A DNA stretch of 64,000 bases from Streptomyces sp. 1331.2 (lineage in GTDB: Bacteria; Actinomycetota; Actinomycetes; Streptomycetales; Streptomycetaceae). A program made the position numbers and the translations under genes. The notes under the pieces were generated by a model that did no database searches, had not been told where the DNA came from, and saw only the letters and a program-made list of their open reading frames with translations. Shown here one piece after another: positions 1 to 64,000 of this stretch. The stretch covers positions 1,054,001 through 1,118,000 of the forward strand of contig NZ_OBMJ01000001.1 of assembly GCF_900199205.1 (NCBI RefSeq). The letters are read 5' to 3'. The first letter of the stretch is position 1, and every line of letters begins with the position of its first letter.

Positions 1-451
1 GGACCGACTTGTCCAGCCGGTCGACGTCCGTGGTGCCCCGGGAGACGAGGTCCCCGGTGCCGGCCCGCTCCAGCACACCGGTCGGCAGCGCGACCGAGCG
101 GACCAGGAAGTCCTCGCGCAGGTCGGCCAGCACCCGCTCGCCGAGCACCGCGCCGCGCATCCGCGACCAGCCGGTGAAGGCGGCCTGCGCCACCAGCGCC
201 AGCAGGTACCAGGCGACGGCCACCGTGATCGTGGCCCCGGCGGTGCCGGTGGCCAGCGACTCGACCAGGCTGCCGAGCACCCAGGGGCCGACCAGCCCGG
301 CCAGCGTGGACAGCGAGTGCAGCGCCACCACCACGGAGAACCCGGCCCGGTGCCGCCGCGCGAGCAGCAACAGGTATCCGCGCACGGCAGCCGGCGAGCC
401 GACCGGCAGGGTGGCGGTCGGCCCCTGCTCCTCATGGACGGGGGGCTTCAT
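1..451 (-). CDS. ABC transporter, membrane/ATPase subunit, N-terminal part (cut by window edge)
   Basis: Only the first 150 residues lie in the window; the frame runs open off the left edge. The visible part reads MKPPVHEEQG, then a first hydrophobic stretch at about residues 35-65 (VVVALHSLSTLAGLVGPWVL) and a second near 75-95. It continues into the cytoplasmic-loop region typical of type-1 ABC exporter membrane domains (GAVLGERVLADLREDF, then RAGTGDLVSRGTTDVDRLDKSV). The motif GDLVSR-x-TxDVDR is characteristic of exporters that fuse TMD and NBD. The ATG at 451 follows a good GAGGAG ribosome site. The gene lies 91 bp downstream of the 591-aa ABC subunit on the same strand, so the two probably form a heterodimeric exporter. 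The substrate is unknown. Confidence 0.85.
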   Translation of the reverse strand, partial: MKPPVHEEQGPTATLPVGSPAAVRGYLLLLARRHRAGFSVVVALHSLSTLAGLVGPWVLGSLVESLATGTAGATITVAVAWYLLALVAQAAFTGWSRMRGAVLGERVLADLREDFLVRSVALPTGVLERAGTGDLVSRGTTDVDRLDKSV

Positions 452-542
452 GACGTACTCCTCGGTTGCGTCGCAGGGCAGTTGACGGATCTGCACGGGA
501 ACCGGCCCACGGACCTACTCTGGAACTGGTCCACGGACCTGT

Positions 543-2318
543 TCACACGGCCTCCCCCACCGGCTGGGCCGCCTCCTCGTCGCGGGTGACCACGGCTCGG
601 TAGGCCGGCTCGGACCGCATCAGCTCCCGGTGCCGCCCCGCCGCGGCCACCCGGCCGTCGCGCAGCAGCACCACCCGGTCCGCCTGGTCGAGCAGCAGCG
701 GGCTGGTCGCGAACACCACCGTGGTGCGGCCCGCCCGGGTGTCCCGCAGCCCGGTGGCGATCCTGGACTCGGTGTGGGCGTCCACCGCGCTGGTGGGTTC
801 GTCCAGCACCAGGACCGGCGGGTCCGCCAGCAGTGCCCGGGCCAGCGCGAGCCGCTGACGCTGCCCACCGGACAGCGAGCGCCCGCGTTCGGTGATCCTG
901 GCGCGCATCGGGTCGCCCGCGCACTCCGGCGAGCCGTCCACCAGCGCCTCCAGCACGTCGTCCGACCGGGCGGCGGCCAGCGCCTCGGGCGCCGAGACCC
1001 GGCCCGAGCGCGGGACCTCGAACAGTTCGGCCAGCGTGCCGGAGAGCAGCACCGGCTCCTTGTCGTGGACCAGCACCGCCGCCCTTGCCTCGGTCAGCGG
1101 CACCGCGTCCAGCTCCGTACCGCCGAGCCGTACGGAGGGCTGCTCCTGCTCGTCCTCGGCCAACGGGACGTGCCCACCGAGCCGTTCGGCGAGCGCCCCG
1201 GCGAAGTCCGGGTCCCCGCAGACCACCGCGGTCAGCTCGCCGGCCCGCGCCGTCAGCCCGGTCACCGGGTCGTACAGGTCGGCCTTGGCCGGACCGGTCA
1301 ACGAGGCCTCGGCCGCGCCGTCGGTCCGGCTGAGCGACAGCACCCGGACGGCCCTCCCGGCCGAGACCCGCGCGACGCTCCAGGCGTGCGCCGCCTCGCC
1401 CAGGATCCGCAGCGGCGCCGCCAGGAAGGCGGTCGCGCCGTACACCGCGATCAGGGTGCCGACGGCGAGCTCGCCGTCGGCCGCCAGCCGCGCGCCGTAC
1501 CAGGTGACACCGACCACGAACAGGCCCGGCAGCAGCACCTGTTGGGCCTGCATCAGGGACCAGATCCGGGCCGAGCGGACGGCCGCCGCCCGGACCTTCT
1601 GGGAGGCGGCCCGGTACCGTTCCAGGAACAGCTCCTCGCCACCGATGCCGCGCAGCACCCGCAGCCCGGCCACCGTGTCGGCGGCCAGCTCGGTGGCCTT
1701 CCCGCCCAGCGCCCGCTGCTGCTCGTAGCGCCGCTCGAACGGCCCGATCAAGGGCCAGACCGAGGCCGCCAGCACCGGGACGCCGAGCAGCACGCCGAGG
1801 CCCAGCACCGGCTCGACCACCAGGACCACCGAGCTGACGGCAAGCCAGACGATCACCGCGGACCGGACCCGGGCGACCAGCTCCACGTACCAGCCGATCC
1901 GCTCGACGTCCCCGCTGCCGACCGCGACCACCTCCCCGGTGGCGATCCGACGGGACAGCCCGGCCCCCAGGTTCGAGGCCTGCCGGGCGACCAACTGCCG
2001 CACCTGACAAGCGGCGTGGATCCAGTTCCAGACCGCCTGACGGTGCGACAGGACAGTGCCCGTGGCGGCTCCCGCGGCGAGCAGCAGCGCGAGCCCGCCG
2101 GCCCGCCAGAGCCCGCCGGCGTCACCGTCGACGGCGGCCTGCACGCCCAGCCCGAGCGGTATCGGCAGGGCGGCCTGACACCCCATTTCGAGCAGTGTCC
2201 ACCAGGTGGCGAGCCATTGCCCGCGCCGCTGACTGCGCTGCAGCCAGCGCAGGAACGCCAGGGGTGAGGAGAGGTCGGGACTGCCGGGATCGGCCAACGG
2301 CAGGGAGGAGAGCGGCAT
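543..2318 (-). CDS. ABC exporter half-transporter with degenerate ATP site
   Basis: 591 residues: a six-helix type-1 exporter membrane domain (about residues 30-320) followed by an NBD (about 345-580). The signature motif SLSGGQRQRLALARAL and Walker B VLVLDEPTSAVD are intact. The Walker A position reads AVVCGDPDFAGALAERL, with no GxxGxGK[ST], and the H-loop region reads VVFATSPLLL with no histidine. This subunit therefore probably cannot form a normal hydrolysing site and would depend on its partner, encoded just downstream (start at 451). Heterodimeric exporters with one non-canonical site are an established class, but loss of the P-loop lysine itself is more extreme. The ATG at 2318 was chosen because the membrane domain starts soon after. 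Substrate not predictable. Confidence 0.85.
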   Translation of the reverse strand: MPLSSLPLADPGSPDLSSPLAFLRWLQRSQRRGQWLATWWTLLEMGCQAALPIPLGLGVQAAVDGDAGGLWRAGGLALLLAAGAATGTVLSHRQAVWNWIHAACQVRQLVARQASNLGAGLSRRIATGEVVAVGSGDVERIGWYVELVARVRSAVIVWLAVSSVVLVVEPVLGLGVLLGVPVLAASVWPLIGPFERRYEQQRALGGKATELAADTVAGLRVLRGIGGEELFLERYRAASQKVRAAAVRSARIWSLMQAQQVLLPGLFVVGVTWYGARLAADGELAVGTLIAVYGATAFLAAPLRILGEAAHAWSVARVSAGRAVRVLSLSRTDGAAEASLTGPAKADLYDPVTGLTARAGELTAVVCGDPDFAGALAERLGGHVPLAEDEQEQPSVRLGGTELDAVPLTEARAAVLVHDKEPVLLSGTLAELFEVPRSGRVSAPEALAAARSDDVLEALVDGSPECAGDPMRARITERGRSLSGGQRQRLALARALLADPPVLVLDEPTSAVDAHTESRIATGLRDTRAGRTTVVFATSPLLLDQADRVVLLRDGRVAAAGRHRELMRSEPAYRAVVTRDEEAAQPVGEAV

Positions 2319-2871
2319 GACACTCCGATACGAACGGTGCGGAGGTACGGGGGAACACGAGTGCGAGCGGGCACGTGCCGCACGACACGGCGGCGCGGCT
2401 CACGCGGACGGCACGAGCCGACGGGCGACGGAGGCGCGGCGCGACGACGCGGCGCCTCGACAGGTCCGGACGGAGTGCCGGACGGACATGGGAAGGACAC
2501 GAAGCGCCCTGATGTCAGGAGGTCATGTCCGCGAGCCTGCCAACCCGATGTGACCCGCGCAACAGGTTTTCCGTCGCCTCGCCCGCCCCGCCGTCCGACC
2601 GCCCGACCACTCCGCCCGCCCTGACCCACCAACACCCGCCCACGCAGCCCCACCAGGCCCCTCGGGCCCCGCACGACGGGCCACCGACCCCCGAACACCC
2701 CGCCCGGAACCGTTCCCGACCTCCTCCCGGCCGCCTCCCGAGCCCTGCCCGAACCCCCGCGACGCTTCGCAAACCTTGGCCCAAAATTCGCCCATTCGGC
2801 GGGAACAATCCCGTTCCGCAGCCAGTTGCCCCCCACTGGAAGCACCAACGACCAGGAGGGCATCCCGTCCC
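2319..2871. other. Intergenic region between divergent ABC operon and aldo/keto reductase
   Basis: This 553-bp gap lies between divergently transcribed genes and should hold both promoters. I see no gene with convincing codon structure. A proline-rich open frame (2525-2875) has AGGAGG only 2 nt before its ATG and looks like a GC artefact. The last 100 bp, around 2765-2810, are less GC-rich (AAACCTTGGCCCAAAATTCG) and are the most promoter-like part, but I cannot place a clear -35/-10 pair. Confidence 0.5.
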
Positions 2872-3735
2872 GTGAGCAACATCCCGAGCGTCACCCTCAA
2901 CGACGGCGCACAGATCCCGCAGCTCGGCTTCGGCGTGTGGCAGGTCCCGGACGGCGAGGCCACCGCCGCCGTCCGCTCCGCGATCGACGCGGGCTACCGC
3001 TCCATCGACACCGCGGCCATCTACGAGAACGAGGCCGGCACCGGCGCGGCGATCGCCGAGGCGCTGAAGGGCGGCGTCGCCCGCGAGGACCTCTACATCA
3101 CCACCAAGCTGTGGAACTCCGGCACCCGCGACTGGTCCGGCGAGCAGGGCCGCGACGCGGTGCTGCGCGAGTTCGACGCCTCGCTGACCAAGCTCGGCCT
3201 CGCCTACATCGACCTGTACCTGATCCACTGGCCGCGCCCGATGCACGGCAGCTACCTGAACGTCTGGAAGGCCTTCGAGCAGCTGAAGGCGGACGGCCGG
3301 GTCAAGTCGATCGGCGTCTCCAACTTCGGCACCGAGCAGCTGACCCGCCTGCTCGACGAGGCCTCGGTCGTCCCGGTGCTGAACCAGGTCGAGCTGCACC
3401 CGTACTTCCCGCAGGAGGAGCTGCGCGCCTTCCACGCCCGGCACGGCATCGCCACCGAGGCGTGGAGCCCGCTGGGCCAGGGCGGCGAGCTGCTCGCCGA
3501 GCCGGCCCTGGTGAAGATCGCCGAGAAGCACGGCCGCACGGTCGCCCAGGTCGTGCTCCGCTGGCACCTGCAGAGCGGTGTGATCGCCATCCCGAAGTCG
3601 GTCACCCCGTCCCGGATCCGGGAGAACCTGGACGTCGCCGGCTTCGAGCTGGACGCCGAGGACCTCACCGCGATCGCCGCCGTCGCCACCGGCAAGCGCA
3701 TCGGGCCGGACCCGCAGGGCTTCGACTGGAACTGA
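2872..3735 (+). CDS. Aldo/keto reductase (AKR family oxidoreductase)
   Basis: 287 residues from the GTG at 2872; an AGGAGG box lies 12 nt upstream. The family N-terminus starts here (VSNIPSVTLNDGAQIPQLGFG), so the longer frame opening at 2776 is rejected. The complete AKR tetrad is visible: Asp46 (SIDTA), Tyr51 (IYENE), Lys79 (TTKLW) and His119 (LIHWP). The NADPH-binding tail IPKSVTPSRIRENLD is also present. The family reduces aldehydes and ketones with NADPH in a TIM barrel. It is most like the 2,5-diketo-gluconate-reductase-type AKR5 group, but substrate choice cannot be read from sequence. The gene stands alone and ends before a strong hairpin terminator, so it is probably monocistronic. 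Confidence 0.93.
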   Translation: MSNIPSVTLNDGAQIPQLGFGVWQVPDGEATAAVRSAIDAGYRSIDTAAIYENEAGTGAAIAEALKGGVAREDLYITTKLWNSGTRDWSGEQGRDAVLREFDASLTKLGLAYIDLYLIHWPRPMHGSYLNVWKAFEQLKADGRVKSIGVSNFGTEQLTRLLDEASVVPVLNQVELHPYFPQEELRAFHARHGIATEAWSPLGQGGELLAEPALVKIAEKHGRTVAQVVLRWHLQSGVIAIPKSVTPSRIRENLDVAGFELDAEDLTAIAAVATGKRIGPDPQGFDWN

Positions 3736-3805
3736 CCCGACCCACGGCCCGGCCCGTCCCACGGCCCGCCGGGCCCTGAAACCCGGTCAAGCCGAAGACC
3801 GGCCT

Positions 3806-3854
3806 CATGCCGAAGACCGCCCACACCGTTCAGGAGTGGGCGGTCTTCGGCATG
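3806..3854. terminator. Strong bidirectional hairpin terminator
   Basis: A perfect 19-bp inverted repeat (3806-3824 with 3836-3854, starting CATGCCGAAGACCG) with an 11-nt loop sits between the convergent aldo/keto reductase and tandem-MarR genes. There is no long T tract, which is normal for actinomycete terminators. Confidence 0.85.
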
Positions 3855-3933
3855 CCGTGATTCACCGACGCCGACAGCGTCAGGCTCTCGATCAGTTGGC
3901 GAATCGTTTTGGCTGTTGTTACCAAGGCTTGAT

Positions 3934-4830
3934 CTAAAGCCTTGCCGCCTTGGCGATGAGCGCGAGCGCAGCCTCGTGCTCGCCGATCTCCAGCGGAGCC
4001 AGCAGCAGCCGCTGGACCTCGGCCACCCCGGCGGCCGAGCGGTGCAGCAGGTCCTGTCCCGCCGGTGAGAGCGAGAGCAGGTTGCGCCGCCCGTCCGAGG
4101 GGTCGCGCCGACGCTGCACCAGACCGCGGCGCACCAGTCGGCTCACCATCTCGGCCATCGTGGCCTTGTCCAGCGAGGCCAGCTCGCCGACCGTGCGCTG
4201 GTCGGCGCCCGGCTCCAGCTCCAGCGCGTCCAGCACCGCGTACTGCGGGGCCGTCAGCTCGGAGCCGACGTGCTCCGACCAGAGCTTGGTGTGCACCTGC
4301 TGGCTTACCCTGATCAGGTAGCCGATCGCCCGCTGGGCGTCCAGTATCGGCCGCGCGTCCGTGAAGACGGCGACCGCTGCGGGCTCCAGCCTGGCTATCT
4401 TGGCCATCACCCGGACGACCTCGACCTGCTCGTCCGCGGTGAGCGGCTCGAACAGGACGCGCTGGACGCGGACCACACCACCGGTGGCCTCGCGCACCGC
4501 CTGGGCGCCGCTCTGCGACAGGGCGAGCAGCTTGCGCCGGCCGTCGGCCGGGTCACGCCTGCGCAGCACCAGGCCGCGGCGGACCAGCCGCGCGACCATC
4601 TCCGCCATCGTGGCCTTGTCCAGCGAGGCTCTCTCGCCGACCGTGCGCTGGTCCGCACCCGGTTCCAGGGCCAGGACCAGCAGCACGGCGAACTGCGGAG
4701 CCGTGAGATCGGCTCCGACGTGCTCGGACCACAGCCGGGTGTGAACCTGCTGTGCAACGCGAATCAGGTGACCGGGCGACTGCTGAAGTCGCGCGGACAC
4801 GCGGGTTGTCGGGATCTCCCCCAGCACCAT
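3934..4830 (-). CDS. Tandem-MarR transcriptional regulator (two MarR domains in one chain)
   Basis: 298 residues made of two MarR-type winged-helix domains in tandem, about residues 20-150 and 168-298. Both contain the same core: LIRV-x-QQVHT-x-LWSEHVG, then LTAPQ, then DQRTVGE-x-ASLDKATMAEMV (the recognition HTH) and RRGLV-x-RRRDP-x-DGRR (the wing). The repeat unit is about 150 codons (450 bp), and the halves are roughly three-quarters identical. Ordinary MarR proteins of 140-170 aa dimerise, so this protein is a covalent pseudo-dimer. It probably represses itself or a nearby gene in response to a small phenolic ligand, as MarR proteins usually do. The start at 4830 precedes the first domain. 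An inverted repeat lies just upstream (4847-4859). Confidence 0.9.
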   Translation of the reverse strand: MVLGEIPTTRVSARLQQSPGHLIRVAQQVHTRLWSEHVGADLTAPQFAVLLVLALEPGADQRTVGERASLDKATMAEMVARLVRRGLVLRRRDPADGRRKLLALSQSGAQAVREATGGVVRVQRVLFEPLTADEQVEVVRVMAKIARLEPAAVAVFTDARPILDAQRAIGYLIRVSQQVHTKLWSEHVGSELTAPQYAVLDALELEPGADQRTVGELASLDKATMAEMVSRLVRRGLVQRRRDPSDGRRNLLSLSPAGQDLLHRSAAGVAEVQRLLLAPLEIGEHEAALALIAKAARL

Positions 4831-4846
4831 GTATCCGTCCCGATGT

Positions 4847-4859
4847 CACACCCGGTGTG
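4847..4859. promoter_or_regulatory. Candidate operator of the tandem-MarR gene
   Basis: CACAC-CCG-GTGTG is a 5-bp inverted repeat with a 3-bp spacer, 17 bp upstream of the MarR start codon. A further GACACCCGGGTG follows at about 4866. The placement fits autoregulation, but no footprint or conserved box supports it. The rest of the gap to the FabG-like gene (to 5204) is unusually AT-rich around 4950-5045 and probably holds promoters for both directions. Confidence 0.35.
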
Positions 4860-5154
4860 TGTGGGACACCCGGGTGGGGCAGTAACGGCGAGTGGGCGTC
4901 CAGCTATGAGGGAGGGCGCTCCAGCCGTGCAGCCGGTGGCTGCTGGCGGACACTATACAAACGGCGGGCCCTTGCTGGCAGGCAGGGGCGGATAGTAGAC
5001 GCAGGTTCGGCAACATTGGCATATTTACTCGCCGCGAACCACTTGCAGTAACCCGTTCTCAGCAGAAAGCCGACCGGTCGGTCCTTACCGACCGTCACCT
5101 GCGCCTCTCCACCCTGGCCGCGCTCCCTACTCGCCGGTAGGGTGTGGCCACCCT

Positions 5155-5176
5155 CTCCGGGGGCTCTCCCCCGGAG
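5155..5176 (+). other. Stem-loop in the 5' leader of the FabG-like gene
   Basis: CTCCGGGGG-CTCT-CCCCCGGAG forms a perfect 9-bp stem with a tetraloop, 28 nt before the start codon at 5205. It could be a leader attenuator or an RNA-stabilising element. It could also be a terminator for upstream transcription, although no plus-strand gene precedes it within 1.4 kb. Confidence 0.45.
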
Positions 5177-5204
5177 GCAACCCCCGAGAGAGACGAGAGC
5201 GCGC

Positions 5205-5972
5205 ATGAGCGAGCAGAGCAGCACCCCCCGGGTCGCCGTCGTCACCGGTGCCGCCCGCGGTCTGGGCGCCGCCACCGCCGTCAGGCTGGCCGCCGACGGC
5301 TACGCGGTCGCCGTCCTGGACCTGGACGAGGCGGCCGGCAAGGACACCGTCGACCGGATCACCGCCGCGGGCGGAAACGCCCTGGCCGTCGGCGCCGACG
5401 TCTCGGACGCCGAGCAGGTCCAGACCGCCGTCGACCGCGTGGTCGCCGAGCTCGGCACCCCCGTGGTCCTGGTCAACAACGCGGGCGTGCTCCGCGACAA
5501 CCTGCTCTTCAAGATGTCCGAGTCCGACTGGGACACGGTCATGAACGTTCACCTCCGCGGCGCCTTCCTGATGACCCGCGCGGTGCAGAAGCACATGGTC
5601 GACGCCGGTTTCGGCCGCATCGTCAACCTGTCCTCCTCCTCCGCCCAGGGCAACCGCGGCCAGGCCAACTACTCGGCCGCGAAGGCGGGCCTGCAGGGCT
5701 TCACCAAGACTTTGGCCATCGAGCTGGGCAAGTTCGGCATCACCGCCAACGCCGTCGCACCCGGCTTCATTGCCACGGACATGACAGCAGCCACCGCCAG
5801 CCGGGTCGGCATGGACTTCGAAGACTTCAAGCGGGCCGCGGCCTCTCAGATCCCGGTCCAGCGGGTCGGTCTGCCTGAGGACGTCGCCCACACCATCTCC
5901 TTCCTGGCCAGCGAGGGAGCCGGCTTCGTCTCCGGCCAGGTGATCTACGTCGCGGGCGGCCCCCTCGACTGA
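5205..5972 (+). CDS. FabG-like 3-oxoacyl-ACP reductase / short-chain dehydrogenase
   Basis: 255 residues with all classical SDR landmarks: the NAD(P)-binding TGAARGLG at 14-21, NNAG at 91-94, the catalytic serine in NLSSSSAQG near 143-146, and Tyr156-x3-Lys160 (YSAAK). The C-terminal GFVSGQVIYVAGGP is typical of FabG. FabG reduces beta-ketoacyl-ACP with NADPH in fatty acid synthesis, but many isolated actinomycete paralogues serve other substrates. With no fab genes adjacent, the function stays generic. The ATG at 5205 was chosen because the upstream frame (from 5142) crosses the leader hairpin and lacks family similarity. A weak purine stretch (GAGAGAGACGAGAG) serves as the ribosome site. 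Confidence 0.9.
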   Translation: MSEQSSTPRVAVVTGAARGLGAATAVRLAADGYAVAVLDLDEAAGKDTVDRITAAGGNALAVGADVSDAEQVQTAVDRVVAELGTPVVLVNNAGVLRDNLLFKMSESDWDTVMNVHLRGAFLMTRAVQKHMVDAGFGRIVNLSSSSAQGNRGQANYSAAKAGLQGFTKTLAIELGKFGITANAVAPGFIATDMTAATASRVGMDFEDFKRAAASQIPVQRVGLPEDVAHTISFLASEGAGFVSGQVIYVAGGPLD

Positions 5973-6203
5973 GCACGGAACCTACACAGGGTGACCACGG
6001 GGCGGGAGGCCGGGCGGACCGGCTCCCCGCTCCGTTTCCTTTACCGGCGCTTTTGCAGAATCATTCGAAGACCACACTGATATTCGATCCGAGAATAGTG
6101 GAAATCACCCCCCGAGTCACCCCGGGACGACCCAATTGTCGATTTCCCGGGAAAATGACAATTACCCCCGGAATAGCCTTGTCCGGATGGGTAAGGTCAC
6201 CCC

Positions 6204-7064
6204 GTGCAATCCAGAAGTACCCGCGCTCCCATTCCGCGACAGGGGTCGGACCACCGCACGGCCACCACCGGCCTGGACCTCCCCCGCGGCACGCGCGGCC
6301 CGGCCCGGCCCGACCCCCGCGGCCCCGGCAACGCCCGCGACCACCGCGACCACCGCGGCCGCGGCGACGCCCACGACCACCGCGAGCCCGGCTGGCCGCC
6401 GATGAGCCGACGGCGGGCCGCCCTGCTCGCCGCCACCCTCGCCGTCTACCTGCTGGTGCTGGCCGGCGTCCTGCTCAACACCGCCCTGGTCGACCTCGAC
6501 TGGTCGGTCCGCCTGCTGCGCCCGTACGAGCGGTGGCCCCGGCTGGAGCCCCTGCTCGACACCTGGGTGGTCGCCGGGCAGCGCGGCCCCTCGGCGATCG
6601 CCGCCTTCGCCTGGCTCGCCTGGCGCGCCCGCCGCCTCGGCCGACTGCGCCCGCTGCTGGTCATGGGCATCGCGCTGCTCCTGCTCAACGTCACGGTCGG
6701 CGCGGTGAAGATCGTCACCGGTCGGCTCGGCCCGCACTACGCCCAGTACGTCGGCTCGCCCGAGCTGTTCTCCGGCGGCACCATCTTCCCCTCCGGCCAC
6801 ACCGCCAACGCCGTGGTCACCTGGGGCGTGCTCGCCTACCTCGCCGTCCGCTGGCGGCGCACCGGCGCCGTGATCGCCGCCGCGACGGCCTGCTCGATCG
6901 GCCTCACCACGGTGTACCTGGGCACCCACTGGGTCACCGACGTGCTGGCCGGCTGGGCCGCCGGGCTGCTCGTCCTGCTCTCGCTGCCGCTGCTGGAACC
7001 CCTGGTCGCCGCCGCCGAGCAGCGGCTCCACCGCCGCTTCGGCCGCCCGCCCCTGCCGTGCTGA
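6204..7064 (+). CDS. PAP2-superfamily membrane phosphatase-like protein
   Basis: Up to 286 residues. The first ~66 are low-complexity, rich in Arg, Pro and His. About five transmembrane helices follow from residue 70. The PAP2 core is recognisable: KIVTGRLGP (motif 1), FPSGHTAN (motif 2, with the catalytic His) and LGTHWVTDVLAGW (motif 3, nucleophilic His). Motif 1 lacks the RP arginine at its usual place, and the arginine of the SR pair in motif 3 is replaced (TTVYLG). Activity on lipid phosphates such as undecaprenyl pyrophosphate is thus uncertain. The start could be the GTG at 6204 or the ATG at 6402 (MSRRRAALLAA), which begins right before the first helix; neither has a clear Shine-Dalgarno. 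Confidence 0.8.
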   Translation: MQSRSTRAPIPRQGSDHRTATTGLDLPRGTRGPARPDPRGPGNARDHRDHRGRGDAHDHREPGWPPMSRRRAALLAATLAVYLLVLAGVLLNTALVDLDWSVRLLRPYERWPRLEPLLDTWVVAGQRGPSAIAAFAWLAWRARRLGRLRPLLVMGIALLLLNVTVGAVKIVTGRLGPHYAQYVGSPELFSGGTIFPSGHTANAVVTWGVLAYLAVRWRRTGAVIAAATACSIGLTTVYLGTHWVTDVLAGWAAGLLVLLSLPLLEPLVAAAEQRLHRRFGRPPLPC

Positions 7065-7134
7065 GAGCCGTTCGCACCGGGAAGGCCTGCCGACGGCCGT
7101 ACCGGAAACCCGCCGGCCCGGGCAGCGCGCCGCC

Positions 7135-7353
7135 TCACCCCTCCCAGCTGCGCTCGACCACACCGTCCCGCACCGCGAGGTTGAGCCGCCCCTGCCGGTA
7201 CTCCATGGTCATCATCGCCCCCGGCTCCAGCACCCGGACCGAGGCCCAGCCGTGCCGCCGGGCCAACTCCCTGGCCCGTTCGATCCGCAGCCCCGCGTAC
7301 CCCTCGGCGTCCGGCCCCGCCGCACCCGACCCCACCGCGTCCGACCCCGACAT
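7135..7353 (-). CDS. I78-family peptidase inhibitor
   Basis: 72-residue protein. After a Gly/Ala/Ser-rich leader of about 20 residues it carries the I78 inhibitor core: ARRHGWASVRVLEPGAMMTMEYRQ, followed by the hallmark GRLNLAVRDGVV. I78 proteins are small single-domain inhibitors of serine proteases. No signal peptide is visible, so it is probably cytoplasmic unless translation starts elsewhere. The length is normal for the family. It lies between the convergent PAP2 gene and the divergent small membrane protein gene and appears monocistronic. Confidence 0.75.
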   Translation of the reverse strand: MSGSDAVGSGAAGPDAEGYAGLRIERARELARRHGWASVRVLEPGAMMTMEYRQGRLNLAVRDGVVERSWEG

Positions 7354-7430
7354 CGCGCCTCCCCCGGCTAGCCCCCTCGGACGTACGCTGGAATCGTAGC
7401 CCGACCCGCGTGGTCCGGAGGTGAACCGCG

Positions 7431-7703
7431 ATGCGCACCACCACCCCGCGACGGTGGCGCAGCGGCACCGAGCCGGCCACCGCCCGCAGCGACCTCAAGC
7501 TCCGCTACCTGCTCTCGCTCATCTTCACGCCGCTGTTCGTGCTGGCGACGGTGGGCTTCGCGGTCTGGGCGGCCGTCTCCCCGGTCGACGGTGCACCCGG
7601 CCGGGGCACCCTCACCGGCTTCGCCGTCGCCTGCGGCCTGCTCTCGCTGGTCGCCGTCGTCGATCTCGTGGTGGTCATCCGGCGCCGCCGGACCGAGCTC
7701 TGA
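7431..7703 (+). CDS. Small two-helix membrane protein (DUF6343-like)
   Basis: 90 residues. A basic N-terminus (RSGTEPATARSDLKLRYLLS) is followed by two hydrophobic segments, about residues 30-50 and 62-82, and a basic C-terminus RRRR. The motif EPxTARSxLxLR before the first helix resembles the DUF6343 family of actinomycete membrane proteins. That assignment is from memory and moderate. No enzymatic motif is visible. GGAGGTGAACCGCG just before the ATG is a good ribosome site. Function unknown. Confidence 0.7.
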   Translation: MRTTTPRRWRSGTEPATARSDLKLRYLLSLIFTPLFVLATVGFAVWAAVSPVDGAPGRGTLTGFAVACGLLSLVAVVDLVVVIRRRRTEL

Positions 7704-7719
7704 CGCGGTGTCTCCCATG

Positions 7720-7752
7720 GAGTGGGAAGTCGGCCCGGCCGACTTCCCACTC
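7720..7752. terminator. Bidirectional terminator
   Basis: A perfect 16-nt inverted repeat (GAGTGGGAAGTCGGCC and complement, separated by one base) forms a 13-14 bp stem with a minimal loop. It lies between the small membrane protein gene and the convergent 3' end of the hopanoid operon. Confidence 0.85.
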
Positions 7753-7766
7753 CCCGCGCCCGGTCG

Positions 7767-9227
7767 TCAGCGGCTGCCGACCGCCTGCTTCACCAGCGTC
7801 CGCCCGAAGTCCCACATCAGGCCGCTGCCCCGGTGGGCCTCGTCCATGATGTCGGTGAAGGCGTCCATGAACCGGTCCACGTCCCGCTCGGTGATGATCA
7901 GCGGCGGGATCAGCTTGATCACCTCCAGGTGGTCCCCGGACACCTGGGTCAGGATCCGGTGCCGCTGCAGCAGCGGCACCACGATCATCTGCGCGAACAG
8001 CCCCTTGCGCGCCGCCTGCAGGGCCGTCCACCCGGTGCGCAGCTTGAGCGACTTGGGCCGGCCGAACTCGATGCCGATCATCAGCCCGCGCCCGCGCACC
8101 TCGGCCAGCAGCTCGTACTTGTCGACCAGCGCGGTCAGCCGCTCGCGGAACTGGTCGCCGACCTTGCGGGCGTTCTCCACCACCTTCTCGTCCCGCATCA
8201 CCTCCAGCGTCGCCAGCCCGGCCGCCATGGCCTGGGCATTCGACCCGAAGCTGGCCGAGTGCACCAGCACCCGGTCCATCGAGGAGTACACCTTCTCGAA
8301 GATCCAGCCCTTGCCGAGCGTCGCCCCGACCGGGACGTACCCGCCGGAGAGCGCCTTGGCCGCGCAGACCAGGTCGGGCAATACGCCGTCCTCGTGCTGG
8401 TAGGCGAAGAACTCGCCGGTGCGGCCGATCCCGGTCTGCACCTCGTCGCAGATCAGCAGCGCCTTGTGCTCGTGCAGCAGCGCCTGGGCGGCCCGCAGCC
8501 AGCCCGGCGGCGGCGCCTGGACGCCCTTGCCCTGGATCGGTTCGACGATCAGCCCCGCGACGTCGCCGCGCTTGAGCTCCTTGGCCAGCGCGCCGAGATC
8601 GCCGAGCGGGATGGCGGTGTCCGGCAGCAGCGGCTCGAAGCCCTTGCGGAAGCCGTTCTCCCCGTTGACCGACAGCGAGCCGGTGGTCAGCCCGTGGAAG
8701 GCGTGGTCGGCGTAGAGGATCCGCCGGCGTCCGGTGGCGTAGCGGGCGAACTTCAGCGCGGTCTCCACCGCCTCCGTCCCGCTGTTGCCGAAGAAGACCC
8801 GGTCCAGCCCGGGCGCGTACGACAGCAGGCGCTCGGCCAGCAGGCCGGGCAGCGGCGAGCAGTCGAAGCGGACCAGGTCCGGCAGGTCGAGGTCCATCAC
8901 CTGCTGGATCGCCGAGCGCACCACCGGGTGGTGGCGGCCGAGCGCGAAGATGCCGAAGCCGGCCAGCATGTCCAGGTACTCGTTGCCCTCGGCGTCGTAG
9001 AAGTACGGGCCCGCAGCACGCTCGTAGTACTTGTCGAAGCCGATGGTGTGGAGCATCCGGGACAGCTGCGGATTGAGGTAGCGACTGTTCAACTCGTAGC
9101 GCTCGGAGCCGCGTTCGGCGATCAGGGCGGCGAGGTCGAAGGCGGGACGGTCGACGGCCCGGCGGTCGACAGCAGGAGAATCGACGGCGCGGCGGTCGAC
9201 GGCGGGGCGGTCTGGTTCAGCCGGCAT
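7767..9227 (-). CDS. Class III PLP aminotransferase of the hopanoid cluster (HpnO-like)
   Basis: 486 residues, fold-type I class III aminotransferase. Visible motifs are [15 protein letters not shown] (cofactor phosphate site), the aromatic/His pair [24 protein letters not shown], and the PLP lysine in [14 protein letters not shown]. It is the last gene of the hopanoid operon; its start overlaps the dxs stop by 11 nt. By context it should aminate the C35 side chain to give aminobacteriohopanetriol, the job of HpnO-type enzymes in other bacteria. The N-terminus has an odd repeat of [15 protein letters not shown] units (residues 8-31), mirrored by GCGGTCGACGGC repeats in DNA at about 9140-9215. 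The true enzyme core starts near residue 32, so a shorter product is possible. Confidence 0.85.
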
Positions 9228-11127
9228 GGCGCGGGTTCGCTCCTCGGGTCGGTAGCAGGTTCTTGGCGAAGACGGCGGTCTGGGCGGCGACCCCGGTCCC
9301 GGTGAGCCCGGCCTCCTCCAGGATCTCCCCGCGCGATGCGTGCCCGAGGAACTCCTGCGGCAGTCCGAGCACCCGCAGCGGTACGTCCACGTCGGCGTCG
9401 CGCAGCGCCTGGGCGATCGCCGAACCGACGCCGCCGGTACGGCCGTTGTCCTCGACGGTGACCACCAGCCGGTGGGTGGCGGCCAGTTCGGGCAGCACCG
9501 GGTCGACGGGCTTGACCCAGCGCGGGTCGACCACGGTCGCGGTGAAGCCCTCGGCGAGCAGCAGCCGGGCGGCGTCCAGGCAGGCGGAGGCGGTGGTGCC
9601 GACGGCGACCAGCAGGATCTCGGCCGGCCGCCCGGTGCGCAGCAGCACGTCCACCCCGCCGATCCGTTCGACGGCCGGCACCGCGGGCCCGACGTTGCCC
9701 TTCGGGAAGCGCACCACGGTGGGCGCGTCCTTGACCTCGACGGCCTCGCGCAGCTGCGCCCGCAGCTGTTCGGCGTCGCGCGGCGCGGCGAGTCGCAGGC
9801 CGGGAACGATCTGCAGGATCGACATGTCCCACATGCCGTTGTGCGAGGCGCCGTCCGGTCCGGTCACCCCGGAGCGGTCGAGCACGAAGGTGACGCCCAG
9901 CCGGTGCAGGGCGACGTCCATCAGGACCTGGTCGAAGGCCCGGTTCAGGAAGGTCGCGTACACCGCGACCACCGGGTGCAGCCCGCCGGTGGCCAGCCCG
10001 GCCGCGCTGGTGACGGCGTGCTGCTCGGCGATCCCGACGTCGAAGGTGCGCGCCGGGTAGGCCTTGGCGAATCCGGCCAGACCGACCGGCTGGAGCATGG
10101 CGGCGGTGATCGCCACCAGGTCCGGCCGTTCGGCGCCCAGCGCGAGCAGTTCGTCGCCGAACACCGAGGTCCAGGAGACCCCGCTGCTGGGCGAGATCGG
10201 CAGGCAGGTGTACGGGTCGATCGGGTTGACGGCGTGGAAGCGGTCGGCCTCGTCCTGTTCGGCGGGCCGGTAGCCGCGCCCCTTGACGGTCAGGCAGTGC
10301 ACGATGACCGGCCCGCCGAAGTTGCGGGCCTGGCGCAGTGCCTGTTCGACCGCGCCCACGTCGTGGCCGTCGATCGGCCCGAGGTACTTGAGCCCCAGGT
10401 CCTCGAACATGCCCTGGGGGGCGAAGGCGTCCTTGAACCCCTTCTTGGCGCCGTGCAGGGCGTCGAAGATCGGCTGCCCGACCAGCGGGGTGCGCTGCAG
10501 CGCCTCCTTGCCGAGGGCGAGGAAGCGCTCGTAGCCCTGGGTGGTGCGCAGCGTGGCCAGGTGGTTGGCGAGCCCGCCGATGGTCCTGGCGTAGGAGCGC
10601 TCGTTGTCGTTGACGACGATGACCAGCGGCCGGTCGCGGGCCTCGGCGATGTTGTTGAGCGCCTCCCAGGCGAGCCCGCCGGTCAGGGCGCCGTCGCCGA
10701 TCACCGCGACGGTGTGCCGGTCGTGCTGTCCGAGCAGTTGGGCGGCCTTGGCCAGGCCGTCGGCGTAGGAGAGCGCGGTGGAGGCGTGCGAGTTCTCGAC
10801 CAGGTCGTGCTCGGACTCGCCGCGCGATGGGTAGCCGGATAGTCCGCCGCGCATCCGCAGGCGGGTGAAGTCCTGGCGGCCGGTGAGGAGTTTGTGGACG
10901 TAGCTCTGGTGGCCGGTGTCGAAGACGATCCGGTCGTACGGCGAGTCGAAGACCCGGTGCAGGGCGATGGTGAGCTCCACCACGCCGAGGTTGGGCCCGA
11001 GGTGTCCGCCGGTGCGGGTGACGGCGTCGATCAGGAAGTCGCGGATCTCGTCGGCGAGCAGCGGGAGTTCGGCCGCCGGGAGCTTGCGCAGCTCGGCCGG
11101 TGACGTGACGCGGGAGAGCAGTGACAT
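9217..11127 (-). CDS. dxs: 1-deoxy-D-xylulose-5-phosphate synthase
   Basis: 636 residues, full family length. Dxs condenses pyruvate and glyceraldehyde-3-phosphate on thiamine diphosphate, the first step of the MEP isoprenoid route in the cytosol. Visible features are the N-terminal substrate region ([18 protein letters not shown], then [14 protein letters not shown]), the thiamine-diphosphate motif starting GDGALTGG with NDNE downstream, SYDG-type linker sequence, and the central [18 protein letters not shown] with the catalytic Glu/His pair. The C-terminal transketolase fold (RFPKGNVG onward) is complete. It follows hpnH by 127 bp and precedes the aminotransferase, so it supplies precursor to the hopanoid operon and is probably a second copy besides a housekeeping dxs elsewhere. 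Confidence 0.95.
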
Positions 11128-11161
11128 GGGTACACCTCACGACTCGAAGCGGTGCGGTGGT

Positions 11162-11214
11162 GCCTCCGCCCGGCGGGGGGCGGAGCCGGCCCGGGCACGC
11201 GGGGCCCGGGCCGG
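11162..11214 (-). other. Paired hairpins between hpnH and dxs
   Basis: Two adjacent stem-loops occupy most of the 127-bp spacer. The first is an 8-bp CTCCGCCC/GGGCGGAG hairpin at about 11164-11184. The second is a perfect 11-bp CCGGCCCGGGC repeat (11186-11196 with 11204-11214, 7-nt loop). They may attenuate read-through into dxs or mark a processing site. There is no T run. Confidence 0.5.
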
Positions 11215-11254
11215 GTGCCGACCCGGGGTGCCGACCTGGGGGTCGACTCCCGGC

Positions 11255-12283
11255 TCAGCGGGCCTTGTTGCCGCTGACGGTCTCGGTGATGGCGCGCAGC
11301 GACTGCTGCAGCGAGCCCATGGTGGCGAGGACGGCCGTCGGCTCGTAGCCGCAGTGGGCCATGCAGTTGGCGCAGCGCGGGTCCTTGCCGCGGCCGTACT
11401 TGCTCCAGTCGGTCTTCTCGACCAGCTCGCGGTAGGTCGGCACGTAGCCGTCGGCCATCAGGTAGCAGGGCCGCTGCCAACCGAACAGCGAGTAGTTGGG
11501 GATGCCCCAGGGGGTGCACTCGAAGTCGGCCTTGCCTTCCAGGAAGTCCAGGAAGAGCGGGCTGTGGTTGAGCCGCCAGCGCCTGCGGTTGCCGCCGGCG
11601 AAGGCCTTGCGGAAGAGCTCCCGGGTCTGCTCGACGCCGAGGAAGTGCTCCTGGTCGGGGGCCTTCTCGTAGGCGTAGGCGGGCGAGATCATCATCTCGT
11701 CCACCTTCAGTTCGTCGTTGAGGTAGTCCAGCACCTCGATGACGGTCTGCGGGGTGTCGGTGTTGAAGAAGGTGCTGTTGGTGGTGACCCGGAAGCCGCG
11801 TCGCTTGGCCTCCTTGATCGCGGCCACCGCCTCGTCGAAGGTGCCCTCCTTGGCCACCGACTGGTCGTGCCGCTCGCGCAGGCCGTCGATGTGCACGGCG
11901 AAGGTGAAGTACGGCGAGGGCGTGAACTTGTCCATCTTCTTGCGCAGCAGCAGCGCGTTGGTGCAAAGGAAGACGTACTTGCGGCGCTCGACGAGCTGGC
12001 GGACGATCTCGTCGATCTGCGGGTGCATCAGCGGCTCGCCGCCGGCGATCGAGACCATCGGGGCACCCGACTCCAGGACCGCGCCGACCGCCTGGGCGAC
12101 GGGCATCCGCTGCTTCAGGACGCCCGCCGGGTGCTGGATCTTGCCGCAGCCCTCGCAGGCGAGGTTGCAGGCGAACAGCGGTTCCAGCTCCACGATCAGC
12201 GGGAACTTCTCCCGTCGCTTGAGCAGCTTCTGCTGCATGAGGTAGGTGCCGACCCGCACGGTCTGGCGCAACGGCATGGCCAT
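11255..12283 (-). CDS. hpnH: Adenosyl-hopene transferase, radical SAM enzyme HpnH
   Basis: 342 residues. Radical-SAM cluster motif CNLACEGC with Cys39, Cys43 and Cys46, the SAM-binding GGEPLMHP, and a C-terminal Cys cluster (CANCMAHCGYEP, near 300) typical of HpnH. The enzyme adds the 5'-deoxyadenosyl radical to diploptene to make adenosylhopane, the first step of the extended C35 side chain. The start ATG at 12283 lies 2 nt after the hpnG stop, so the genes are co-translated. HpnG then removes adenine. Sequence and context agree well with the family, and length is normal. Confidence 0.94.
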   Translation of the reverse strand: MAMPLRQTVRVGTYLMQQKLLKRREKFPLIVELEPLFACNLACEGCGKIQHPAGVLKQRMPVAQAVGAVLESGAPMVSIAGGEPLMHPQIDEIVRQLVERRKYVFLCTNALLLRKKMDKFTPSPYFTFAVHIDGLRERHDQSVAKEGTFDEAVAAIKEAKRRGFRVTTNSTFFNTDTPQTVIEVLDYLNDELKVDEMMISPAYAYEKAPDQEHFLGVEQTRELFRKAFAGGNRRRWRLNHSPLFLDFLEGKADFECTPWGIPNYSLFGWQRPCYLMADGYVPTYRELVEKTDWSKYGRGKDPRCANCMAHCGYEPTAVLATMGSLQQSLRAITETVSGNKAR

Positions 12284-12285
12284 GG

Positions 12286-12966
12286 CTAGCTCGCCTCCTG
12301 TGGGAGCGTCGCGGATGTGGGGTGGTTCGGGTCTGCGGAGCCGGGCGTGCGCTCCTGCCGGTACCAGTCGACCAGGGCGGGTACCGTCGCCCGGAGGTTG
12401 CGCCAGGCCCGTACTCCGGCCGGGAGGGTGCCGGGCCGCAGCAGCTCGTGTTCGGGGGTGTCGACCACCACCCGCAGGACGGCGGCGGGCAGTGCCGGCC
12501 GCACCTCCCGCAGTGCGGCCAGGACGGCGGCGGCCTCCATGTCCACGGCCAGCGCGCCCTGCAGGTGCAGCGCACGCCGCTCGATGCCGCGCACCACGTG
12601 GTCGGCGGTGTGGTGCACCCCCGTGTGCACGACCAGGCCGCGTTCCTTCAGCGCCCGGGTCAGTTCCGGCCCGGAGTCGAGCGGGTAGAGGTGGCCCTCG
12701 GCGTCGCGCACGCCGTCGGCGGCGACGACGTCGCCGGGCTGCACGCCCGGGCCGACCGCCGCGCCGAACCCGGCCACCACCACCGCGCCGTAGCAGCCGG
12801 GGGCGGAGCCGAGCAGCCGTCGCACGGCCGACCCGGCGCGCCGCCGGCCGACCCCGGTACGCAGCAGCACCGGGGGTCCGCCGACCGCGCCGCGCCAGTC
12901 ACCGCCGCGCAGGGCCCAGACCTCGGGGCCCAGTGCGCAGAGCACCAGCAGGGGGGCGGTGGTCAC
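12286..12966 (-). CDS. hpnG: Adenosylhopane nucleosidase/phosphorylase HpnG
   Basis: 226 residues from the GTG at 12966, which overlaps the shc stop by 4 nt (GTGA). It belongs to the nucleoside phosphorylase / MTA-SAH nucleosidase superfamily. Visible features are VVVAGFGAAVGPGVQPGDVVAADGV (phosphate/ribose loop) and the hallmark DMEAAAVLAALRE, whose Met-Glu binds ribose. HpnG releases adenine from adenosylhopane to give ribosyl- or phosphoribosylhopane. Between shc and hpnH, this is the expected position. The C-terminus (ERTPGSADPNHPTS) is poorly conserved low complexity. Confidence 0.88.
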   Translation of the reverse strand: MTTAPLLVLCALGPEVWALRGGDWRGAVGGPPVLLRTGVGRRRAGSAVRRLLGSAPGCYGAVVVAGFGAAVGPGVQPGDVVAADGVRDAEGHLYPLDSGPELTRALKERGLVVHTGVHHTADHVVRGIERRALHLQGALAVDMEAAAVLAALREVRPALPAAVLRVVVDTPEHELLRPGTLPAGVRAWRNLRATVPALVDWYRQERTPGSADPNHPTSATLPQEAS

Positions 12967-15044
12967 CGCGCCGCCCCGATCGCCGGGGTGCCGCTCGGCT
13001 TGGCAGCCCCCGGGCTTCCGTTGAGGTAGCGGCCGAGCGCGGTGACCGGGAAGACCAGCCGGTACAGGTGGTAGTTGATGGAGAAGTCCCACGGGAAGCC
13101 GGTGCCGGTGAACTGCGGTTCGTCCCAGGTGCCCTCGGGCAGCTGGGTGCGCACCAGCCAGTCCACGCCGCGCTCCACCGCGGGGTTGGCCCGGCCGTCC
13201 GGTCCCTCGCCGGCCGCGAGCAGCGCCATCAGCGCCCATGCGGTCTGCGAGGCGGTGGAGTCGCCGCGCCCGGCCCAGCGCGCCGGGTCCTCGTAGGAGC
13301 GCATGTCCTCGCCCCAGCCGCCGTCGGCGTTCTGCCGGTCCTCCAGCCAGCGCACCGCCCGGCGGATCGCCGGGTGCTCGTCCGGGACGCCGGCCGCGAC
13401 CAGGGCGGGCAGCACCGAGCCGGTGCCGTAGATGTAGTTGGTGCCCCAGCGCCCGAACCAGGAGCCGTCCGCCTCCTGGTTGCGCAGCAGCCACTCGATG
13501 CCGCGCCGGGTCCGCGGGTCGCGGGCGCGGCCGGTCTCGGCGAGCATCTCCACCACGTGGGCGGTGACGTCGGCGGACGGCGGGTCGACGACCTCGCCGA
13601 AGTCGCAGAACGGCAGCTTGTTGGGCAGCGTGCTGGTGTTGTCGACGTCGAAGGCGGCCCAGGCGCCGTTCTTGGACTGCATGCCGAGGTTCCAGACCAC
13701 GCCCCGGTCCACCGCCGCGTCGACCCTGGCCGGGTCGGGGTGGGTGACCCGGCGCAGTGCGAGCACCACCTCGGCGGTGTCGTCGATGTCGGGGTAGGTG
13801 TCGTTCTCGAACTCGAAGGCCCAACCGCCGGGGGCGAGCCCGGGCCGCTTGACGGCCCAGTCGCCGCGCTTGCGGATCTCCTCGCCGAGCATCCAGTCGA
13901 CGGCGGAGACCAGCGCCGGGTGGTCGGCCGGCAGCCCGGCGTCGACCAGGGCGATGGTGGCCAGGCAGGTGTCCCAGACCGGGGACTGGCAGGCCTCCAG
14001 CCAGCGCTTGCCGTCCTCGGTGTGCACGGTGAAGCGGTCGAAGGAGGAGAGCCCGGCCTGCATCACCGGGTGTTCCAGCTCGTAGCCCTCCAGGTGGAGG
14101 GCGATCAGCGAGTAGACGGCGGGCGGCTGGATGCCGCCCCAGCAGCCGTCGGCCTCCTGCCGTTCGACGATCCAGCGGCAGGCCTGGGAGACGGCCAGCC
14201 GGCGCAGCGGGCGGAAGGCCCGGCGGTGGTAGGCGTGCAGCGCCTTGTCCAGGCGTTCGAACAGGCCGTCCCAGGAGGTGGCGGGGGCGAGCGGCCTTTC
14301 GGGGAAGGGGTTGTCGGGGTCGGTGTGCAGCTCGGTGAGCGGGAAGGGCGCCGGACGGACGGGCCGGTGGGCCGAGACGACGGTCAGCGGGACGATCGTC
14401 TGGCGGGCCCAGCAGCCGAAGGCGTAGATGTTCAGCGGCAGCCACTTGGGCAGGAAGATGATCTCGGGCGGCATCTCGGGCAGCCGCTCCCAGGGCCACC
14501 AGCCGAACAGTGCGAGCCAGATCCGGGTGAACACCCGGGCGGCCGCGATGCCCCCGGCGGAGCGGACGTACCGCGCGGCGGCCAGCATGTGCGGGGCGTT
14601 CGGGTCGTCGCCGGCCAGCCTGAGCGCGACGTACGCCTCGACGGTGGTGGACAGTTCGGCCGGCCCGCCGTGGAAGGTGCCCCAGGTGCCGTCCTCACGT
14701 TGCTGGGAGCGGATCCAGTCGGCGGTGGCGCGCGTCTGTTCCTCGGTCCGGATGCCGAGGAACTGGCGGAGCAGTAAATCCTCGGCGTCCATGGTGACGT
14801 TGGTTTCCAGGTCGCCCTTCCACCAGCCCTCGGAGGACTGCAGCGAGAGCAGGTGGGTGGTGGCGCGGGCCAGGGCCTCCCGCGCGTCGGCCGGCCGGAG
14901 GTCCGCCTCACCGGCCGGCCGGAGCTGGTCGGTGTCCTCGGGCTGCCGCCGCCCCGCGCCCAGCAGGGTCGGGGGGCGGTCGCCCACCGCGACCGGCTCG
15001 GGATCGTACTCAGGGTCGAGCCGGCCGTCCGCGGTTGCTGTCAA
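12963..15044 (-). CDS. shc: Squalene-hopene cyclase
   Basis: 693 residues. It carries the catalytic acid motif DIDD (within YPDIDDTAEV, near residue 418), which protonates squalene, and repeated QW motifs such as QSSEGWWKGDLE, QREDGTWGTF, QEADGCWGG, QEADGSWFGRWG, QNADGGWGED and QLPEGTWDEPQFTGTGFP. The enzyme is a monotopic membrane protein that cyclises squalene to hopene and diplopterol. The first ~45 residues are a disordered acidic leader. The start at 15044 has no neighbouring alternative before the conserved region. It lies 7 bp after the polyprenyl synthase gene and overlaps hpnG by 4 nt, in the core of the hopanoid operon. Confidence 0.96.
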   Translation of the reverse strand: MTATADGRLDPEYDPEPVAVGDRPPTLLGAGRRQPEDTDQLRPAGEADLRPADAREALARATTHLLSLQSSEGWWKGDLETNVTMDAEDLLLRQFLGIRTEEQTRATADWIRSQQREDGTWGTFHGGPAELSTTVEAYVALRLAGDDPNAPHMLAAARYVRSAGGIAAARVFTRIWLALFGWWPWERLPEMPPEIIFLPKWLPLNIYAFGCWARQTIVPLTVVSAHRPVRPAPFPLTELHTDPDNPFPERPLAPATSWDGLFERLDKALHAYHRRAFRPLRRLAVSQACRWIVERQEADGCWGGIQPPAVYSLIALHLEGYELEHPVMQAGLSSFDRFTVHTEDGKRWLEACQSPVWDTCLATIALVDAGLPADHPALVSAVDWMLGEEIRKRGDWAVKRPGLAPGGWAFEFENDTYPDIDDTAEVVLALRRVTHPDPARVDAAVDRGVVWNLGMQSKNGAWAAFDVDNTSTLPNKLPFCDFGEVVDPPSADVTAHVVEMLAETGRARDPRTRRGIEWLLRNQEADGSWFGRWGTNYIYGTGSVLPALVAAGVPDEHPAIRRAVRWLEDRQNADGGWGEDMRSYEDPARWAGRGDSTASQTAWALMALLAAGEGPDGRANPAVERGVDWLVRTQLPEGTWDEPQFTGTGFPWDFSINYHLYRLVFPVTALGRYLNGSPGAAKPSGTPAIGAAR

Positions 15045-15051
15045 CGTAACG

Positions 15052-16140
15052 TCACCTCTCTCGTACCACCACGAATTCGGCGAGTGCGACGAAGTGCTCG
15101 CGCACCTCGTCGGACATGGGCACCTCGTCCAGGGCGGCGAGGGCAGTCGTGTGCTGGCGGCGGGCCTCCTCCTGGGTCCAGGCCCGGCCGCCGGCCTCCT
15201 CGATCAGCGCGGCCCGGGCGGCGAGCTCGGGCTCGCCCTCCTCCCCGCGTCCCTTCGGGTCGGCCAGCTGCTCGGCGAGCCGGCGCGAGGCCGGGCCGCC
15301 CTCCGCCAGGGCGGCGGCGACCGGCAGGGACTTCTTGCGCTGGCGCAGGTCACCCCAGTGCGGCTTGCCGGTGACCTCGGTGGCACCCCAGATGCCGAGC
15401 AGGTCGTCCACCGCCTGGAAGGCCAGTCCCAGGTGGTGGCCGTAGCGCTGGAGGGAGTCGGAGACCTTGTCGTCGGCTCCGGCCAGGACGGCACCGATCG
15501 CCGAGGCGGCGGCCAGCAGGGCCGCCGTCTTTCCGCCCTCCATCTCCAGGCACTCCGCGACGGTGACGCTGTCGCGCTGTTCGAAGGCGACGTCCATGGC
15601 CTGCCCGTCGATCAGCCGGCGGGTCGCCGTGGTGAGCAGCCGCACGGCCCGCGCGGCGTCGGTGGGGCTCGCGCCGCCGTTCACCGCGGCGTCGAGCAGC
15701 ACCTCCGTGCCGAGCGTCGCCAGGGCGTCGCCGACCAGGATCGCCTGGGCCGGTCCGAAGACCGTCCAGGCGGTGGCCCGGTGCCGACGGGTCTCGTCAC
15801 CGTCCATCAGATCATCATGGAGCAGGGAGAAGTTGTGCACCAGTTCAACAGCCACTCCGCCGGGGACGCCCACCTCGGCCGGCGCGCCGGTGGCCTGGGC
15901 GGACAGCAGCGCCAGCGCCGGGCGCACGGCCTTGCCGCCGTCACCCGCGACGGGCGTGCCGTCCCGGTCGATCCAGCCGAAGTGGTAGGCCGCGACGGTG
16001 TCCATCGGTGCCGCCAAACGGGCGACCGCGGCCCGTAGGGGCGGGGTGCAGAGCGTACGGCTGCGGGCGAGCAGCTCCGGCACCGAGACCGGTTCGGCGT
16101 GCGCCGTGCCTCCGACGGCGAAGCCGGTGCGTGACTCCAC
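15052..16140 (-). CDS. Polyprenyl diphosphate synthase of the hopanoid cluster
   Basis: 362 residues from the GTG at 16140, preceded by GGAGAGGGA. All-alpha trans-isoprenyl diphosphate synthase: first aspartate-rich motif DDLMDGDETRRH (DDxxD), KxxRP-type GGKAVRPAL upstream, GQAMD, and a second motif AVDDLLGIWG that reads DDxxG rather than DDxxD. This second-motif form is common in actinomycete hopanoid clusters. The enzyme should make farnesyl (or geranylgeranyl) diphosphate from IPP and allylic primers for HpnCDE. Chain length cannot be settled by eye. It follows hpnE with a 185-bp gap and precedes shc by 7 bp. The C-terminus after residue 285 is more variable. Confidence 0.9.
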   Translation of the reverse strand: MESRTGFAVGGTAHAEPVSVPELLARSRTLCTPPLRAAVARLAAPMDTVAAYHFGWIDRDGTPVAGDGGKAVRPALALLSAQATGAPAEVGVPGGVAVELVHNFSLLHDDLMDGDETRRHRATAWTVFGPAQAILVGDALATLGTEVLLDAAVNGGASPTDAARAVRLLTTATRRLIDGQAMDVAFEQRDSVTVAECLEMEGGKTAALLAAASAIGAVLAGADDKVSDSLQRYGHHLGLAFQAVDDLLGIWGATEVTGKPHWGDLRQRKKSLPVAAALAEGGPASRRLAEQLADPKGRGEEGEPELAARAALIEEAGGRAWTQEEARRQHTTALAALDEVPMSDEVREHFVALAEFVVVRER

Positions 16141-16325
16141 GTGCGTTCCCTCTCCCTCGTGGTGCCGGACCGCCCGGGGCGACCGGGTGCTGTCGGTGCG
16201 GCTGGTGTCTCTTCGCGTGCTGCCGGTGCCGACGGTGTCGGGGCGGCCGAACCGGTCGATTCCGCCGATGCGCTCGACGGTACGCCCGACGGCTCTGGCG
16301 GGCTCTCCGGCGGCGGGGCCCGCCG

Positions 16326-17759
16326 TCACCTGGGCCACCTCCCGTCGCCGCGGTCCACCGGCATCCGGGCGCCGGCCGCGGCGAGGGCGGCGTCGGCGGC
16401 GGCGTGGCCGCTGCGCACGGCGCCCTCCATGGTCGCGGGCCAGCCGGTGGCCGTCCACGAGCCGGCCAGCAGCAGGCCTGGCACGTCGGTGCGGGCCGAC
16501 GGGCGCAGCGTCCCGCTGCCGGGGGCCGGGTCGAAGGTCGCGGTGCGCTCCCGGGTGACGAAGAAGTCCAGCACCTCGGCACCCGCCGCGGCCGGCAGCA
16601 GCCGGGCCAGCTCGGGCAGGTAGCGGCGGCGCAGTTCGGCGACCGGCAGGTCGATCTCGTCCTGCACCGCGGACTGCGAGAGCGCCAGGTACTGGGCGCC
16701 CGGGTGGGCCCGGCCGAGCGCGGTGGCGGCCAGACCGGAGTGCGCGGTGCGGTCGAAGACCCACTGGACCGGGGAGCCGAGCGCGGCGAAGAACGGGCGG
16801 CGCACCAGTTTGCGGTCGTAGATCACGTGCACGTTGAGGATCGGCGCGGTGCCGAAGCGGGCCAGCCGGTCCTGCTCCGGGATGGCGTTCGGCGGCAGCA
16901 GGGCGGCCGCGCTGTCCTGGGCGCCGGCCAGGACGACGGTGTCGGCGGTGAGCAGTTCCCCGCCTTCCAGGAGGACGGCGTGCTGCGGGGCGGCCGGCTT
17001 GAGCTCGGCGCCCCGGGCGCGCAGCAGCACCTTCACGCCCAGGCGCTCCAGTTCGGCGATCGCCCGATCGTGGTGGATCGCGCCGAGCGGGGCGGCGGCG
17101 ATGCCGATGTCGGCGGCGCCGGGGTCGGAGAGCAGGCCGGTCTGGAACACCTTCGCGGCGAGCGCCATCGACACCTGGTCGGCCCGGGCGTTCAGGGTGG
17201 CGACGCCGACCAGGTCCCACAGGGCCGCCTGGGTGGCGGCGTTCTGCCCGTTGCGGCGCAGCCACTCGCCGAAGGAGATCCGGTCCAGCGCCGGGTCGGC
17301 GAGGTCCAGGCCCTTGAGGGCGAGTGCGCCGCGGACCACCCGGGCGCGGTCGGCCGGGGACAGGTGCGGGTAGCGGGCGAGGCTGGCCGCCAGGTGGAGC
17401 GGGACGGGCAGGCCGCTGCGCCGGAGCCGTCCGAGGGTGCGCACCGGGGCGTCCTCGGGGCCGGTGACGGAGAGCACCGGGACGTCGAGACGGTCCTGCA
17501 GGTGGGCCAGCCGGGTGGCACCGAGCCGTTCCAGCAGGCCGCGGTAGGCGGTGCAGCAGCGCAGGTAGACGTGCTGGCCGTTGTCGACGGTCAGCTCGCC
17601 GCGCCGGAAGGAGAAGGCCAGGCCGCCGAGCCGGGGGCGCCCCTCGGCGAGGGTGACCCGGTGGCCCGCCTCGGCCAGGCGGAGCGCGGCGGTGATGCCG
17701 GCCAGGCCGCCGCCGACCACGAGGGCGGCCGGGCGCGCGGCATCGGCTCGCCCGGTCAT
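16326..17759 (-). CDS. hpnE: Hydroxysqualene dehydroxylase HpnE
   Basis: 477 residues. FAD-dependent amine-oxidase/phytoene-desaturase fold: N-terminal dinucleotide motif VVGGGLAGITAALRLAEAGH followed by E in the ribose position and RLGGLAFSF. The C-terminal FAD-closing motif is LLLAGSWTATGWPATMEGAVRSGHAAA. HpnE reduces hydroxysqualene to squalene, the third step of the HpnCDE route from farnesyl diphosphate. It sits directly after hpnD in the operon (127-bp gap). Length and motifs fit the family. The ATG at 17759 begins 10 residues before the first beta strand. Confidence 0.92.
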   Translation of the reverse strand: MTGRADAARPAALVVGGGLAGITAALRLAEAGHRVTLAEGRPRLGGLAFSFRRGELTVDNGQHVYLRCCTAYRGLLERLGATRLAHLQDRLDVPVLSVTGPEDAPVRTLGRLRRSGLPVPLHLAASLARYPHLSPADRARVVRGALALKGLDLADPALDRISFGEWLRRNGQNAATQAALWDLVGVATLNARADQVSMALAAKVFQTGLLSDPGAADIGIAAAPLGAIHHDRAIAELERLGVKVLLRARGAELKPAAPQHAVLLEGGELLTADTVVLAGAQDSAAALLPPNAIPEQDRLARFGTAPILNVHVIYDRKLVRRPFFAALGSPVQWVFDRTAHSGLAATALGRAHPGAQYLALSQSAVQDEIDLPVAELRRRYLPELARLLPAAAGAEVLDFFVTRERTATFDPAPGSGTLRPSARTDVPGLLLAGSWTATGWPATMEGAVRSGHAAADAALAAAGARMPVDRGDGRWPR

Positions 17760-17817
17760 CGGTCCTCCCCCTCGCAGTCGCCGGACCGCCGGGAGGCGGT
17801 CGTTGAAGCCGGTACCC

Positions 17818-17835
17818 GTTCCGTCAACACGGAAC
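17818..17835. promoter_or_regulatory. Inverted repeat between hpnD and hpnE
   Basis: GTTCCGT-CAAC-ACGGAAC is a perfect 7-bp inverted repeat with a 4-bp centre, in the 127-bp gap that separates hpnD from hpnE. It could be a regulator site for an internal promoter or a small RNA hairpin. Nothing else in the gap is diagnostic. Confidence 0.35.
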
Positions 17836-17886
17836 TGCCCGCACGTGATTCCCCGCTGACACAGCGTGACAGAAGTGTGGCGAGAA

Positions 17887-18789
17887 TCAAGAACGCCCCC
17901 CGGCGAGCCCGGAAAGCGCCACGTACGCCTTCTCCCAGCCCGGCAGCGAGACGCGGCCGCGCAGCACCGACTCGGGGTCGGCGGCGATGCGACCGAGCAG
18001 CCGGTGGTAGATCCCGGCCATGGCGGCGGTGCAGGCGCGGCTGCGGCGGTCGAGCATCGGCAGCAGCCGCAGGCCCTCCTCGAAGGCGGACTGGGCGCGG
18101 GCGGCCTCGAAGGCGACCAGGCCGGTGAAGTCCGCGCCGACCGGCGGCTTGGACAGGGCGAAGCCCTGCTCGCAGCCGAACCGGACCAGGTCCTCGGTGG
18201 GCAGGTAGGTGCGGCCGTTCAGGGCGTCCTCGCGCAGGTCGCGCAGGATGTTGGTGAGCTGGAGCGCCAGGCCCAGGGTGTCCGCGTAGCGTGCCCCGCG
18301 TTCGGGGTCGTCGCAGCCGTAGACGCCCAGCGAGAGCCGGCCGATCGCGCCGGCCACGCAGCGGCAGTAGACCTTCAGCTCCTCGTACGTCTGGTACTCG
18401 GCGCCCTTGAGGTCCATCTCGACGCCGTCGATCAGCTCGTCGAAGCCGCCGAGCGGGATCGGGAAGCGCCGGGCCGTGTCGGCCAGGGCGACCTTGATCG
18501 GGTCGGTGTCGTCCTCGGCGACCACCCCGGAGCGGACCTCGTCCACCAGTTCCCGGGTGCGCAGCAGCGCCTCGGCCTTGCGGTCGGCCGGGAGGTCGCC
18601 GTCGCCGATGTCGTCCACCCGGCGGGCCAGGGCGTACAGGGCCGACATGGCCAGTCGCTTGGGTTCTGGCAGCAGCCGGATGCCGTAGCTGAAGTTGCGC
18701 GCCTGCAGCCCGGTGACTGCCTCGCAGTACCGGTACGCCGCCATGACCTGGGCGGACGCCAGTGGTGATGCCGCCACTCGGGCGTTCAC
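17887..18789 (-). CDS. hpnD: Presqualene diphosphate synthase HpnD
   Basis: 300 residues from the GTG at 18789, overlapping the hpnC stop by 4 nt. Squalene/phytoene synthase fold with both aspartate-rich motifs: YALARRVDDIGDGD (first) and ILRDLREDALNGRTYLP (second), plus FSYGIRLLPEPKR near the start. HpnD couples two farnesyl diphosphates to presqualene diphosphate, which HpnC converts to hydroxysqualene. AAGGGAAG just upstream is the ribosome site. Gene order hpnC-hpnD-hpnE is standard. Confidence 0.93.
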   Translation of the reverse strand: MNARVAASPLASAQVMAAYRYCEAVTGLQARNFSYGIRLLPEPKRLAMSALYALARRVDDIGDGDLPADRKAEALLRTRELVDEVRSGVVAEDDTDPIKVALADTARRFPIPLGGFDELIDGVEMDLKGAEYQTYEELKVYCRCVAGAIGRLSLGVYGCDDPERGARYADTLGLALQLTNILRDLREDALNGRTYLPTEDLVRFGCEQGFALSKPPVGADFTGLVAFEAARAQSAFEEGLRLLPMLDRRSRACTAAMAGIYHRLLGRIAADPESVLRGRVSLPGWEKAYVALSGLAGGRS

Positions 18790-19774
18790 CTTCCCTTCGC
18801 GAAGATGGCCGCCGCCTTCGCTGCGAGGCGGCGCTTGTCCGGCTTCGCCTGCCGGGCGAGCACGTCGTACCCGGCGTCCTCGATGGCCGCCAGGGCCGCG
18901 TAGCCGCCTGCGGTGAATCCCGCCAGGAGCAGTCGAAGCCTCCCCCGAACCGTACCTACCAATGGTGCGCCGCGATCGAGCAGGGTGCGGGCCCGTTCCA
19001 TCTCGAAGGCGATCAGTTCGCGCACCGCGCCGTCGGCGGAGGGGGCGGCGAGGTCGGCCTCGGTCACGCCGAAGCGCTGCAGGTCCTCGGTGGGGAGGTA
19101 GATCCGGCCGCGGTGCAGGTCCTCGGCGACGTCCTGCAGGTGTTCGACAACCTGGAGGGCGGTGCAGATGGCGTCGGAGAGCTCGATCCGCTCGGGCGTG
19201 GAGACGCCCGCGATGGCCAGGACGAGGCGGCCGACCGGGTCGGCGGAGAGCGTGCAGTAGCCGACCAGGTCGTCGTAGGTGGCGTAGCGGGCGGTGGTCT
19301 GGTCCACCCGGTTGGCCTCGATCAGACGGCGGAACGGCTCGGGGGTCAGGCCGTGCCGGTCGACCAGCGGGACCAGGGCGCGCAGCAGGGGTGGCGGGGG
19401 CGGTCGGCGCCGGAGGGGTGCAGCGCGGTCTCGAACGCCCGGTCGAGGTCGTGCTCAAGCCCGTCGAGCAGGGCGAGCCGGAAGGCGACCTCCGGCGGAG
19501 CCGGCAGGCCGGGCTGGGCCGAAGGGGTGGCGGGGGGCCGTTCCTCGATCCCGAGCAGGGCGGCGGTGGCGGCCGGGTCGGCCAGGTCGCCGTCGCCGGC
19601 GTCGTCGACGAGGCGGGCGAAGCCGTAGACCGCCATCAGGTCGTCGCGCCAGGCCGCGGGCAGGAAGAACGGGGCGACCGGGAAGTTCTCCGCACCCGCC
19701 TTCTCCAGGGTCTGACCTGCGGACCGGTTCACCGGCGTATCACTGGGCTGGGCCGAAGCCGACACTGCTGTCAC
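18786..19774 (-). pseudogene. hpnC: hpnC (hydroxysqualene synthase), split by a -1 frameshift
   Basis: The first 129 codons (GTG at 19774) encode the HpnC N-terminus with NFPVAPFFLPAAWR and the first aspartate motif RLVDDAGDGD. After ...SGADRPRHP the frame reads 13 aberrant residues to a stop at 19346. The remaining protein continues in the next frame (LLRALVPLVDRHGL, then IEANRVDQTTARYATYDDLVGYC, then the second motif HLQDVAEDLHRGRIYLP) to 18786 without a stop. One extra C in the CCCC run at 19388-19391 (plus-strand GGGG) restores a 329-aa protein of normal length. Either the run was miscalled or the gene is truly broken. HpnC turns presqualene diphosphate into hydroxysqualene, so a real break would block hopanoids. 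It is the first gene of the operon. Confidence 0.88.
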
Positions 19775-19973
19775 TCCCCCGTTCTACACCGCTGGGTACG
19801 ACCGGTCCGACTCGGACACGCGTCCGAGCGCGGGCGTCACGTCCGCCACACCGCCCTCGCGCCTGACAGCCTGACACCGCGGGGCGCGCCGGAGAAGACC
19901 GCCCCGCCCGTCGGGGCGGGGCGCTCACCCCCGCGGCGGCGGGCCACCCGGGGGACCGGGCGGGGCATGCCGA

Positions 19974-20002
19974 AGGCCGGTCCCGGGGGCCGGGACCGGC
20001 CT
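19974..20002 (-). terminator. Terminator of the TagGH-type operon
   Basis: A 13-bp perfect stem (AGGCCGGTCCCGG and complement) with a GGG loop lies 25 bp after the stop of the ATPase gene and upstream of the hopanoid operon promoter region. It should separate the two minus-strand operons. Confidence 0.8.
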
Positions 20003-20026
20003 CGGTGGTGCCGGGGTACTGCGGTG

Positions 20027-20836
20027 TTACGGGCGCTCGCCGCGCTCGTAACGGCCGACGACCTCCTCGGTCGGGCCGTCCATGACCAGCTCGCCGGCCT
20101 CGATCCAGATGGTCCGCTCGCAGACCTCGCGGATCGAGTTGTTGTCGTGGCTGACCAGGAAGACCGTGCCGGCGGAGCCGCGCAGCTCGTCGATGCGGCG
20201 CTTGCTGCGCTGCTGGAAGGCCTGGTCGCCGGTGGCCAGGGCCTCGTCGATCAGCAGCACGTCGTGGGTCTTCGCGGCGGCGATCGAGAAGCGCAGGCGG
20301 GCGCCCATGCCGGAGGAGTAGGTGCGCATCGGCAGGGAGATGAAGTCGCCCTTGTCGTTGATGCCGGAGAACTCGACGATCTCCTGGTAGCGCGCCTTCA
20401 CCTGGGCCGGGGTCATGCCCATCGCCAGGCAGCCCAGGACGACGTTGCGCTCGCCGGTGAGCTCGTTCATCAGGGCCGCGTTGACGCCCAGCAGCGAGGG
20501 CTGGCCGTTGGTGTAGATGCCGCCCTTCTCGGTCGGCAGCAGGCCCGCGATGGCGGCCAGCATGGTCGACTTGCCGGAGCCGTTGGAGCCGATCAGGCCG
20601 ATCGCCTCGCCCTTGTAGGCGGTGAAGCTGATGCCCTTGACCGCGTGCACCTCGCGCACGCCGGCGCCGCGCTTGCGGCTGAGGATGCGGCTCAGCGCCG
20701 AGGTGGCGCTGCCCTTGCCGGAGCCGGCGCCGTGCACCCGGTAGACGATGTGCACGTCGTCGACGACGACGGTGGGTTCGCGGGCCACGTCCGTGTCCCG
20801 GACGGTCTCGCGCTTGCTCAGGTCGGTGTCAGCCAC
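20027..20836 (-). CDS. TagH-like ABC exporter ATPase (cell-surface polymer export)
   Basis: 269 residues. ATPase of the polysaccharide/polyol-phosphate export type: Walker A IGSNGSGKST (83-91), signature RTYSSGMGARLRFSIAAA, Walker B VLLIDEALATGD and switch VSHDNNSIREVC. The substitution ALATGD after the Walker B glutamate and the early signature SSGM are typical of TagH/RfbE/Wzt ATPases. With the TagG-like permease whose stop overlaps its start by 8 nt, it should flip or export a lipid-linked glycopolymer across the plasma membrane. There is no long C-terminal substrate-binding domain of the Wzt kind. It is the last gene of the six-gene operon. Confidence 0.9.
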   Translation of the reverse strand: MADTDLSKRETVRDTDVAREPTVVVDDVHIVYRVHGAGSGKGSATSALSRILSRKRGAGVREVHAVKGISFTAYKGEAIGLIGSNGSGKSTMLAAIAGLLPTEKGGIYTNGQPSLLGVNAALMNELTGERNVVLGCLAMGMTPAQVKARYQEIVEFSGINDKGDFISLPMRTYSSGMGARLRFSIAAAKTHDVLLIDEALATGDQAFQQRSKRRIDELRGSAGTVFLVSHDNNSIREVCERTIWIEAGELVMDGPTEEVVGRYERGERP

Positions 20837-21770
20837 GGCCGTACTCCTCCTCGGCCTTCCAGAAGAAGACGTATCCGATGACGAACAACCCGACCGCCCA
20901 GCCGATGCCGAACAGCCACTGGTGCGGCGGCAGGGTCTGGTACACGGGCTGGTGCTTGTTGTAGATGACCGGCGCGAAGGCGTGCCGCAGCAGGTCCATG
21001 TAGACCGAGGCCGGGTTCAGGTCGGTCAGCACCTGGATGTAGTGCGGCCACTTGTGGACGCGGTCCTGGATGCTGAACATCACGCCGGACAGGAACATCC
21101 AGGCCCGCATCACGAACGGGATCAGCTGGGAGATGTCGCTGGTCTTGGCGCCGATCCGGGCCATGATCAGGGAGATGCCGGTGTTGAACATGGTCTGCAG
21201 CAGCAGTGCCGGGACGATCAGCAGCCAGGTCTTGCCCGGGGCGATGCCGCTGGCCAGGACGGTGACGACCAGCACGACCATCGAGATCAGCAGCTGCTGG
21301 AGCTGGATCACGGTGAAGGCGATCGGCAGGCTGGCGCGGGGGAAGTGCAGTGCGCGGATCAGGCCGAGGTTGTCGGAGATCGCCCGGGTGCCGGACTGCA
21401 CCGCGTTCTGGGTGAACTGGAAGACGAAGACGCCGATGCAGAGCCAGGCGATGTAGGTGCCCGGCGGGAAGCCCTGCTTGCTCTCCAGGATCACGCCGAA
21501 GACCAGGTAGAACACGGCGCAGTTGAGCAGCGGGGTCACGACCTGCCAGAGCTGGCCGAGCTTGGCGTCGGTGTACTGGGCCACCAGGCGGGCGGTGGCG
21601 AAGGCCCAGATGAAGTGGCGCCGGGCCCAGAGCTGCTTGGTGTACGCGAACAGGCCCGGCCGGGCGCCGCTCACCGACAGGCCGTACTTGTCCGCAAGCT
21701 GCTTGGGGGTCAGGCCTGCGTCCACCCCCCTGGGGGTCGAGAGGCTGACGGGTTCACTCACTGTCGACAC
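20829..21770 (-). CDS. TagG-like ABC-2 exporter permease
   Basis: 313 residues with about six hydrophobic helices after a 65-residue cytoplasmic N-terminus. Recognisable ABC-2 polysaccharide permease sequence includes ARLVAQYTDAKLGQLWQVVTPLLNCAVFYLVFG and LTDLNPASVYMDLLRHA, the latter matching the NP-x-x-x-x conserved region of TagG/RfbA. It pairs with the TagH-like ATPase that overlaps its 3' end. A 141-bp gap with a CGGCCGGTG/CACCGGCCG hairpin (21865-21888) separates it from the glycosyltransferase upstream, so it may have its own promoter. Role inferred: export of the product assembled by the preceding four genes. Confidence 0.9.
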   Translation of the reverse strand: MSTVSEPVSLSTPRGVDAGLTPKQLADKYGLSVSGARPGLFAYTKQLWARRHFIWAFATARLVAQYTDAKLGQLWQVVTPLLNCAVFYLVFGVILESKQGFPPGTYIAWLCIGVFVFQFTQNAVQSGTRAISDNLGLIRALHFPRASLPIAFTVIQLQQLLISMVVLVVTVLASGIAPGKTWLLIVPALLLQTMFNTGISLIMARIGAKTSDISQLIPFVMRAWMFLSGVMFSIQDRVHKWPHYIQVLTDLNPASVYMDLLRHAFAPVIYNKHQPVYQTLPPHQWLFGIGWAVGLFVIGYVFFWKAEEEYGRG

Positions 21771-21911
21771 ATTCGTCCTTCACGCGGGATCGGTCGGGGC
21801 AGCCGGTCGACGGAGGGTCCGTCGGCCGTGCGCCGAGGGGGATCCACTGGGATCTCGGGGGAGCCGGCCGGTGTGTGGTCACCGGCCGAGGAGATCGATC
21901 ATTCGATCAGA

Positions 21912-22811
21912 TCAGATGATCGGTGGTCGGCCCAGCCTGGTCAGTTGCCAAACGGTACGCCATCGCATGGGCCGCCGCGGACCGCAGGGTTCGCGCCAGC
22001 CCGCCCGGAACCCGCCCCACCAGGCCTTCAGCGCCTCGGGGGAGGGGCGTCGGGCCAGGGTCAGCAGGAACCAGGTTCCCAGATAGAGAGGCACCAACGG
22101 GGCCGGAAGGTTCCGCCTCGCGAGCCAGACCCGGTTGCGGGCCACGTTGTGGAAGTAGGTGGCGTGCCGGGCGGGCGAGGTCGTGGGGTGGTGCAGGACC
22201 ACGTCCGCGCGGTAGTCGATGGCCCAGCCGGCGTCCAGCGCGCGCCACGCGAGGTCGGTCTCCTCGTGCGCGTAGAAGAACTCGGCGGGCAGCTGGCCGG
22301 CCTGCTCGAACACCGTGCAGCGCACGGCGCTCGCGCCGCCCAGGAAGGTCGTCACCCGGGACGAGCGCAGCGGGTCGCTGGCGCGCAGCCGGGGGACGTG
22401 CCGGCGCTGGGTGACACCGGTGTCCGGGTCGGCGATCCGGAAGGAGACGATGCCCAGCTCCGGGTCGGCGGTGAAGGCCTCCCGCAGCAGCCGGGCCGAG
22501 TCGGTGCGCGGCAGGCTCCCGTCGTCGTCCAGGAAGAGGACGGCGTCGACGTCCTTCCCGTCCCGGCCGAACAGCTCGATGCCGACGTTGCGCCCGCCGG
22601 GGATGCCCAGGTTCTCCGGCAGCTCCACGCTGCGCACGCCCTCGGGCAGCGGGGGCAGCTCGACCCCCTGGCCGACCACGGCCAGCTCGACCGCCGGGCC
22701 CTCCTGGGCGCGGACGGACTCGATCAGGGCGTTGAGCTCGGCGGGCCGGTTGCCCATGGTGATGATCACGGCGCCGAGGCGGAAGCTCTCCGCGGTCGCT
22801 CCGCCGGTCAT
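21912..22811 (-). CDS. Family 2 (GT-A) glycosyltransferase
   Basis: 299 residues from the ATG at 22811, whose ATGA overlaps the stop of the CDP-alcohol phosphotransferase. GT2 landmarks are VIITMGNRPAELNALIES at the N-terminus (nucleotide binding), GIPGGRNVGIE, DAVLFLDDDGSLP (DxD-type metal motif) and FFYAHEETDLAWRALDAGW (the ED catalytic region). The C-terminus HHPTTSPARHATYFHNVARNR resembles rhamnosyl- and similar sugar transferases. It should glycosylate the lipid or polyol-phosphate acceptor made by its neighbours; donor and acceptor are unknown. There are no transmembrane helices except one weak hydrophobic patch at about 250-265. Confidence 0.88.
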   Translation of the reverse strand: MTGGATAESFRLGAVIITMGNRPAELNALIESVRAQEGPAVELAVVGQGVELPPLPEGVRSVELPENLGIPGGRNVGIELFGRDGKDVDAVLFLDDDGSLPRTDSARLLREAFTADPELGIVSFRIADPDTGVTQRRHVPRLRASDPLRSSRVTTFLGGASAVRCTVFEQAGQLPAEFFYAHEETDLAWRALDAGWAIDYRADVVLHHPTTSPARHATYFHNVARNRVWLARRNLPAPLVPLYLGTWFLLTLARRPSPEALKAWWGGFRAGWREPCGPRRPMRWRTVWQLTRLGRPPII

Positions 22812-23659
22812 CGCAGCCTGCTGGAGAGGACGATGCTCAGCAGGTGCAGCACGGTCTGCAGCATGGCGATCGCCGCCAGGACGACCACCGCGAGCCGGGT
22901 GAAGAGGAGCCCGCCGTGCACCGCGTCGGCGATCCCGGCCGCGAGGATGAACAGCGAGGCCTCGACCGCGCCGACCAGGCGGTGGAACTTCAGCAGCGAG
23001 GCCGCCCGGCGGGCCTTGGCGACGGCGGTCGAGCGCGGCACCGAGGCGCTGTCCTCGACGGCCGTCAGGCCGCTGCGGGCCCGGGCCACGTCCACCAGGT
23101 CCGTCTCGGACTTGATCAGGATCGCGCCGAGCGCGGCCAGCGTGCCGAGGAAGGCCCACTCCCAGTGCGAGCCGCCGCCCTCGCGGTGGAGCAGGTCGGT
23201 GGCGCGCAGGCCCAGGCCGGTCAGCAGGGCCGCCTCGGACATGTAGTGGCCCACCCGGTCCAGGTAGACGCCGGTGAGCGAGGTCTGCCGGCGCCAGCGG
23301 GCCACCTCGCCGTCCACGCAGTCCAGCAGCAGGTAGACCTGGATCAGCAGGGCGCCCAGCACCGCGCCCGTGATGCCCGGCACGACCAGCGCGGCACCGG
23401 CCAGGATGCCGGTGAACATCATCAGGTAGGTCAGGCCGTTGGGCGTGATCGCCGTCATGGTGGAGAGCACGCGGGTGATCCGCAGCGAGATCTTCCGCAT
23501 GTACAGGCGCCCGGCCCAGTGCTCGGCGCTGCGGCGCTGGAGCATGCCCTCCGGGTGGATCACCGCGCGCAGCTCCTCGATCGAGGGCCGGCGGGTCAGG
23601 TCCACCGGGGGACGTTCGGCGCCCGTGGTGGAGCGGTCAGCTGTTGACGGCTTGGACAT
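22808..23659 (-). CDS. CDP-alcohol phosphatidyltransferase family membrane enzyme
   Basis: 283 residues with about five to six transmembrane helices after residue 60. The family signature D-x2-DG-x2-AR-x8-G-x3-D-x3-D is present as Asp113, Asp116-Gly117, Ala120-Arg121, Gly130 and Asp134, but the last position is His138 (LDRVGHYM). The family transfers an alcohol phosphate from a CDP-alcohol to a second alcohol, releasing CMP. The last Asp is the proposed base, so the His variant is notable. It overlaps the G1P-dehydrogenase gene upstream (23 nt) and the glycosyltransferase downstream (4 nt). Context suggests a CDP-polyol donor rather than ordinary phospholipid synthesis. Confidence 0.9.
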   Translation of the reverse strand: MSKPSTADRSTTGAERPPVDLTRRPSIEELRAVIHPEGMLQRRSAEHWAGRLYMRKISLRITRVLSTMTAITPNGLTYLMMFTGILAGAALVVPGITGAVLGALLIQVYLLLDCVDGEVARWRRQTSLTGVYLDRVGHYMSEAALLTGLGLRATDLLHREGGGSHWEWAFLGTLAALGAILIKSETDLVDVARARSGLTAVEDSASVPRSTAVAKARRAASLLKFHRLVGAVEASLFILAAGIADAVHGGLLFTRLAVVVLAAIAMLQTVLHLLSIVLSSRLR

Positions 23660-24698
23660 AGTCGGCGTACGCGTCCCTGATTGCGGAAGGGGAGAGGTCG
23701 AGGTGTTCGAGGATGGTGAAGCGCCCCGGGCGGGTGTTCGGAGCGTAGTGCACCGCTTCGGTGAACTCCGCCTCGGTGAAGCCGATCTGAGCCGCGGTCA
23801 CCGGCAGCCCGTGGCTCGCCAGGCGCTCCACGATCAGACCGGTCAGCTCGCGCTCGCCCCGCAGGAAGCTGGCGAACGCGGCACCGAGGCCGACCTGTTC
23901 GCCGTGCTGGGCGGACCGCTTGGGATACAGCACGTCCAGGGCATGCGAGATCTCGTGGCAGGCGCCCGACGAAGGCCGGGTGCTGCCCGCGATGTTCATC
24001 GCGATGCCGGACAGTACCAGGGCCTCCGCGAGGGCCGTCAGGAGGTCCTGATCCTGAGTGTTTCCTGGGTGCCGCAGCAGGTTCTCGCCCGCCGAGCGGG
24101 CCATCGCGACGGCCAGTCCGTCCACCGGCTCGCCGGTGACCGCGTGCGACAACTCCCAGTCCGCGCAGGCCGAGATGTTGGAGACGACGTCGCCGATGCC
24201 GGCCGCCACGAAGCGCTGCGGGGCCTGCCGGATCACGTCCAGGTCGACGATGATGCCGATCGGGCTGGGCACCCCGTAGGAGCCCCGGCCGGCGTCGTTG
24301 TCGAGGGTCGAGACCGGCGAGCAGATGCCGTCGTGGGCCAGGTTGGTGGCGACCGCGACCAGCGGCAGGCCGACCCGGGCGGCGGCGTACTTGGCGGCGT
24401 CGATGATCTTGCCGCCGCCGAGACCGACGATCGCGTCGTAGTGCCCGCCGCGCATCGACTCGGCCAGCCGCACCGCGCTGTCCAGGGTGCCGTCGTCCAC
24501 GTTGTACCAGTCGGCGCCGGGCAGGGCGGGCTCCAGGCGCCGGCGCATGGCCGCGCCGGAGCCGTTGCTGATCGCCACCGCGATCCGGCCCGAGGCCGAC
24601 AGCCGCTGGTCCGCGAGGATCCCGCCGAGCGCGTCCAGCGCGCCCGAGCGGATCTCCACGAACAGCGGCGACGGGACCAGTCGGGTCAGTACCGGCAC
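23637..24698 (-). CDS. sn-glycerol-1-phosphate dehydrogenase-like enzyme (EgsA/AraM family)
   Basis: 353 residues from the GTG at 24698. Dehydroquinate-synthase/iron-alcohol-dehydrogenase superfamily, closest by eye to G1P dehydrogenases. Shared features are GLGGGKIIDAAKYAA (NAD-binding, 92-106), AVATNLAHDGICSPVS (117-130, the G1PDH substrate loop), AGIGDVVSN with Asp170, and the metal histidines His248 (ACHEISHALD) and His265 (QHGEQVG). The family reduces dihydroxyacetone phosphate to sn-glycerol-1-phosphate with NAD(P)H. This is the archaeal stereoisomer, also found in Bacillus AraM. It overlaps the nucleotidyltransferase gene by 13 nt and the CDP-alcohol transferase gene by 23 nt, so the three are translationally coupled. 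A different polyol phosphate product is possible. Confidence 0.82.
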   Translation of the reverse strand: MPVLTRLVPSPLFVEIRSGALDALGGILADQRLSASGRIAVAISNGSGAAMRRRLEPALPGADWYNVDDGTLDSAVRLAESMRGGHYDAIVGLGGGKIIDAAKYAAARVGLPLVAVATNLAHDGICSPVSTLDNDAGRGSYGVPSPIGIIVDLDVIRQAPQRFVAAGIGDVVSNISACADWELSHAVTGEPVDGLAVAMARSAGENLLRHPGNTQDQDLLTALAEALVLSGIAMNIAGSTRPSSGACHEISHALDVLYPKRSAQHGEQVGLGAAFASFLRGERELTGLIVERLASHGLPVTAAQIGFTEAEFTEAVHYAPNTRPGRFTILEHLDLSPSAIRDAYADYVQAVNS

Positions 24699-25441
24699 GC
24701 GATCTCCCGCGCCTTCGCCAGGTCCTCGTGGTTGTCGACCTCGACCCAGGAGACCTCGCCGATCGGCTGCACGTCGATCCGCAGGCCGCGGTCGACCATC
24801 TCCTGGTAGCCGTCCTCGTAGTACAGCTGCGGGTCGCGCTCGTAGGTGGCGCGCAGCGCGTCGGCCAGGTCGTCGGCGGCGGCCGGGTTGATGACGGTCA
24901 CGCCGATGTACTCGCCGCTCGCCTCGGCCGGGTCCATCAGCTTGGTGATGCGGCGCATGCCGGCGGCCGGGTCGACGACGACCTTCATCTCCTCGTCGGC
25001 GAGCTTCTTCACCGTGTCGAGGGCGAGCAGGATGCCGGGGGCCCGGCCGGCCTCGGTGAGGCGCTCGTTGCCCTCCAGCACAGTGCGCTGGACGGAGGCC
25101 GGGTGCACGGTGTCGCCGTTGGCCAGCAGCAGGCCCTCGGAGAACAGCTCGCGGGCGCACCACAGCGAGTAGGCGTTGTTCCACTCCTCGGCCTTGTCGT
25201 TCTCGACCAGGTGGAGCTTGACGCCGTACTTGGCCTCCAGGGCGTCCTTGCGGTCGTACACCGCCTCCTTGCGGTAGCCGACGACGATCGCGGCCTCACG
25301 CAGTCCGACCTCGGCGAAGTTGCCCAGGGTGAGGTCCAGGACGGTCCGCTCCCCGTCGACCGGCACCAGCGCCTTGGGCAGCGTGTCGGTGTACGGGCGC
25401 AGCCGGCGGCCGGCGCCGGCTGCCAGAACGAGGCCGATCAT
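24686..25441 (-). CDS. Sugar/polyol-phosphate nucleotidyltransferase
   Basis: 251 residues from the ATG at 25441, preceded by CAGGAGACCCCGC. Rossmann-like NTP-transferase fold with the full N-terminal signature LAAGAGRRLRPYTDTLPKALVPV (residues 6-28) and a conserved NGDTV metal motif near residue 105. It resembles LicC-type CTP:phosphocholine and CTP:inositol-1-phosphate cytidylyltransferases more than long hexose-1-phosphate enzymes, because it lacks a C-terminal beta-helix. As first gene of the operon, it most simply activates the product of the adjacent G1P dehydrogenase to a CDP-polyol for the CDP-alcohol transferase. The substrate is inferred, not seen. Confidence 0.88.
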   Translation of the reverse strand: MIGLVLAAGAGRRLRPYTDTLPKALVPVDGERTVLDLTLGNFAEVGLREAAIVVGYRKEAVYDRKDALEAKYGVKLHLVENDKAEEWNNAYSLWCARELFSEGLLLANGDTVHPASVQRTVLEGNERLTEAGRAPGILLALDTVKKLADEEMKVVVDPAAGMRRITKLMDPAEASGEYIGVTVINPAAADDLADALRATYERDPQLYYEDGYQEMVDRGLRIDVQPIGEVSWVEVDNHEDLAKAREIACRY

Positions 25442-25949
25442 GCGGGGTCTCCTGATCCGTCGGGCTGTGCGTGCGAACCGTGCCGAGGGGCGCCGCTGCT
25501 CCGCCGGGCCGGTGTGCGACCGGACCGGGCAGCGGCGCGCCGGTACCTGCACAGGTCCGGGCACCGTGTCGTATGTGATGGTAGGCGACTCGGACGATCG
25601 GCCCGAACGCGCCCGGAGACGGGAAGGTGACGGCCCGGTGACCCTCCGGCTGCGCGCCGAGCCGCACCCGATCGCACCGGGGCGGTCGAACAGCCCCCGA
25701 ACGTCCGTCGAACGGTTCTGCGACAGTGATGACTCTTACGGGGGCTTCCCGGACCCACTTCTGTACGGATTCCGACTCCTCCGGGCCATGATCCGCCCGG
25801 TTGTGCGTGGGACCCCGGACGAGTGCCACCCATACGGCAGACTGGAGCCCGACGCCGGCGCCGGTGCCCCCGCTGCGTCCGCCGCGCTCCGTCCGGAGCG
25901 CCGGACACGCCCGATGCTCCCGTTGCTCCCGCTCCCGGAAAGAGGCCCC
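25442..25949. other. Intergenic region between divergent nucleotidyltransferase and idi genes
   Basis: 508 bp between divergent genes, so it holds both promoters. Short less-GC tracts (GTCGTATGTGATGGTAGGCGACTCGG near 25568 and GTGATGACTCTTACGG near 25727) are the likeliest promoter cores. No ORF with a plausible start, ribosome site and actinomycete codon bias was found. Confidence 0.45.
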
Positions 25950-26597
25950 ATGCCCCAGAGTCTGCCGACCGACCCGACGCACTTCGCCGCCGAGATCGAC
26001 ACCGGTCTCGACGTGGAGACCGACGTGACGGTCGACCCACGGGCCGCCTCGGCTCCCGGCACCGAGATCCTGCTGGAGCTGGTCGACGACGAGGGCGTGA
26101 CGATCGGCACCGCCGAGAAGCTCTGGGCCCACCAGCAGCCGGGCCGGCTGCACCGCGCCTTCTCGGTGTTCCTCTTCGACCGCCAGGGCCGGCTGCTGCT
26201 CCAGCGCCGCGCCCTCGGCAAGTACCACTCCCCCGGCGTCTGGTCGAACACCTGCTGCGGCCACCCCTACCCCGACGAACCGCCCTTCGTCGCCGCCGCC
26301 CGGCGCACCGCCGAGGAGCTGGGCGTCGCCCCGGCGCTGCTCTGCGAGGCCGGCACCGTCCGCTACGACCTGCCGGACGAGGCCTCCGGGCTGATCGAGC
26401 GGGAGTGGAACCACCTCTTCGTGGGACTGGTCACCGCGCCGGTCGAGCCGAACCCGGACGAGGTGGACGACTTCGCCTTCGTGACCGCGGAGGAGCTGCG
26501 GGAGCTGCGGGCCGAGCGGCCGTTCTCGGTCTGGTTCGAGACCGTCTTCGAGGCGGCGCTGCCGGGGATCCGGGAGATCGCCGGGCGGGACTGGTAG
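25950..26597 (+). CDS. idi: Isopentenyl-diphosphate delta-isomerase, type 1
   Basis: 215 residues from the ATG at 25950 (GGAAAGAGG upstream). Nudix-fold type 1 IPP isomerase: GRLHRAFSVFLFDRQGRLLLQRR, the catalytic cysteine in SNTCCGHP, the Nudix-box-like ARRTAEELG, and the catalytic glutamate region EREWNHLFVG. It interconverts IPP and DMAPP, balancing prenyl primers for the polyprenyl synthase of the hopanoid operon 6 kb away. Longer frames opening at 25320 or 25823 are rejected because family similarity starts at about residue 15 here. Its last 167 bp overlap the 3' part of the convergent ATPase-like gene. Confidence 0.95.
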   Translation: MPQSLPTDPTHFAAEIDTGLDVETDVTVDPRAASAPGTEILLELVDDEGVTIGTAEKLWAHQQPGRLHRAFSVFLFDRQGRLLLQRRALGKYHSPGVWSNTCCGHPYPDEPPFVAAARRTAEELGVAPALLCEAGTVRYDLPDEASGLIEREWNHLFVGLVTAPVEPNPDEVDDFAFVTAEELRELRAERPFSVWFETVFEAALPGIREIAGRDW

Positions 26598-27204
26598 TCG
26601 GACCGTCGAAGAGCCGGTCAGCGGTCGGGCTCCGGGGGACGGGCAGCGAGGCCCAGATGACCTTGCCGCCCTCCCCCGTCCGCTCGACGTCGCACACCCC
26701 GCCGGCCTGCAGGGTGACGCTCTTCACCAGCAGCAGCCCGCGCCCGCCGGTGCGTCCGGTGTCGTTCTCCAGCGCCTTCGGCCGGTACGGATCGCCGTCC
26801 TCGACCGACACCCGCACCCAGCCGCCGCGCACCGACAGCTCGGTGACCACCTCGGGCGACAGCTCGGCGGCGTGCGTCACCGCGTTGCTGACCAGCTCCG
26901 AGACGATCAGCAGCAGGTCGTCCACCAGTTCCTGGTAACGCACCCCGGCCATGCCCTGGGCCAGCAGGCGGTCGCGCACCGCGTGCCGGGTGCGCGGCAC
27001 CGAGGCCTCCGCGGCGGGCACCGGGAAGCGCCACACGCCCTCGGCGGGTCCGCCGCCGGGTCCGCCCGGTCCGCCGGGCGCAGCGGCGTCGCCCCGCCCG
27101 TCCCCCGGCCCGCCGCGTCTCGGTTCGGCCTCCGCCGTTCCGCTGATCTGCTCCACGTCCAGCCGCCCTTCGTCCGCGACCCGGGAATCAGGCGATCCGC
27201 TCAT
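26431..27204 (-). CDS. ATP-binding protein of the anti-sigma/GHKL (HATPase_c_2) family
   Basis: 257 residues in three parts. A Gly/Pro-rich leader covers about 1-55. A GHKL-type ATPase domain of the RsbW/SpoIIAB class covers about 60-190, with the N-box LIVSELVSNAVTHA, the G1 box SVEDGDPYRP and the G2-like GRTGGRGLLLVKSV. The last ~60 residues are a basic Pro/Arg/Ala tail. Such proteins are abundant in actinomycetes and act as anti-sigma or regulatory kinases. The tail is encoded opposite the 3' end of idi and looks like unselected antisense sequence, since the ATPase domain ends at about residue 193 (VIWASLPVP). The partner sigma factor or antagonist is not in the window. Confidence 0.82.
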   Translation of the reverse strand: MSGSPDSRVADEGRLDVEQISGTAEAEPRRGGPGDGRGDAAAPGGPGGPGGGPAEGVWRFPVPAAEASVPRTRHAVRDRLLAQGMAGVRYQELVDDLLLIVSELVSNAVTHAAELSPEVVTELSVRGGWVRVSVEDGDPYRPKALENDTGRTGGRGLLLVKSVTLQAGGVCDVERTGEGGKVIWASLPVPRSPTADRLFDGPTTSPARRSPGSPAAPPRRRSRTRPRTAARPAAPAAPPRSRRRSRPPRPGSARPAR

Positions 27205-27558
27205 GGCGCCCTCGGTCCACAGAGGCTAGGAGAGGCGTCCCGGCGGCCGTGGCACCGTCGACAAGTTGCCCGTGTCGGACCACTTCCGACCGGAACCGAT
27301 CGCGGGCGGGGGCGAAGTCGACCGGTTCCTTCGCGGACGCCACCGGTTCGGGCGGGGTTCGATCGTGTTCGCCAGCCGTACCAACCTGTACGGGGCCGCT
27401 TCGAGCCGGTGGGGGACCGGCTCGGACCCGCGGGAGGAGCGCCCGGGCCGGTGGGGGGACGGGCCCGAGGAAACGCAGGTGAGAAGCACTCCAGAACCCT
27501 GGTAATGTTCTCTCTGTCGCCGAGGGGGCGAGAGAAAAACCCCCGGAGCACACACCCC
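27205..27558. other. Gene-free region upstream of tRNA-Leu
   Basis: 354 bp between the ATPase gene start and the tRNA. It should hold the divergent promoters. A TAATGTT box at about 27503, about 55 bp before the tRNA, is a possible -10. I find no matching -35. No ORF in it looks coding. Confidence 0.4.
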
Positions 27559-27643
27559 GTCCGGGTGGCGGAATGGCAGACGCGCTAGCTTGAGGTGCTA
27601 GTGCCCTTTATCGGGCGTGGGGGTTCAAGTCCCCCCTCGGACA
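27559..27643 (+). tRNA. tRNA-Leu (anticodon GAG)
   Basis: 85 nt folding as a class II tRNA. The acceptor stem GTCCGGG pairs with CTCGGAC (one G-U). The D arm contains TGGCGGAATGGCAGACGC. The anticodon stem CTAGC/GCTAG has loop TTGAGGT, giving anticodon GAG. A long variable arm (TGCCCTTTATCGGGCG) is followed by the T arm with GTTCAAG. Discriminator base is A. The 3' CCA is not encoded (ACA follows). It reads CUC/CUU leucine codons. Confidence 0.96.
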
Positions 27644-27649
27644 CAGCCG

Positions 27650-27687
27650 AATTCCCCGTGGGATCCGAAAGGAACCCACGGGGAATT
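27650..27687 (+). terminator. Rho-independent terminator of the tRNA gene
   Basis: Perfect 13-bp stem AATTCCCCGTGGG and complement, extended by TCC-GAAA-GGA at the tip (GAAA tetraloop), followed by TTTCCTTTTTC. This is one of the few T-tailed terminators in the window. Confidence 0.93.
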
Positions 27688-27955
27688 TCCTTTTTCCCGG
27701 CTCACTCGCAGCCCGTCACCCCCGGGCCGCCATCCCCGTCCGCCACCCCCGTGGCGGTGTGACGCCGGTCTCCACACGGAACCCGTCGGTCCGGAAACCG
27801 GACACGAGATGGCAACGATCGTACGGTTTGAGCTTCCCCTGAGGTATTCGCCCGTTTTCTGACCATAGGCTGCTGTGCGTTTGTCCGGAATGCGGACTCA
27901 AAACCGCAAAAACACCGACACCACCCAATGAACCCCGAGCGAGAGGACCGATACG

Positions 27956-29629
27956 TTGAGTGAGCCCGAATCCTCGACGGCATCACACCAGAACTACCGC
28001 CGATCGCTCGGCACCATCAGCCTGACGGCCGTCGGGCTGGGGTCGATCATCGGATCCGGGTGGCTGTTCGGTGCCGAGCGGGCCGCCAAGCTCGCCGGAC
28101 CGGCCTCGATCCTCGCCTGGGTGATCGGTGCCGCGGTGGCGCTGACCATCGCCCTCACCTACAGCGAGCTGGGCTCGATGTTCCCCAAGGCCGGCGGCAT
28201 GGTCCGCTACGGCCAGTACTCGCACGGCTCGCTGGCCGGCTACCTTGCCGCCTGGGCCAACTGGATCGCCATCGTCTCGGTCATCCCGGGTGAGGCCACC
28301 GCCTCCGTCCAGTACATGAGCTCCTGGCACTTCGGCTGGGCCAAGGGGCTCTACGACGGCCAGGAACTGACCCTCAGCGGGGTGGCGCTCGCCAGCGTGC
28401 TGCTGGTCGGCTACTTCGTCCTGAACTGGTTCGCGATCACGCTGTTCGCCAAGACCAACACGGCGATCACCGTCTTCAAGGTCGTCGTGCCGACGCTGAC
28501 CGCCGGCGCGCTGCTCCTCGCGCACTTCGACTCCGCGCACTTCACCGACCATGGCGGCTTCGCGCCCAACGGCTGGAGCGCGGTGTTCACCGCCGTCGCG
28601 GTCTCCGGCATCGTCTGGGCCTTCAACGGCTTCCAGTCGCCGCTCAACCTCGCCGGCGAGGCCAAGAACCCCGGCAAGTCGCTGCCGAAGGCCGTCATCG
28701 GCTCGATCCTGATCGCCCTGGTGATCTACGTCGCGCTGCAGATCGCCTTCCTCGGCGCCATCCCGGCCGCCGACCTCTCGCAGGGCTGGAGCAGCCTCGC
28801 CTACACCTCGCCGCTGGCCGACCTGGCCATCGCCTGGGGCCTCAACTGGCTCGCGATCCTGCTCTACGCGGACGCCTTCATCTCGCCGTCCGGCACCGGC
28901 ATGATCTACGCCGCCACCACCTCGCGCATGATCCACGGCGTGCAGGAGAACGGCCACCTGCCGAAGGTCTTCGGCAAGGTCGACGCCAAGACCGGCATCC
29001 CGCGCCCGGCGCTGGTGCTCAACCTGGTCGTCGCCTTCCTGTTCCTCGCGGTCTTCCGCGGCTGGGGCTCGCTGGCCGAGATCGTCTCGGTGGCCACGGT
29101 GATCTCGTACATCACCGGCCCGGTCGCCGTGATGGCGCTGCGCCGACTCGCCCCTGACCTGCCGCGGCCGGTCCGGCTGCGCGCCATGCCGGTGATCGCC
29201 CCGGTCGCGATGGTCTTCGGCTCGCTCGTCCTGTACTGGGCCCGCTGGCCGCTCACCGGCAAGGTCATCCTGCTGATGGCCGCCGGTCTGCCGATCTGGG
29301 CCTGGTACGAGCTGCGCAAGCCGTTCGCCCAGCTCAAGCCGCACCTGATGGCGGGCGCCTGGATGGTCGCCTACCTGTTCGTGATGGCCGGCGTCTCCTG
29401 GGCCGGCAGCAGCGACTTCGGCGGCCACGGGTACCTGCCTGAGGGCTGGGACCTGCTGATCGTGGCCGCGATCGGGCTCGCGTTCTACTACTGGGGCGTC
29501 GCGAGCGCCTGGGCCAACCCCTCGCTGGCCGCCGTCCGGCAGGAGCTGGCGGACGCGGAGGCGGCGGAGGCCGCGGACGCTGCGGCCGAGGGCGCGCAGG
29601 GCTCCATGGGCGAGCCTTCGCGGGTCTGA
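27956..29629 (+). CDS. APC-family amino acid/polyamine permease
   Basis: 557 residues from a TTG start at 27956, with GAGAGGA 8 nt upstream. About twelve transmembrane helices. The APC helix-1 glycine motif reads GLGSIIGSGWLFG, followed by GPASILAWVIGA, and helix 6 carries FNGFQSPLNLAGEAKNPGKSLPKAV, typical of the family. Import of an amino acid or related cation by proton exchange is the likely role; the substrate is not predictable. The C-terminus is an Ala/Glu-rich cytoplasmic tail. Monocistronic, ending at a strong hairpin. It is longer than most 12-TM APC transporters (450-500 aa) mainly because of this tail. Confidence 0.92.
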   Translation: MSEPESSTASHQNYRRSLGTISLTAVGLGSIIGSGWLFGAERAAKLAGPASILAWVIGAAVALTIALTYSELGSMFPKAGGMVRYGQYSHGSLAGYLAAWANWIAIVSVIPGEATASVQYMSSWHFGWAKGLYDGQELTLSGVALASVLLVGYFVLNWFAITLFAKTNTAITVFKVVVPTLTAGALLLAHFDSAHFTDHGGFAPNGWSAVFTAVAVSGIVWAFNGFQSPLNLAGEAKNPGKSLPKAVIGSILIALVIYVALQIAFLGAIPAADLSQGWSSLAYTSPLADLAIAWGLNWLAILLYADAFISPSGTGMIYAATTSRMIHGVQENGHLPKVFGKVDAKTGIPRPALVLNLVVAFLFLAVFRGWGSLAEIVSVATVISYITGPVAVMALRRLAPDLPRPVRLRAMPVIAPVAMVFGSLVLYWARWPLTGKVILLMAAGLPIWAWYELRKPFAQLKPHLMAGAWMVAYLFVMAGVSWAGSSDFGGHGYLPEGWDLLIVAAIGLAFYYWGVASAWANPSLAAVRQELADAEAAEAADAAAEGAQGSMGEPSRV

Positions 29630-29647
29630 GTCGTCCGCAGTACGGAT

Positions 29648-29685
29648 GCGGAAGGGCCGGTCGGTGTTCCGACCGGCCCTTCCGC
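29648..29685. terminator. Bidirectional terminator
   Basis: Perfect 17-bp stem (GCGGAAGGGCCGGTCGG and complement) with a TGTT loop, flanked by further pairing GTAC bases. It separates the convergent permease and methyltransferase genes. Confidence 0.92.
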
Positions 29686-29741
29686 GTACCCGGGGGGGGC
29701 TTGCGGCTGCGCCGTGCTGCGCAGTGGGGGCCTGCGGCCGG

Positions 29742-30710
29742 TCAGCCCCGGCGGGCGCGGCGGATGGCGGAGGTGACGACCGGCGGGAGCAGGTCCCGGG
29801 CCGCCCGCTTGGCCACGTTGACCGGGCGGCGGGCCTCGGCGGCACGGGCGCGCCGGACCGCGAGATCCATTTCAGCCTCGCCGCGGGCCGAGTCGAGCGC
29901 CAGGTGGGCCGCGTCGGCGGCCAGCCGGTCCTGGTGGCGCGAGCCGCGGAACGGCTCGATGCCCTCCGAGTCGCCGTACATGCGCAGCACCTGGTTCCCG
30001 TTGAGGTGGTCGATGCTCAGTTGGCAACCGACCGCGAGGTCGACCCGGTCGAGCAGCTCGCGCTGGAACGGCTCCGGATCGCCCCAGGTGCCGTAGAACT
30101 TGCACTCGGTGAGCAGGATCGGCTTGAGCCCGTGGTTGAAGACCGCTTCCCAGGTCGCGGCCGCGACGCCCGGAGTGTGCTGGGCGCGGTAGTCGTCCAG
30201 CACCACGACGCCCTGCTCCTGCAGCGCGACCCGGGCCACCTGGAGGTCGCCGACGACGTGCTCGTACAGGTGGGAGGCGTCTATGTGGATGAAGCGGAAG
30301 GTGCCGGGGGATATGTGCCCGCGGGACAGGACGCCGGTCGGGGCCTGGATGATCTCCGGCAGCTCGTCGTGGAAGGCGAGGTAGTTGGTCTCGAAGGCCG
30401 AGCGGGTCAGCGTCTTGCGGTAGGAGAGGTCCATCTCGGCGGCGTTCTCGTCGTCGGGCGCCTCCGAGTCGAAGAGGTCGCAGACGGTGAAGGTTTCGCC
30501 GGGCTGGAGGTGCTCACCGATGACGATCGCGCTGCGGCCGAGGTAGGCGCCCATCTCCAGGAGGTCGCCGGTGACACCGGTCTTCTCCTGCCGCCCGAGG
30601 AACCAGTCGAAGGAATGCCGGTCGTGGTCCCAGAACCACCCCTGGACGTCGTCCAGGCTCGCCGGCTCGGCAGGGTGCTGGGGCTCGCCCGGCAACGCGG
30701 CGTCGGTCAT
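29742..30710 (-). CDS. Class I SAM-dependent methyltransferase (methyltransf_24/TylF-like)
   Basis: 322 residues from the ATG at 30710, with AAGGAG 7 nt upstream; the longer frame to 30821 has no ribosome site. The Rossmann methyltransferase core covers about 55-200. Motif I is DLLEMGAYLGRSAIVIGEHL, followed by TVCDLFDSEAPDDE (acidic residue after strand 2), FRFIHIDASHLYEHVVGDL and GVVVLDDYRAQHTPGVAAA. The HIDASH/DDY pattern is that of Methyltransf_24 enzymes, which include metal-dependent O-methyltransferases of sugars and antibiotics. The tail is a basic Ala/Arg-rich segment. No biosynthetic neighbours point to a substrate. Confidence 0.85.
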   Translation of the reverse strand: MTDAALPGEPQHPAEPASLDDVQGWFWDHDRHSFDWFLGRQEKTGVTGDLLEMGAYLGRSAIVIGEHLQPGETFTVCDLFDSEAPDDENAAEMDLSYRKTLTRSAFETNYLAFHDELPEIIQAPTGVLSRGHISPGTFRFIHIDASHLYEHVVGDLQVARVALQEQGVVVLDDYRAQHTPGVAAATWEAVFNHGLKPILLTECKFYGTWGDPEPFQRELLDRVDLAVGCQLSIDHLNGNQVLRMYGDSEGIEPFRGSRHQDRLAADAAHLALDSARGEAEMDLAVRRARAAEARRPVNVAKRAARDLLPPVVTSAIRRARRG

Positions 30711-31131
30711 GACAGCTCCTTCGGGACACGGGTGGGTCCGCTGGTTCTCGAAGCGGATCTCAGCGGGGGCGGCACTCCGCGCCGGGCGCGGAACGCACCG
30801 GTCCCCGACCGTGCGCGGCACGTCGGAGCATTGTCAGCAGTAGACCCCCCGCCGCTGAGTTCCCTGCAATCTACCTGGGCATCCACCGTCGTGTGGAGGT
30901 CTGGGGGTGGGGAGTTTCCGGAATCGCCACCGGGGACACCGAGCCGCCGGAAGACCGGACTGCCGGAAGATCGGACCGCCGGACTGCCGGGAGATCGGCT
31001 CGGCGGATTCCTGGCGTTGATCCATTGTGTCCCGGCCGGGGTCGCCCGGTCACCCGCTTCGAGGATGATCTTCGTCTCGGATTCTGCGCCTAGCGTGGTC
31101 GCGGGCGGTCCTCGACGGGAGGGCCGGTGCG
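30711..31131. other. Intergenic region with a tandem repeat tract
   Basis: 421 bp between the divergent methyltransferase and DUF6624 genes. It holds the degenerate tandem repeat described at 30946-31001 and presumably both promoters. No coding ORF was accepted; the small frames across the repeat simply translate it. Confidence 0.5.
30946..31001. repeat. Degenerate 16-bp tandem repeat
   Basis: Units GCCGGAAGACCGGACT (30946), GCCGGAAGATCGGACC (30962), a half unit GCCGGACT (30978) and GCCGGGAGATCGGCTC (30986). This is about three and a half copies of one unit in a non-coding gap. Confidence 0.75.
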
Positions 31132-31695
31132 ATGAGGAGCATCGTCGGCGTGACGGAAGCACAGCGGGACGAGCGACGGGACGACCGGCGGGACGAGCAG
31201 GATCCGGTGCCGGCCCGGGAGTTGGTGGCGATGATGGCCGAGGACGCGGCGGCCGCCCGGTACGCGAACAGTGCGGACCTGGCCGAGCAGGCGCTCTGGC
31301 GGCGGCTCACCGCCCGGCACGGGGACCGGCTCCTGGCGATCACCGCCGAGCACGGCTGGCCGACCGAGCGGACCGTCGGCCCCGAGGCCGCCCGGGCGGC
31401 CTGGCTGGTCGCCCAGCACGCGGACCGGCAACTCGACGTCCAGCGGCGGGCAGTGGCGCTGATGGGCGAGGCGGTCCGACGGGGCGAAGCGAGCGCGCGC
31501 GACCTGGCCTTCCTGGAGGACCGGCTGGCCGTCAACGAGGGCCGCGAGCAGCGCTACGGCACCCAGATCGGCGCGGTTGCGGACGGACGGCCGGTGCCGT
31601 GGCCGTGCGAGGACCCGTCGCGCCTGGACGAGCGGCGCGCCGAGGTGGGCATTGAGCCGTTCGATGCGTACACCGCGCGGTTCGCCCCGGGGTGA
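31132..31695 (+). CDS. DUF6624-domain protein, function unknown
   Basis: 187 residues. The core resembles the DUF6624 family: LVAMMAEDAAAARYA, then ITAEHGWPTERTVGPEAARAAWLVAQHADRQLDVQRRAVALM, then RDLAFLEDRLAVNEGREQRYGTQIG and PVPWPCEDPSRLDERRAEVGI. These conserved blocks (HGWP, WLxxQHAD, LEDRxxVNEGxxQxYGTQ, EDPxxxDERRAxVG) are the family hallmark. No catalytic residues are known to me. The ATG at 31132 follows GGGAGGGCC. It is a soluble protein with no signal or membrane segment. It precedes the aldehyde dehydrogenase by 113 bp on the same strand; co-transcription is possible but unsupported. Confidence 0.75.
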   Translation: MRSIVGVTEAQRDERRDDRRDEQDPVPARELVAMMAEDAAAARYANSADLAEQALWRRLTARHGDRLLAITAEHGWPTERTVGPEAARAAWLVAQHADRQLDVQRRAVALMGEAVRRGEASARDLAFLEDRLAVNEGREQRYGTQIGAVADGRPVPWPCEDPSRLDERRAEVGIEPFDAYTARFAPG

Positions 31696-31808
31696 CCGGC
31701 AGGTCCGTCGGCGCCGAACCGGCTCTTGCGCCCGCCCGCCCGGGCCGCTTTGACTGACCCTCGACGAGCGCCGGCGGTCGGACGGCCGAGCGGATGAGAG
31801 GACCACAG

Positions 31809-33236
31809 GTGCAGCAGTACGCGGAGTACGGCGACCAGTACATCGACGGCGCCTGGCGGCCCTCCGGGGACCAAGGGTCGATAACCGTACTGAACCCGGC
31901 GACCGAGCAGGTGCTCGCCACCGTGGCGGCCGGCGGGACGGCCGACGTGGACGCGGCGGTGGCGGCGGCCCGCCGGGCGGCCCGGAGTTGGGGCGCGACC
32001 AGCCGCGAGGAGCGGCTGGCGCTGCTGACCCGGCTGCGGGACGGCATTGCCGCCGCGCAGAACGAGATCACCGAGACCGTGGTCGCCGAACTGGGCGCCC
32101 CGGTCGGCTTCACCGCGGCCGTGCACGCCGGGCTGCCGCTGACCGTGGCGACCTCCTACCTGACCCTGCTCGCCGAGCACCCCTTCGAGGAGCGGATCGG
32201 CAACTCGGTGGTGCACGCCGAGCCGGCCGGGGTGGTCGCGGCGATCACCCCGTGGAACTACCCGCTGCACCAGATCGTGGCCAAGGTCGTCCCGGCGCTG
32301 GCGGCCGGCTGCCCGGTGGTGCTCAAGCCGGCCGAGGACACCCCGCTGGTGGCCCGGCTGTTCGCCCGCCTGGTGCACGAAGCCGGCTTCCCGGCAGGGG
32401 TGTTCAACCTGGTCACCGGCACCGGCGCGGTGGCGGGTGCGGTGCTCGCGGCGCACCCGGAGGTGGACGTGGTCTCGTTCACCGGCTCCACCGCCGTCGG
32501 CCGGCAGGTCGCCGAGACGGCCGGCCGGGGCCTGAAGCGCGTCGCCCTGGAACTGGGCGGCAAGTCGGCCAACGTGGTGCTGCCGGGCGCCGACATCACC
32601 CGCGCGGTCAAGGCGAACGTGGCCAACGTGTTCGCCAACTCCGGCCAGACCTGCAGCGCCTGGACCCGGCTGCTGGTGCACCAGGACCAGTACGAGGAGG
32701 CCGTCGAGCGGGCCGCCAAGGCCGCCGCCCAGTACGCCCCGGGCGACCCGACCGACCCGCAGACCCGGATCGGCCCGGTGGTCAACGCCAAGCAGCTGGC
32801 CCGGGTGCGCGGCTACATCGACGGCGCGCTGGCCGAGGGCGCCCGGCTGGTCGTCGGCGGGTCCGAGCCCGTCGCCGGCCTGCCCACCGGCTACTACGTC
32901 CGTCCGACCGTACTCGCCGACGTCACACCGGAGATGGCGGTCGCCCAGGAGGAGGTCTTCGGCCCCGTCCTGGTGATCCTCGCCTACCGGGACGAGGACC
33001 ACGCCGTCGAACTCGCCAACGGCACGCCGTATGGCCTGGGCGGCGGCGTCTGGGCCCGCGACACCGACACCGCCGCCGCCTTCGCCCGCCGTCTGGACAC
33101 CGGCCAGGTCGACCTCAACGGCGGGCGCTTCAACCCGCTCGCGCCGTTCGGCGGTTACAAGCACTCCGGCCTCGGCCGCGAGCTGGGGCGGCACGGGCTG
33201 GAGGAGTTCCTGCAGTACAAGTCGCTGCAGTACTGA
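31809..33236 (+). CDS. NAD(P)-dependent aldehyde dehydrogenase
   Basis: 475 residues from the GTG at 31809, which has GAGAGGA 7 nt upstream (the ATG at 31794 would itself contain this site). Complete ALDH-superfamily motifs: ITPWNYPLHQIVAKVVPALAAG (cofactor), VSFTGSTAVGRQVAE, the general base in ALELGGKSANVV (about Glu248), the nucleophile in NSGQTCSAWTR (about Cys282), and EEVFGPVLVILAY. The C-terminus PFGGYKHSGLGRELG completes the fold. It oxidises an aldehyde to the acid. By sequence style it is nearest to betaine- or aminoaldehyde-type actinomycete ALDHs, but the substrate is unassigned. Convergent with glyA across a terminator. Confidence 0.93.
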   Translation: MQQYAEYGDQYIDGAWRPSGDQGSITVLNPATEQVLATVAAGGTADVDAAVAAARRAARSWGATSREERLALLTRLRDGIAAAQNEITETVVAELGAPVGFTAAVHAGLPLTVATSYLTLLAEHPFEERIGNSVVHAEPAGVVAAITPWNYPLHQIVAKVVPALAAGCPVVLKPAEDTPLVARLFARLVHEAGFPAGVFNLVTGTGAVAGAVLAAHPEVDVVSFTGSTAVGRQVAETAGRGLKRVALELGGKSANVVLPGADITRAVKANVANVFANSGQTCSAWTRLLVHQDQYEEAVERAAKAAAQYAPGDPTDPQTRIGPVVNAKQLARVRGYIDGALAEGARLVVGGSEPVAGLPTGYYVRPTVLADVTPEMAVAQEEVFGPVLVILAYRDEDHAVELANGTPYGLGGGVWARDTDTAAAFARRLDTGQVDLNGGRFNPLAPFGGYKHSGLGRELGRHGLEEFLQYKSLQY

Positions 33237-33249
33237 CGCTGGTCGAGTG

Positions 33250-33287
33250 GCCCCGGGACGTCGGGGACCGGCCCGACGTCCCGGGGC
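33250..33287. terminator. Bidirectional terminator
   Basis: Perfect 16-bp stem GCCCCGGGACGTCGGG and complement with a 6-nt loop, between the convergent aldehyde dehydrogenase and glyA genes. Confidence 0.9.
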
Positions 33288-33325
33288 GGCTCGGTGGCGC
33301 TCGCCGGGTGCTGCTCGCCGGGCCG

Positions 33326-34783
33326 TCAGACGAGGTCGACGCCCGGGTAGAGCGGGTACGGGGCGAGGAGGTCCGCGGCGCGCTTGGCGACGGCGTCGCG
33401 CAGGGCGGCGTCGAGGGTGTGGTTGGCCTTGGACGGGGCGCCGGCGGCCGTGGTGGCGGGGGTGGCGGCGCGCAGCACGGTGTCGATCAGCTCGGCGATC
33501 TCGTCCATCTCGGCGACGCCGAGGCCGCGGGTGGTGAGCGCCGGGGTGCCGATGCGGATGCCGGAGGTGTACCAGGCGCCGTTCGGGTCCTGCGGCACGG
33601 AGTTGCGGTTGGTGACGATGCCCGAGTCGAGCAGCGCCGCCTCGGCCTGGCGGCCGGTCAGGCCGTAGCCGGAGACGTCGGCGAGGACGAGGTGGTTGTC
33701 GGTGCCGCCGGTGACCAGCGTGCCGCCGCGGCGCAGCAGGCCCTCGGCGAGCGCCTGGGCGTTGGTGACCACGGCGCGGGCGTAGGCCTGGAACTCGGGG
33801 CGGCGGGCCTCGGCGAGGGCGACCGCCTTGGCGGCCATGACGTGCGAGAGCGGGCCGCCGAGCACCAGCGGGCAGCCGCGGTCGACGTGTTCGGCCAGCT
33901 CGGAGGTGCACAGCACCATGCCGCCGCGCGGGCCGCGCAGGGACTTGTGGGTGGTCGTGGTGACGATGTGGGCGTGCGGGACGGGGTCGTGGTCGCCGGT
34001 CAGCACCTTGCCCGCGACCAGGCCGGCGAAGTGCGCCATGTCGACCATGAGGGTGGCGCCGACCTCGTCCGCGATCTCGCGCATCTTCCGGAAGTTCACC
34101 AGCCGCGGGTAGGCGGAGTAGCCCGCCACGATGATCAGCGGGCGGAACTCGCGGGCGGTCTCGCGCAGCGCGTCGTAGTCGATCAGGCCGGTGACCGGGT
34201 CGGTGCCGTAGCTGCGCTGCTCGAACATCTTGCCCGAGATGTTGGGGCGGAAGCCGTGGGTGAGGTGGCCGCCGGTGTCCAGGGACATGCCGAGCATGCG
34301 CTGGTTGCCGAGCTCGTGGCGCAGCTGCGCCCAGTCCTCCTCGGTGAGGTCGTTGACGTTGCGGACCTGGGCCCGCTCCAGGGCCGGGCTCTCGACCCGC
34401 TGGGAGAGGACGGCCCAGAAGGCGGTGAGGTTGGCGTCGATGCCGGAGTGCGGCTGGACGTAGGCGTGGTCGGCGCCGAACAGCTCGCGGGCGTGCTCGG
34501 CGGCGATGGTCTCGACGGTGTCGACGTTGCGGCAGCCGGCGTAGAAGCGGCGGCCGGCAGTGCCCTCGGCGTACTTGTCGCTGAGCCAGTTGCCCATGGC
34601 GAGCAGGACGGCCGGGGAGGCGTAGTTCTCGCTGGCGATCAGCTTGAGCGAGGCGCGCTGGTCGGCCAGTTCCCGGCCGATGGCGGCGGCGATCCGGGGC
34701 TCGACGCCGGCGACCACGTCGAGGGCGCTGCGGAAGGCGGTGTCGGCGGCGGGGGTCGCGGCGGTGTGGGGCTGCTGGGCCAT
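33326..34783 (-). CDS. glyA: Serine hydroxymethyltransferase
   Basis: 485 residues, longer than the ~420-aa housekeeping form because of extra segments (for example around residues 110-160) seen in one actinobacterial SHMT subgroup. Motifs are [35 protein letters not shown] (substrate and folate region), [13 protein letters not shown] (cofactor aspartate and His), and [14 protein letters not shown] with the PLP lysine. It interconverts serine plus THF with glycine plus methylene-THF. The leader carries a ZTP riboswitch, which ties the gene to one-carbon/folate shortage. CCAGGAGA precedes the ATG. Monocistronic. Confidence 0.95.
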
Positions 34784-34807
34784 GGCGGTCTCCTGGTGGG
34801 GATGCGG

Positions 34808-34902
34808 GGGCCCAGGCGCTCGGCAACTGCACGTGAGGTTTCACGAGGCTGCTTCCCGATGGTTGATTCCATCCCTACGCGCCAGTCGCAGCCCGCCGGA
34901 AT
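34808..34902 (-). promoter_or_regulatory. ZTP (pfl) riboswitch upstream of glyA
   Basis: Read on the minus strand, the leader has the pfl consensus: stem GGCTGC...GCAGCC enclosing ACTGGCG, then GGAATCAACC and GGGAAGC, a variable linker, and the 3' conserved hairpin GCCGAGCGCCTGGGC. This RNA class senses ZTP/ZMP, signalling 10-formyl-THF shortage, and usually switches glyA or purine genes on. The aptamer's CCTGG (plus-strand 34812-34816) is complementary to the CCAGG that overlaps the glyA Shine-Dalgarno (34792-34796). This suggests translational control in which ligand binding frees the ribosome site. Confidence 0.9.
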
Positions 34903-35055
34903 CGTATCAACACCGGACGGACTGTGGCGGAGGTCTCAGAATGCGGAACAGCCCGACCGGTTTGGTGAGGTTTGTCCGTTCTTTTGCAACGCCGGTGTTG
35001 CGGCGAAATGAAGCCGCCACATTTCCCGAAACAGTCCGGCAGGAATTCCCCAGAA

Positions 35056-35069
35056 CACCTCCGGAGGTG
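35056..35069. promoter_or_regulatory. Perfect palindrome upstream of the peptide transporter operon
   Basis: CACCTCCGGAGGTG is a perfect 14-bp palindrome, 136 bp before the first permease gene. It lies in the 300-bp divergent region between the glyA riboswitch and the transporter operon, which otherwise contains only a GCAAC/GTTGC hairpin near 34987. It is a plausible operator, but no regulator is adjacent. Confidence 0.35.
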
Positions 35070-35204
35070 ATTTGCGGAACCTCGGACGCATCCGATCTGA
35101 TGTCGCTCGAACGGCCCACGGGAAACCCCCGGCGGCCGTACCGGAAATGCACACCAGCGCACCCTCACCCATGGGGCGGCGGAGAAATTCGGGGGTTACG
35201 CCTC

Positions 35205-36200
35205 ATGGCAGTGGTCGACACAGTCCCAGTCCCCGCGGGCGGGCCCGCGACTCCTGCGACCCCCGCGGCCCCCTCGGCACCGAGCGTGCTCCGCCGGATC
35301 CTGAAGGACCGGGTCGGCGCCACCGCCCTGGCCGTCGTGCTGCTGTTCCTGCTGCTCGCCGCGGCGGCCCCGCTGATCGCCGCGCTGTACGGGAAGAACC
35401 CGGCCGAGCACTACGGCCAGAACACTCCCGGCCTGCTCAGCGACGGCGGCCTGCCGATGCTGCCGAACGGCGGGATCTCCGGCGACTTCTGGTTCGGCCT
35501 GGAGCCCGGTCTCGGCCGGGACGTCCTCACCCAGCTGCTGTACGGCGTCCGCACCTCGCTGCTGATCGCCTTGGCGGCGGCAGCCGTGACCACCGCGCTG
35601 GGCGTGCTGGCCGGCGTCGCGGTCGGCTATCTCGGCGGAATCGCGGACCGGCTGTTCGGATTCCTCGCCAATGTGTTGCTGGCCTTTCCGACCCTGCTCC
35701 TGCTGCTCGCCCTCAGCCCGGTCATCCAGTCCCGGCTGGTCGACCAGGGGGCCGCAGAACCGGAGTGGATGCAGTTCCTGGTGCTGATCCTGGTTTTCTC
35801 CGCGTTCGGCTGGATTCCGCTCGCGCTTTCCCTGCGGGCCGCTGTCCGCTCGCTCCGGGAAAGGGATTTCGTGCAGTCCGCCCGGGCCCAGGGCGCGAGC
35901 CGCTTCCACGTCGTCGTCCACGAACTGCTACCCAACGTCCGCTCGCAACTACTGGTGCACGCCACCATGGCGGTGCCGACCTTCGTCGCCTCCGAGGCCG
36001 CGCTGTCCTTCCTCGGCGTCGGCATCACCGAGCCGGTCCCGGACTGGGGGCGGATGATCTCCCGCGGCTCGGAGGTCTTCCGGGCCGACCCGACGTACCT
36101 GGTCTTCCCCGGGGTGGCGCTGCTGGTCTTCGTCATCGCCTTCAACCTGCTCGGCGACGCCGTCCGGGATGCGCTGGACCCGCGCTCCGGCGCCCGCTGA
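35205..36200 (+). CDS. Peptide/nickel-type ABC importer permease (DppC-like)
   Basis: 331 residues from the ATG at 35205. The N-terminus is Ala/Pro-rich, followed by an OppC-N-type helix (ATALAVVLLFLLLAAAAPLIAAL). A periplasmic-side segment holds DFWFGLEPGLGRDVLTQLLYGVRTSLLIALAAA (the conserved G-x-D-x-x-GRD region), and about five more helices follow. The EAA loop reads RERDFVQSARAQGASRFHVVVHELLPN. It is the inner-membrane partner of the DppB-like permease encoded at 38142. Gene order permease C, binding protein, permease B, fused ATPase is unusual. Earlier in-frame starts (34644) cross the glyA leader and are rejected. Confidence 0.9.
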   Translation: MAVVDTVPVPAGGPATPATPAAPSAPSVLRRILKDRVGATALAVVLLFLLLAAAAPLIAALYGKNPAEHYGQNTPGLLSDGGLPMLPNGGISGDFWFGLEPGLGRDVLTQLLYGVRTSLLIALAAAAVTTALGVLAGVAVGYLGGIADRLFGFLANVLLAFPTLLLLLALSPVIQSRLVDQGAAEPEWMQFLVLILVFSAFGWIPLALSLRAAVRSLRERDFVQSARAQGASRFHVVVHELLPNVRSQLLVHATMAVPTFVASEAALSFLGVGITEPVPDWGRMISRGSEVFRADPTYLVFPGVALLVFVIAFNLLGDAVRDALDPRSGAR

Positions 36201-36296
36201 GCCGCCTCTTCCCACTTCTTCACTTCTCACTTCCTACGTCGTACCGACACCCGAGCCCTTCCCGGCGCGATCCGCCGGGGCAAGGAGAGATTCGCC

Positions 36297-38051
36297 ATGC
36301 GCTGGACCAGACCGTCCCTCGCCGTCATCGCCACCGCCCTGCTGGCGACCTCCTGCTCGGCGGGCGCGGGCAGCACCGGCTCCGCCGGCGCCGGAGCCCC
36401 CGCCAAGGACACCTCCCCGCTGACCGCCGTGCTCGGCACCGAGCAGGAGAGCGCCGGCCCCGCCCCGGCCGTCCCGGGCGCCCGTGCGGGCGGCACCGTG
36501 AACGTGTACAACAGCGTCGAGTTCCGCCACCTCGACCCGCAGAAGGTCTACGCGGGCGCCACCTACAACGCCTCGCTGCTCTGGGGCCGCCAGCTGACCC
36601 AGTACCAGGTCGTGGACGGCAAGGCCAAGCTGGTCGGCGACCTGGCCACCGACACCGGCACCCCGGCCGACGGCGGGCGCACCTGGACGTACCGACTCAA
36701 GCAGGGCGTCGCCTGGGAGGACGGCAAGCCGATCACCTCGCAGGACGTCAAGTACGGCATCGAGCGCACCTTCGGCAAGGGCTACGAGGTCGGCCCGCCC
36801 TACTGGCCGCAGTGGCTCACCGGCGAGGCCTCCTACGAGGCGGCGCGCGCCCAGTACACCGGCCCGCAGGACGGCGACCTGGCCGCCATCGAGACGCCGG
36901 ACGAGCGCACCCTCGTCTTCCACTTCCCGCAGCCGCAGGCCGACGTCCCGTACATGGCCGCGCAGTCCTCCTCCTCGCCCGTGCGCCGGGACAAGGACAC
37001 CGGGGCGGACTACGACCGCCAGCCGTTCGCGACCGGCCCCTACCGGATCGTCGAGCACGTCCAGAACACCCGCATGGTGCTGGAACGCAACCCGGCGTGG
37101 AAGCCCGAGACCGACCCGATCCGCAACCAGTACCCGGAGAAGTTCGTCTTCACGTACGGCAAGGAGGCGCTCAACCTCAACCAGGAGATCCTCTCCGGGC
37201 GGGACGGCGGCGCCAACGCCACCACCGCCTCCGACACCCTCTCCCCCGAGCTCTTCCAGACGGCCGACACCGACCCGAAGGCCAATGAACTGGTCGTCTC
37301 CGGCCGGCAGGGCGCCTTCGTCACCCAGCTGGTGATCAACAACGAGCGGGTGCCGGACGTCGAGGTCCGCAAGGCCCTGCACCTGGCCTACCCGCGCCGG
37401 CAGGCCCGCCAGGTCCAGGGCGGCGCCCGGACCGGCGAGCCGGCCACCACGCTCAGCTCCCCCGCGCTGATCGACTGGCAGAAGTACGACCTCCATCCGG
37501 CCAAGCCCGAAGGCGACCCGGAAGCCGCCAAGGCCGAACTCGCCAAGGCCAAGCAGGCGCCGGCCGGCCTCACCTACGCGTACAAGAACACGCCGAACGG
37601 GCAGCGCGTCGCGCAGGTGCTGGTGGACGGCTACGCCAAGGCCGGGATCACCCTCGTGCCCAAGCCGGTCGACCCCAAGGCCTTCCTGGACGAGGTGCAC
37701 CGCGCCGACTCCCCGTACGACCTGTTCGAGGAGACCTCCTCCGTCGACTGGCCGACCCCGTCCACGCTCGTCCCGTTCTCCTTCGACGGCCGCTCCGGCA
37801 GCGACACCAACTCCGCGCGCTACCGCAACCCGGAGGTGGACAAGGAGATCGACCGGATCAACCAGATCGGCGAGCCGCGCGCCAAGGCCAAGGAGCTGTA
37901 CGCGCTGGAGCAGACGGTGATGAAGGACGTGCCGGTCCTGCCGCTCGCCTACCCGACCGTCAACCAGCTACGCGGCAGCAACGTCGGCGGGGCGTTCATC
38001 CACCCGATCTACGGGACGGTCTCGCTGGCGTGGCTGTACCTGAAGGCGTGA
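36297..38051 (+). CDS. ABC importer substrate-binding lipoprotein (SBP family 5)
   Basis: 584 residues. Lipoprotein signal MRWTRPSLAVIATALLATSC, with the acylated cysteine at position 20. SBP_bac_5 core: GGTVNVYNSVEFRHLDPQKVYAGATYNAS at the N-lobe, GRTWTYRLKQGVAWEDGKPITSQDVKYGIER (a family hallmark), and FATGPYRIVEHVQNTRMVLERNP. It binds oligopeptides or other ligands outside the membrane and hands them to the flanking permeases. CAAGGAGA lies just upstream of the ATG. The ligand is not predictable. The C-terminus is complete (TVSLAWLYLKA). Confidence 0.92.
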   Translation: MRWTRPSLAVIATALLATSCSAGAGSTGSAGAGAPAKDTSPLTAVLGTEQESAGPAPAVPGARAGGTVNVYNSVEFRHLDPQKVYAGATYNASLLWGRQLTQYQVVDGKAKLVGDLATDTGTPADGGRTWTYRLKQGVAWEDGKPITSQDVKYGIERTFGKGYEVGPPYWPQWLTGEASYEAARAQYTGPQDGDLAAIETPDERTLVFHFPQPQADVPYMAAQSSSSPVRRDKDTGADYDRQPFATGPYRIVEHVQNTRMVLERNPAWKPETDPIRNQYPEKFVFTYGKEALNLNQEILSGRDGGANATTASDTLSPELFQTADTDPKANELVVSGRQGAFVTQLVINNERVPDVEVRKALHLAYPRRQARQVQGGARTGEPATTLSSPALIDWQKYDLHPAKPEGDPEAAKAELAKAKQAPAGLTYAYKNTPNGQRVAQVLVDGYAKAGITLVPKPVDPKAFLDEVHRADSPYDLFEETSSVDWPTPSTLVPFSFDGRSGSDTNSARYRNPEVDKEIDRINQIGEPRAKAKELYALEQTVMKDVPVLPLAYPTVNQLRGSNVGGAFIHPIYGTVSLAWLYLKA

Positions 38052-38141
38052 CGTACTGACGTACTCGTTGCGTCCCTGCCTCCCCGCCGCCCTACCGCCC
38101 TGCCTCACCGCCTCCCCGCCACGTCGACCCCCGGATCGGCC

Positions 38142-39134
38142 ATGCTCTCCTTCGTCCTGCGACGGACCGTTCAAGCCCTCGCCGTCCTGGTCGCGGTCTC
38201 CGCCGCCGCCTTCGCCCTCTTCTACGCCGCGCCCGCCGACCCGGCCCGCGACGCCTGCGGCCCGCGCTGCGACGCCGGGCAGATCGCGGCGGTTCGCCGG
38301 AGCATGGGCCTGGACCAACCGCTCGTCGCCCAGTACACCGACTACCTGGTCGGAGTCGTCGCCGGGCGGGACATCAACGACGTCGACGGCTCGGCCATCG
38401 ACTGCGCCGCGCCCTGCCTCGGCTACTCCTACCGGCTGCACCAGCCCGTCACCGAAGCCCTCGCCGAACACCTCCCGGTCACCTTCTCGCTGACCGCCGG
38501 GGCGCTGGCCGTCCTGCTGGTGCTCGGGCTCGGCACCGGGTTCGTCTCCGCGCTGCGGCACGGGCGGCGCACGGACCGGCTGCTGTCCGGCTTCACCCTG
38601 GTCGGCGCCAGCGTGCAGATCTACTTCCTCGGGTACATCGCGCAGTGGGTCCTGGTCTACTCCACCGGCCTGCTGCCGCTTCCCTCGTACACCCCTCCGG
38701 CCGAGGGCCCCGCCGCCTGGGCGGGCGGGATGCTGCTCCCCTGGCTCGTCCTCGGCTTCGTCAACTCGGCGGTGTTCGCGCGGCTTTCGCGCTCCCAGCT
38801 GCTGGAGACGATGAACGAGGAGTACGTCCGTACGGCTCGCGCCAAGGGCCTCGGACGGTTGCGCGCGCACCTCAAGTACACCTCGCGCGGCGCCGCCGGG
38901 CCGCTGGTGCAGCTGCTCGGGCTGGAAGCCGGGGCGCTGCTCGGCGGGGCGGTGATCACCGAGACGGTGTTCGGGCTGAACGGCGTCGGGCGGTTCACCG
39001 CGCAGGCCGTCGCCGGGCAGGACCTGCCCGCCGTGGTCGGTGCGGTGCTGCTGGCCGCCTGCTTCGTGGTGCTGTTCGTCGCGCTGGCCGACCTCGCGGT
39101 GGCCTGGCTCGATCCGCGTGTCCGGCTGAGCTGA
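38142..39134 (+). CDS. Peptide-type ABC importer permease (DppB-like)
   Basis: 330 residues. The N-terminal helix FVLRRTVQALAVLVAVSAAAFALFYAAPADPA is typical of OppB/DppB. It is followed by RRSMGLDQPLVAQYTDYLVG and about five helices. The cytoplasmic coupling loop is EEYVRTARAKGLGRLRAHLKYTSR, and the C-terminal ITETVFGLNGVGRFTAQAVAGQDLPAV is the family signature. It pairs with the DppC-like permease three genes upstream and is energised by the fused ATPase encoded 9 bp downstream. The 90-bp gap after the binding protein gene shows no terminator, so one operon is likely. The ribosome site is weak. Confidence 0.9.
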   Translation: MLSFVLRRTVQALAVLVAVSAAAFALFYAAPADPARDACGPRCDAGQIAAVRRSMGLDQPLVAQYTDYLVGVVAGRDINDVDGSAIDCAAPCLGYSYRLHQPVTEALAEHLPVTFSLTAGALAVLLVLGLGTGFVSALRHGRRTDRLLSGFTLVGASVQIYFLGYIAQWVLVYSTGLLPLPSYTPPAEGPAAWAGGMLLPWLVLGFVNSAVFARLSRSQLLETMNEEYVRTARAKGLGRLRAHLKYTSRGAAGPLVQLLGLEAGALLGGAVITETVFGLNGVGRFTAQAVAGQDLPAVVGAVLLAACFVVLFVALADLAVAWLDPRVRLS

Positions 39135-39143
39135 GGGGGTGCT

Positions 39144-40940
<1,797 letters not shown>

Positions 40941-41086
40941 GGACGGCGATGCGGGGACCATGATCGAAGCCCCACCAGGACCGAATGGAGAGGTGTTCGG
41001 CTGCGCGGGCGTGGCTCAAGGCGTTAGCGTGCAAGCGATGTGACGTAGACGTAGGAGAACCAGGAATCGCCAGCCGAGGGGCCACA

Positions 41087-41650
41087 TTGTCGGACGACCT
41101 GCTCATCGCAAAGATCAACCACGGTTTTGATCACCTCGACGCCGACGGCGACGGGCTGCTCACCGAGCGGGACCACGTCCTGATGGGCCACTCGGTGGCC
41201 CGCTCGCTCGGCCACCAGGAAGGCTCGGAGGCGGAGGCCGTCATCGTCCGCGCCTACCTGACGATCTGGCACGATCTCCACCTCGCCGGGCTGCCCGCCG
41301 ACACCGAGGTGATCACCCGCGAGCAGTTCGCCGCCTCGACCGGCTTGCTCGCTGACGACCCCGAGGCCGCGCGGGACATCCTCGGCTCGCTCGCCGCGGC
41401 CTTCCTCGCCGTCGCCGACGCCGACCGAAGCGGAACGGTGGACGCCGGGGAGTTCTTCGTCTTCCAGCGCGGCCACTTCGCCGGCCTCTGCCGCGACGAC
41501 GCCGACGAGGCCTTCCGCCACCTGGACACCGACGGGGACGGCGTCCTGTCCGCGGCCGAGTTCACCGAAGCGATCATCGAGTACTGGACCAGCCGCGACC
41601 CGGAGGCCCCGGGCAACTGGTGGACGGGCAAGCCCCCGCACGCGTTCTGA
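41087..41650 (+). CDS. EF-hand calcium-binding protein
   Basis: 187 residues from a TTG at 41087, with GAGGGG 6 nt upstream; the frame to 40985 has no ribosome site. Three canonical EF-hand loops: DADGDGLLTERD (residues 18-29), DADRSGTVDAGE (111-122) and DTDGDGVLSAAE (147-158), each with Asp at position 1 and Glu or Asp at 12. A fourth, degenerate hand may lie around 65-95. Such calexcitin-like sarcoplasmic-type proteins occur widely in streptomycetes and are presumed calcium buffers or sensors. No signal peptide. The gene is isolated. Confidence 0.88.
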   Translation: MSDDLLIAKINHGFDHLDADGDGLLTERDHVLMGHSVARSLGHQEGSEAEAVIVRAYLTIWHDLHLAGLPADTEVITREQFAASTGLLADDPEAARDILGSLAAAFLAVADADRSGTVDAGEFFVFQRGHFAGLCRDDADEAFRHLDTDGDGVLSAAEFTEAIIEYWTSRDPEAPGNWWTGKPPHAF

Positions 41651-41755
41651 GCCGTCCCGGGGCTGCGGTTGGTGGGGGCGGGGGCGGCCGGCGGAGGCGG
41701 TGGCCGCGGGCGGGGGGCGGGGCGGGGCGGCCGGCGGGGCCTTCGGGACGCTCGC

Positions 41756-42886
41756 TCAGGTGCGCGAGGACGTCGTCTTCTCGGGCCGCTCCGGACTCGC
41801 CGGACGCTCCGGGCTCGCCTGACTCACCGGGCTCGCCGGGCGATCCGCCCGCGGAGCACGCCCCGGGCGGCCCGGACGTCCCGGACTCCGGCTGACGCTC
41901 ACCACCAGGCAGACACCCGCCACCACGATCGCCCCACCGGTCAGAGTCGGACCGGTCAACGGCTCGGCCAGGATCAGCCAGCCGAGCAGCACCGCGACCA
42001 CCGGGTTCACGTACGCGTACGTGCCGACCAGCGTCAGCGGGGCGGCGCGCAGCAGCCAGGCGTACGCGGTGAAGGCGAGCAGCGAACCGAACAGCACCAG
42101 GTAGGCCAGCGCCAGCCAGGACCGGCCGGAGACGGCCCCGAGGTCCAGGCCGTGCTGCTCACCGCGCACCAGTCCGACCAGCAGATCGCAGAGGCCGCCG
42201 GCCAGCATCTGGTAGGCGCTCGCGGCGAGCACGTTGCCCGGCATCGGGACCCGCTTGCTCGCGAACGAGCCGGCCGCCCAGAGCAGCGTGGCGCAGATGA
42301 TCGCGATCACGCCGAGCGGTTCGACGGTCCCGCCGATCGCCGGGGCCGACAGCACACCGAGGCCGACCAGCCCGAGCAGCACCCCGGCCAGCTCGGCCGG
42401 CTTCGGGCGCTCACCGCCGAAGGCCGTGAGCACCACCATCCAGAGCGGGACGGCGGCCACCAGCAGGGCGGCCAGGCCGGAGGGGACGGAGGTCTCGCCC
42501 AGGACCACCAGCCCGTTGCCGCCAGTCAGCAGCAGCACGCCGACCAGGACGGCGGAGGCCAGTTGGCGCAGGCTGACCTTCAGGCCGGCCGGGCCCTGGC
42601 GCACCAGCAGGTAGCCGACCAGCAGGAGGCCCGCGGTGAGGAAGCGGACCGCGGCGGAGAGGAAGGAGGGCATCGTCTCCAGGGCGATCCGGATCGCCAG
42701 GTAGGTCGAGCCCCAGACGACGTAGACCACCGCGAGGGCCAGCCAGACCGCGCCGACGAGGCGGGTGGCGGGGGCTGCCGGGGTGGAGCCTTGAGCGGGG
42801 GTGGCCGGGGTGGACCCTGGGGTGGAGTCTTGAGCGGAGGCGGAACCGGGGGTGGGGGCCGGTTGGGAGGAGGCGGGCGGTGTCAT
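41756..42886 (-). CDS. EamA/DMT-family drug/metabolite exporter
   Basis: 376 residues from the ATG at 42886, with AAGGGGGA 7 nt upstream. An N-terminal 40-residue Ser/Thr/Pro-rich leader is encoded by imperfect short repeats. Ten transmembrane helices follow in two EamA halves (about 42-175 and 185-325), with the typical WGSTYLAIRIALETMPSF at helix 1 and ALAYLVLFGSLLAFTAYAWLLRAAPLTLVGTYAYVNPVVAVLLGW in the second half. The C-terminal ~45 residues are a disordered basic Pro-rich tail. This class (YedA/RhaT-like) exports amino acids or other metabolites; the substrate is unknown. It is divergent from the cyclotransferase gene. Confidence 0.9.
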   Translation of the reverse strand: MTPPASSQPAPTPGSASAQDSTPGSTPATPAQGSTPAAPATRLVGAVWLALAVVYVVWGSTYLAIRIALETMPSFLSAAVRFLTAGLLLVGYLLVRQGPAGLKVSLRQLASAVLVGVLLLTGGNGLVVLGETSVPSGLAALLVAAVPLWMVVLTAFGGERPKPAELAGVLLGLVGLGVLSAPAIGGTVEPLGVIAIICATLLWAAGSFASKRVPMPGNVLAASAYQMLAGGLCDLLVGLVRGEQHGLDLGAVSGRSWLALAYLVLFGSLLAFTAYAWLLRAAPLTLVGTYAYVNPVVAVLLGWLILAEPLTGPTLTGGAIVVAGVCLVVSVSRSPGRPGRPGRAPRADRPASPVSQASPERPASPERPEKTTSSRT

Positions 42887-43017
42887 GTGTGTCCCCCTTG
42901 GACGGTGCTGGCCGAACACCGACATGACATCGCATCGGTGGCCCGGTGCGCCACTCCGTATCAGGAACCGGACCGCGGGACGTACCGTGGGCGCTCCCGA
43001 GCGAGGAGGTCGAACCC

Positions 43018-43443
43018 GTGTCCGCACCCGAGGATGCCCTGCCGTTCTTCGTCTACGGCACCCTGCGCAGTGGCGGCCGCAACCACGCCGCCCACCTGGC
43101 CGGGCGCTGCGCCGACATCCGGCCTGCGGTGCTGGACGGCGCCGCACTGCACGCGGGGCCCGGCTTCCCGTACGCCGTGCCGGACGCGGCGCCCGGGCGC
43201 CGGATCGTGGGTGAGCTGATCACCGTCCGCCCGGGCGCGTACGCCGGAGCGCTGGAGGCCCTGGACGCGCTGGAGGAGTGCCGGGCGGACGGGACCGGGC
43301 TGTACGTGCGGCGCCGGATGTCGGTGCGGACGGCGGCGGGCGAGGCTCGGGACGCGTGGGTCTACCTCGCCGGGCCGGCCGCCGCGGCCCGGTTGCGCGA
43401 GCGGCCGGCGCTGATCGAGTCGGGGGACTGGGCGGAGCGGTGA
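43018..43443 (+). CDS. Gamma-glutamylcyclotransferase-like (GGCT/AIG2) protein
   Basis: 141 residues from the GTG at 43018; GAGGAGGT 7 nt upstream makes this the clear start rather than 42946. GGCT-fold motif FVYGTLRSGGRN at the N-terminus and GELITVRPGAYAGALEALDALE, whose central glutamate region is the usual catalytic site. The family covers gamma-glutamylcyclotransferases and many proteins of unknown substrate. Small and cytoplasmic, probably monocistronic. It is followed directly by a large nested hairpin repeat. Confidence 0.85.
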   Translation: MSAPEDALPFFVYGTLRSGGRNHAAHLAGRCADIRPAVLDGAALHAGPGFPYAVPDAAPGRRIVGELITVRPGAYAGALEALDALEECRADGTGLYVRRRMSVRTAAGEARDAWVYLAGPAAAARLRERPALIESGDWAER

Positions 43444-43573
43444 CGGCGTTCGGAGTTCAGCGGACAACTTTGAGCGGACAACTTTCAGCCGACGACTTTC
43501 AGACGACAGATTTCAGATGACAGCCTTCAGATGACAACTTTCAAAATCTGAAATCTGTCAGCTGAACGCCGTC
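43442..43573. repeat. Nested inverted repeat, GACAGAT-word family, copy 1
   Basis: The outer arms GACGGCGTTC (43442-43451) and GAACGCCGTC (43564-43573) are perfect complements. Inside, GACAGATTTCAGAT (43505-43518) pairs perfectly with 43546-43559. The 5' side also has ACAACTTT-x-AGC-type direct repeats every 16-20 bp. It starts at the stop codon of the cyclotransferase gene. It may terminate that transcript, but it is larger and more AT-rich than other terminators here. Related elements lie at 51461-51551 and 62741-62832. Confidence 0.8.
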
Positions 43574-43673
43574 ACCCGTCACCTCCCCCGGAGCCGCCCC
43601 AAACCGCCAGGTAGGCTGCCCGGCCAGTGGGATTTTCCGTCCCTTGGCCGGCCGAACGACGAGGAGCCACCCG

Positions 43674-44957
43674 GTGCCCGAGCTGCCATCCCCGATCGCC
43701 GTCGTCGGGATCGGGGCCGACGGCTGGCCCGGCCTCGCCGCCACCTCCCGAGCGGCCCTGCGGGACGCCGAGGTGGTCGTCGGCGGCCCCCGCCAACTGG
43801 ACCTGCTCCCCCAGGACGAGGTCACCGCCCGGCGCGTGCCCTGGCCCTCCCCGCTGCGCCCGGCCGTCCCCGGACTGCTCGCCGCCCATGCCGACCGCCG
43901 CGTCGCCGTCCTGGCCAGCGGCGACCCGATGTTCTACGGCATCGGCCGCACGCTCGCCGAGACCGTCGGTGCCGAGCGGCTGCGCGTCCTGCCGCACCCC
44001 TCCGCCGTCTCCTACGCCTGCGCCCGGATCGGCTGGCCGCTGGAGGCGACCGAGGTGGTCAGCCTGGTCGGCCGTCCGCTGGACACCCTCTCCCTCGCCC
44101 TCCACCCCGGCCGCCGCCTGCTGGTGCTCAGCGCCGACGCCGCCACCCCGGCCGCCGTCGCCGCACTGCTCACCGCCCGCGGCTACGGCACCGCCCGGCT
44201 GCGCGTGCTCGAAAAGCTCGGCCACGAGAGCGAGCGGCAGCTGCACGGCCCCGCCGACGGCTGGCCGCACCCGCCCGGCGACCCGCTGAACGTCATCGCC
44301 GTCGACCTCGGTGACGGCCCCCGCACCTCCCTCGTCCCCGGCCTGCCCGACGCCGCGTACGAGAGCGACGGCCAGCTCACCAAGCGCCACGTCCGCGCCG
44401 CCACCCTCGCCGCCCTCGCCCCCTCCCCCGGCGAACTGCTCTGGGACATCGGCGGCGGCTCCGGCTCGATTGCCATCGAGTGGCTGCGCGCCCACCGCGA
44501 CTGCCAGGCCGTCACCGTCGAGCGCGACCCGGTCCGGGCCGGGCGGATCGCCCGCAACGCCGCCACCCTCGGCGTGCCCCGGCTGCGCGTGGTTACCGGC
44601 CCGGCCCCGGCTGCGCTCGCCGAACTCCCCGCCCCTGACGCCGTGTTCATCGGCGGCGGCCTCACCGCGCCCGGCCTGCTGGACAGTTGCTGGGCCGCGC
44701 TGCGCCCCGGCGGCCGGATCGTCGCCAACACCGTGACCCTGGAGTCCGAGGCGCTGCTCACCGAGTGGTACCGGCGCCACAGCGGCGAACTCGTCAAGCT
44801 CGCGGTCGCCCACGCCGTCCCGGTGGGCGGCTTCACCGGGTGGCGCCAGGCCATGCCGGTCACCCAGTGGTCCGCCGTCAAGCCCGAAACCGGCAGGACC
44901 GATACCGCCAGGACTGATACCGGCGGGACCGAAACCCCCCAGGAGAACGCCTCGTGA
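43674..44957 (+). CDS. cobL: Precorrin-6Y C5,15-methyltransferase (decarboxylating), CbiE-CbiT fusion
   Basis: 427 residues from the GTG at 43674 (GAGGAG 7 nt upstream). N-terminal CbiE tetrapyrrole-methylase domain (about 1-205): AVVGIGADGWPGL, LASGDPMFYGIGR (SAM site), LPHPSAVSYACARIGWP. C-terminal CbiT Rossmann domain (about 220-400): LTKRHVRAATLAAL, GELLWDIGGGSGSIAIEWLR. The enzyme adds methyls at C5 and C15 and decarboxylates the C12 acetate in corrin synthesis. The tail carries short Thr/Asp repeats (TGRTDTARTDTGGTET). First gene of a cobL-cobM-cobK operon; the cobM start overlaps its stop (GTGA). Confidence 0.95.
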   Translation: MPELPSPIAVVGIGADGWPGLAATSRAALRDAEVVVGGPRQLDLLPQDEVTARRVPWPSPLRPAVPGLLAAHADRRVAVLASGDPMFYGIGRTLAETVGAERLRVLPHPSAVSYACARIGWPLEATEVVSLVGRPLDTLSLALHPGRRLLVLSADAATPAAVAALLTARGYGTARLRVLEKLGHESERQLHGPADGWPHPPGDPLNVIAVDLGDGPRTSLVPGLPDAAYESDGQLTKRHVRAATLAALAPSPGELLWDIGGGSGSIAIEWLRAHRDCQAVTVERDPVRAGRIARNAATLGVPRLRVVTGPAPAALAELPAPDAVFIGGGLTAPGLLDSCWAALRPGGRIVANTVTLESEALLTEWYRRHSGELVKLAVAHAVPVGGFTGWRQAMPVTQWSAVKPETGRTDTARTDTGGTETPQENAS

Positions 44958-45715
44958 CCGTCTACTTCATCGGCGCCGGCCCGGGCGCCGCCGACCTGAT
45001 CACCCTGCGCGGCCAGCGCGTCCTGGCCCGGGCCGAGGTCTGCCTCTTCGCCGGCAGCCTCGTCCCGCGCGAACTGCTGGACGAGTGCCCGCCCGGCGCC
45101 CGGCTGGTCGACACCGCGCAGCTCAACCTGGACCAGATCGTCGCCGAGCTGGTCCGCGCCCACGAGGCCGGACAGGACGTGGCCCGGCTGCACTCCGGCG
45201 ACCCGTCCGTCTTCTCCGCCGTCGCCGAGCAGATGCGGCGCCTGGACGCGGCCGGCATCCCGTACGAGGTGGTCCCCGGCGTGCCCGCCTTCGCCGCCGC
45301 CGCGGCCGCGCTGAAGCGGGAGTTGACCGTGCCGACCGTCGGCCAGACCGTCATCCTCACCCGGATCGCCAAGCGCGCCACCCCCATGCCCGAGGGCGAG
45401 GACCTCGCCACCCTCGGCCGCAGCGGCGCCCTCCTCGTGCTGCACCTGGCCGCCGGGTACGTGGACGACGTGGTCGAGCAGCTCCTCCCCCACTACGGCG
45501 CCGACTGCCCTGCCGCCGTCGTCGCGATGGCCAGCCGGCCCGACGAACTGGTGCTGCGCGGCACCGTCGGCGACATCGCCGAGCAGGTCAAGGCGGCAGG
45601 CGTGGTCCGCACCGCCGTCATCATCGTCGGCCGCACCCTGGCCGCCGAACAGTTCCGCGACAGCCACCTCTACTCGGCGGACCGCGAGCGCCCGCACGAG
45701 CCCTGCGGGGCGTGA
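44954..45715 (+). CDS. cobM: Precorrin-4 C11-methyltransferase
   Basis: 253 residues, tetrapyrrole methylase fold: VYFIGAGPGAADLITLRGQRVLARAEVCLFAGSLVP at the N-terminus, VARLHSGDPSVFSAVAEQMRRL (SAM-binding GDPS) and YEVVPGVPAFAAAAAALKRELTVP. It methylates C11 of precorrin-4 with SAM. The GTG at 44954 overlaps cobL and the stop overlaps the cobK ATG by one base (TGATG), so the three are translationally coupled. Length is normal. Confidence 0.95.
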   Translation: MTVYFIGAGPGAADLITLRGQRVLARAEVCLFAGSLVPRELLDECPPGARLVDTAQLNLDQIVAELVRAHEAGQDVARLHSGDPSVFSAVAEQMRRLDAAGIPYEVVPGVPAFAAAAAALKRELTVPTVGQTVILTRIAKRATPMPEGEDLATLGRSGALLVLHLAAGYVDDVVEQLLPHYGADCPAAVVAMASRPDELVLRGTVGDIAEQVKAAGVVRTAVIIVGRTLAAEQFRDSHLYSADRERPHEPCGA

Positions 45716-46455
45716 TGCGGCACCTGCTCATCCTCGGCGGGACGACGGAGGGACGGGCCCTGGCCGCCGCCGTCGACGGCCGCCCGTCCCTGCGGGTCAC
45801 CAGCTCGCTGGCCGGCCGCACCGCCCAACCCCGGCTGCCCGCCGGGGAGGTGAGGATCGGCGGCTTCGGCGGCCCGGACGGGCTGGCGCACTGGCTGCGC
45901 GAGCAACGGGTGGACGCCGTCATCGATGCCACCCACCCGTTCGCCGCCGGCATCTCGCAGAACGCCGCACTCGCGGCCGCCGCCACCGGCGTCCCGCTGC
46001 TGGCGCTGCGCCGCCCCGGCTTCACACCCGTCGACGGGGACCGCTGGCTCCCCGTCCCCTCGCTCGCCGCAGCGGCCGACCTGCTGCCGTGCCGCGGTGA
46101 GCGGGTGTTCCTCACCATCGGACGACAGGGCATCGCCGCCTTCGCCCACGTCGTCGGGGCCCACTTCCTCGCCCGCTCGGTCGACCCGCCCGAGCCGCCG
46201 CTGCCGCCCTCCTTCGAACTCCTGCTGGACCGCGGCCCGTTCACGATCCACGGCGAGGAGGCGCTGCTGCGCGCGCACGACATCGACATCCTGGTCACCA
46301 AGGACAGCGGCGGCGCCGCGACGGCACCCAAACTCGCCGCCGCCCGCGGGCTGCAGCTGCCCGTGGTCATCGTGGAGCGCCCCCCGGTGCCGGACGGCCT
46401 GCCGGTCGTACCGGACGTGGCGGGCGCGGTGCACTGGCTGGAACAGCTGGGCTGA
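45715..46455 (+). CDS. cobK: Precorrin-6A reductase
   Basis: 246 residues. CobK/CbiJ family: HLLILGGTTEGRALAAAVDG at the N-terminus (NADPH binding), VDAVIDATHPFAAGISQNAALAA (conserved DATHPFA), RVFLTIGRQG and DILVTKDSGGAATAPKLAAA. It reduces precorrin-6A to precorrin-6B before CobL acts, consistent with its place behind cobL and cobM. The ATG at 45715 shares a base with the cobM stop; a GTG directly before it is an alternative. A hairpin terminator follows. Confidence 0.94.
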   Translation: MRHLLILGGTTEGRALAAAVDGRPSLRVTSSLAGRTAQPRLPAGEVRIGGFGGPDGLAHWLREQRVDAVIDATHPFAAGISQNAALAAAATGVPLLALRRPGFTPVDGDRWLPVPSLAAAADLLPCRGERVFLTIGRQGIAAFAHVVGAHFLARSVDPPEPPLPPSFELLLDRGPFTIHGEEALLRAHDIDILVTKDSGGAATAPKLAAARGLQLPVVIVERPPVPDGLPVVPDVAGAVHWLEQLG

Positions 46456-46523
46456 ACCCGGGCCGAGTGCGCCCACCGGCGAGTAGCGCCGGCCGAGTCG
46501 ACCGAGCGGGAGCACCGCACGGA

Positions 46524-46562
46524 ACAACCCGGTGTTCGCGGAGTACGTGAACACCGGGTTGT
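46524..46562. terminator. Bidirectional terminator
   Basis: Perfect 14-bp stem ACAACCCGGTGTTC and complement (46524-46537, 46549-46562) with an 11-nt loop, between convergent cobK and the HTH-MurA gene. Confidence 0.88.
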
Positions 46563-46622
46563 ACGTGGCGATCCTGCTGACCGGGCTCAACGGGTAAGCC
46601 CGGTCAGTGGGGTGACGATCCG

Positions 46623-48164
46623 TCAGATGTCGCGGAAGGTCTCGATCCGGGCGCCGATGGAGTTGAGGCGCTCGGCGAGGTCCTCGTAGCCGCGGTTGAT
46701 GACGTAGACATTGCGCAGGACAGAGGTGCCCTGGGCGGCGAGCATGGCGAGGAGGATGACCACGGCGGGGCGCAGGGCCGGCGGGCACATCATCTCGGCG
46801 GCGCGCCAGCGGGTGGGGCCCTGGACCAGGACGCGGTGCGGGTCGAGGAGCTTGACGTCGGCGCCGAGGCGGGTCAGCTCGGTGAGGTAGATCGCGCGGT
46901 TGTCGTACACCCAGTCGTGGATCATCGTGGTGCCGTGGGCGGCCGCGGCGATGGCGGCGAAGAACGGCACGTTGTCGATGTTGATGCCGGGGAACGGCAT
47001 CGGGTGGATGGTGTCGATCGGCGCGGTCAGCTTGGAGGGGCGCACGGTGAGGTCGACCAGGCGCGTGTGGCCGTTGTGGGCCGGGTACTCCGGGGTGCGG
47101 TCGTAGTCGAGGCCCATGCCCTCCAGCACCGCGAGCTCGATCTCCAGGAACTCGATCGGCACCCGGCGGATGGTCAGCTCGGAGGAGGTGACGACGGCGG
47201 CGGCGAGCAGGCTCATGGCCTCCACCGGGTCCTCGGCCGGGGTGTAGTCGACGTCGCAGGTGATCTCCGGGACGCCGTGCACGGTGAGGGTGGTGGTGCC
47301 GATGCCCTCGATCCGGACGCCCAGCTCCTCCAGGAAGAAGCAGAGGTCCTGGACCATGTAGTTGGGCGAGGCGTTGCGGATGACGCTCACGCCGTCGTGC
47401 CGCGCGGCGGCCAGCAGGGCGTTCTCGGTGACGGTGTCCCCGCGCTCGGTCAGCACGATCGGGCGGTCCAGGGGGGTGCCCGGCTCGACCGAGGCGTGGT
47501 AGGCACCGCCGGTGGTGGCGACCTCCAGGCCGAACCGGCGCAGGGCCGTGAGGTGCGGCTGGACGGTGCGGGTGCCGAGGTCGCAGCCGCCCGCGTAGGG
47601 GATGGCGAACTGCTGGGCGCGGTGCATCAGCGGGCCGAGGAACATCAGCACGCTGCGGGTGCGGCGGGCCGCCTCGACGTCCATCGCCGCGAGGTCCAGC
47701 TCGGCGGGCGGGGTGAGTTCAAGGTCGCGGCCCTCGTTGATCCAGCGGCTCTTGACGCCGATGCTGGTCAGCACTTCGAGGATGCGGTAGACCTCCTCGA
47801 TCCGCGCGACGCTGCGGATCGTGGTCCGACCGGTGGTCAGCAGCGAGGCGCAGAGGATGGCCACGCAGGCGTTCTTGCTGCTGCGGACGTCGATGGCACC
47901 GGAGAGGCGGGTGCCGCCGGCGACCCGCAGGTGCATCGGGCCGGAGTAGCCGAGGGAGACGATCTCGCTGTCGAGGGCTTCGCCGATGCGGGCGATCATC
48001 TCAAGGCTGACGTTCTGCTTGCCCTGTTCGATGCGGTTGACCGCGCTCTGGCTGGTGCCGAGGGCCTCTCCGAGCTGCGCCTGGGACCAGCCGCGGTGCT
48101 GGCGCGCGGTACGGATGAGGGTGCCGATACGGGTGAGGTAGTCGCCTGTCACCCGCCAGACCAT
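46623..48164 (-). CDS. HTH-MurA fusion: XRE-type DNA-binding domain joined to UDP-GlcNAc enolpyruvyltransferase-like domain
   Basis: 513 residues. Residues about 10-70 are an XRE/Cro-type helix-turn-helix (LIRTARQHRGWSQAQLGEALGTSQSAVNRIEQGKQ). Residues about 78-510 are a full MurA/EPSP-synthase-type fold. MurA landmarks are retained: SSKNA with Lys97-Asn98, the active-site loop AGGCDLGTRTVQPH with Cys194, and PHPMPFPGIN-like substrate sequence near 385. MurA transfers enolpyruvate to UDP-GlcNAc, the first committed peptidoglycan step. Such fusions occur in streptomycetes beside a normal murA and may be regulators that sense a cell-wall precursor. The start could be the ATG at 48164 or the GTG at 48152. 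An inverted repeat abuts the ATG. Confidence 0.92.
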   Translation of the reverse strand: MVWRVTGDYLTRIGTLIRTARQHRGWSQAQLGEALGTSQSAVNRIEQGKQNVSLEMIARIGEALDSEIVSLGYSGPMHLRVAGGTRLSGAIDVRSSKNACVAILCASLLTTGRTTIRSVARIEEVYRILEVLTSIGVKSRWINEGRDLELTPPAELDLAAMDVEAARRTRSVLMFLGPLMHRAQQFAIPYAGGCDLGTRTVQPHLTALRRFGLEVATTGGAYHASVEPGTPLDRPIVLTERGDTVTENALLAAARHDGVSVIRNASPNYMVQDLCFFLEELGVRIEGIGTTTLTVHGVPEITCDVDYTPAEDPVEAMSLLAAAVVTSSELTIRRVPIEFLEIELAVLEGMGLDYDRTPEYPAHNGHTRLVDLTVRPSKLTAPIDTIHPMPFPGINIDNVPFFAAIAAAAHGTTMIHDWVYDNRAIYLTELTRLGADVKLLDPHRVLVQGPTRWRAAEMMCPPALRPAVVILLAMLAAQGTSVLRNVYVINRGYEDLAERLNSIGARIETFRDI

Positions 48165-48180
48165 ATCTCATGGTTGAGAT
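48165..48180. promoter_or_regulatory. Candidate autoregulatory operator of the HTH-MurA gene
   Basis: ATCTCA-TGGT-TGAGAT, a perfect 6-bp inverted repeat with 4-bp spacer, touches the ATG start of the HTH-MurA gene on its upstream side. It is AT-richer than its surroundings and has the size of an XRE dimer site. Confidence 0.5.
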
Positions 48181-48270
48181 GGCGACAGAATCAAGGGACA
48201 GCACGGCACGCCTTTTGTCCGTTTCTCACCCCGTATGGACGTCAGATCTTCACATCACGGGGTGATGCTG

Positions 48271-49404
48271 TCATGGCCCCAGCGGCTCCGCGCGGCCGAC
48301 GATGGTGCCCGCACGGTCGATGCAGATGACGTCCACGGCCACCGGCGAGCCCAGCAGCACCCCCAGCGCCGTCGCCCGGGCCGCCTGGGCGACCAGGTCC
48401 CCGAGCGGCACCCCGGCCGCACGGCACAACTGCACCGCCTCCAGCCCGGTGTTGGCCGCCGCCACCGCCGCGACCAGCGACTCGTCCGCCCCGCCCTGCC
48501 GGGCCAGCCCGGCCAGGTAGCCCTTGTCCACCTGGGAGCGCGCCGAGTGCAGGTCGAGGTGGCCGGCGGCGAGCTTGGACAGCTTGGCGAAGCCGCCCGC
48601 GATGGTCAGCCGGGGCACCGGATGGCGCTTGAGGTACTTGAGCACGGCGCCGGCGAAGTCGCCCATGTCGAGCAGCGCATCCTCGGGCAGCCCGTGCACC
48701 GCGACCGCGACCTTCTCCGAGGTGGAACCGGTACAGCCGGCCACGTGCGTACGCCCCGCCGCCCGGGCCACGTCCACGCCGCGGCGGATCGAGTCGATCC
48801 AGGCCGAGCAGGAGTAGGGGACGACGATCCCGGTGGTTCCGAGGATGGAGAGGCCGCCGAGGATGCCGAGCCGCGGGTTCCACGTCGAGCGGGCGATCTC
48901 CTCGCCGTGGTCGACGGAGATCTCGACCACCACGTCCCCGCTGGCGCCGTGCTCGTCGGCCACCTCGGCGACCGCGTCCCGGATCATCTGCCGGGGCACC
49001 GGGTTGATCGCGGGCTCGCCGACAGGCAGCGGCAGGCCCGCCTTGGTGACCGTCCCCACGCCGGGGCCGGCCCGGAACACCACCCCGGCGCCGGGCTCAC
49101 CGGCCCGCACCGTCGAGCGGATCAGCGCGCCGTGGGTGACGTCGGGGTCGTCACCGGCGTCCTTGACCACTGCGGCCATGGCGCGCACGCCCGCGTCGAG
49201 CTCCTCCGCCGCGAGGGCGAAGGCGGGCTGCTGGCCCTTGGGCAGGGTGATCACCACGGGGTCGGGGAACTCGCCGGTGAGCAGCGCGGTGTACGCGGCC
49301 TTGGTGGCGGCAGTGGCGCAGGCGCCCGTCGTCCAACCGTGCCGCAGGCCGCTGCTCTTCAGCTGACCGGCCCGGCCTCCCGCCCCGGCTGCCGCTGCGG
49401 CCAT
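48271..49404 (-). CDS. cbiD: Cobalt-precorrin-5B C1-methyltransferase (CbiD)
   Basis: 377 residues from the ATG at 49404; upstream in-frame ATGs at 49437 and 49491 would add 11 or 29 unconserved residues. CbiD hallmarks are LRHGWTTGACATAATKAAYTALLTGEFP at the N-terminus, PAINPVPRQMIRDAV, LGGLSILGTTGIVVPYSCSAWIDSI and HVAGCTGSTSEKVAV. It methylates C1 and removes the C20 fragment in the anaerobic-type cobalamin branch, doing the job CobF does in the Pseudomonas aerobic pathway. Here it accompanies otherwise aerobic-type cob genes. Divergent from the phosphoesterase gene; transcribed toward the HTH-MurA start. Confidence 0.93.
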   Translation of the reverse strand: MAAAAAGAGGRAGQLKSSGLRHGWTTGACATAATKAAYTALLTGEFPDPVVITLPKGQQPAFALAAEELDAGVRAMAAVVKDAGDDPDVTHGALIRSTVRAGEPGAGVVFRAGPGVGTVTKAGLPLPVGEPAINPVPRQMIRDAVAEVADEHGASGDVVVEISVDHGEEIARSTWNPRLGILGGLSILGTTGIVVPYSCSAWIDSIRRGVDVARAAGRTHVAGCTGSTSEKVAVAVHGLPEDALLDMGDFAGAVLKYLKRHPVPRLTIAGGFAKLSKLAAGHLDLHSARSQVDKGYLAGLARQGGADESLVAAVAAANTGLEAVQLCRAAGVPLGDLVAQAARATALGVLLGSPVAVDVICIDRAGTIVGRAEPLGP

Positions 49405-49682
49405 CTGCGCCTCGCTCCCGACCACGTCCGTCCACATTCGTCCCGGCCGCCTCGGCCGGGCCTGCCGATTCTCCCCCATCCGCCCCGGCACCCCGCGACC
49501 GGGCCCCGCAGGACAGCACGGTGGTGCCGGGAGCCGCCCGGCGTTCTCGAACTGTTCTTCGCACGGGCCTCGCCCGCTCGGGCTACCAACGAGTAATCTG
49601 TCGCTCCGTTACCTAACGGGTTCGTGACGCATGGTCCGGCAACCGGGTCCTCCGGCCGGGCCATCAGTATGTGGGGGTTTTT

Positions 49683-51431
49683 GTGGCAGGGATGAGTCGG
49701 CGCACGTTCCTCACGGGTACGTCGGTGGCCGCCGCATGGTCGGCCTTGTCGCTGGGCGGCGCGTCGTTCGCCTCGGCCGCGACGCGTGACCAGGCGCTGG
49801 CGGCCACGGCCGCGCGGGCCGTCACGGTCGCCGGCACCACGCTGGAGCAGGTGGCCACGCCGGTCGGCGCCGGCACCTACAAGCGGCTGACCGCCGGCCC
49901 GGGCTGGCCGCTGGTGGTGCGCGGCGACCTGGCCGCGCCGGGCACCGGCAGAGACGACCGCCGCACCGGGCTGGCCAGCTTCGTCCAGTTCAGCGACCTG
50001 CACCTGGTGGACACCGAGTCCCCGGTGCGCTTCGAGTACCTGGCCCGGTTCAACGGCAGCGCCTACCGGCCGCAGGAGTCCCTGAACGCCCGCGGTGTGT
50101 CGGCGCTCGTCGAGCGGGTCAACTCGCTCGCCGGCGGCCCCTACACCGGAATGCCGTTCAGCATGGTGATGGCCACCGGTGACAACACCGACAACCACGA
50201 GCTCGCCGAACTCGACTGGTACCTCAAGGTCATGGGCGGTGGCCGGCTCGCCCAGAACACCGGCGACCCGAACCGCTACGAAGGTGTGCAGAACTCCGGC
50301 AACTCGGCCTACTGGAACCCCGAGCTCGCCTACGGCGACGGCTACAAGACCAAGGGATTCCCGCAGATATCCGGCTTCCTGTCCGCCTCGGGCCGCCCCT
50401 TCGACGCGCCGGGCCTGCGCACGCCGTGGTACACGACGGTCGGCAACCACGACGACAGCATCGAGGGCTCGCTGCCCGACCTCGGACTGCTCAACGACCT
50501 CTACACCGGCCAGTACAAGCTGGAGGGCTGCGACGACGCCACGGCCGCCCAGCTGATGGACTCGCTGCGCCGCGACCCGGCGGGCGCCGTGCTGCTGCTC
50601 GCGAAGCTGCTCGCCGACGGCGAGGCGGTGCGCCGGATCACCCCGGACGAGCGCCGCAAGCCGTTCACGCTCAAGGAGTTCGCCAAGGCCCACCTGGACC
50701 CGGCGGTCACCGGCGCGGGCCCGTACGGGCACGGCTTCACCTCGGACATGGCGAGCAGCGGCAAGCTCTACTACACCTTCCGCATCTCGGAGAAGGTGGT
50801 CGGCATCAGCCTGGACACCACCAACCAGGCCGGGTTCGCGGACGGTTCGCTGGGCACCGCCCAACTGCGCTGGCTGGAGAAGCAGTTGCAGGCGCACAGC
50901 GGCCACTGGTACGACGCCGACGGGCGCAAGGTCACGGGCGGGAGCACGGACGACGTGATCCTGCTCTTCAGCCACCACACCAGCAGCTCCATGGGCAACC
51001 TGCTGCCGGACCCGCGCAACATCTTCGAGCGGCGGCACGACGGCAACGAGCTGGTGGCGCTGCTGCAGCGCTACCCGAACGTGGTCGCCTGGGTGAACGG
51101 GCACACCCACATGAACAAGATCACGCCGCACGGCCACGCGGTGCCGGAGCGGGCGTTCTGGGAGATCAACACCGCCTCGCACATCGACTACCCGCAGCAC
51201 GGCCGGATCATCGAGGTCGTGGACAACGGGGACGGCACGCTCTCGCTGTTCACCACGCTGATCGAGTCCTCCGCGCCGTACGAGACGGACTTCGGCGGCA
51301 CCTCGGACGCCAACCTCGCGGCGCTCTACCGCGAGCTGTCGTACAACGACCCGAACGGGCGGGTCACGGCGCTGCTCGGCGCGGGCGAGGACCACAACAC
51401 GGAGCTGGTCATCGCCAAGCCGACCCGGTGA
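49683..51431 (+). CDS. Tat-exported metallophosphoesterase (TIGR03767-like)
   Basis: 582 residues from the GTG at 49683 (GGGGG about 6 nt upstream); the ATG at 49692 is an alternative. The twin-arginine signal SRRTFLTGTSVAAAWSALSLGGASFA gives export across the membrane. The calcineurin-like phosphoesterase core has all metal motifs: FSDLHLVD, MATGDNTDNHE, VGNHDDSIEG, LFSHHTSS and VNGHTHMNK. The long insertions between them match the TIGR03767 group. It probably hydrolyses a phosphomonoester or diester outside the cell, perhaps under phosphate limitation, but no clear PHO box was found in the 280 bp upstream. It interrupts the cobalamin genes and is not part of that pathway. Confidence 0.88.
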   Translation: MAGMSRRTFLTGTSVAAAWSALSLGGASFASAATRDQALAATAARAVTVAGTTLEQVATPVGAGTYKRLTAGPGWPLVVRGDLAAPGTGRDDRRTGLASFVQFSDLHLVDTESPVRFEYLARFNGSAYRPQESLNARGVSALVERVNSLAGGPYTGMPFSMVMATGDNTDNHELAELDWYLKVMGGGRLAQNTGDPNRYEGVQNSGNSAYWNPELAYGDGYKTKGFPQISGFLSASGRPFDAPGLRTPWYTTVGNHDDSIEGSLPDLGLLNDLYTGQYKLEGCDDATAAQLMDSLRRDPAGAVLLLAKLLADGEAVRRITPDERRKPFTLKEFAKAHLDPAVTGAGPYGHGFTSDMASSGKLYYTFRISEKVVGISLDTTNQAGFADGSLGTAQLRWLEKQLQAHSGHWYDADGRKVTGGSTDDVILLFSHHTSSSMGNLLPDPRNIFERRHDGNELVALLQRYPNVVAWVNGHTHMNKITPHGHAVPERAFWEINTASHIDYPQHGRIIEVVDNGDGTLSLFTTLIESSAPYETDFGGTSDANLAALYRELSYNDPNGRVTALLGAGEDHNTELVIAKPTR

Positions 51432-51432
51432 C

Positions 51433-51460
51433 GGGCTGAGGGCTGAGGGCTGAGGGCTGA
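51433..51460. repeat. Four tandem copies of GGGCTGA
   Basis: Four exact 7-bp repeats start one base after the stop codon of the phosphoesterase gene and run into the adjacent nested hairpin. Confidence 0.85.
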
Positions 51461-51551
51461 GGCTGACGGCGAACAGATGACAAAAGACAGATGACAGCTG
51501 ACAGATTTCGTTATCTGTCAGCTGTCATCTGTCATCCGTCCGACGTCAGCC
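51461..51551. repeat. Nested inverted repeat, GACAGAT-word family, copy 2
   Basis: A perfect 21-bp stem (51486-51506 with 51513-51533; arm begins GACAGATGACAGCTGACAG) has a TTCGTT loop. It is enclosed by outer arms GGCTGACG (51461-51468) and CGTCAGCC (51544-51551). It lies between the convergent phosphoesterase and cobIJ genes, where it can act as a bidirectional terminator. It is the cleanest member of the family. Confidence 0.9.
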
Positions 51552-51559
51552 GTCCGCCG

Positions 51560-53092
51560 TCACGCCTCCGGGTACCGCCGGGGCGTCCAGACGACCTCCA
51601 CGCCGCCGCCCCGCTCGACCGCCTGGGTCTGCGAGGAGCCGATCAGCAGGATCGTCCGCATGTCGACCAGCGCCGGGTCCAGTTCGCCGAGCCTGACGAT
51701 CCGGATCCGCTCGGTCGGCCCGCCGACGTCCCGCGCCATCACCACCGGGGTCTCCGGCGCCCGGTACTCCAGCAGCAGGTCCCGGGCGAGGCCGACCTGG
51801 GTGGTCCGGGACTGTGAGCCCGGGTTGTACAGCGCGAGCACCAGGTCCGCCTCGGCGGCGGCGCGCAGCCTCTTGGCCACCACGTCCCAGGGCTTGAGCC
51901 GGTCGGAAAGCGACACCGTCGCATAGTCGTGCCCGAGCGGGGCGCCGGCCCGGGAGGCAGCCGCGTGGGCGGCGGTCATCCCCGGGAGGATCCGCACCGG
52001 GACGTCCCGGTAGGCCTCCTCGCAGGCGACCTCCAGCACGGCGGTGGCCATCGCGAAGACGCCCGGGTCGCCGGAGGAGACCACCGCGACCCGGTGCCCG
52101 CGCCGCGCGAGGTCCAGCGCGTACTCGGCGCGCTCCGACTCCACCTTGTTGTCCGAGCCGTGCCGCTGCTGCCCCGGGCGCTCGGGCACCCGGGCCAGGT
52201 AGGTGGTGTAGCCGACCAGGTCGGTGGCCTCGGCCAGCGCGCCGCGCGCCTCGGGGGTGAGCCAGAGCGGCCCGGCCGGCCCGGTGCCGACCACGGTCAC
52301 GCTGCCGGTGCCCTCCGACAGCCGGACCTCGGGCTCCAGCGGCGCGACCTTGCTCGGCAGCACCGCGACCGAGAAGTACGGCACCGTCTCGCCGTCGACC
52401 TCCGCGAGTGGCGCGATGCGCTCGCCCGCCATGAAGGCCCGCTCCACGTACTGGGCGTCGTCCAGCCGCCCGGCCCGCTCCAGGGCCCGGCGGACGACCG
52501 GGAAGGTGCGCCCGAGCTTCATGATCACCGCGGAGTCGGCGGCCGCGATCCGCGCCGTCAGCTCCTCCTCGGGCAGGGTGCCCGGGATGACGGTGAGCGT
52601 CTCCTCCGCCTCGGTCAGCGGCTGTCCGAGGCGGGCCGCCGCCGCGCTGACCGAGGTCACGCCGGGCACCACCTCGGTCGGGTAGCGGTGCGCGAGCCGC
52701 TTGTGCATGTGCTGGTACGAGCCGTAGAAGAGCGGGTCCCCCTCGGCGAGGACCACGACGTCGCGGCCGGCGTCCAGGTGGGCGGCCAGCCGGGCGGCGG
52801 CCTCCTCGTAGAACTCGTCCAACGCGCCCCGGTACCCGCCCGGGTGGTCGGTGGTCTCGACGGTGAGCGGGTAGACCAGCTTCTCCTCGATCTGACCACC
52901 CGTCAGGTACCGCTCGGCGATCGAGCGTGCGATGGACCGGCCGTGCCGAGCGCTGTGGTACGCCACCACGTCGGCCTTGCCGATGAGTTCGGCGGCGCGG
53001 ACGGTCACCAGCGACGGGTCCCCCGGGCCGAGCCCGACGCCGTACAGCCGTCCGGTCGAGGTCGAGGTCGAGGGGCTCTGACGTTCCGTCAC
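51560..53092 (-). CDS. cobIJ: Precorrin-2 C20- and precorrin-3B C17-methyltransferase fusion (CobI-CobJ)
   Basis: 510 residues. The CobI domain (about 12-245) begins [32 protein letters not shown] and carries [21 protein letters not shown] and [18 protein letters not shown]. The CobJ domain (about 265-505) has [81 protein letters not shown] and [10 protein letters not shown]. The fusion methylates C20 and later C17 with ring contraction, using SAM. The GTG at 53092 overlaps the cobH stop by 4 nt; the order cobG-cobH-cobIJ forms one operon on the minus strand. Confidence 0.95.
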
Positions 53093-53715
53093 TCTTCTTC
53101 GCTCGCAATCGCATTGATGGCGGCGGCGGCGATCGCGCTGCCGCCACGCCGACCGCGCACCACCAGGTGCTCCAGGCCGGACGGGTGCTCGGCCAGGGCC
53201 TGCTTGGACTCGGCGGCGCCGATGAAGCCGACCGGGACGCCGATCACCGCGGCCGGGCGCGGCGCGCCCGCCTCGATCATTTCCAGCAGCCGGAACAGCG
53301 AGGTCGGCGCGTTGCCGACGGCGACCACCGCGCCCTCCAGCTTGGGCAGCCACAGCTCCATGGCTGCGGCACTGCGGGTGTTGCCCATCGCGCGGGCAAG
53401 TTCGGGCACCGACGGGTCGGTGAGGGTGCAGACCACCTCGTTGTCGGCGGGCAGCCGCTTGCGGGTCACCCCGCTCGCGACCATGTTGACGTCACAGAGG
53501 ATCGGCGCACCGGCGCGCAGCGCAGCGCGTGCGGAGGCGACCACGCCGGGCGAGTACACCAGGTCCTCGACCAGGTCGACCATCCCGCAGGCGTGGATCA
53601 TCCGCACCGCGACCTGGGAGACGTCCGCCGGGAGGGCGGCCAGATCGGCCTCCGCACGGATGGTGGCAAAGGACTGGCGGTAGATGGACGCGCCGTCCTT
53701 CTCGTACTCGATCAC
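53089..53715 (-). CDS. cobH: Precorrin-8X methylmutase
   Basis: 208 residues from the GTG at 53715, with GGAGGACGACGAA upstream. CobH/CbiC motifs are [37 protein letters not shown] (catalytic His region), [21 protein letters not shown] and [17 protein letters not shown], followed by [16 protein letters not shown]. It moves the C11 methyl to C12, giving hydrogenobyrinic acid. It overlaps cobG upstream and cobIJ downstream by 4 nt each. Confidence 0.95.
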
Positions 53716-54986
53716 TTCGTCGTCCTCCTGGCCTCGGCGACCGCCTGGGCCATCTCCTCGTTCGTCACGTCCACGGAAGGGACAGGTGCCGGTCCGTTCA
53801 CCGTCACCCGGTAGCCGTGCCCCGTGGCGAGCACGTCCACCCACCGCCCGGCCGGGTGGCCGCAGCGCCGTTCACAGCCCGACCAGTGGACGGGCAGCAT
53901 GGCGGGAAGCCCGCCGCCGACGGACCCGTGGCCGGCGTCCAACGCCCGGGCCGCGTCCGGGCGGACGTCGGCCTGCGACTTGGCGCAGCCCGGCAGCCCG
54001 GTGCAGGCGGTGGCCCGCTCCCAGGGCGTGCCCGGCTCGGTGCGGAACCCGGCCTCGGCGAGCGCGGGAAGCCGGTCGGCCGGCGCCCCTGGCAGGACCG
54101 CGCCGCGCCAGGGCGTCAGCCGCAGCTCCCCGGCGGAGGCGGCGATCAGCGCCCGCCACTGCGCGGCGCTCGCCCGCCCGAAGCGCAGGCCCACCGAGAG
54201 CCCGCCGGGCAGCGCGCCCACTTCCGGCGCCGTACCGGCGGGGGCGGGCAGCGGCACCGGGCCGGCCGGCAGCAGGTCGGGGACCTCGCGCAGGTGCCAG
54301 GCCTGGCGGCCGGTGGTCCGCAGCGCCGCCAGGAAGCGACGGGCCGCGTCCAGTACGGCCGTCACCTCCTGTCCGGCCTCGACGGGGTGCCCGTGGGTGG
54401 AGCGCCCGAGGCGCAGCAGGGCGGGCCCGTCCGAACCTGCGATCAATGTCACATCGGCGTCGAGCGCGGCGACGTCGCCGCGTCCGTCGTCCAGCGCGAA
54501 CAGGAACTTGCCGGAGAGTCCGGGCGCCCAGTCGCTCGCGCACAGCCGCGCGTCCAGGTCCCGTACCCAGGCCTGGACATCGGCGGAAGAGGAGGCGGGG
54601 ACGGCGTCCAGCCCCGCCAGTGGCGAGGCGACGATGTTGCGGACCCGCTCGTGGGTGTCCGAGGGCAGCAGTCCGACGCCGCGCAGTCGCTCGGCGAGGT
54701 CCGCCGCGCACTGCGAGTCCAGGCCCCGCAGTTGGACGTTGCCGCGCGAGGTGGTCTCCAACCGGCCGTCCCCGAGGGCTTCGGCGGCCTCGGCCAGCGC
54801 GAGCGCCTGACGGTCCGTCAGCAGGCCGCCGGGCAGGCGGATCCGGGCCAGGGCGCCGTCGTCGGCCGGGTGCAGACGCAGCGCGCCGGGGCAGGCGTCC
54901 GCGCGCCCCCGGTCGGGCACCTCCCGGTCGGGCACGACGGCGCCCGGCGCGGTGGCGTCGGGTGTCGGTGGCATGGCGGCGAGCAT
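53712..54986 (-). CDS. cobG: Precorrin-3B synthase
   Basis: 424 residues from the ATG at 54986; the ATG at 54974 is equally possible. Sulfite/nitrite-reductase-like fold with two ferredoxin-like halves: [44 protein letters not shown], and a C-terminal 4Fe-4S set [16 protein letters not shown] plus [14 protein letters not shown] (C-x5-C and C-x3-C). CobG hydroxylates precorrin-3A with oxygen, the defining step of the aerobic cobalamin route. First gene of the minus-strand cobG-cobH-cobIJ operon, divergent from cobN. No convincing ribosome site; it may be near-leaderless. Confidence 0.93.
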
Positions 54987-55032
54987 ACAGATGATCCGAT
55001 CGGTTGCCTCCGTCCGCTGCATCACACTCCGG

Positions 55033-55150
55033 CGCACCCGGACACGCACCGACGCGCACCGACGCGCAAACCGGAGCAAGCACCGACGCGAGCACCGAGG
55101 CACACGCCGACGCACAAGCCGGCGTGCACGCCGACGCACAAGCCGCAGCC
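55033..55150. repeat. Degenerate CACGCCGACGCACAAGCCG repeat tract
   Basis: A stretch of short direct repeats based on CACCGACGCGCA and CACGCCGACGCACAAGCCG (the latter exact at 55103-55121 and 55127-55145) fills much of the cobG-cobN divergent gap, just upstream of the riboswitch. Nearly all G and C with regular CGACGC spacing. Confidence 0.65.
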
Positions 55151-55264
55151 GCCAGGGCTCACCGGAGCCCGCCGGGGCCCGCGGCCGAAAGCTCACTCTC
55201 CCCCAGGTCAGCCGTACCCCGTACGATGCAGGGCGGGCGGTCCGCGGACCGCCCGCACGCCAGC

Positions 55265-55370
55265 GACGGCGCAGGGGAGGAAACCGGTGCAAGCCCGGTG
55301 CGGTCCCGCCACTGTGACCGCGGTTCACCGGGAAGCCGGTCGGCCGCGGGAGCCAGGAACTCCTGCCGTC
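55265..55370 (+). promoter_or_regulatory. Cobalamin (adenosylcobalamin) riboswitch
   Basis: The conserved core reads GAAACCGGTGCAAGCC, followed by GGTCCCGCCACTGTGACC (the B12 box region) and GAAGCCGG, then GAGCCAGGAACTC near the 3' end. The closing stem GACGGCGCAGG/CCTGCCGTC (55265/55370) defines the aptamer. A GGGCGGTCCGCGGACCGCCC palindrome just 5' (55234-55253) may be a separate hairpin. It should repress the cobN transcript or its translation when adenosylcobalamin is abundant. Confidence 0.94.
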
Positions 55371-55409
55371 CTCCACCGGCCCGGGGCGCGGACCCCGAGG
55401 AAGGCAGAA

Positions 55410-55498
55410 ATGCACCAGCGCTGTCGCATGCCCGCGAACGCGTCCACGGCCATCACTGCGGCCATCCTGGCCACCCACGAGGCCGGGAGGGCCTTCGC

Positions 55499-55502
<4 letters not shown>
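55410..55502 (+). CDS. 30-codon leader ORF translationally coupled to cobN
   Basis: A small ORF of 30 residues (begins MHQRCRMPANASTAIT) between the riboswitch and cobN. GAGGAAGG lies 5-6 nt before its ATG, a better ribosome site than any in front of cobN. Its stop overlaps the cobN ATG by 4 nt (ATGA), the same coupling used between other cob genes here. cobN has no ribosome site of its own outside this ORF apart from a GGGAGGG within the last codons. The peptide resembles nothing I recognise. It may be a coupling device that lets the riboswitch control cobN by masking one ribosome site. Confidence 0.7.
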
Positions 55503-59134
<3,632 letters not shown>

Positions 59135-59171
59135 GGGAGGCTTCCCCCGCTTGACGTGAAGGGGGACGCCG

Positions 59172-59205
59172 GTGTTCCTGTCGTCCATTCGGGTGACAGG
59201 AACAC
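59172..59205 (+). terminator. Hairpin after cobN
   Basis: 11-bp stem GTGTTCCTGTC with GACAGGAACAC (12-nt loop), with an imperfect outer CGCC/GGCG extension. It lies 37 bp after the cobN stop and before lnt. Confidence 0.75.
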
Positions 59206-59241
59206 TGGTGGCGTACGCCGTCCAAGCGGACAATACGGGGC

Positions 59242-60963
59242 ATGCCGCGTCGCTCCGTTCCCACCGGCCCCGTCCTGAGCACCCCCGCCACCGAGCCCGC
59301 CGAGGAGGTCGGAGAGCCAGCACCCCAGCCGGCGCCCCAGCCGGATCCCCAGCCAGGGCTCCAGCCGGATCCCCAACCAGCGCCCCACCGGTACCGCGCC
59401 CGGTTCGCCGCGCTGGCGGCCGGGGCGGTGCCGGTGCTCGCGTTCCCCGCGCCCGGGCAGGCCTGGCTGGCGTGGATCGCGCTCGTCCCCGGACTGCTGC
59501 TGATGCAGCGGGCGCCGTCGGGGCGGGAGGCGGCGGTGCGCGGGTGGTGGTTCGGGGCGGGGTTCATCCTGACCGCGATGTACTGGCTGGTCCCGTCCGT
59601 CGGACCGGGGCTGCCGGTCATCGCGGTGCTGTTCGGGGCGCTGCAGGGCGCCGTCGGGTACACCGTGCACCGGCTGCTGCACCCGCCGCTGACCACCCGT
59701 CGGGCCCTGCTCGCACTGCTGGTCGTCCCGGCGGTCTGGGTCTGCGCCGAGTACGCGCGCTCCTGGCACGCGCTCGGCGGGCCGTGGGCACTGCTCGGGG
59801 CCACCCAGTGGCAGCACCCGGCGATCCTCGGGCTGGCCGCGGCGGGCGGGATCTGGCTGGTCAGCGCGGCGGTGGCGGCGGTGAACACCGGGGTGCTGAT
59901 CGCGCTGACCGCGGCGCACCGGCGACCGCGGGCCGTCGCCGCGGCGGTGGCGGTGCTGGTGCTGGCCTCCGGTCCGCTGCTGTTCTCGCTGCGCGAGGCG
60001 CCGGCCGGAGCCGGGGCGGTGACGGTGGCGCTGGTCCAGCCCGGCATCGTGGCGGACCCGCAGGCCAGGTTCGAGGCGAGTGCGCGGGCCACCGCCGGAC
60101 TGGCCGGGCAGCCGGTGGACCTGGTCGTGTGGGGCGAGAGCAGCACCACCGCCGACCTGGACCACGATCCGGCCGCACTGGACGTCCTGCGCGGCCTCGC
60201 CGCGACCACCGGCGCCCAGGTCGTCGCCGGGGAGGACGCGCGCAAGGCGGACGGACGGATCTCCAAGGACGCGGTGCTGGTCTCCCCGGCGGGCGTGGTG
60301 GACCGCTACCGCAAGATCCGGCTGGTGCCGTTCGGCGAGTACATCCCGCTGCGGCCGGTGCTCGGCTGGATCGCCGGGGTCAGCCGGGCGGCGGGCGAGA
60401 ACCGGGCCCCCGGCACCGGGTTCCACCTGCTCCCGGCCACCGACCGGACGGGTGCGCCGCTGCCCGTCGGGGCGCTGATCTGCTTCGAGTCGGCCTTCCC
60501 CGACATGGCCCGCACCGCCGCCCGGGACGGCGCCCGGGTGCTGGTCTACCAGTCCTCGACCTCGACCTTCCAGCACACCTGGGCGCCCGAGCAGCACGTC
60601 TCGCTGGCGGCGATCCGGGCCGCCGAGACCGGGCGGCCGGCCGTGCAGGCCTCGCTGACCGGGGTCTCCGCGGCCTTCGACGCCCAGGGCCGGGAACTCG
60701 GCCGGCTGGGCACCGACCGCACCGGCGCTCTGACCGTCCGCCTGCCGCTCACCGCCCCCGGAACGCTGACCTGGTACGACCGGATCGGCGACGTGGTGCC
60801 GGTCGGGGCGCTGCTGGTCACGGCCGGGGCGGCGGTGGCGGCGGGGGTGTCGCGACGGCGCTCGGGTCGGGCGGCGGGTCGGGCGGCGGGTCAGGCCTCG
60901 GCCCAGGCCTCGGGTCGGGCGTCGGCTCAGATGTCGGCTGAGACGTCCGCGCCGGAGCTGTAG
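59242..60963 (+). CDS. lnt: Apolipoprotein N-acyltransferase
   Basis: 573 residues. The leader is rich in Pro-Gln (PAPQPAPQPDPQPG, about 26-48). Several membrane helices follow to about residue 260, then a nitrilase-fold domain (about 265-505) with the Glu-Lys-Cys triad: VVWGESSTT (Glu), YRKIRLVPFGEYIPL (Lys) and LICFESAFPDMA (Cys). Lnt adds the third acyl chain to lipoproteins. The C-terminus is another Gly/Ala/Ser repeat (GRAAGRAAGQASAQASGRASAQ). The last 37 bp overlap the convergent VOC gene. Actinomycetes often carry more than one Lnt; which one is main cannot be told here. Confidence 0.92.
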   Translation: MPRRSVPTGPVLSTPATEPAEEVGEPAPQPAPQPDPQPGLQPDPQPAPHRYRARFAALAAGAVPVLAFPAPGQAWLAWIALVPGLLLMQRAPSGREAAVRGWWFGAGFILTAMYWLVPSVGPGLPVIAVLFGALQGAVGYTVHRLLHPPLTTRRALLALLVVPAVWVCAEYARSWHALGGPWALLGATQWQHPAILGLAAAGGIWLVSAAVAAVNTGVLIALTAAHRRPRAVAAAVAVLVLASGPLLFSLREAPAGAGAVTVALVQPGIVADPQARFEASARATAGLAGQPVDLVVWGESSTTADLDHDPAALDVLRGLAATTGAQVVAGEDARKADGRISKDAVLVSPAGVVDRYRKIRLVPFGEYIPLRPVLGWIAGVSRAAGENRAPGTGFHLLPATDRTGAPLPVGALICFESAFPDMARTAARDGARVLVYQSSTSTFQHTWAPEQHVSLAAIRAAETGRPAVQASLTGVSAAFDAQGRELGRLGTDRTGALTVRLPLTAPGTLTWYDRIGDVVPVGALLVTAGAAVAAGVSRRRSGRAAGRAAGQASAQASGRASAQMSAETSAPEL

Positions 60964-61703
60964 ATTCCGAACGCGGCGCCCTGGGGGTCGCGCAGGACGG
61001 CGATCCGCCGGCCGCCCTGCATGGAGTACGGAGGCATCAGCACGTCCGCGCCGAGGGCGACCGCCCGGTTGACGGTGTTGTCCGCGTCGGCGACCGCGAA
61101 GTACGGCAGCCAGTGCGGCGGCACCTCGGGCGGGAAGTTCTCGCCCATCACCAGCATCCCGCCGAAGTCCCGGCCGGCCAGGCCCCACTGGGTGTAGTGC
61201 TCGGACGGCGCGACGGACCAGCCGAAGACCGCCGGGTAGAAGGCGGTCGCACCGGCCGGGTCGCGGGTGAGCAGTTCCACCCAGCCGAGCGAGCCGGGCT
61301 CGTTGAACACCCCGGCGCCCTGAAAGGCACCGGCCTGCCAGAGGATGAAGACCGCGCGGGAGCGGTCGGCGGCCACCGCGAAGCGGCCGTGGTCGAGCAC
61401 GTCGGTGGGCTCCTTGATGAGCGTGCCGCCGGCGTCCTTGATCCTCGCCGCGGTGGCCTCGGCGTCGGCGACCGCGAAGCAGATCGTCCAGGCCGTCGGC
61501 TGCTGCGGCGCGTAGCGCGGGGTGATCGCGGCGGCCGGGGCGTCGCCGACCAGCATCTGGGTGTAGCCGCCGTCCGCGGGGCGTGCGCCGTCGTCCTCGC
61601 GCCAGCCGAACAGCTCGCCGTAGAAGGCCCTGGCGGCGGGCGGGTCGTCGGTGCCCAGCTCCACCCAGCAGGGGGCGTCGGTGGTCACGGAGGTCTGCTT
61701 CAC
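60927..61703 (-). CDS. Two-domain VOC (glyoxalase/bleomycin-resistance fold) protein
   Basis: 258 residues with two tandem VOC domains, about 8-120 (APCWVELGTDDPPAARAFYGELFGW) and 135-250 (GSLGWVELLTRDPAGATAFYPAVFGW). The family includes glyoxalases, dioxygenases and antibiotic-binding proteins. This GTDDP/AFY type is common in actinomycetes, where it is often called a hydroxylase without proof. The GTG start overlaps the oxidoreductase stop by 4 nt, so the two are co-translated. The stop lies 37 bp inside the convergent lnt 3' end. Confidence 0.88.
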   Translation of the reverse strand: MKQTSVTTDAPCWVELGTDDPPAARAFYGELFGWREDDGARPADGGYTQMLVGDAPAAAITPRYAPQQPTAWTICFAVADAEATAARIKDAGGTLIKEPTDVLDHGRFAVAADRSRAVFILWQAGAFQGAGVFNEPGSLGWVELLTRDPAGATAFYPAVFGWSVAPSEHYTQWGLAGRDFGGMLVMGENFPPEVPPHWLPYFAVADADNTVNRAVALGADVLMPPYSMQGGRRIAVLRDPQGAAFGIYSSGADVSADI

Positions 61704-62620
61704 GGTTTCTGCTCCCCGGCTTCGATGATGACCTTTCCGCGGGCGTGCCCGGATTCGACCAGCGCCAGCGCCTCGGCGGCGGCGGTGAGCGGAAAGCGGT
61801 GGGTGACGTGCGGGTCCAACTCGCCGGAGTCGACCATCGCGGCCAGGGCGGCGAGCGTCCCGGAGGTGGTCGAGCGCGTGAGGAAACTGCCGCCGAGCTC
61901 GGCGACGGTGACCGGGTCCACGGTGCTGACCAGCACGGTACGGTCGGTGATCACTCCGGCCACGGCCCGCAGGGCGTCGCCGCCGACCAGGTCGAGGACG
62001 CCGTCGACGCCGTCGGGTGCGGCCGCCGCGATCCGCTCGGCGACACCCTCGCCGTAGCGCACGTGCACCGCGCCCAGGGACTCCACGTACGCGCGGTTGG
62101 CGTCGCCGGCGGTGCCGATCACGACCAGGCCCCTGGCGCGGGCGAGTTGGGCGGCGATGGTGCCGACGCCGCCGGAGACGCCGAGGATCAGCAGCGTCCG
62201 GCCGACGCCGAGACCGAGTCCGCGTACGGCGTCGTCGGCGGTGGCGGCCGAAACGGGCAGCGTGGCAGCCTGGTCGAAGCCGACCGCGCCGGGCTTGATG
62301 GCGCTCAACTCGGCACGCAGCAGTGCCTGTTCGGCGAATCCTCCACCGTCGGTGCTGCCGAACACCTCGTCTCCCGGGGCGAACCCGGTGACCTCGGGGC
62401 CGACCCTCAGCACCACGCCCGAGGCCTCCAGGCCGAGTACGGCGGGCAGTTGTTGCTCGCGACCGAAGTAGCCCTGGCGGATCTTCCAGTCCGCCGGATT
62501 CACTCCGGCTGCCCGCACCGCGATCGCCAACCGGCCGGGGCCGGGGTCCTGCGGCGGGCGGTCCAGGAACTCCTGAGTCTCCGGCCCGCCGTAGTCGGTG
62601 AAGCCGAACGCCTTGACCAT
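61700..62620 (-). CDS. NADPH-dependent zinc-free alcohol dehydrogenase / quinone oxidoreductase
   Basis: 306 residues from the ATG at 62620. MDR superfamily, quinone-reductase type: MVKAFGFTDYGGPETQEF, VRAAGVNPADWKIRQG, LGLEASGVVLRVGPEVTGFAPGDEVFG, and the NADPH motif LLILGVSGGVGTIAAQLARARG. It lacks the structural-zinc cysteines of classical ADHs, as expected for QOR-type enzymes. It probably reduces quinones or enones. It forms a two-gene operon with the VOC protein, suggesting a detoxification role. GAGGAG lies 14 nt upstream of the start, a little far. Confidence 0.9.
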   Translation of the reverse strand: MVKAFGFTDYGGPETQEFLDRPPQDPGPGRLAIAVRAAGVNPADWKIRQGYFGREQQLPAVLGLEASGVVLRVGPEVTGFAPGDEVFGSTDGGGFAEQALLRAELSAIKPGAVGFDQAATLPVSAATADDAVRGLGLGVGRTLLILGVSGGVGTIAAQLARARGLVVIGTAGDANRAYVESLGAVHVRYGEGVAERIAAAAPDGVDGVLDLVGGDALRAVAGVITDRTVLVSTVDPVTVAELGGSFLTRSTTSGTLAALAAMVDSGELDPHVTHRFPLTAAAEALALVESGHARGKVIIEAGEQKP

Positions 62621-62740
62621 CGGTGATCCCACTCCTCGGGTAGCGGTCTGCGGCCCCCGCCCACTCCCCCGCCCCAGCATGCGGGGCGAAGCGGCGAGGG
62701 GGCGGGCGCTGGTGGGCCGAACGGGCGGGAACGTGAGGGA

Positions 62741-62832
62741 ACGAACGACGGCAGACAGATGACAGCCGACAGATGACAGATGTTGAAATCTGTTATCTGT
62801 CGGCTGAAATCTGTCGGCCGTCAGTTGTTCGT
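62741..62832. repeat. Nested inverted repeat, GACAGAT-word family, copy 3
   Basis: Layers from outside in: ACGAAC (62741-62746) with GTTCGT (62827-62832), GACGGC (62747-62752) with GCCGTC (62817-62822), ACAGAT (62755-62760) with ATCTGT (62809-62814), and CAGCCGACAGAT (62763-62774) with its complement (62795-62806). The centre also has GACAGAT and AAATCTGTT. It lies after the AraC gene stop and before the oxidoreductase operon. Confidence 0.85.
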
Positions 62833-62841
62833 CGCCACGCG

Positions 62842-63717
62842 TTAGCTCCGCAGAGCCCGGGCCACCGGGATCCAGAGTTCCGCCTCGGCGTCGGCCGCCC
62901 CCGGGACGAAGCGGGTCTTCAGGATCTCCGGGCCCGGCCGGGCCTCGTACGGGTTGGACGGGAACCACTGCGCGGCCACGTCCCCCCACATCTCCTGCAG
63001 CGCCTGCGGGAACGGTCCGGTGTTGGTGAACACCGCCCAGGTGCCGGCCGGGACGTCGAGGACATCCAGGTCATCCGGGACGACGGCGTCCGCGCGCGCC
63101 ACCACCGCGTGCCAGTAGTCGAGTTCGGACCCCTCCTCCCGGTTGGGCGAGAAGTCGTCGGTCACCGACACGATGCCGACCGGGTCCGGTCCGGTGAGGG
63201 CCGTGATCCGCTCGACGGTGTCCTTGCCGAGCCCCCTGATGAACTCGGCGATGTGCGGGTTGATCCCCAGGTAGACCAGCGGCACCCGGGCCTTCCTGCC
63301 GACGATCCGGAACTCCGGCTTCTCGATGATTCGGTATTCCATGCTGCTGCTTCCTTCCACGACGAGTCGGAAGGACATCCGGGGCTGGGAGGTGAGCACC
63401 GCACCGTCACGCCGGGCCTCTCCCGGCCCGACCCCGTGCATCGCCCGGAACGCCCGGGCGAACGCCTCCCCCGACGTGTACCCGTACCGGACCGCGATGT
63501 CGAGCAACGTCCGCTCGCCGTCCAGGACTTCGGCCCCGGCGACGGTCAGTCGCCGGCGCCGGACGTACTCCGAGAACGGCATCCCGGCGAGCAGCGAGAA
63601 CAACCGCCGGAAGTGGTACTCGGACGTCATCGCTATCCGCGCCAGCTCGCTCACGTCGACCTCGCCGTCCAGGTCCCGTTCGATGCGCTCCATCGCCCGG
63701 TTCAGGTGCTCCAGCAC
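62842..63717 (-). CDS. AraC-family regulator with GyrI-like effector-binding domain
   Basis: 291 residues from the GTG at 63717 (AAGGATGGGGG upstream); the frame to 63822 crosses a terminator hairpin. N-terminal AraC HTH (about 1-105): LNRAMERIERDLDGEVDVSELARIAMTSEYHFRRLFS, RRLTVAGAEVL and IAVRYGYTSGEAFARAFRAMHGVGPGEARR. The C-terminal GyrI/BacEB effector domain (about 125-290) has VRIIEKPEFRIVGRKARV-like sequence, then LDVLDVPAGTWAVFTNTGPFPQALQEMWG. Regulators of this Rob/SoxS-like two-domain type respond to hydrophobic drugs. The neighbouring oxidoreductase/VOC operon is a plausible target. Confidence 0.92.
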   Translation of the reverse strand: MLEHLNRAMERIERDLDGEVDVSELARIAMTSEYHFRRLFSLLAGMPFSEYVRRRRLTVAGAEVLDGERTLLDIAVRYGYTSGEAFARAFRAMHGVGPGEARRDGAVLTSQPRMSFRLVVEGSSSMEYRIIEKPEFRIVGRKARVPLVYLGINPHIAEFIRGLGKDTVERITALTGPDPVGIVSVTDDFSPNREEGSELDYWHAVVARADAVVPDDLDVLDVPAGTWAVFTNTGPFPQALQEMWGDVAAQWFPSNPYEARPGPEILKTRFVPGAADAEAELWIPVARALRS

Positions 63718-63782
63718 TCCGCCCCCATCCTTCCCTTGCTGATCATCACCGTAGGAAGGACCCACCCTGCCGCACCCGACAA

Positions 63783-63825
63783 TCGGTGCCCACTCCGGTC
63801 GGGTGGCGATCGGAGTGGGCACCGA
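63783..63825 (-). terminator. Terminator after gdhA
   Basis: Perfect 15-bp stem TCGGTGCCCACTCCG and complement with a 13-nt loop, 44 bp downstream of the gdhA stop on the minus strand. Confidence 0.88.
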
Positions 63826-63868
63826 CGAGGCGGCCGGTCAGCGGGCAGCCGGCGGGCCACCGGTCGGA

Positions 63869-64000
<132 letters not shown>

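Follow-up and report, generated by a model that had tools for sequence, protein, structure and literature searches.

What makes a run of repeated 7-bp words (heptads) fold into a near-perfect palindrome between two convergent genes, and what holds such palindromes to one part of a chromosome? Both questions are raised by a nested hairpin in the genome of Streptomyces sp. 1331.2. Bacterial repeat families are commonly attributed to transposases or to selection acting on individual copies. In this case, the palindromes have filled many gene ends of one core region, and the other 95% of the chromosome is almost untouched. Either palindromes can spread and be repaired locally, or the chromosome domain has a sequence label of its own. 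The DNA analysed, termed the window throughout, is a stretch of 64,000 nucleotides (C1:1054001-1118000) of the 8.43-Mb genome G000; other genomes compared are given as G004, G011, and so on. The preferred reading, proposed tentatively and with somewhat less than even confidence, is that these are clade-specific REP-like palindromes of 7-bp words, positioned behind genes in a core stretch of about 410 kb, that originated by slippage and template switching.

The three hairpins and the words that build them

The window hairpin has a perfect 21-bp stem (51486-51506 and 51513-51533 in window coordinates) closed by a TTCGTT loop, and weaker complementarity extends it to 46-nt arms (78%). The perfect stem, the loop, the further arms, and the convergent neighbors described in a first-pass annotation are all seen at this site. 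The two other hairpins of the same words that it described also exist, but both lie in tandem gaps (Table 1). The gene to the right, which is called CobJ below, is presumably CobI-CobJ. When folded as RNA, the three hairpins gave z-scores on the plus and minus strands of -7.1/-9.2 (51461), -5.9/-4.8 (43442), and -13.0/-10.7 (62739), and 0 of 200 shuffles folded as well for each hairpin on both strands. The three hairpins are genuine and well outside what chance would give. None of them matches an Rfam 15 model at the gathering threshold; other positions in the window carry Rfam riboswitches and a tRNA.

Table 1. Features of the window (window coordinates)
Feature	Position	Strand	Setting or remark
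Heptad hairpin element studied	51461..51558	no strand	perfect 21-bp stem and outer imperfect heptad arms
Heptad hairpin element, TTCAGAT-rich	43442..43573		tandem gap, directly after stop of 43018-43443 (+)
Heptad hairpin element, 43-nt arms, 84% complementary	62739..62830		tandem gap, about 12 nt from stop of 62842-63717 (-)
Metallophosphoesterase gene (PF00149)	49725..51431	+	left of the window hairpin
Tetrapyrrole methylase gene, two PF00590 stretches (CobJ)	51560..53092	-	right of the window hairpin; cross-species anchor
Cobalamin riboswitch	55277..55362	+	Rfam
ZMP/ZTP riboswitch	34803..34899	-	Rfam
tRNA	27559..27643	+	Rfam
Hairpin of a second, dispersed family	7719..7753

The family is neither limited to three copies nor strewn at random through genes. 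The word CAGATGACAG occurs 47 times in G000 (25 forward, 22 reverse) versus 0 times for the reversed control word, and 0 of the 31 strict elements in the family's stretch of the G000 chromosome (the domain, delimited below) lie inside called genes. Strict elements number 31 in the G000 domain, 31 in G004, and 33 in G016; a strict G000 count of 32 includes a false one at 818558, outside the domain. Looser detectors place 2 of 35 and, where two heptad pairs are sufficient, 9 of 49 elements within called genes, as counted from hits not checked individually and from the gene positions of a home-made caller. The 35-element G000 set includes three false GC-rich hits (1080833, 1356504, and 1431842), which were dropped from the orthology and grammar analyses.

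The elements are 49-67% AT in a region that is 73% GC. Length, word order, and loop vary among them, and there is no fixed motif. In G000 and G004 elements, the spacing from CAG to CAG is 7 nt 383 times, 14 nt 78 times, and 17 nt 34 times, and the four variable bases after CAG are most often ATGA (123), ATTT (102), CTGA (81), CGAA (50), CTGT (43), ATAA (39), and CCGA (29). A frequent apex is the perfect palindrome ACAGATTTCGAAATCTGT. Many heptad words contain TGA or TAA; the 7-nt period shifts the frame by one each time, and three words could therefore close all three frames.

Over the inner 24 pairs, the match of an arm to its own partner is 0.83, versus 0.32 to a partner taken from another element in register (73 of 93 hairpins; the 20 with arms shorter than 24 were dropped). 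Swapped arms nevertheless reach 0.69 in the best of 8 registers, where own arms reach 0.84 (G000), and part of the pairing is therefore shared vocabulary, which tells against the preferred reading. The claim that the family is repeated, intergenic, and distinct from the GC-rich hairpins elsewhere is borne out, with arms that change together. The further claim that structure is kept while sequence drifts holds for the structure, but the CAG-every-7 word grammar is kept as well.

Species range and confinement along the chromosome

The exact core was found in 16 of 394 genomes of the taxonomic family: all 16 are in the window's genus (70 genomes), and none of the 324 others has it. A named scan of one genome per species (84,980 species) gave 92 stretches; among the matches listed, 75 of 80 come from strains that carry the name Kitasatospora (among them K. 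aureofaciens and K. xanthocidica) or are filed under Streptomyces, and the remaining 5 are isolated matches in unrelated bacteria. Two more genomes of the genus (G001 and G020) are without the exact core but have heptads after CobJ, bringing the total to 18 of 70. A looser heptad pattern has 88-176 matches in these 18 genomes (14-49 for its reversed control) and 1-29 in 50 of the 52 other genomes of the genus, with 63 in G228 and 45 in G003. CobJ of the other 17 family-bearers is 92-98% identical to that of G000; the family-negative G028 and G006 are at 93%, and CobJ alone therefore separates the clade uncleanly.

In G003, a more distant species of the genus, CAGAT-type matches are scattered over the genome, and three of four inspected sites (loci L256, L258, and L262) are heptad inverted repeats, one with a hairpin score of 14. 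Heptad hairpins as such are therefore not tied to one region. A relative with such genome-wide hairpins could in principle have donated the block of about 410 kb by large-scale transfer, and G003 does carry related heptad repeats throughout its genome, but this origin is most improbable: for CobJ in the block, the nearest family-negative species are G028 and G006 (93%), with G003 at 84%, and G000-G004 protein identity runs at 92.0-89.6% through the block and at 89.2% for the 11 genes just beyond.

Within G000, 43 of the 47 CAGATGACAG words fall in 969,929-1,381,025 (411 kb, or 4.9% of the genome). Scanning C1:800,001-1,600,000 for hairpins gave 68 strong ones; the ones that contain family words are at 1,028,329-1,381,006, more degraded copies occur from 0.97 Mb, and ordinary GC-rich hairpins occur throughout the scanned stretch. 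Strict heptad triplets number 131 in G000 800-1600 kb, all within 0.96-1.40 Mb, and 0 in four 100-kb control blocks at 0.3, 2.2, 4.8, and 6.2 Mb. Confinement to one block is found in each of the five family-bearing genomes with a full word listing: besides G000, 46 of 48 words are in 1.682-2.065 Mb of G004, 61 of 61 in 5.001-5.525 Mb of G011, 28 of 30 in a 353-kb part of a single G018 contig, and 72 of 79 (another, looser word) in 5.863-6.407 Mb of G017. The clade-specific, region-bound family of heptad palindromes is real.

Confinement to one region is the unexplained and novel point of this family; no regionally confined heptad hairpin family in Kitasatospora was found in the open-licence literature, by title or abstract opening. 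Regional dialects elsewhere in G000 were considered and rejected, as four 100-kb blocks and flanks of about 360 kb gave GC-rich hairpins and a second, dispersed family; the rest of G000 was seen through word searches only. The second hairpin family, with the core (G)GAAGTCGG / CCGACTTC(C), lies along the chromosome unconfined, with copies at G000:C1 957391, 1468304, 1470874, 1507993, 4817071, 4822920, 6201279, and 6274552, in the window (Table 1), and in one G028 gap.

Reciprocal best hits show G000 982-1401 kb to be collinear with G004 1681-2080 kb (306 hits, median identity 90.4%) and G000 987-1323 kb to be collinear with G028 (248 hits, 87.3%). In G000 and G004, the domain is 2.3-2.8 Mb away from dnaA, and its last origin-side element is in the same gap in both (1,380,959 and 2,065,026, respectively). 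Near its terminal-side edge there is an rrn operon in G000, G004, and G017, with three G000 and two G004 elements beyond it. Known domain boundaries in Streptomyces are described to include rrn operons (PMC9723626), but the link is weak here: no rrn operon lies near that edge in G011 (rrn was located by an exact 19-nt word, with no match whatever in G016, G018, and G028), and therefore no common boundary mark was found. The domain-boundary genes, and the domain genes with a G004 orthologue but none in the G028 stretch, offered nothing compelling by eye.

Regional confinement is also a property of matS- and parS-type sites, which are present in many copies limited to one chromosome region. Heptad palindromes might be DNA sites that mark a chromosome domain in this manner, a predicted protein reading the CAG heptads and organizing the region of about 410 kb, although such a role is unlikely. 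Consistent with it are the one-block confinement in five genomes, the collinearity of G000 and G004 with elements retained at orthologous sites, the word grammar conserved beyond pairing, and the missing sense-strand polarity (see below). Word use also differs by species, with ATGA:ATAA at 83:12 in G004, 60:37 in G000, and 9:25 in MJM8645 (chi2 p 1.5e-8, 13 species; both arms are counted, making the true n about half, and SUK 42, the same genome as G016, and two few-unit rows were left out). A co-evolving reader would give such shifts. It is, in the same vein, improbable that the palindromes are address labels by which a clade-specific Kitasatospora protein, reading CAG every 7 bp, folds, segregates, or silences the region, with word use following the protein. 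The variable length, word order, and loop leave no fixed site to be read, no candidate protein was found, and the edges have no common mark.

Placement behind genes and strand polarity

The strict elements of the G000 domain, in gaps of at least 40 nt, occupy 15 of 52 convergent, 15 of 147 tandem, and 1 of 64 divergent gaps (divergent-gap avoidance p 0.0016). Of 48 tandem-gap elements in three genomes, 41 lie closer to the upstream stop, at a median of 16 nt. Such placement argues for a regional class of bidirectional U-poor intrinsic terminators that would have replaced GC-rich hairpins, with a vocabulary shared by descent, a plausible but less likely explanation; the nearness to upstream stops also counts against the preferred reading of REP-like palindromes. 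Highly structured transcript ends of the U-lack type are described in Streptomyces, accounting for 353 of 535 highly structured ends in S. clavuligerus (PMC8269248).

The gap behind CobJ gives a view of one such site across species. Heptads follow CobJ in 18 of 18 family-bearing species, and in 17 of 18 they form a good hairpin (scores 15-24) whose start is 8-80 nt from the stop. The 12 family-less CobJ loci lack heptad words up to 150 nt from the stop, and 11 of them have a GC-rich hairpin (score 11-17) at most 130 nt from it (starting 6-19 nt after it in 8 of them). These 11 include the closest family-negative species, G028, G006, and G021; G200 has no GC-rich hairpin within 130 nt of the CobJ stop. 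Whatever its sequence, a hairpin is retained after CobJ; this favors a terminator role and weighs against the preferred reading. Six G028 gaps are comparable to G000 elements, and four of these have a hairpin of score 9-15 (two have none), a further point for terminators.

Strand polarity bears on terminators from the other side. A hairpin kept for RNA should tolerate G-U on the sense strand, not A-C. Ordinary tandem-gap hairpins behave in this way (G-U 160 and A-C 98 in 164 hairpins of four genomes; 58 versus 26 in 62 hairpins of G000), whereas those of the family have G-U 77 versus A-C 107 (48 hairpins, three genomes) and 18 versus 46 (15 hairpins, G000). Mismatch counts differ between family and ordinary hairpins at Fisher p 3e-5 (multi-genome) and 1e-6 (G000). 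Counted per hairpin in G000 tandem gaps, G-U exceeds A-C in 32 and the reverse holds in 9 of 62 ordinary hairpins, versus 3 and 11 of 15 in the family (Fisher p 0.00027); over three genomes, the counts are 50 and 19 of 114 ordinary hairpins and 10 and 25 of 48 family hairpins (A-C excess p 0.017). Throughout this wobble comparison, the arms of family hairpins were delimited with a more lenient drop-off (4 versus 3) and a wider loop range than those of the controls, which also had a score floor of 11. The family's mismatches are mostly a left purine with a right pyrimidine, reflecting the make-up of the arms. The A-C excess, predicted neither by DNA symmetry nor by RNA selection, also counts against the preferred reading.

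The flanks agree with the stems. Ordinary hairpins have a T-tail of 2.14 on the sense versus 1.64 on the antisense side (n=108, p 0.019), whereas T in 10 nt for the family is 3.00 sense versus 3.55 antisense (p 0.13; the n=29 includes at least one hairpin that is not heptad-built). The short T run that follows the window hairpin on the CobJ side is an exception to this missing U-tract and favors terminators. In convergent gaps, ordinary hairpins are without polarity, and family hairpins lean slightly toward G-U (117 versus 92, strand arbitrary). On these counts, heptad hairpins lack the look of structures maintained base by base for their sense RNA, although they may still stop transcription; in the absence of a sense-RNA signature, a strand-symmetric DNA process or DNA recognition fits better. 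Terminators also need neither the CAG-every-7 grammar nor a regional limit. The first-pass proposal of a special terminator class thus keeps its support from placement and from the GC-rich hairpin at the CobJ site of family-less species, and it loses the sense G-U excess and T-tail polarity seen in ordinary hairpins of the same genomes.

Age, turnover, and origin

Adjacent orthologous neighbors in G004 are present for 19 of 32 G000 elements (the other 13 were left out of the gap test), and 17 of these 19 gaps also hold an element in G004. Since the proteins of the two species are about 90% identical there, the family is old. The remaining 2 of the 19 gaps have an element in G000 but none in G004. 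In the window, the orthologous G004 gap of element 62739-62830 also holds an element, and that of element 43442-43573 holds none. Orthologous elements have a similarity of 33.2 versus 26.5 for non-orthologous ones (sd 8.1; at least one of the 28 orthologous pairs, 969927, is wrongly mapped). These recognizable orthologous cores, with the CAG grammar in 18 species, represent a constraint beyond neutral palindrome upkeep and so count against the preferred reading. In the CobJ gap of the 18 species, pair 10 from the apex is G-C in 10, A-T in 7, and G-T in 1, and pair 11 is T-A in 12, G-C in 5, and C-A in 1. Pairs 10 and 11 switch together; most other pairs hardly vary.

Mobility, which the first-pass annotation also raised, is not supported at present. 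Miniature mobile elements of the REP or MITE kind, spread by a transposase, are a very unlikely account of sites that are old and common to species, and transposition is not expected to stay within 5% of a genome. A search for a REP-associated transposase, made with PF01797 (Y1, RAYT) only, found none in G000, G011, and G016 and positives in G004 (2), G008, and G018. The three positives among six family-bearing genomes tested would suit mobile elements, as would the REP-like placement (PMC3733652) and one element that lies inside an older hairpin (G000 1,028,314), but the GTAG or CGTC tag of REP elements is found in just 10 of 190 heptad-hairpin flanks of 14 nt (GTAG 4, CGTC 6). Transposase spread was rejected for the lack of PF01797 in G000.

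At G000 1,028,314, the heptad hairpin is flanked on both sides by the outer arms of a GC-rich hairpin, and G004 and G028 have this GC-rich hairpin without the heptad one. The G028 stretch has three GC-rich 7-bp tandems (C1 1725635, 1741074, and 1746571), one of which is at the end of the gene orthologous to that before G000 element 1128112; the other two match no G000 element. The filled and empty site, together with the G028 tandems, suggests that elements grew out of 7-bp tandems located within or close to hairpins already there.

The best reading is that these REP-like palindromes are kept perfect by a DNA-level process and perhaps double as U-poor terminators. The starting material would have been 7-bp tandem repeats, within GC-rich hairpins already present or next to them, that grew by slippage in the common ancestor of the 18 species. 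Template switching between arms during replication would then make and keep near-perfect palindromes, with a change in one arm copied to the other; template switching is described as both maker and keeper of perfect stems (PMC8794818). New palindromes would have settled where they are tolerated, behind stop codons, and may double as U-poor (I-shaped) terminators, replacing the older hairpin. Local copying within the chromosome domain would be the simplest guess for the limit to one region. Similarity within G000 is, however, independent of distance (rho 0.009, p 0.83, 496 pairs); local copying has therefore left no trace and was rejected on this ground, and the flat similarity is a further point against the preferred reading.

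Likenesses to known systems are partial. REP elements are described as short extragenic palindromes that follow genes, close to stops, in both convergent and tandem gaps (PMC3733652), and heptad elements are likewise many-copy short extragenic palindromes. Unlike REP elements, the heptad family is built of 7-bp words and is concentrated in one region instead of genome-wide; in the published account, most REP families spread throughout the genome, with the exception of T. roseum GTAG-23, which forms large blocks at few loci (PMC3733652). The TAACTGA heptamer repeats also have a 7-nt unit set head to tail, an intergenic position, and stop triplets in the unit, but they are direct repeats, mostly just upstream of starts in their main genome, whereas heptad elements are palindromes of variable words behind genes (PMC4679880). 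With matS- and parS-type sites the family has in common its regional confinement, here conserved between species, and it differs in having no fixed short motif and no known reader protein. U-lack (I-shaped) terminators of high-GC actinobacteria have a strong stem, no U-tract, and a place behind genes (PMC8269248). Heptad elements, which similarly form a stable hairpin shortly after the stop without a sense-side U-tract, are unlike these terminators in being AT-rich and regional, with a shared vocabulary and no sense G-U excess. The family thus fails defining REP tests and lacks the polarity of ordinary terminators, yet it sits where other species keep a GC-rich hairpin. It is nearest to REP elements in placement and nearest to U-poor terminators in anatomy.
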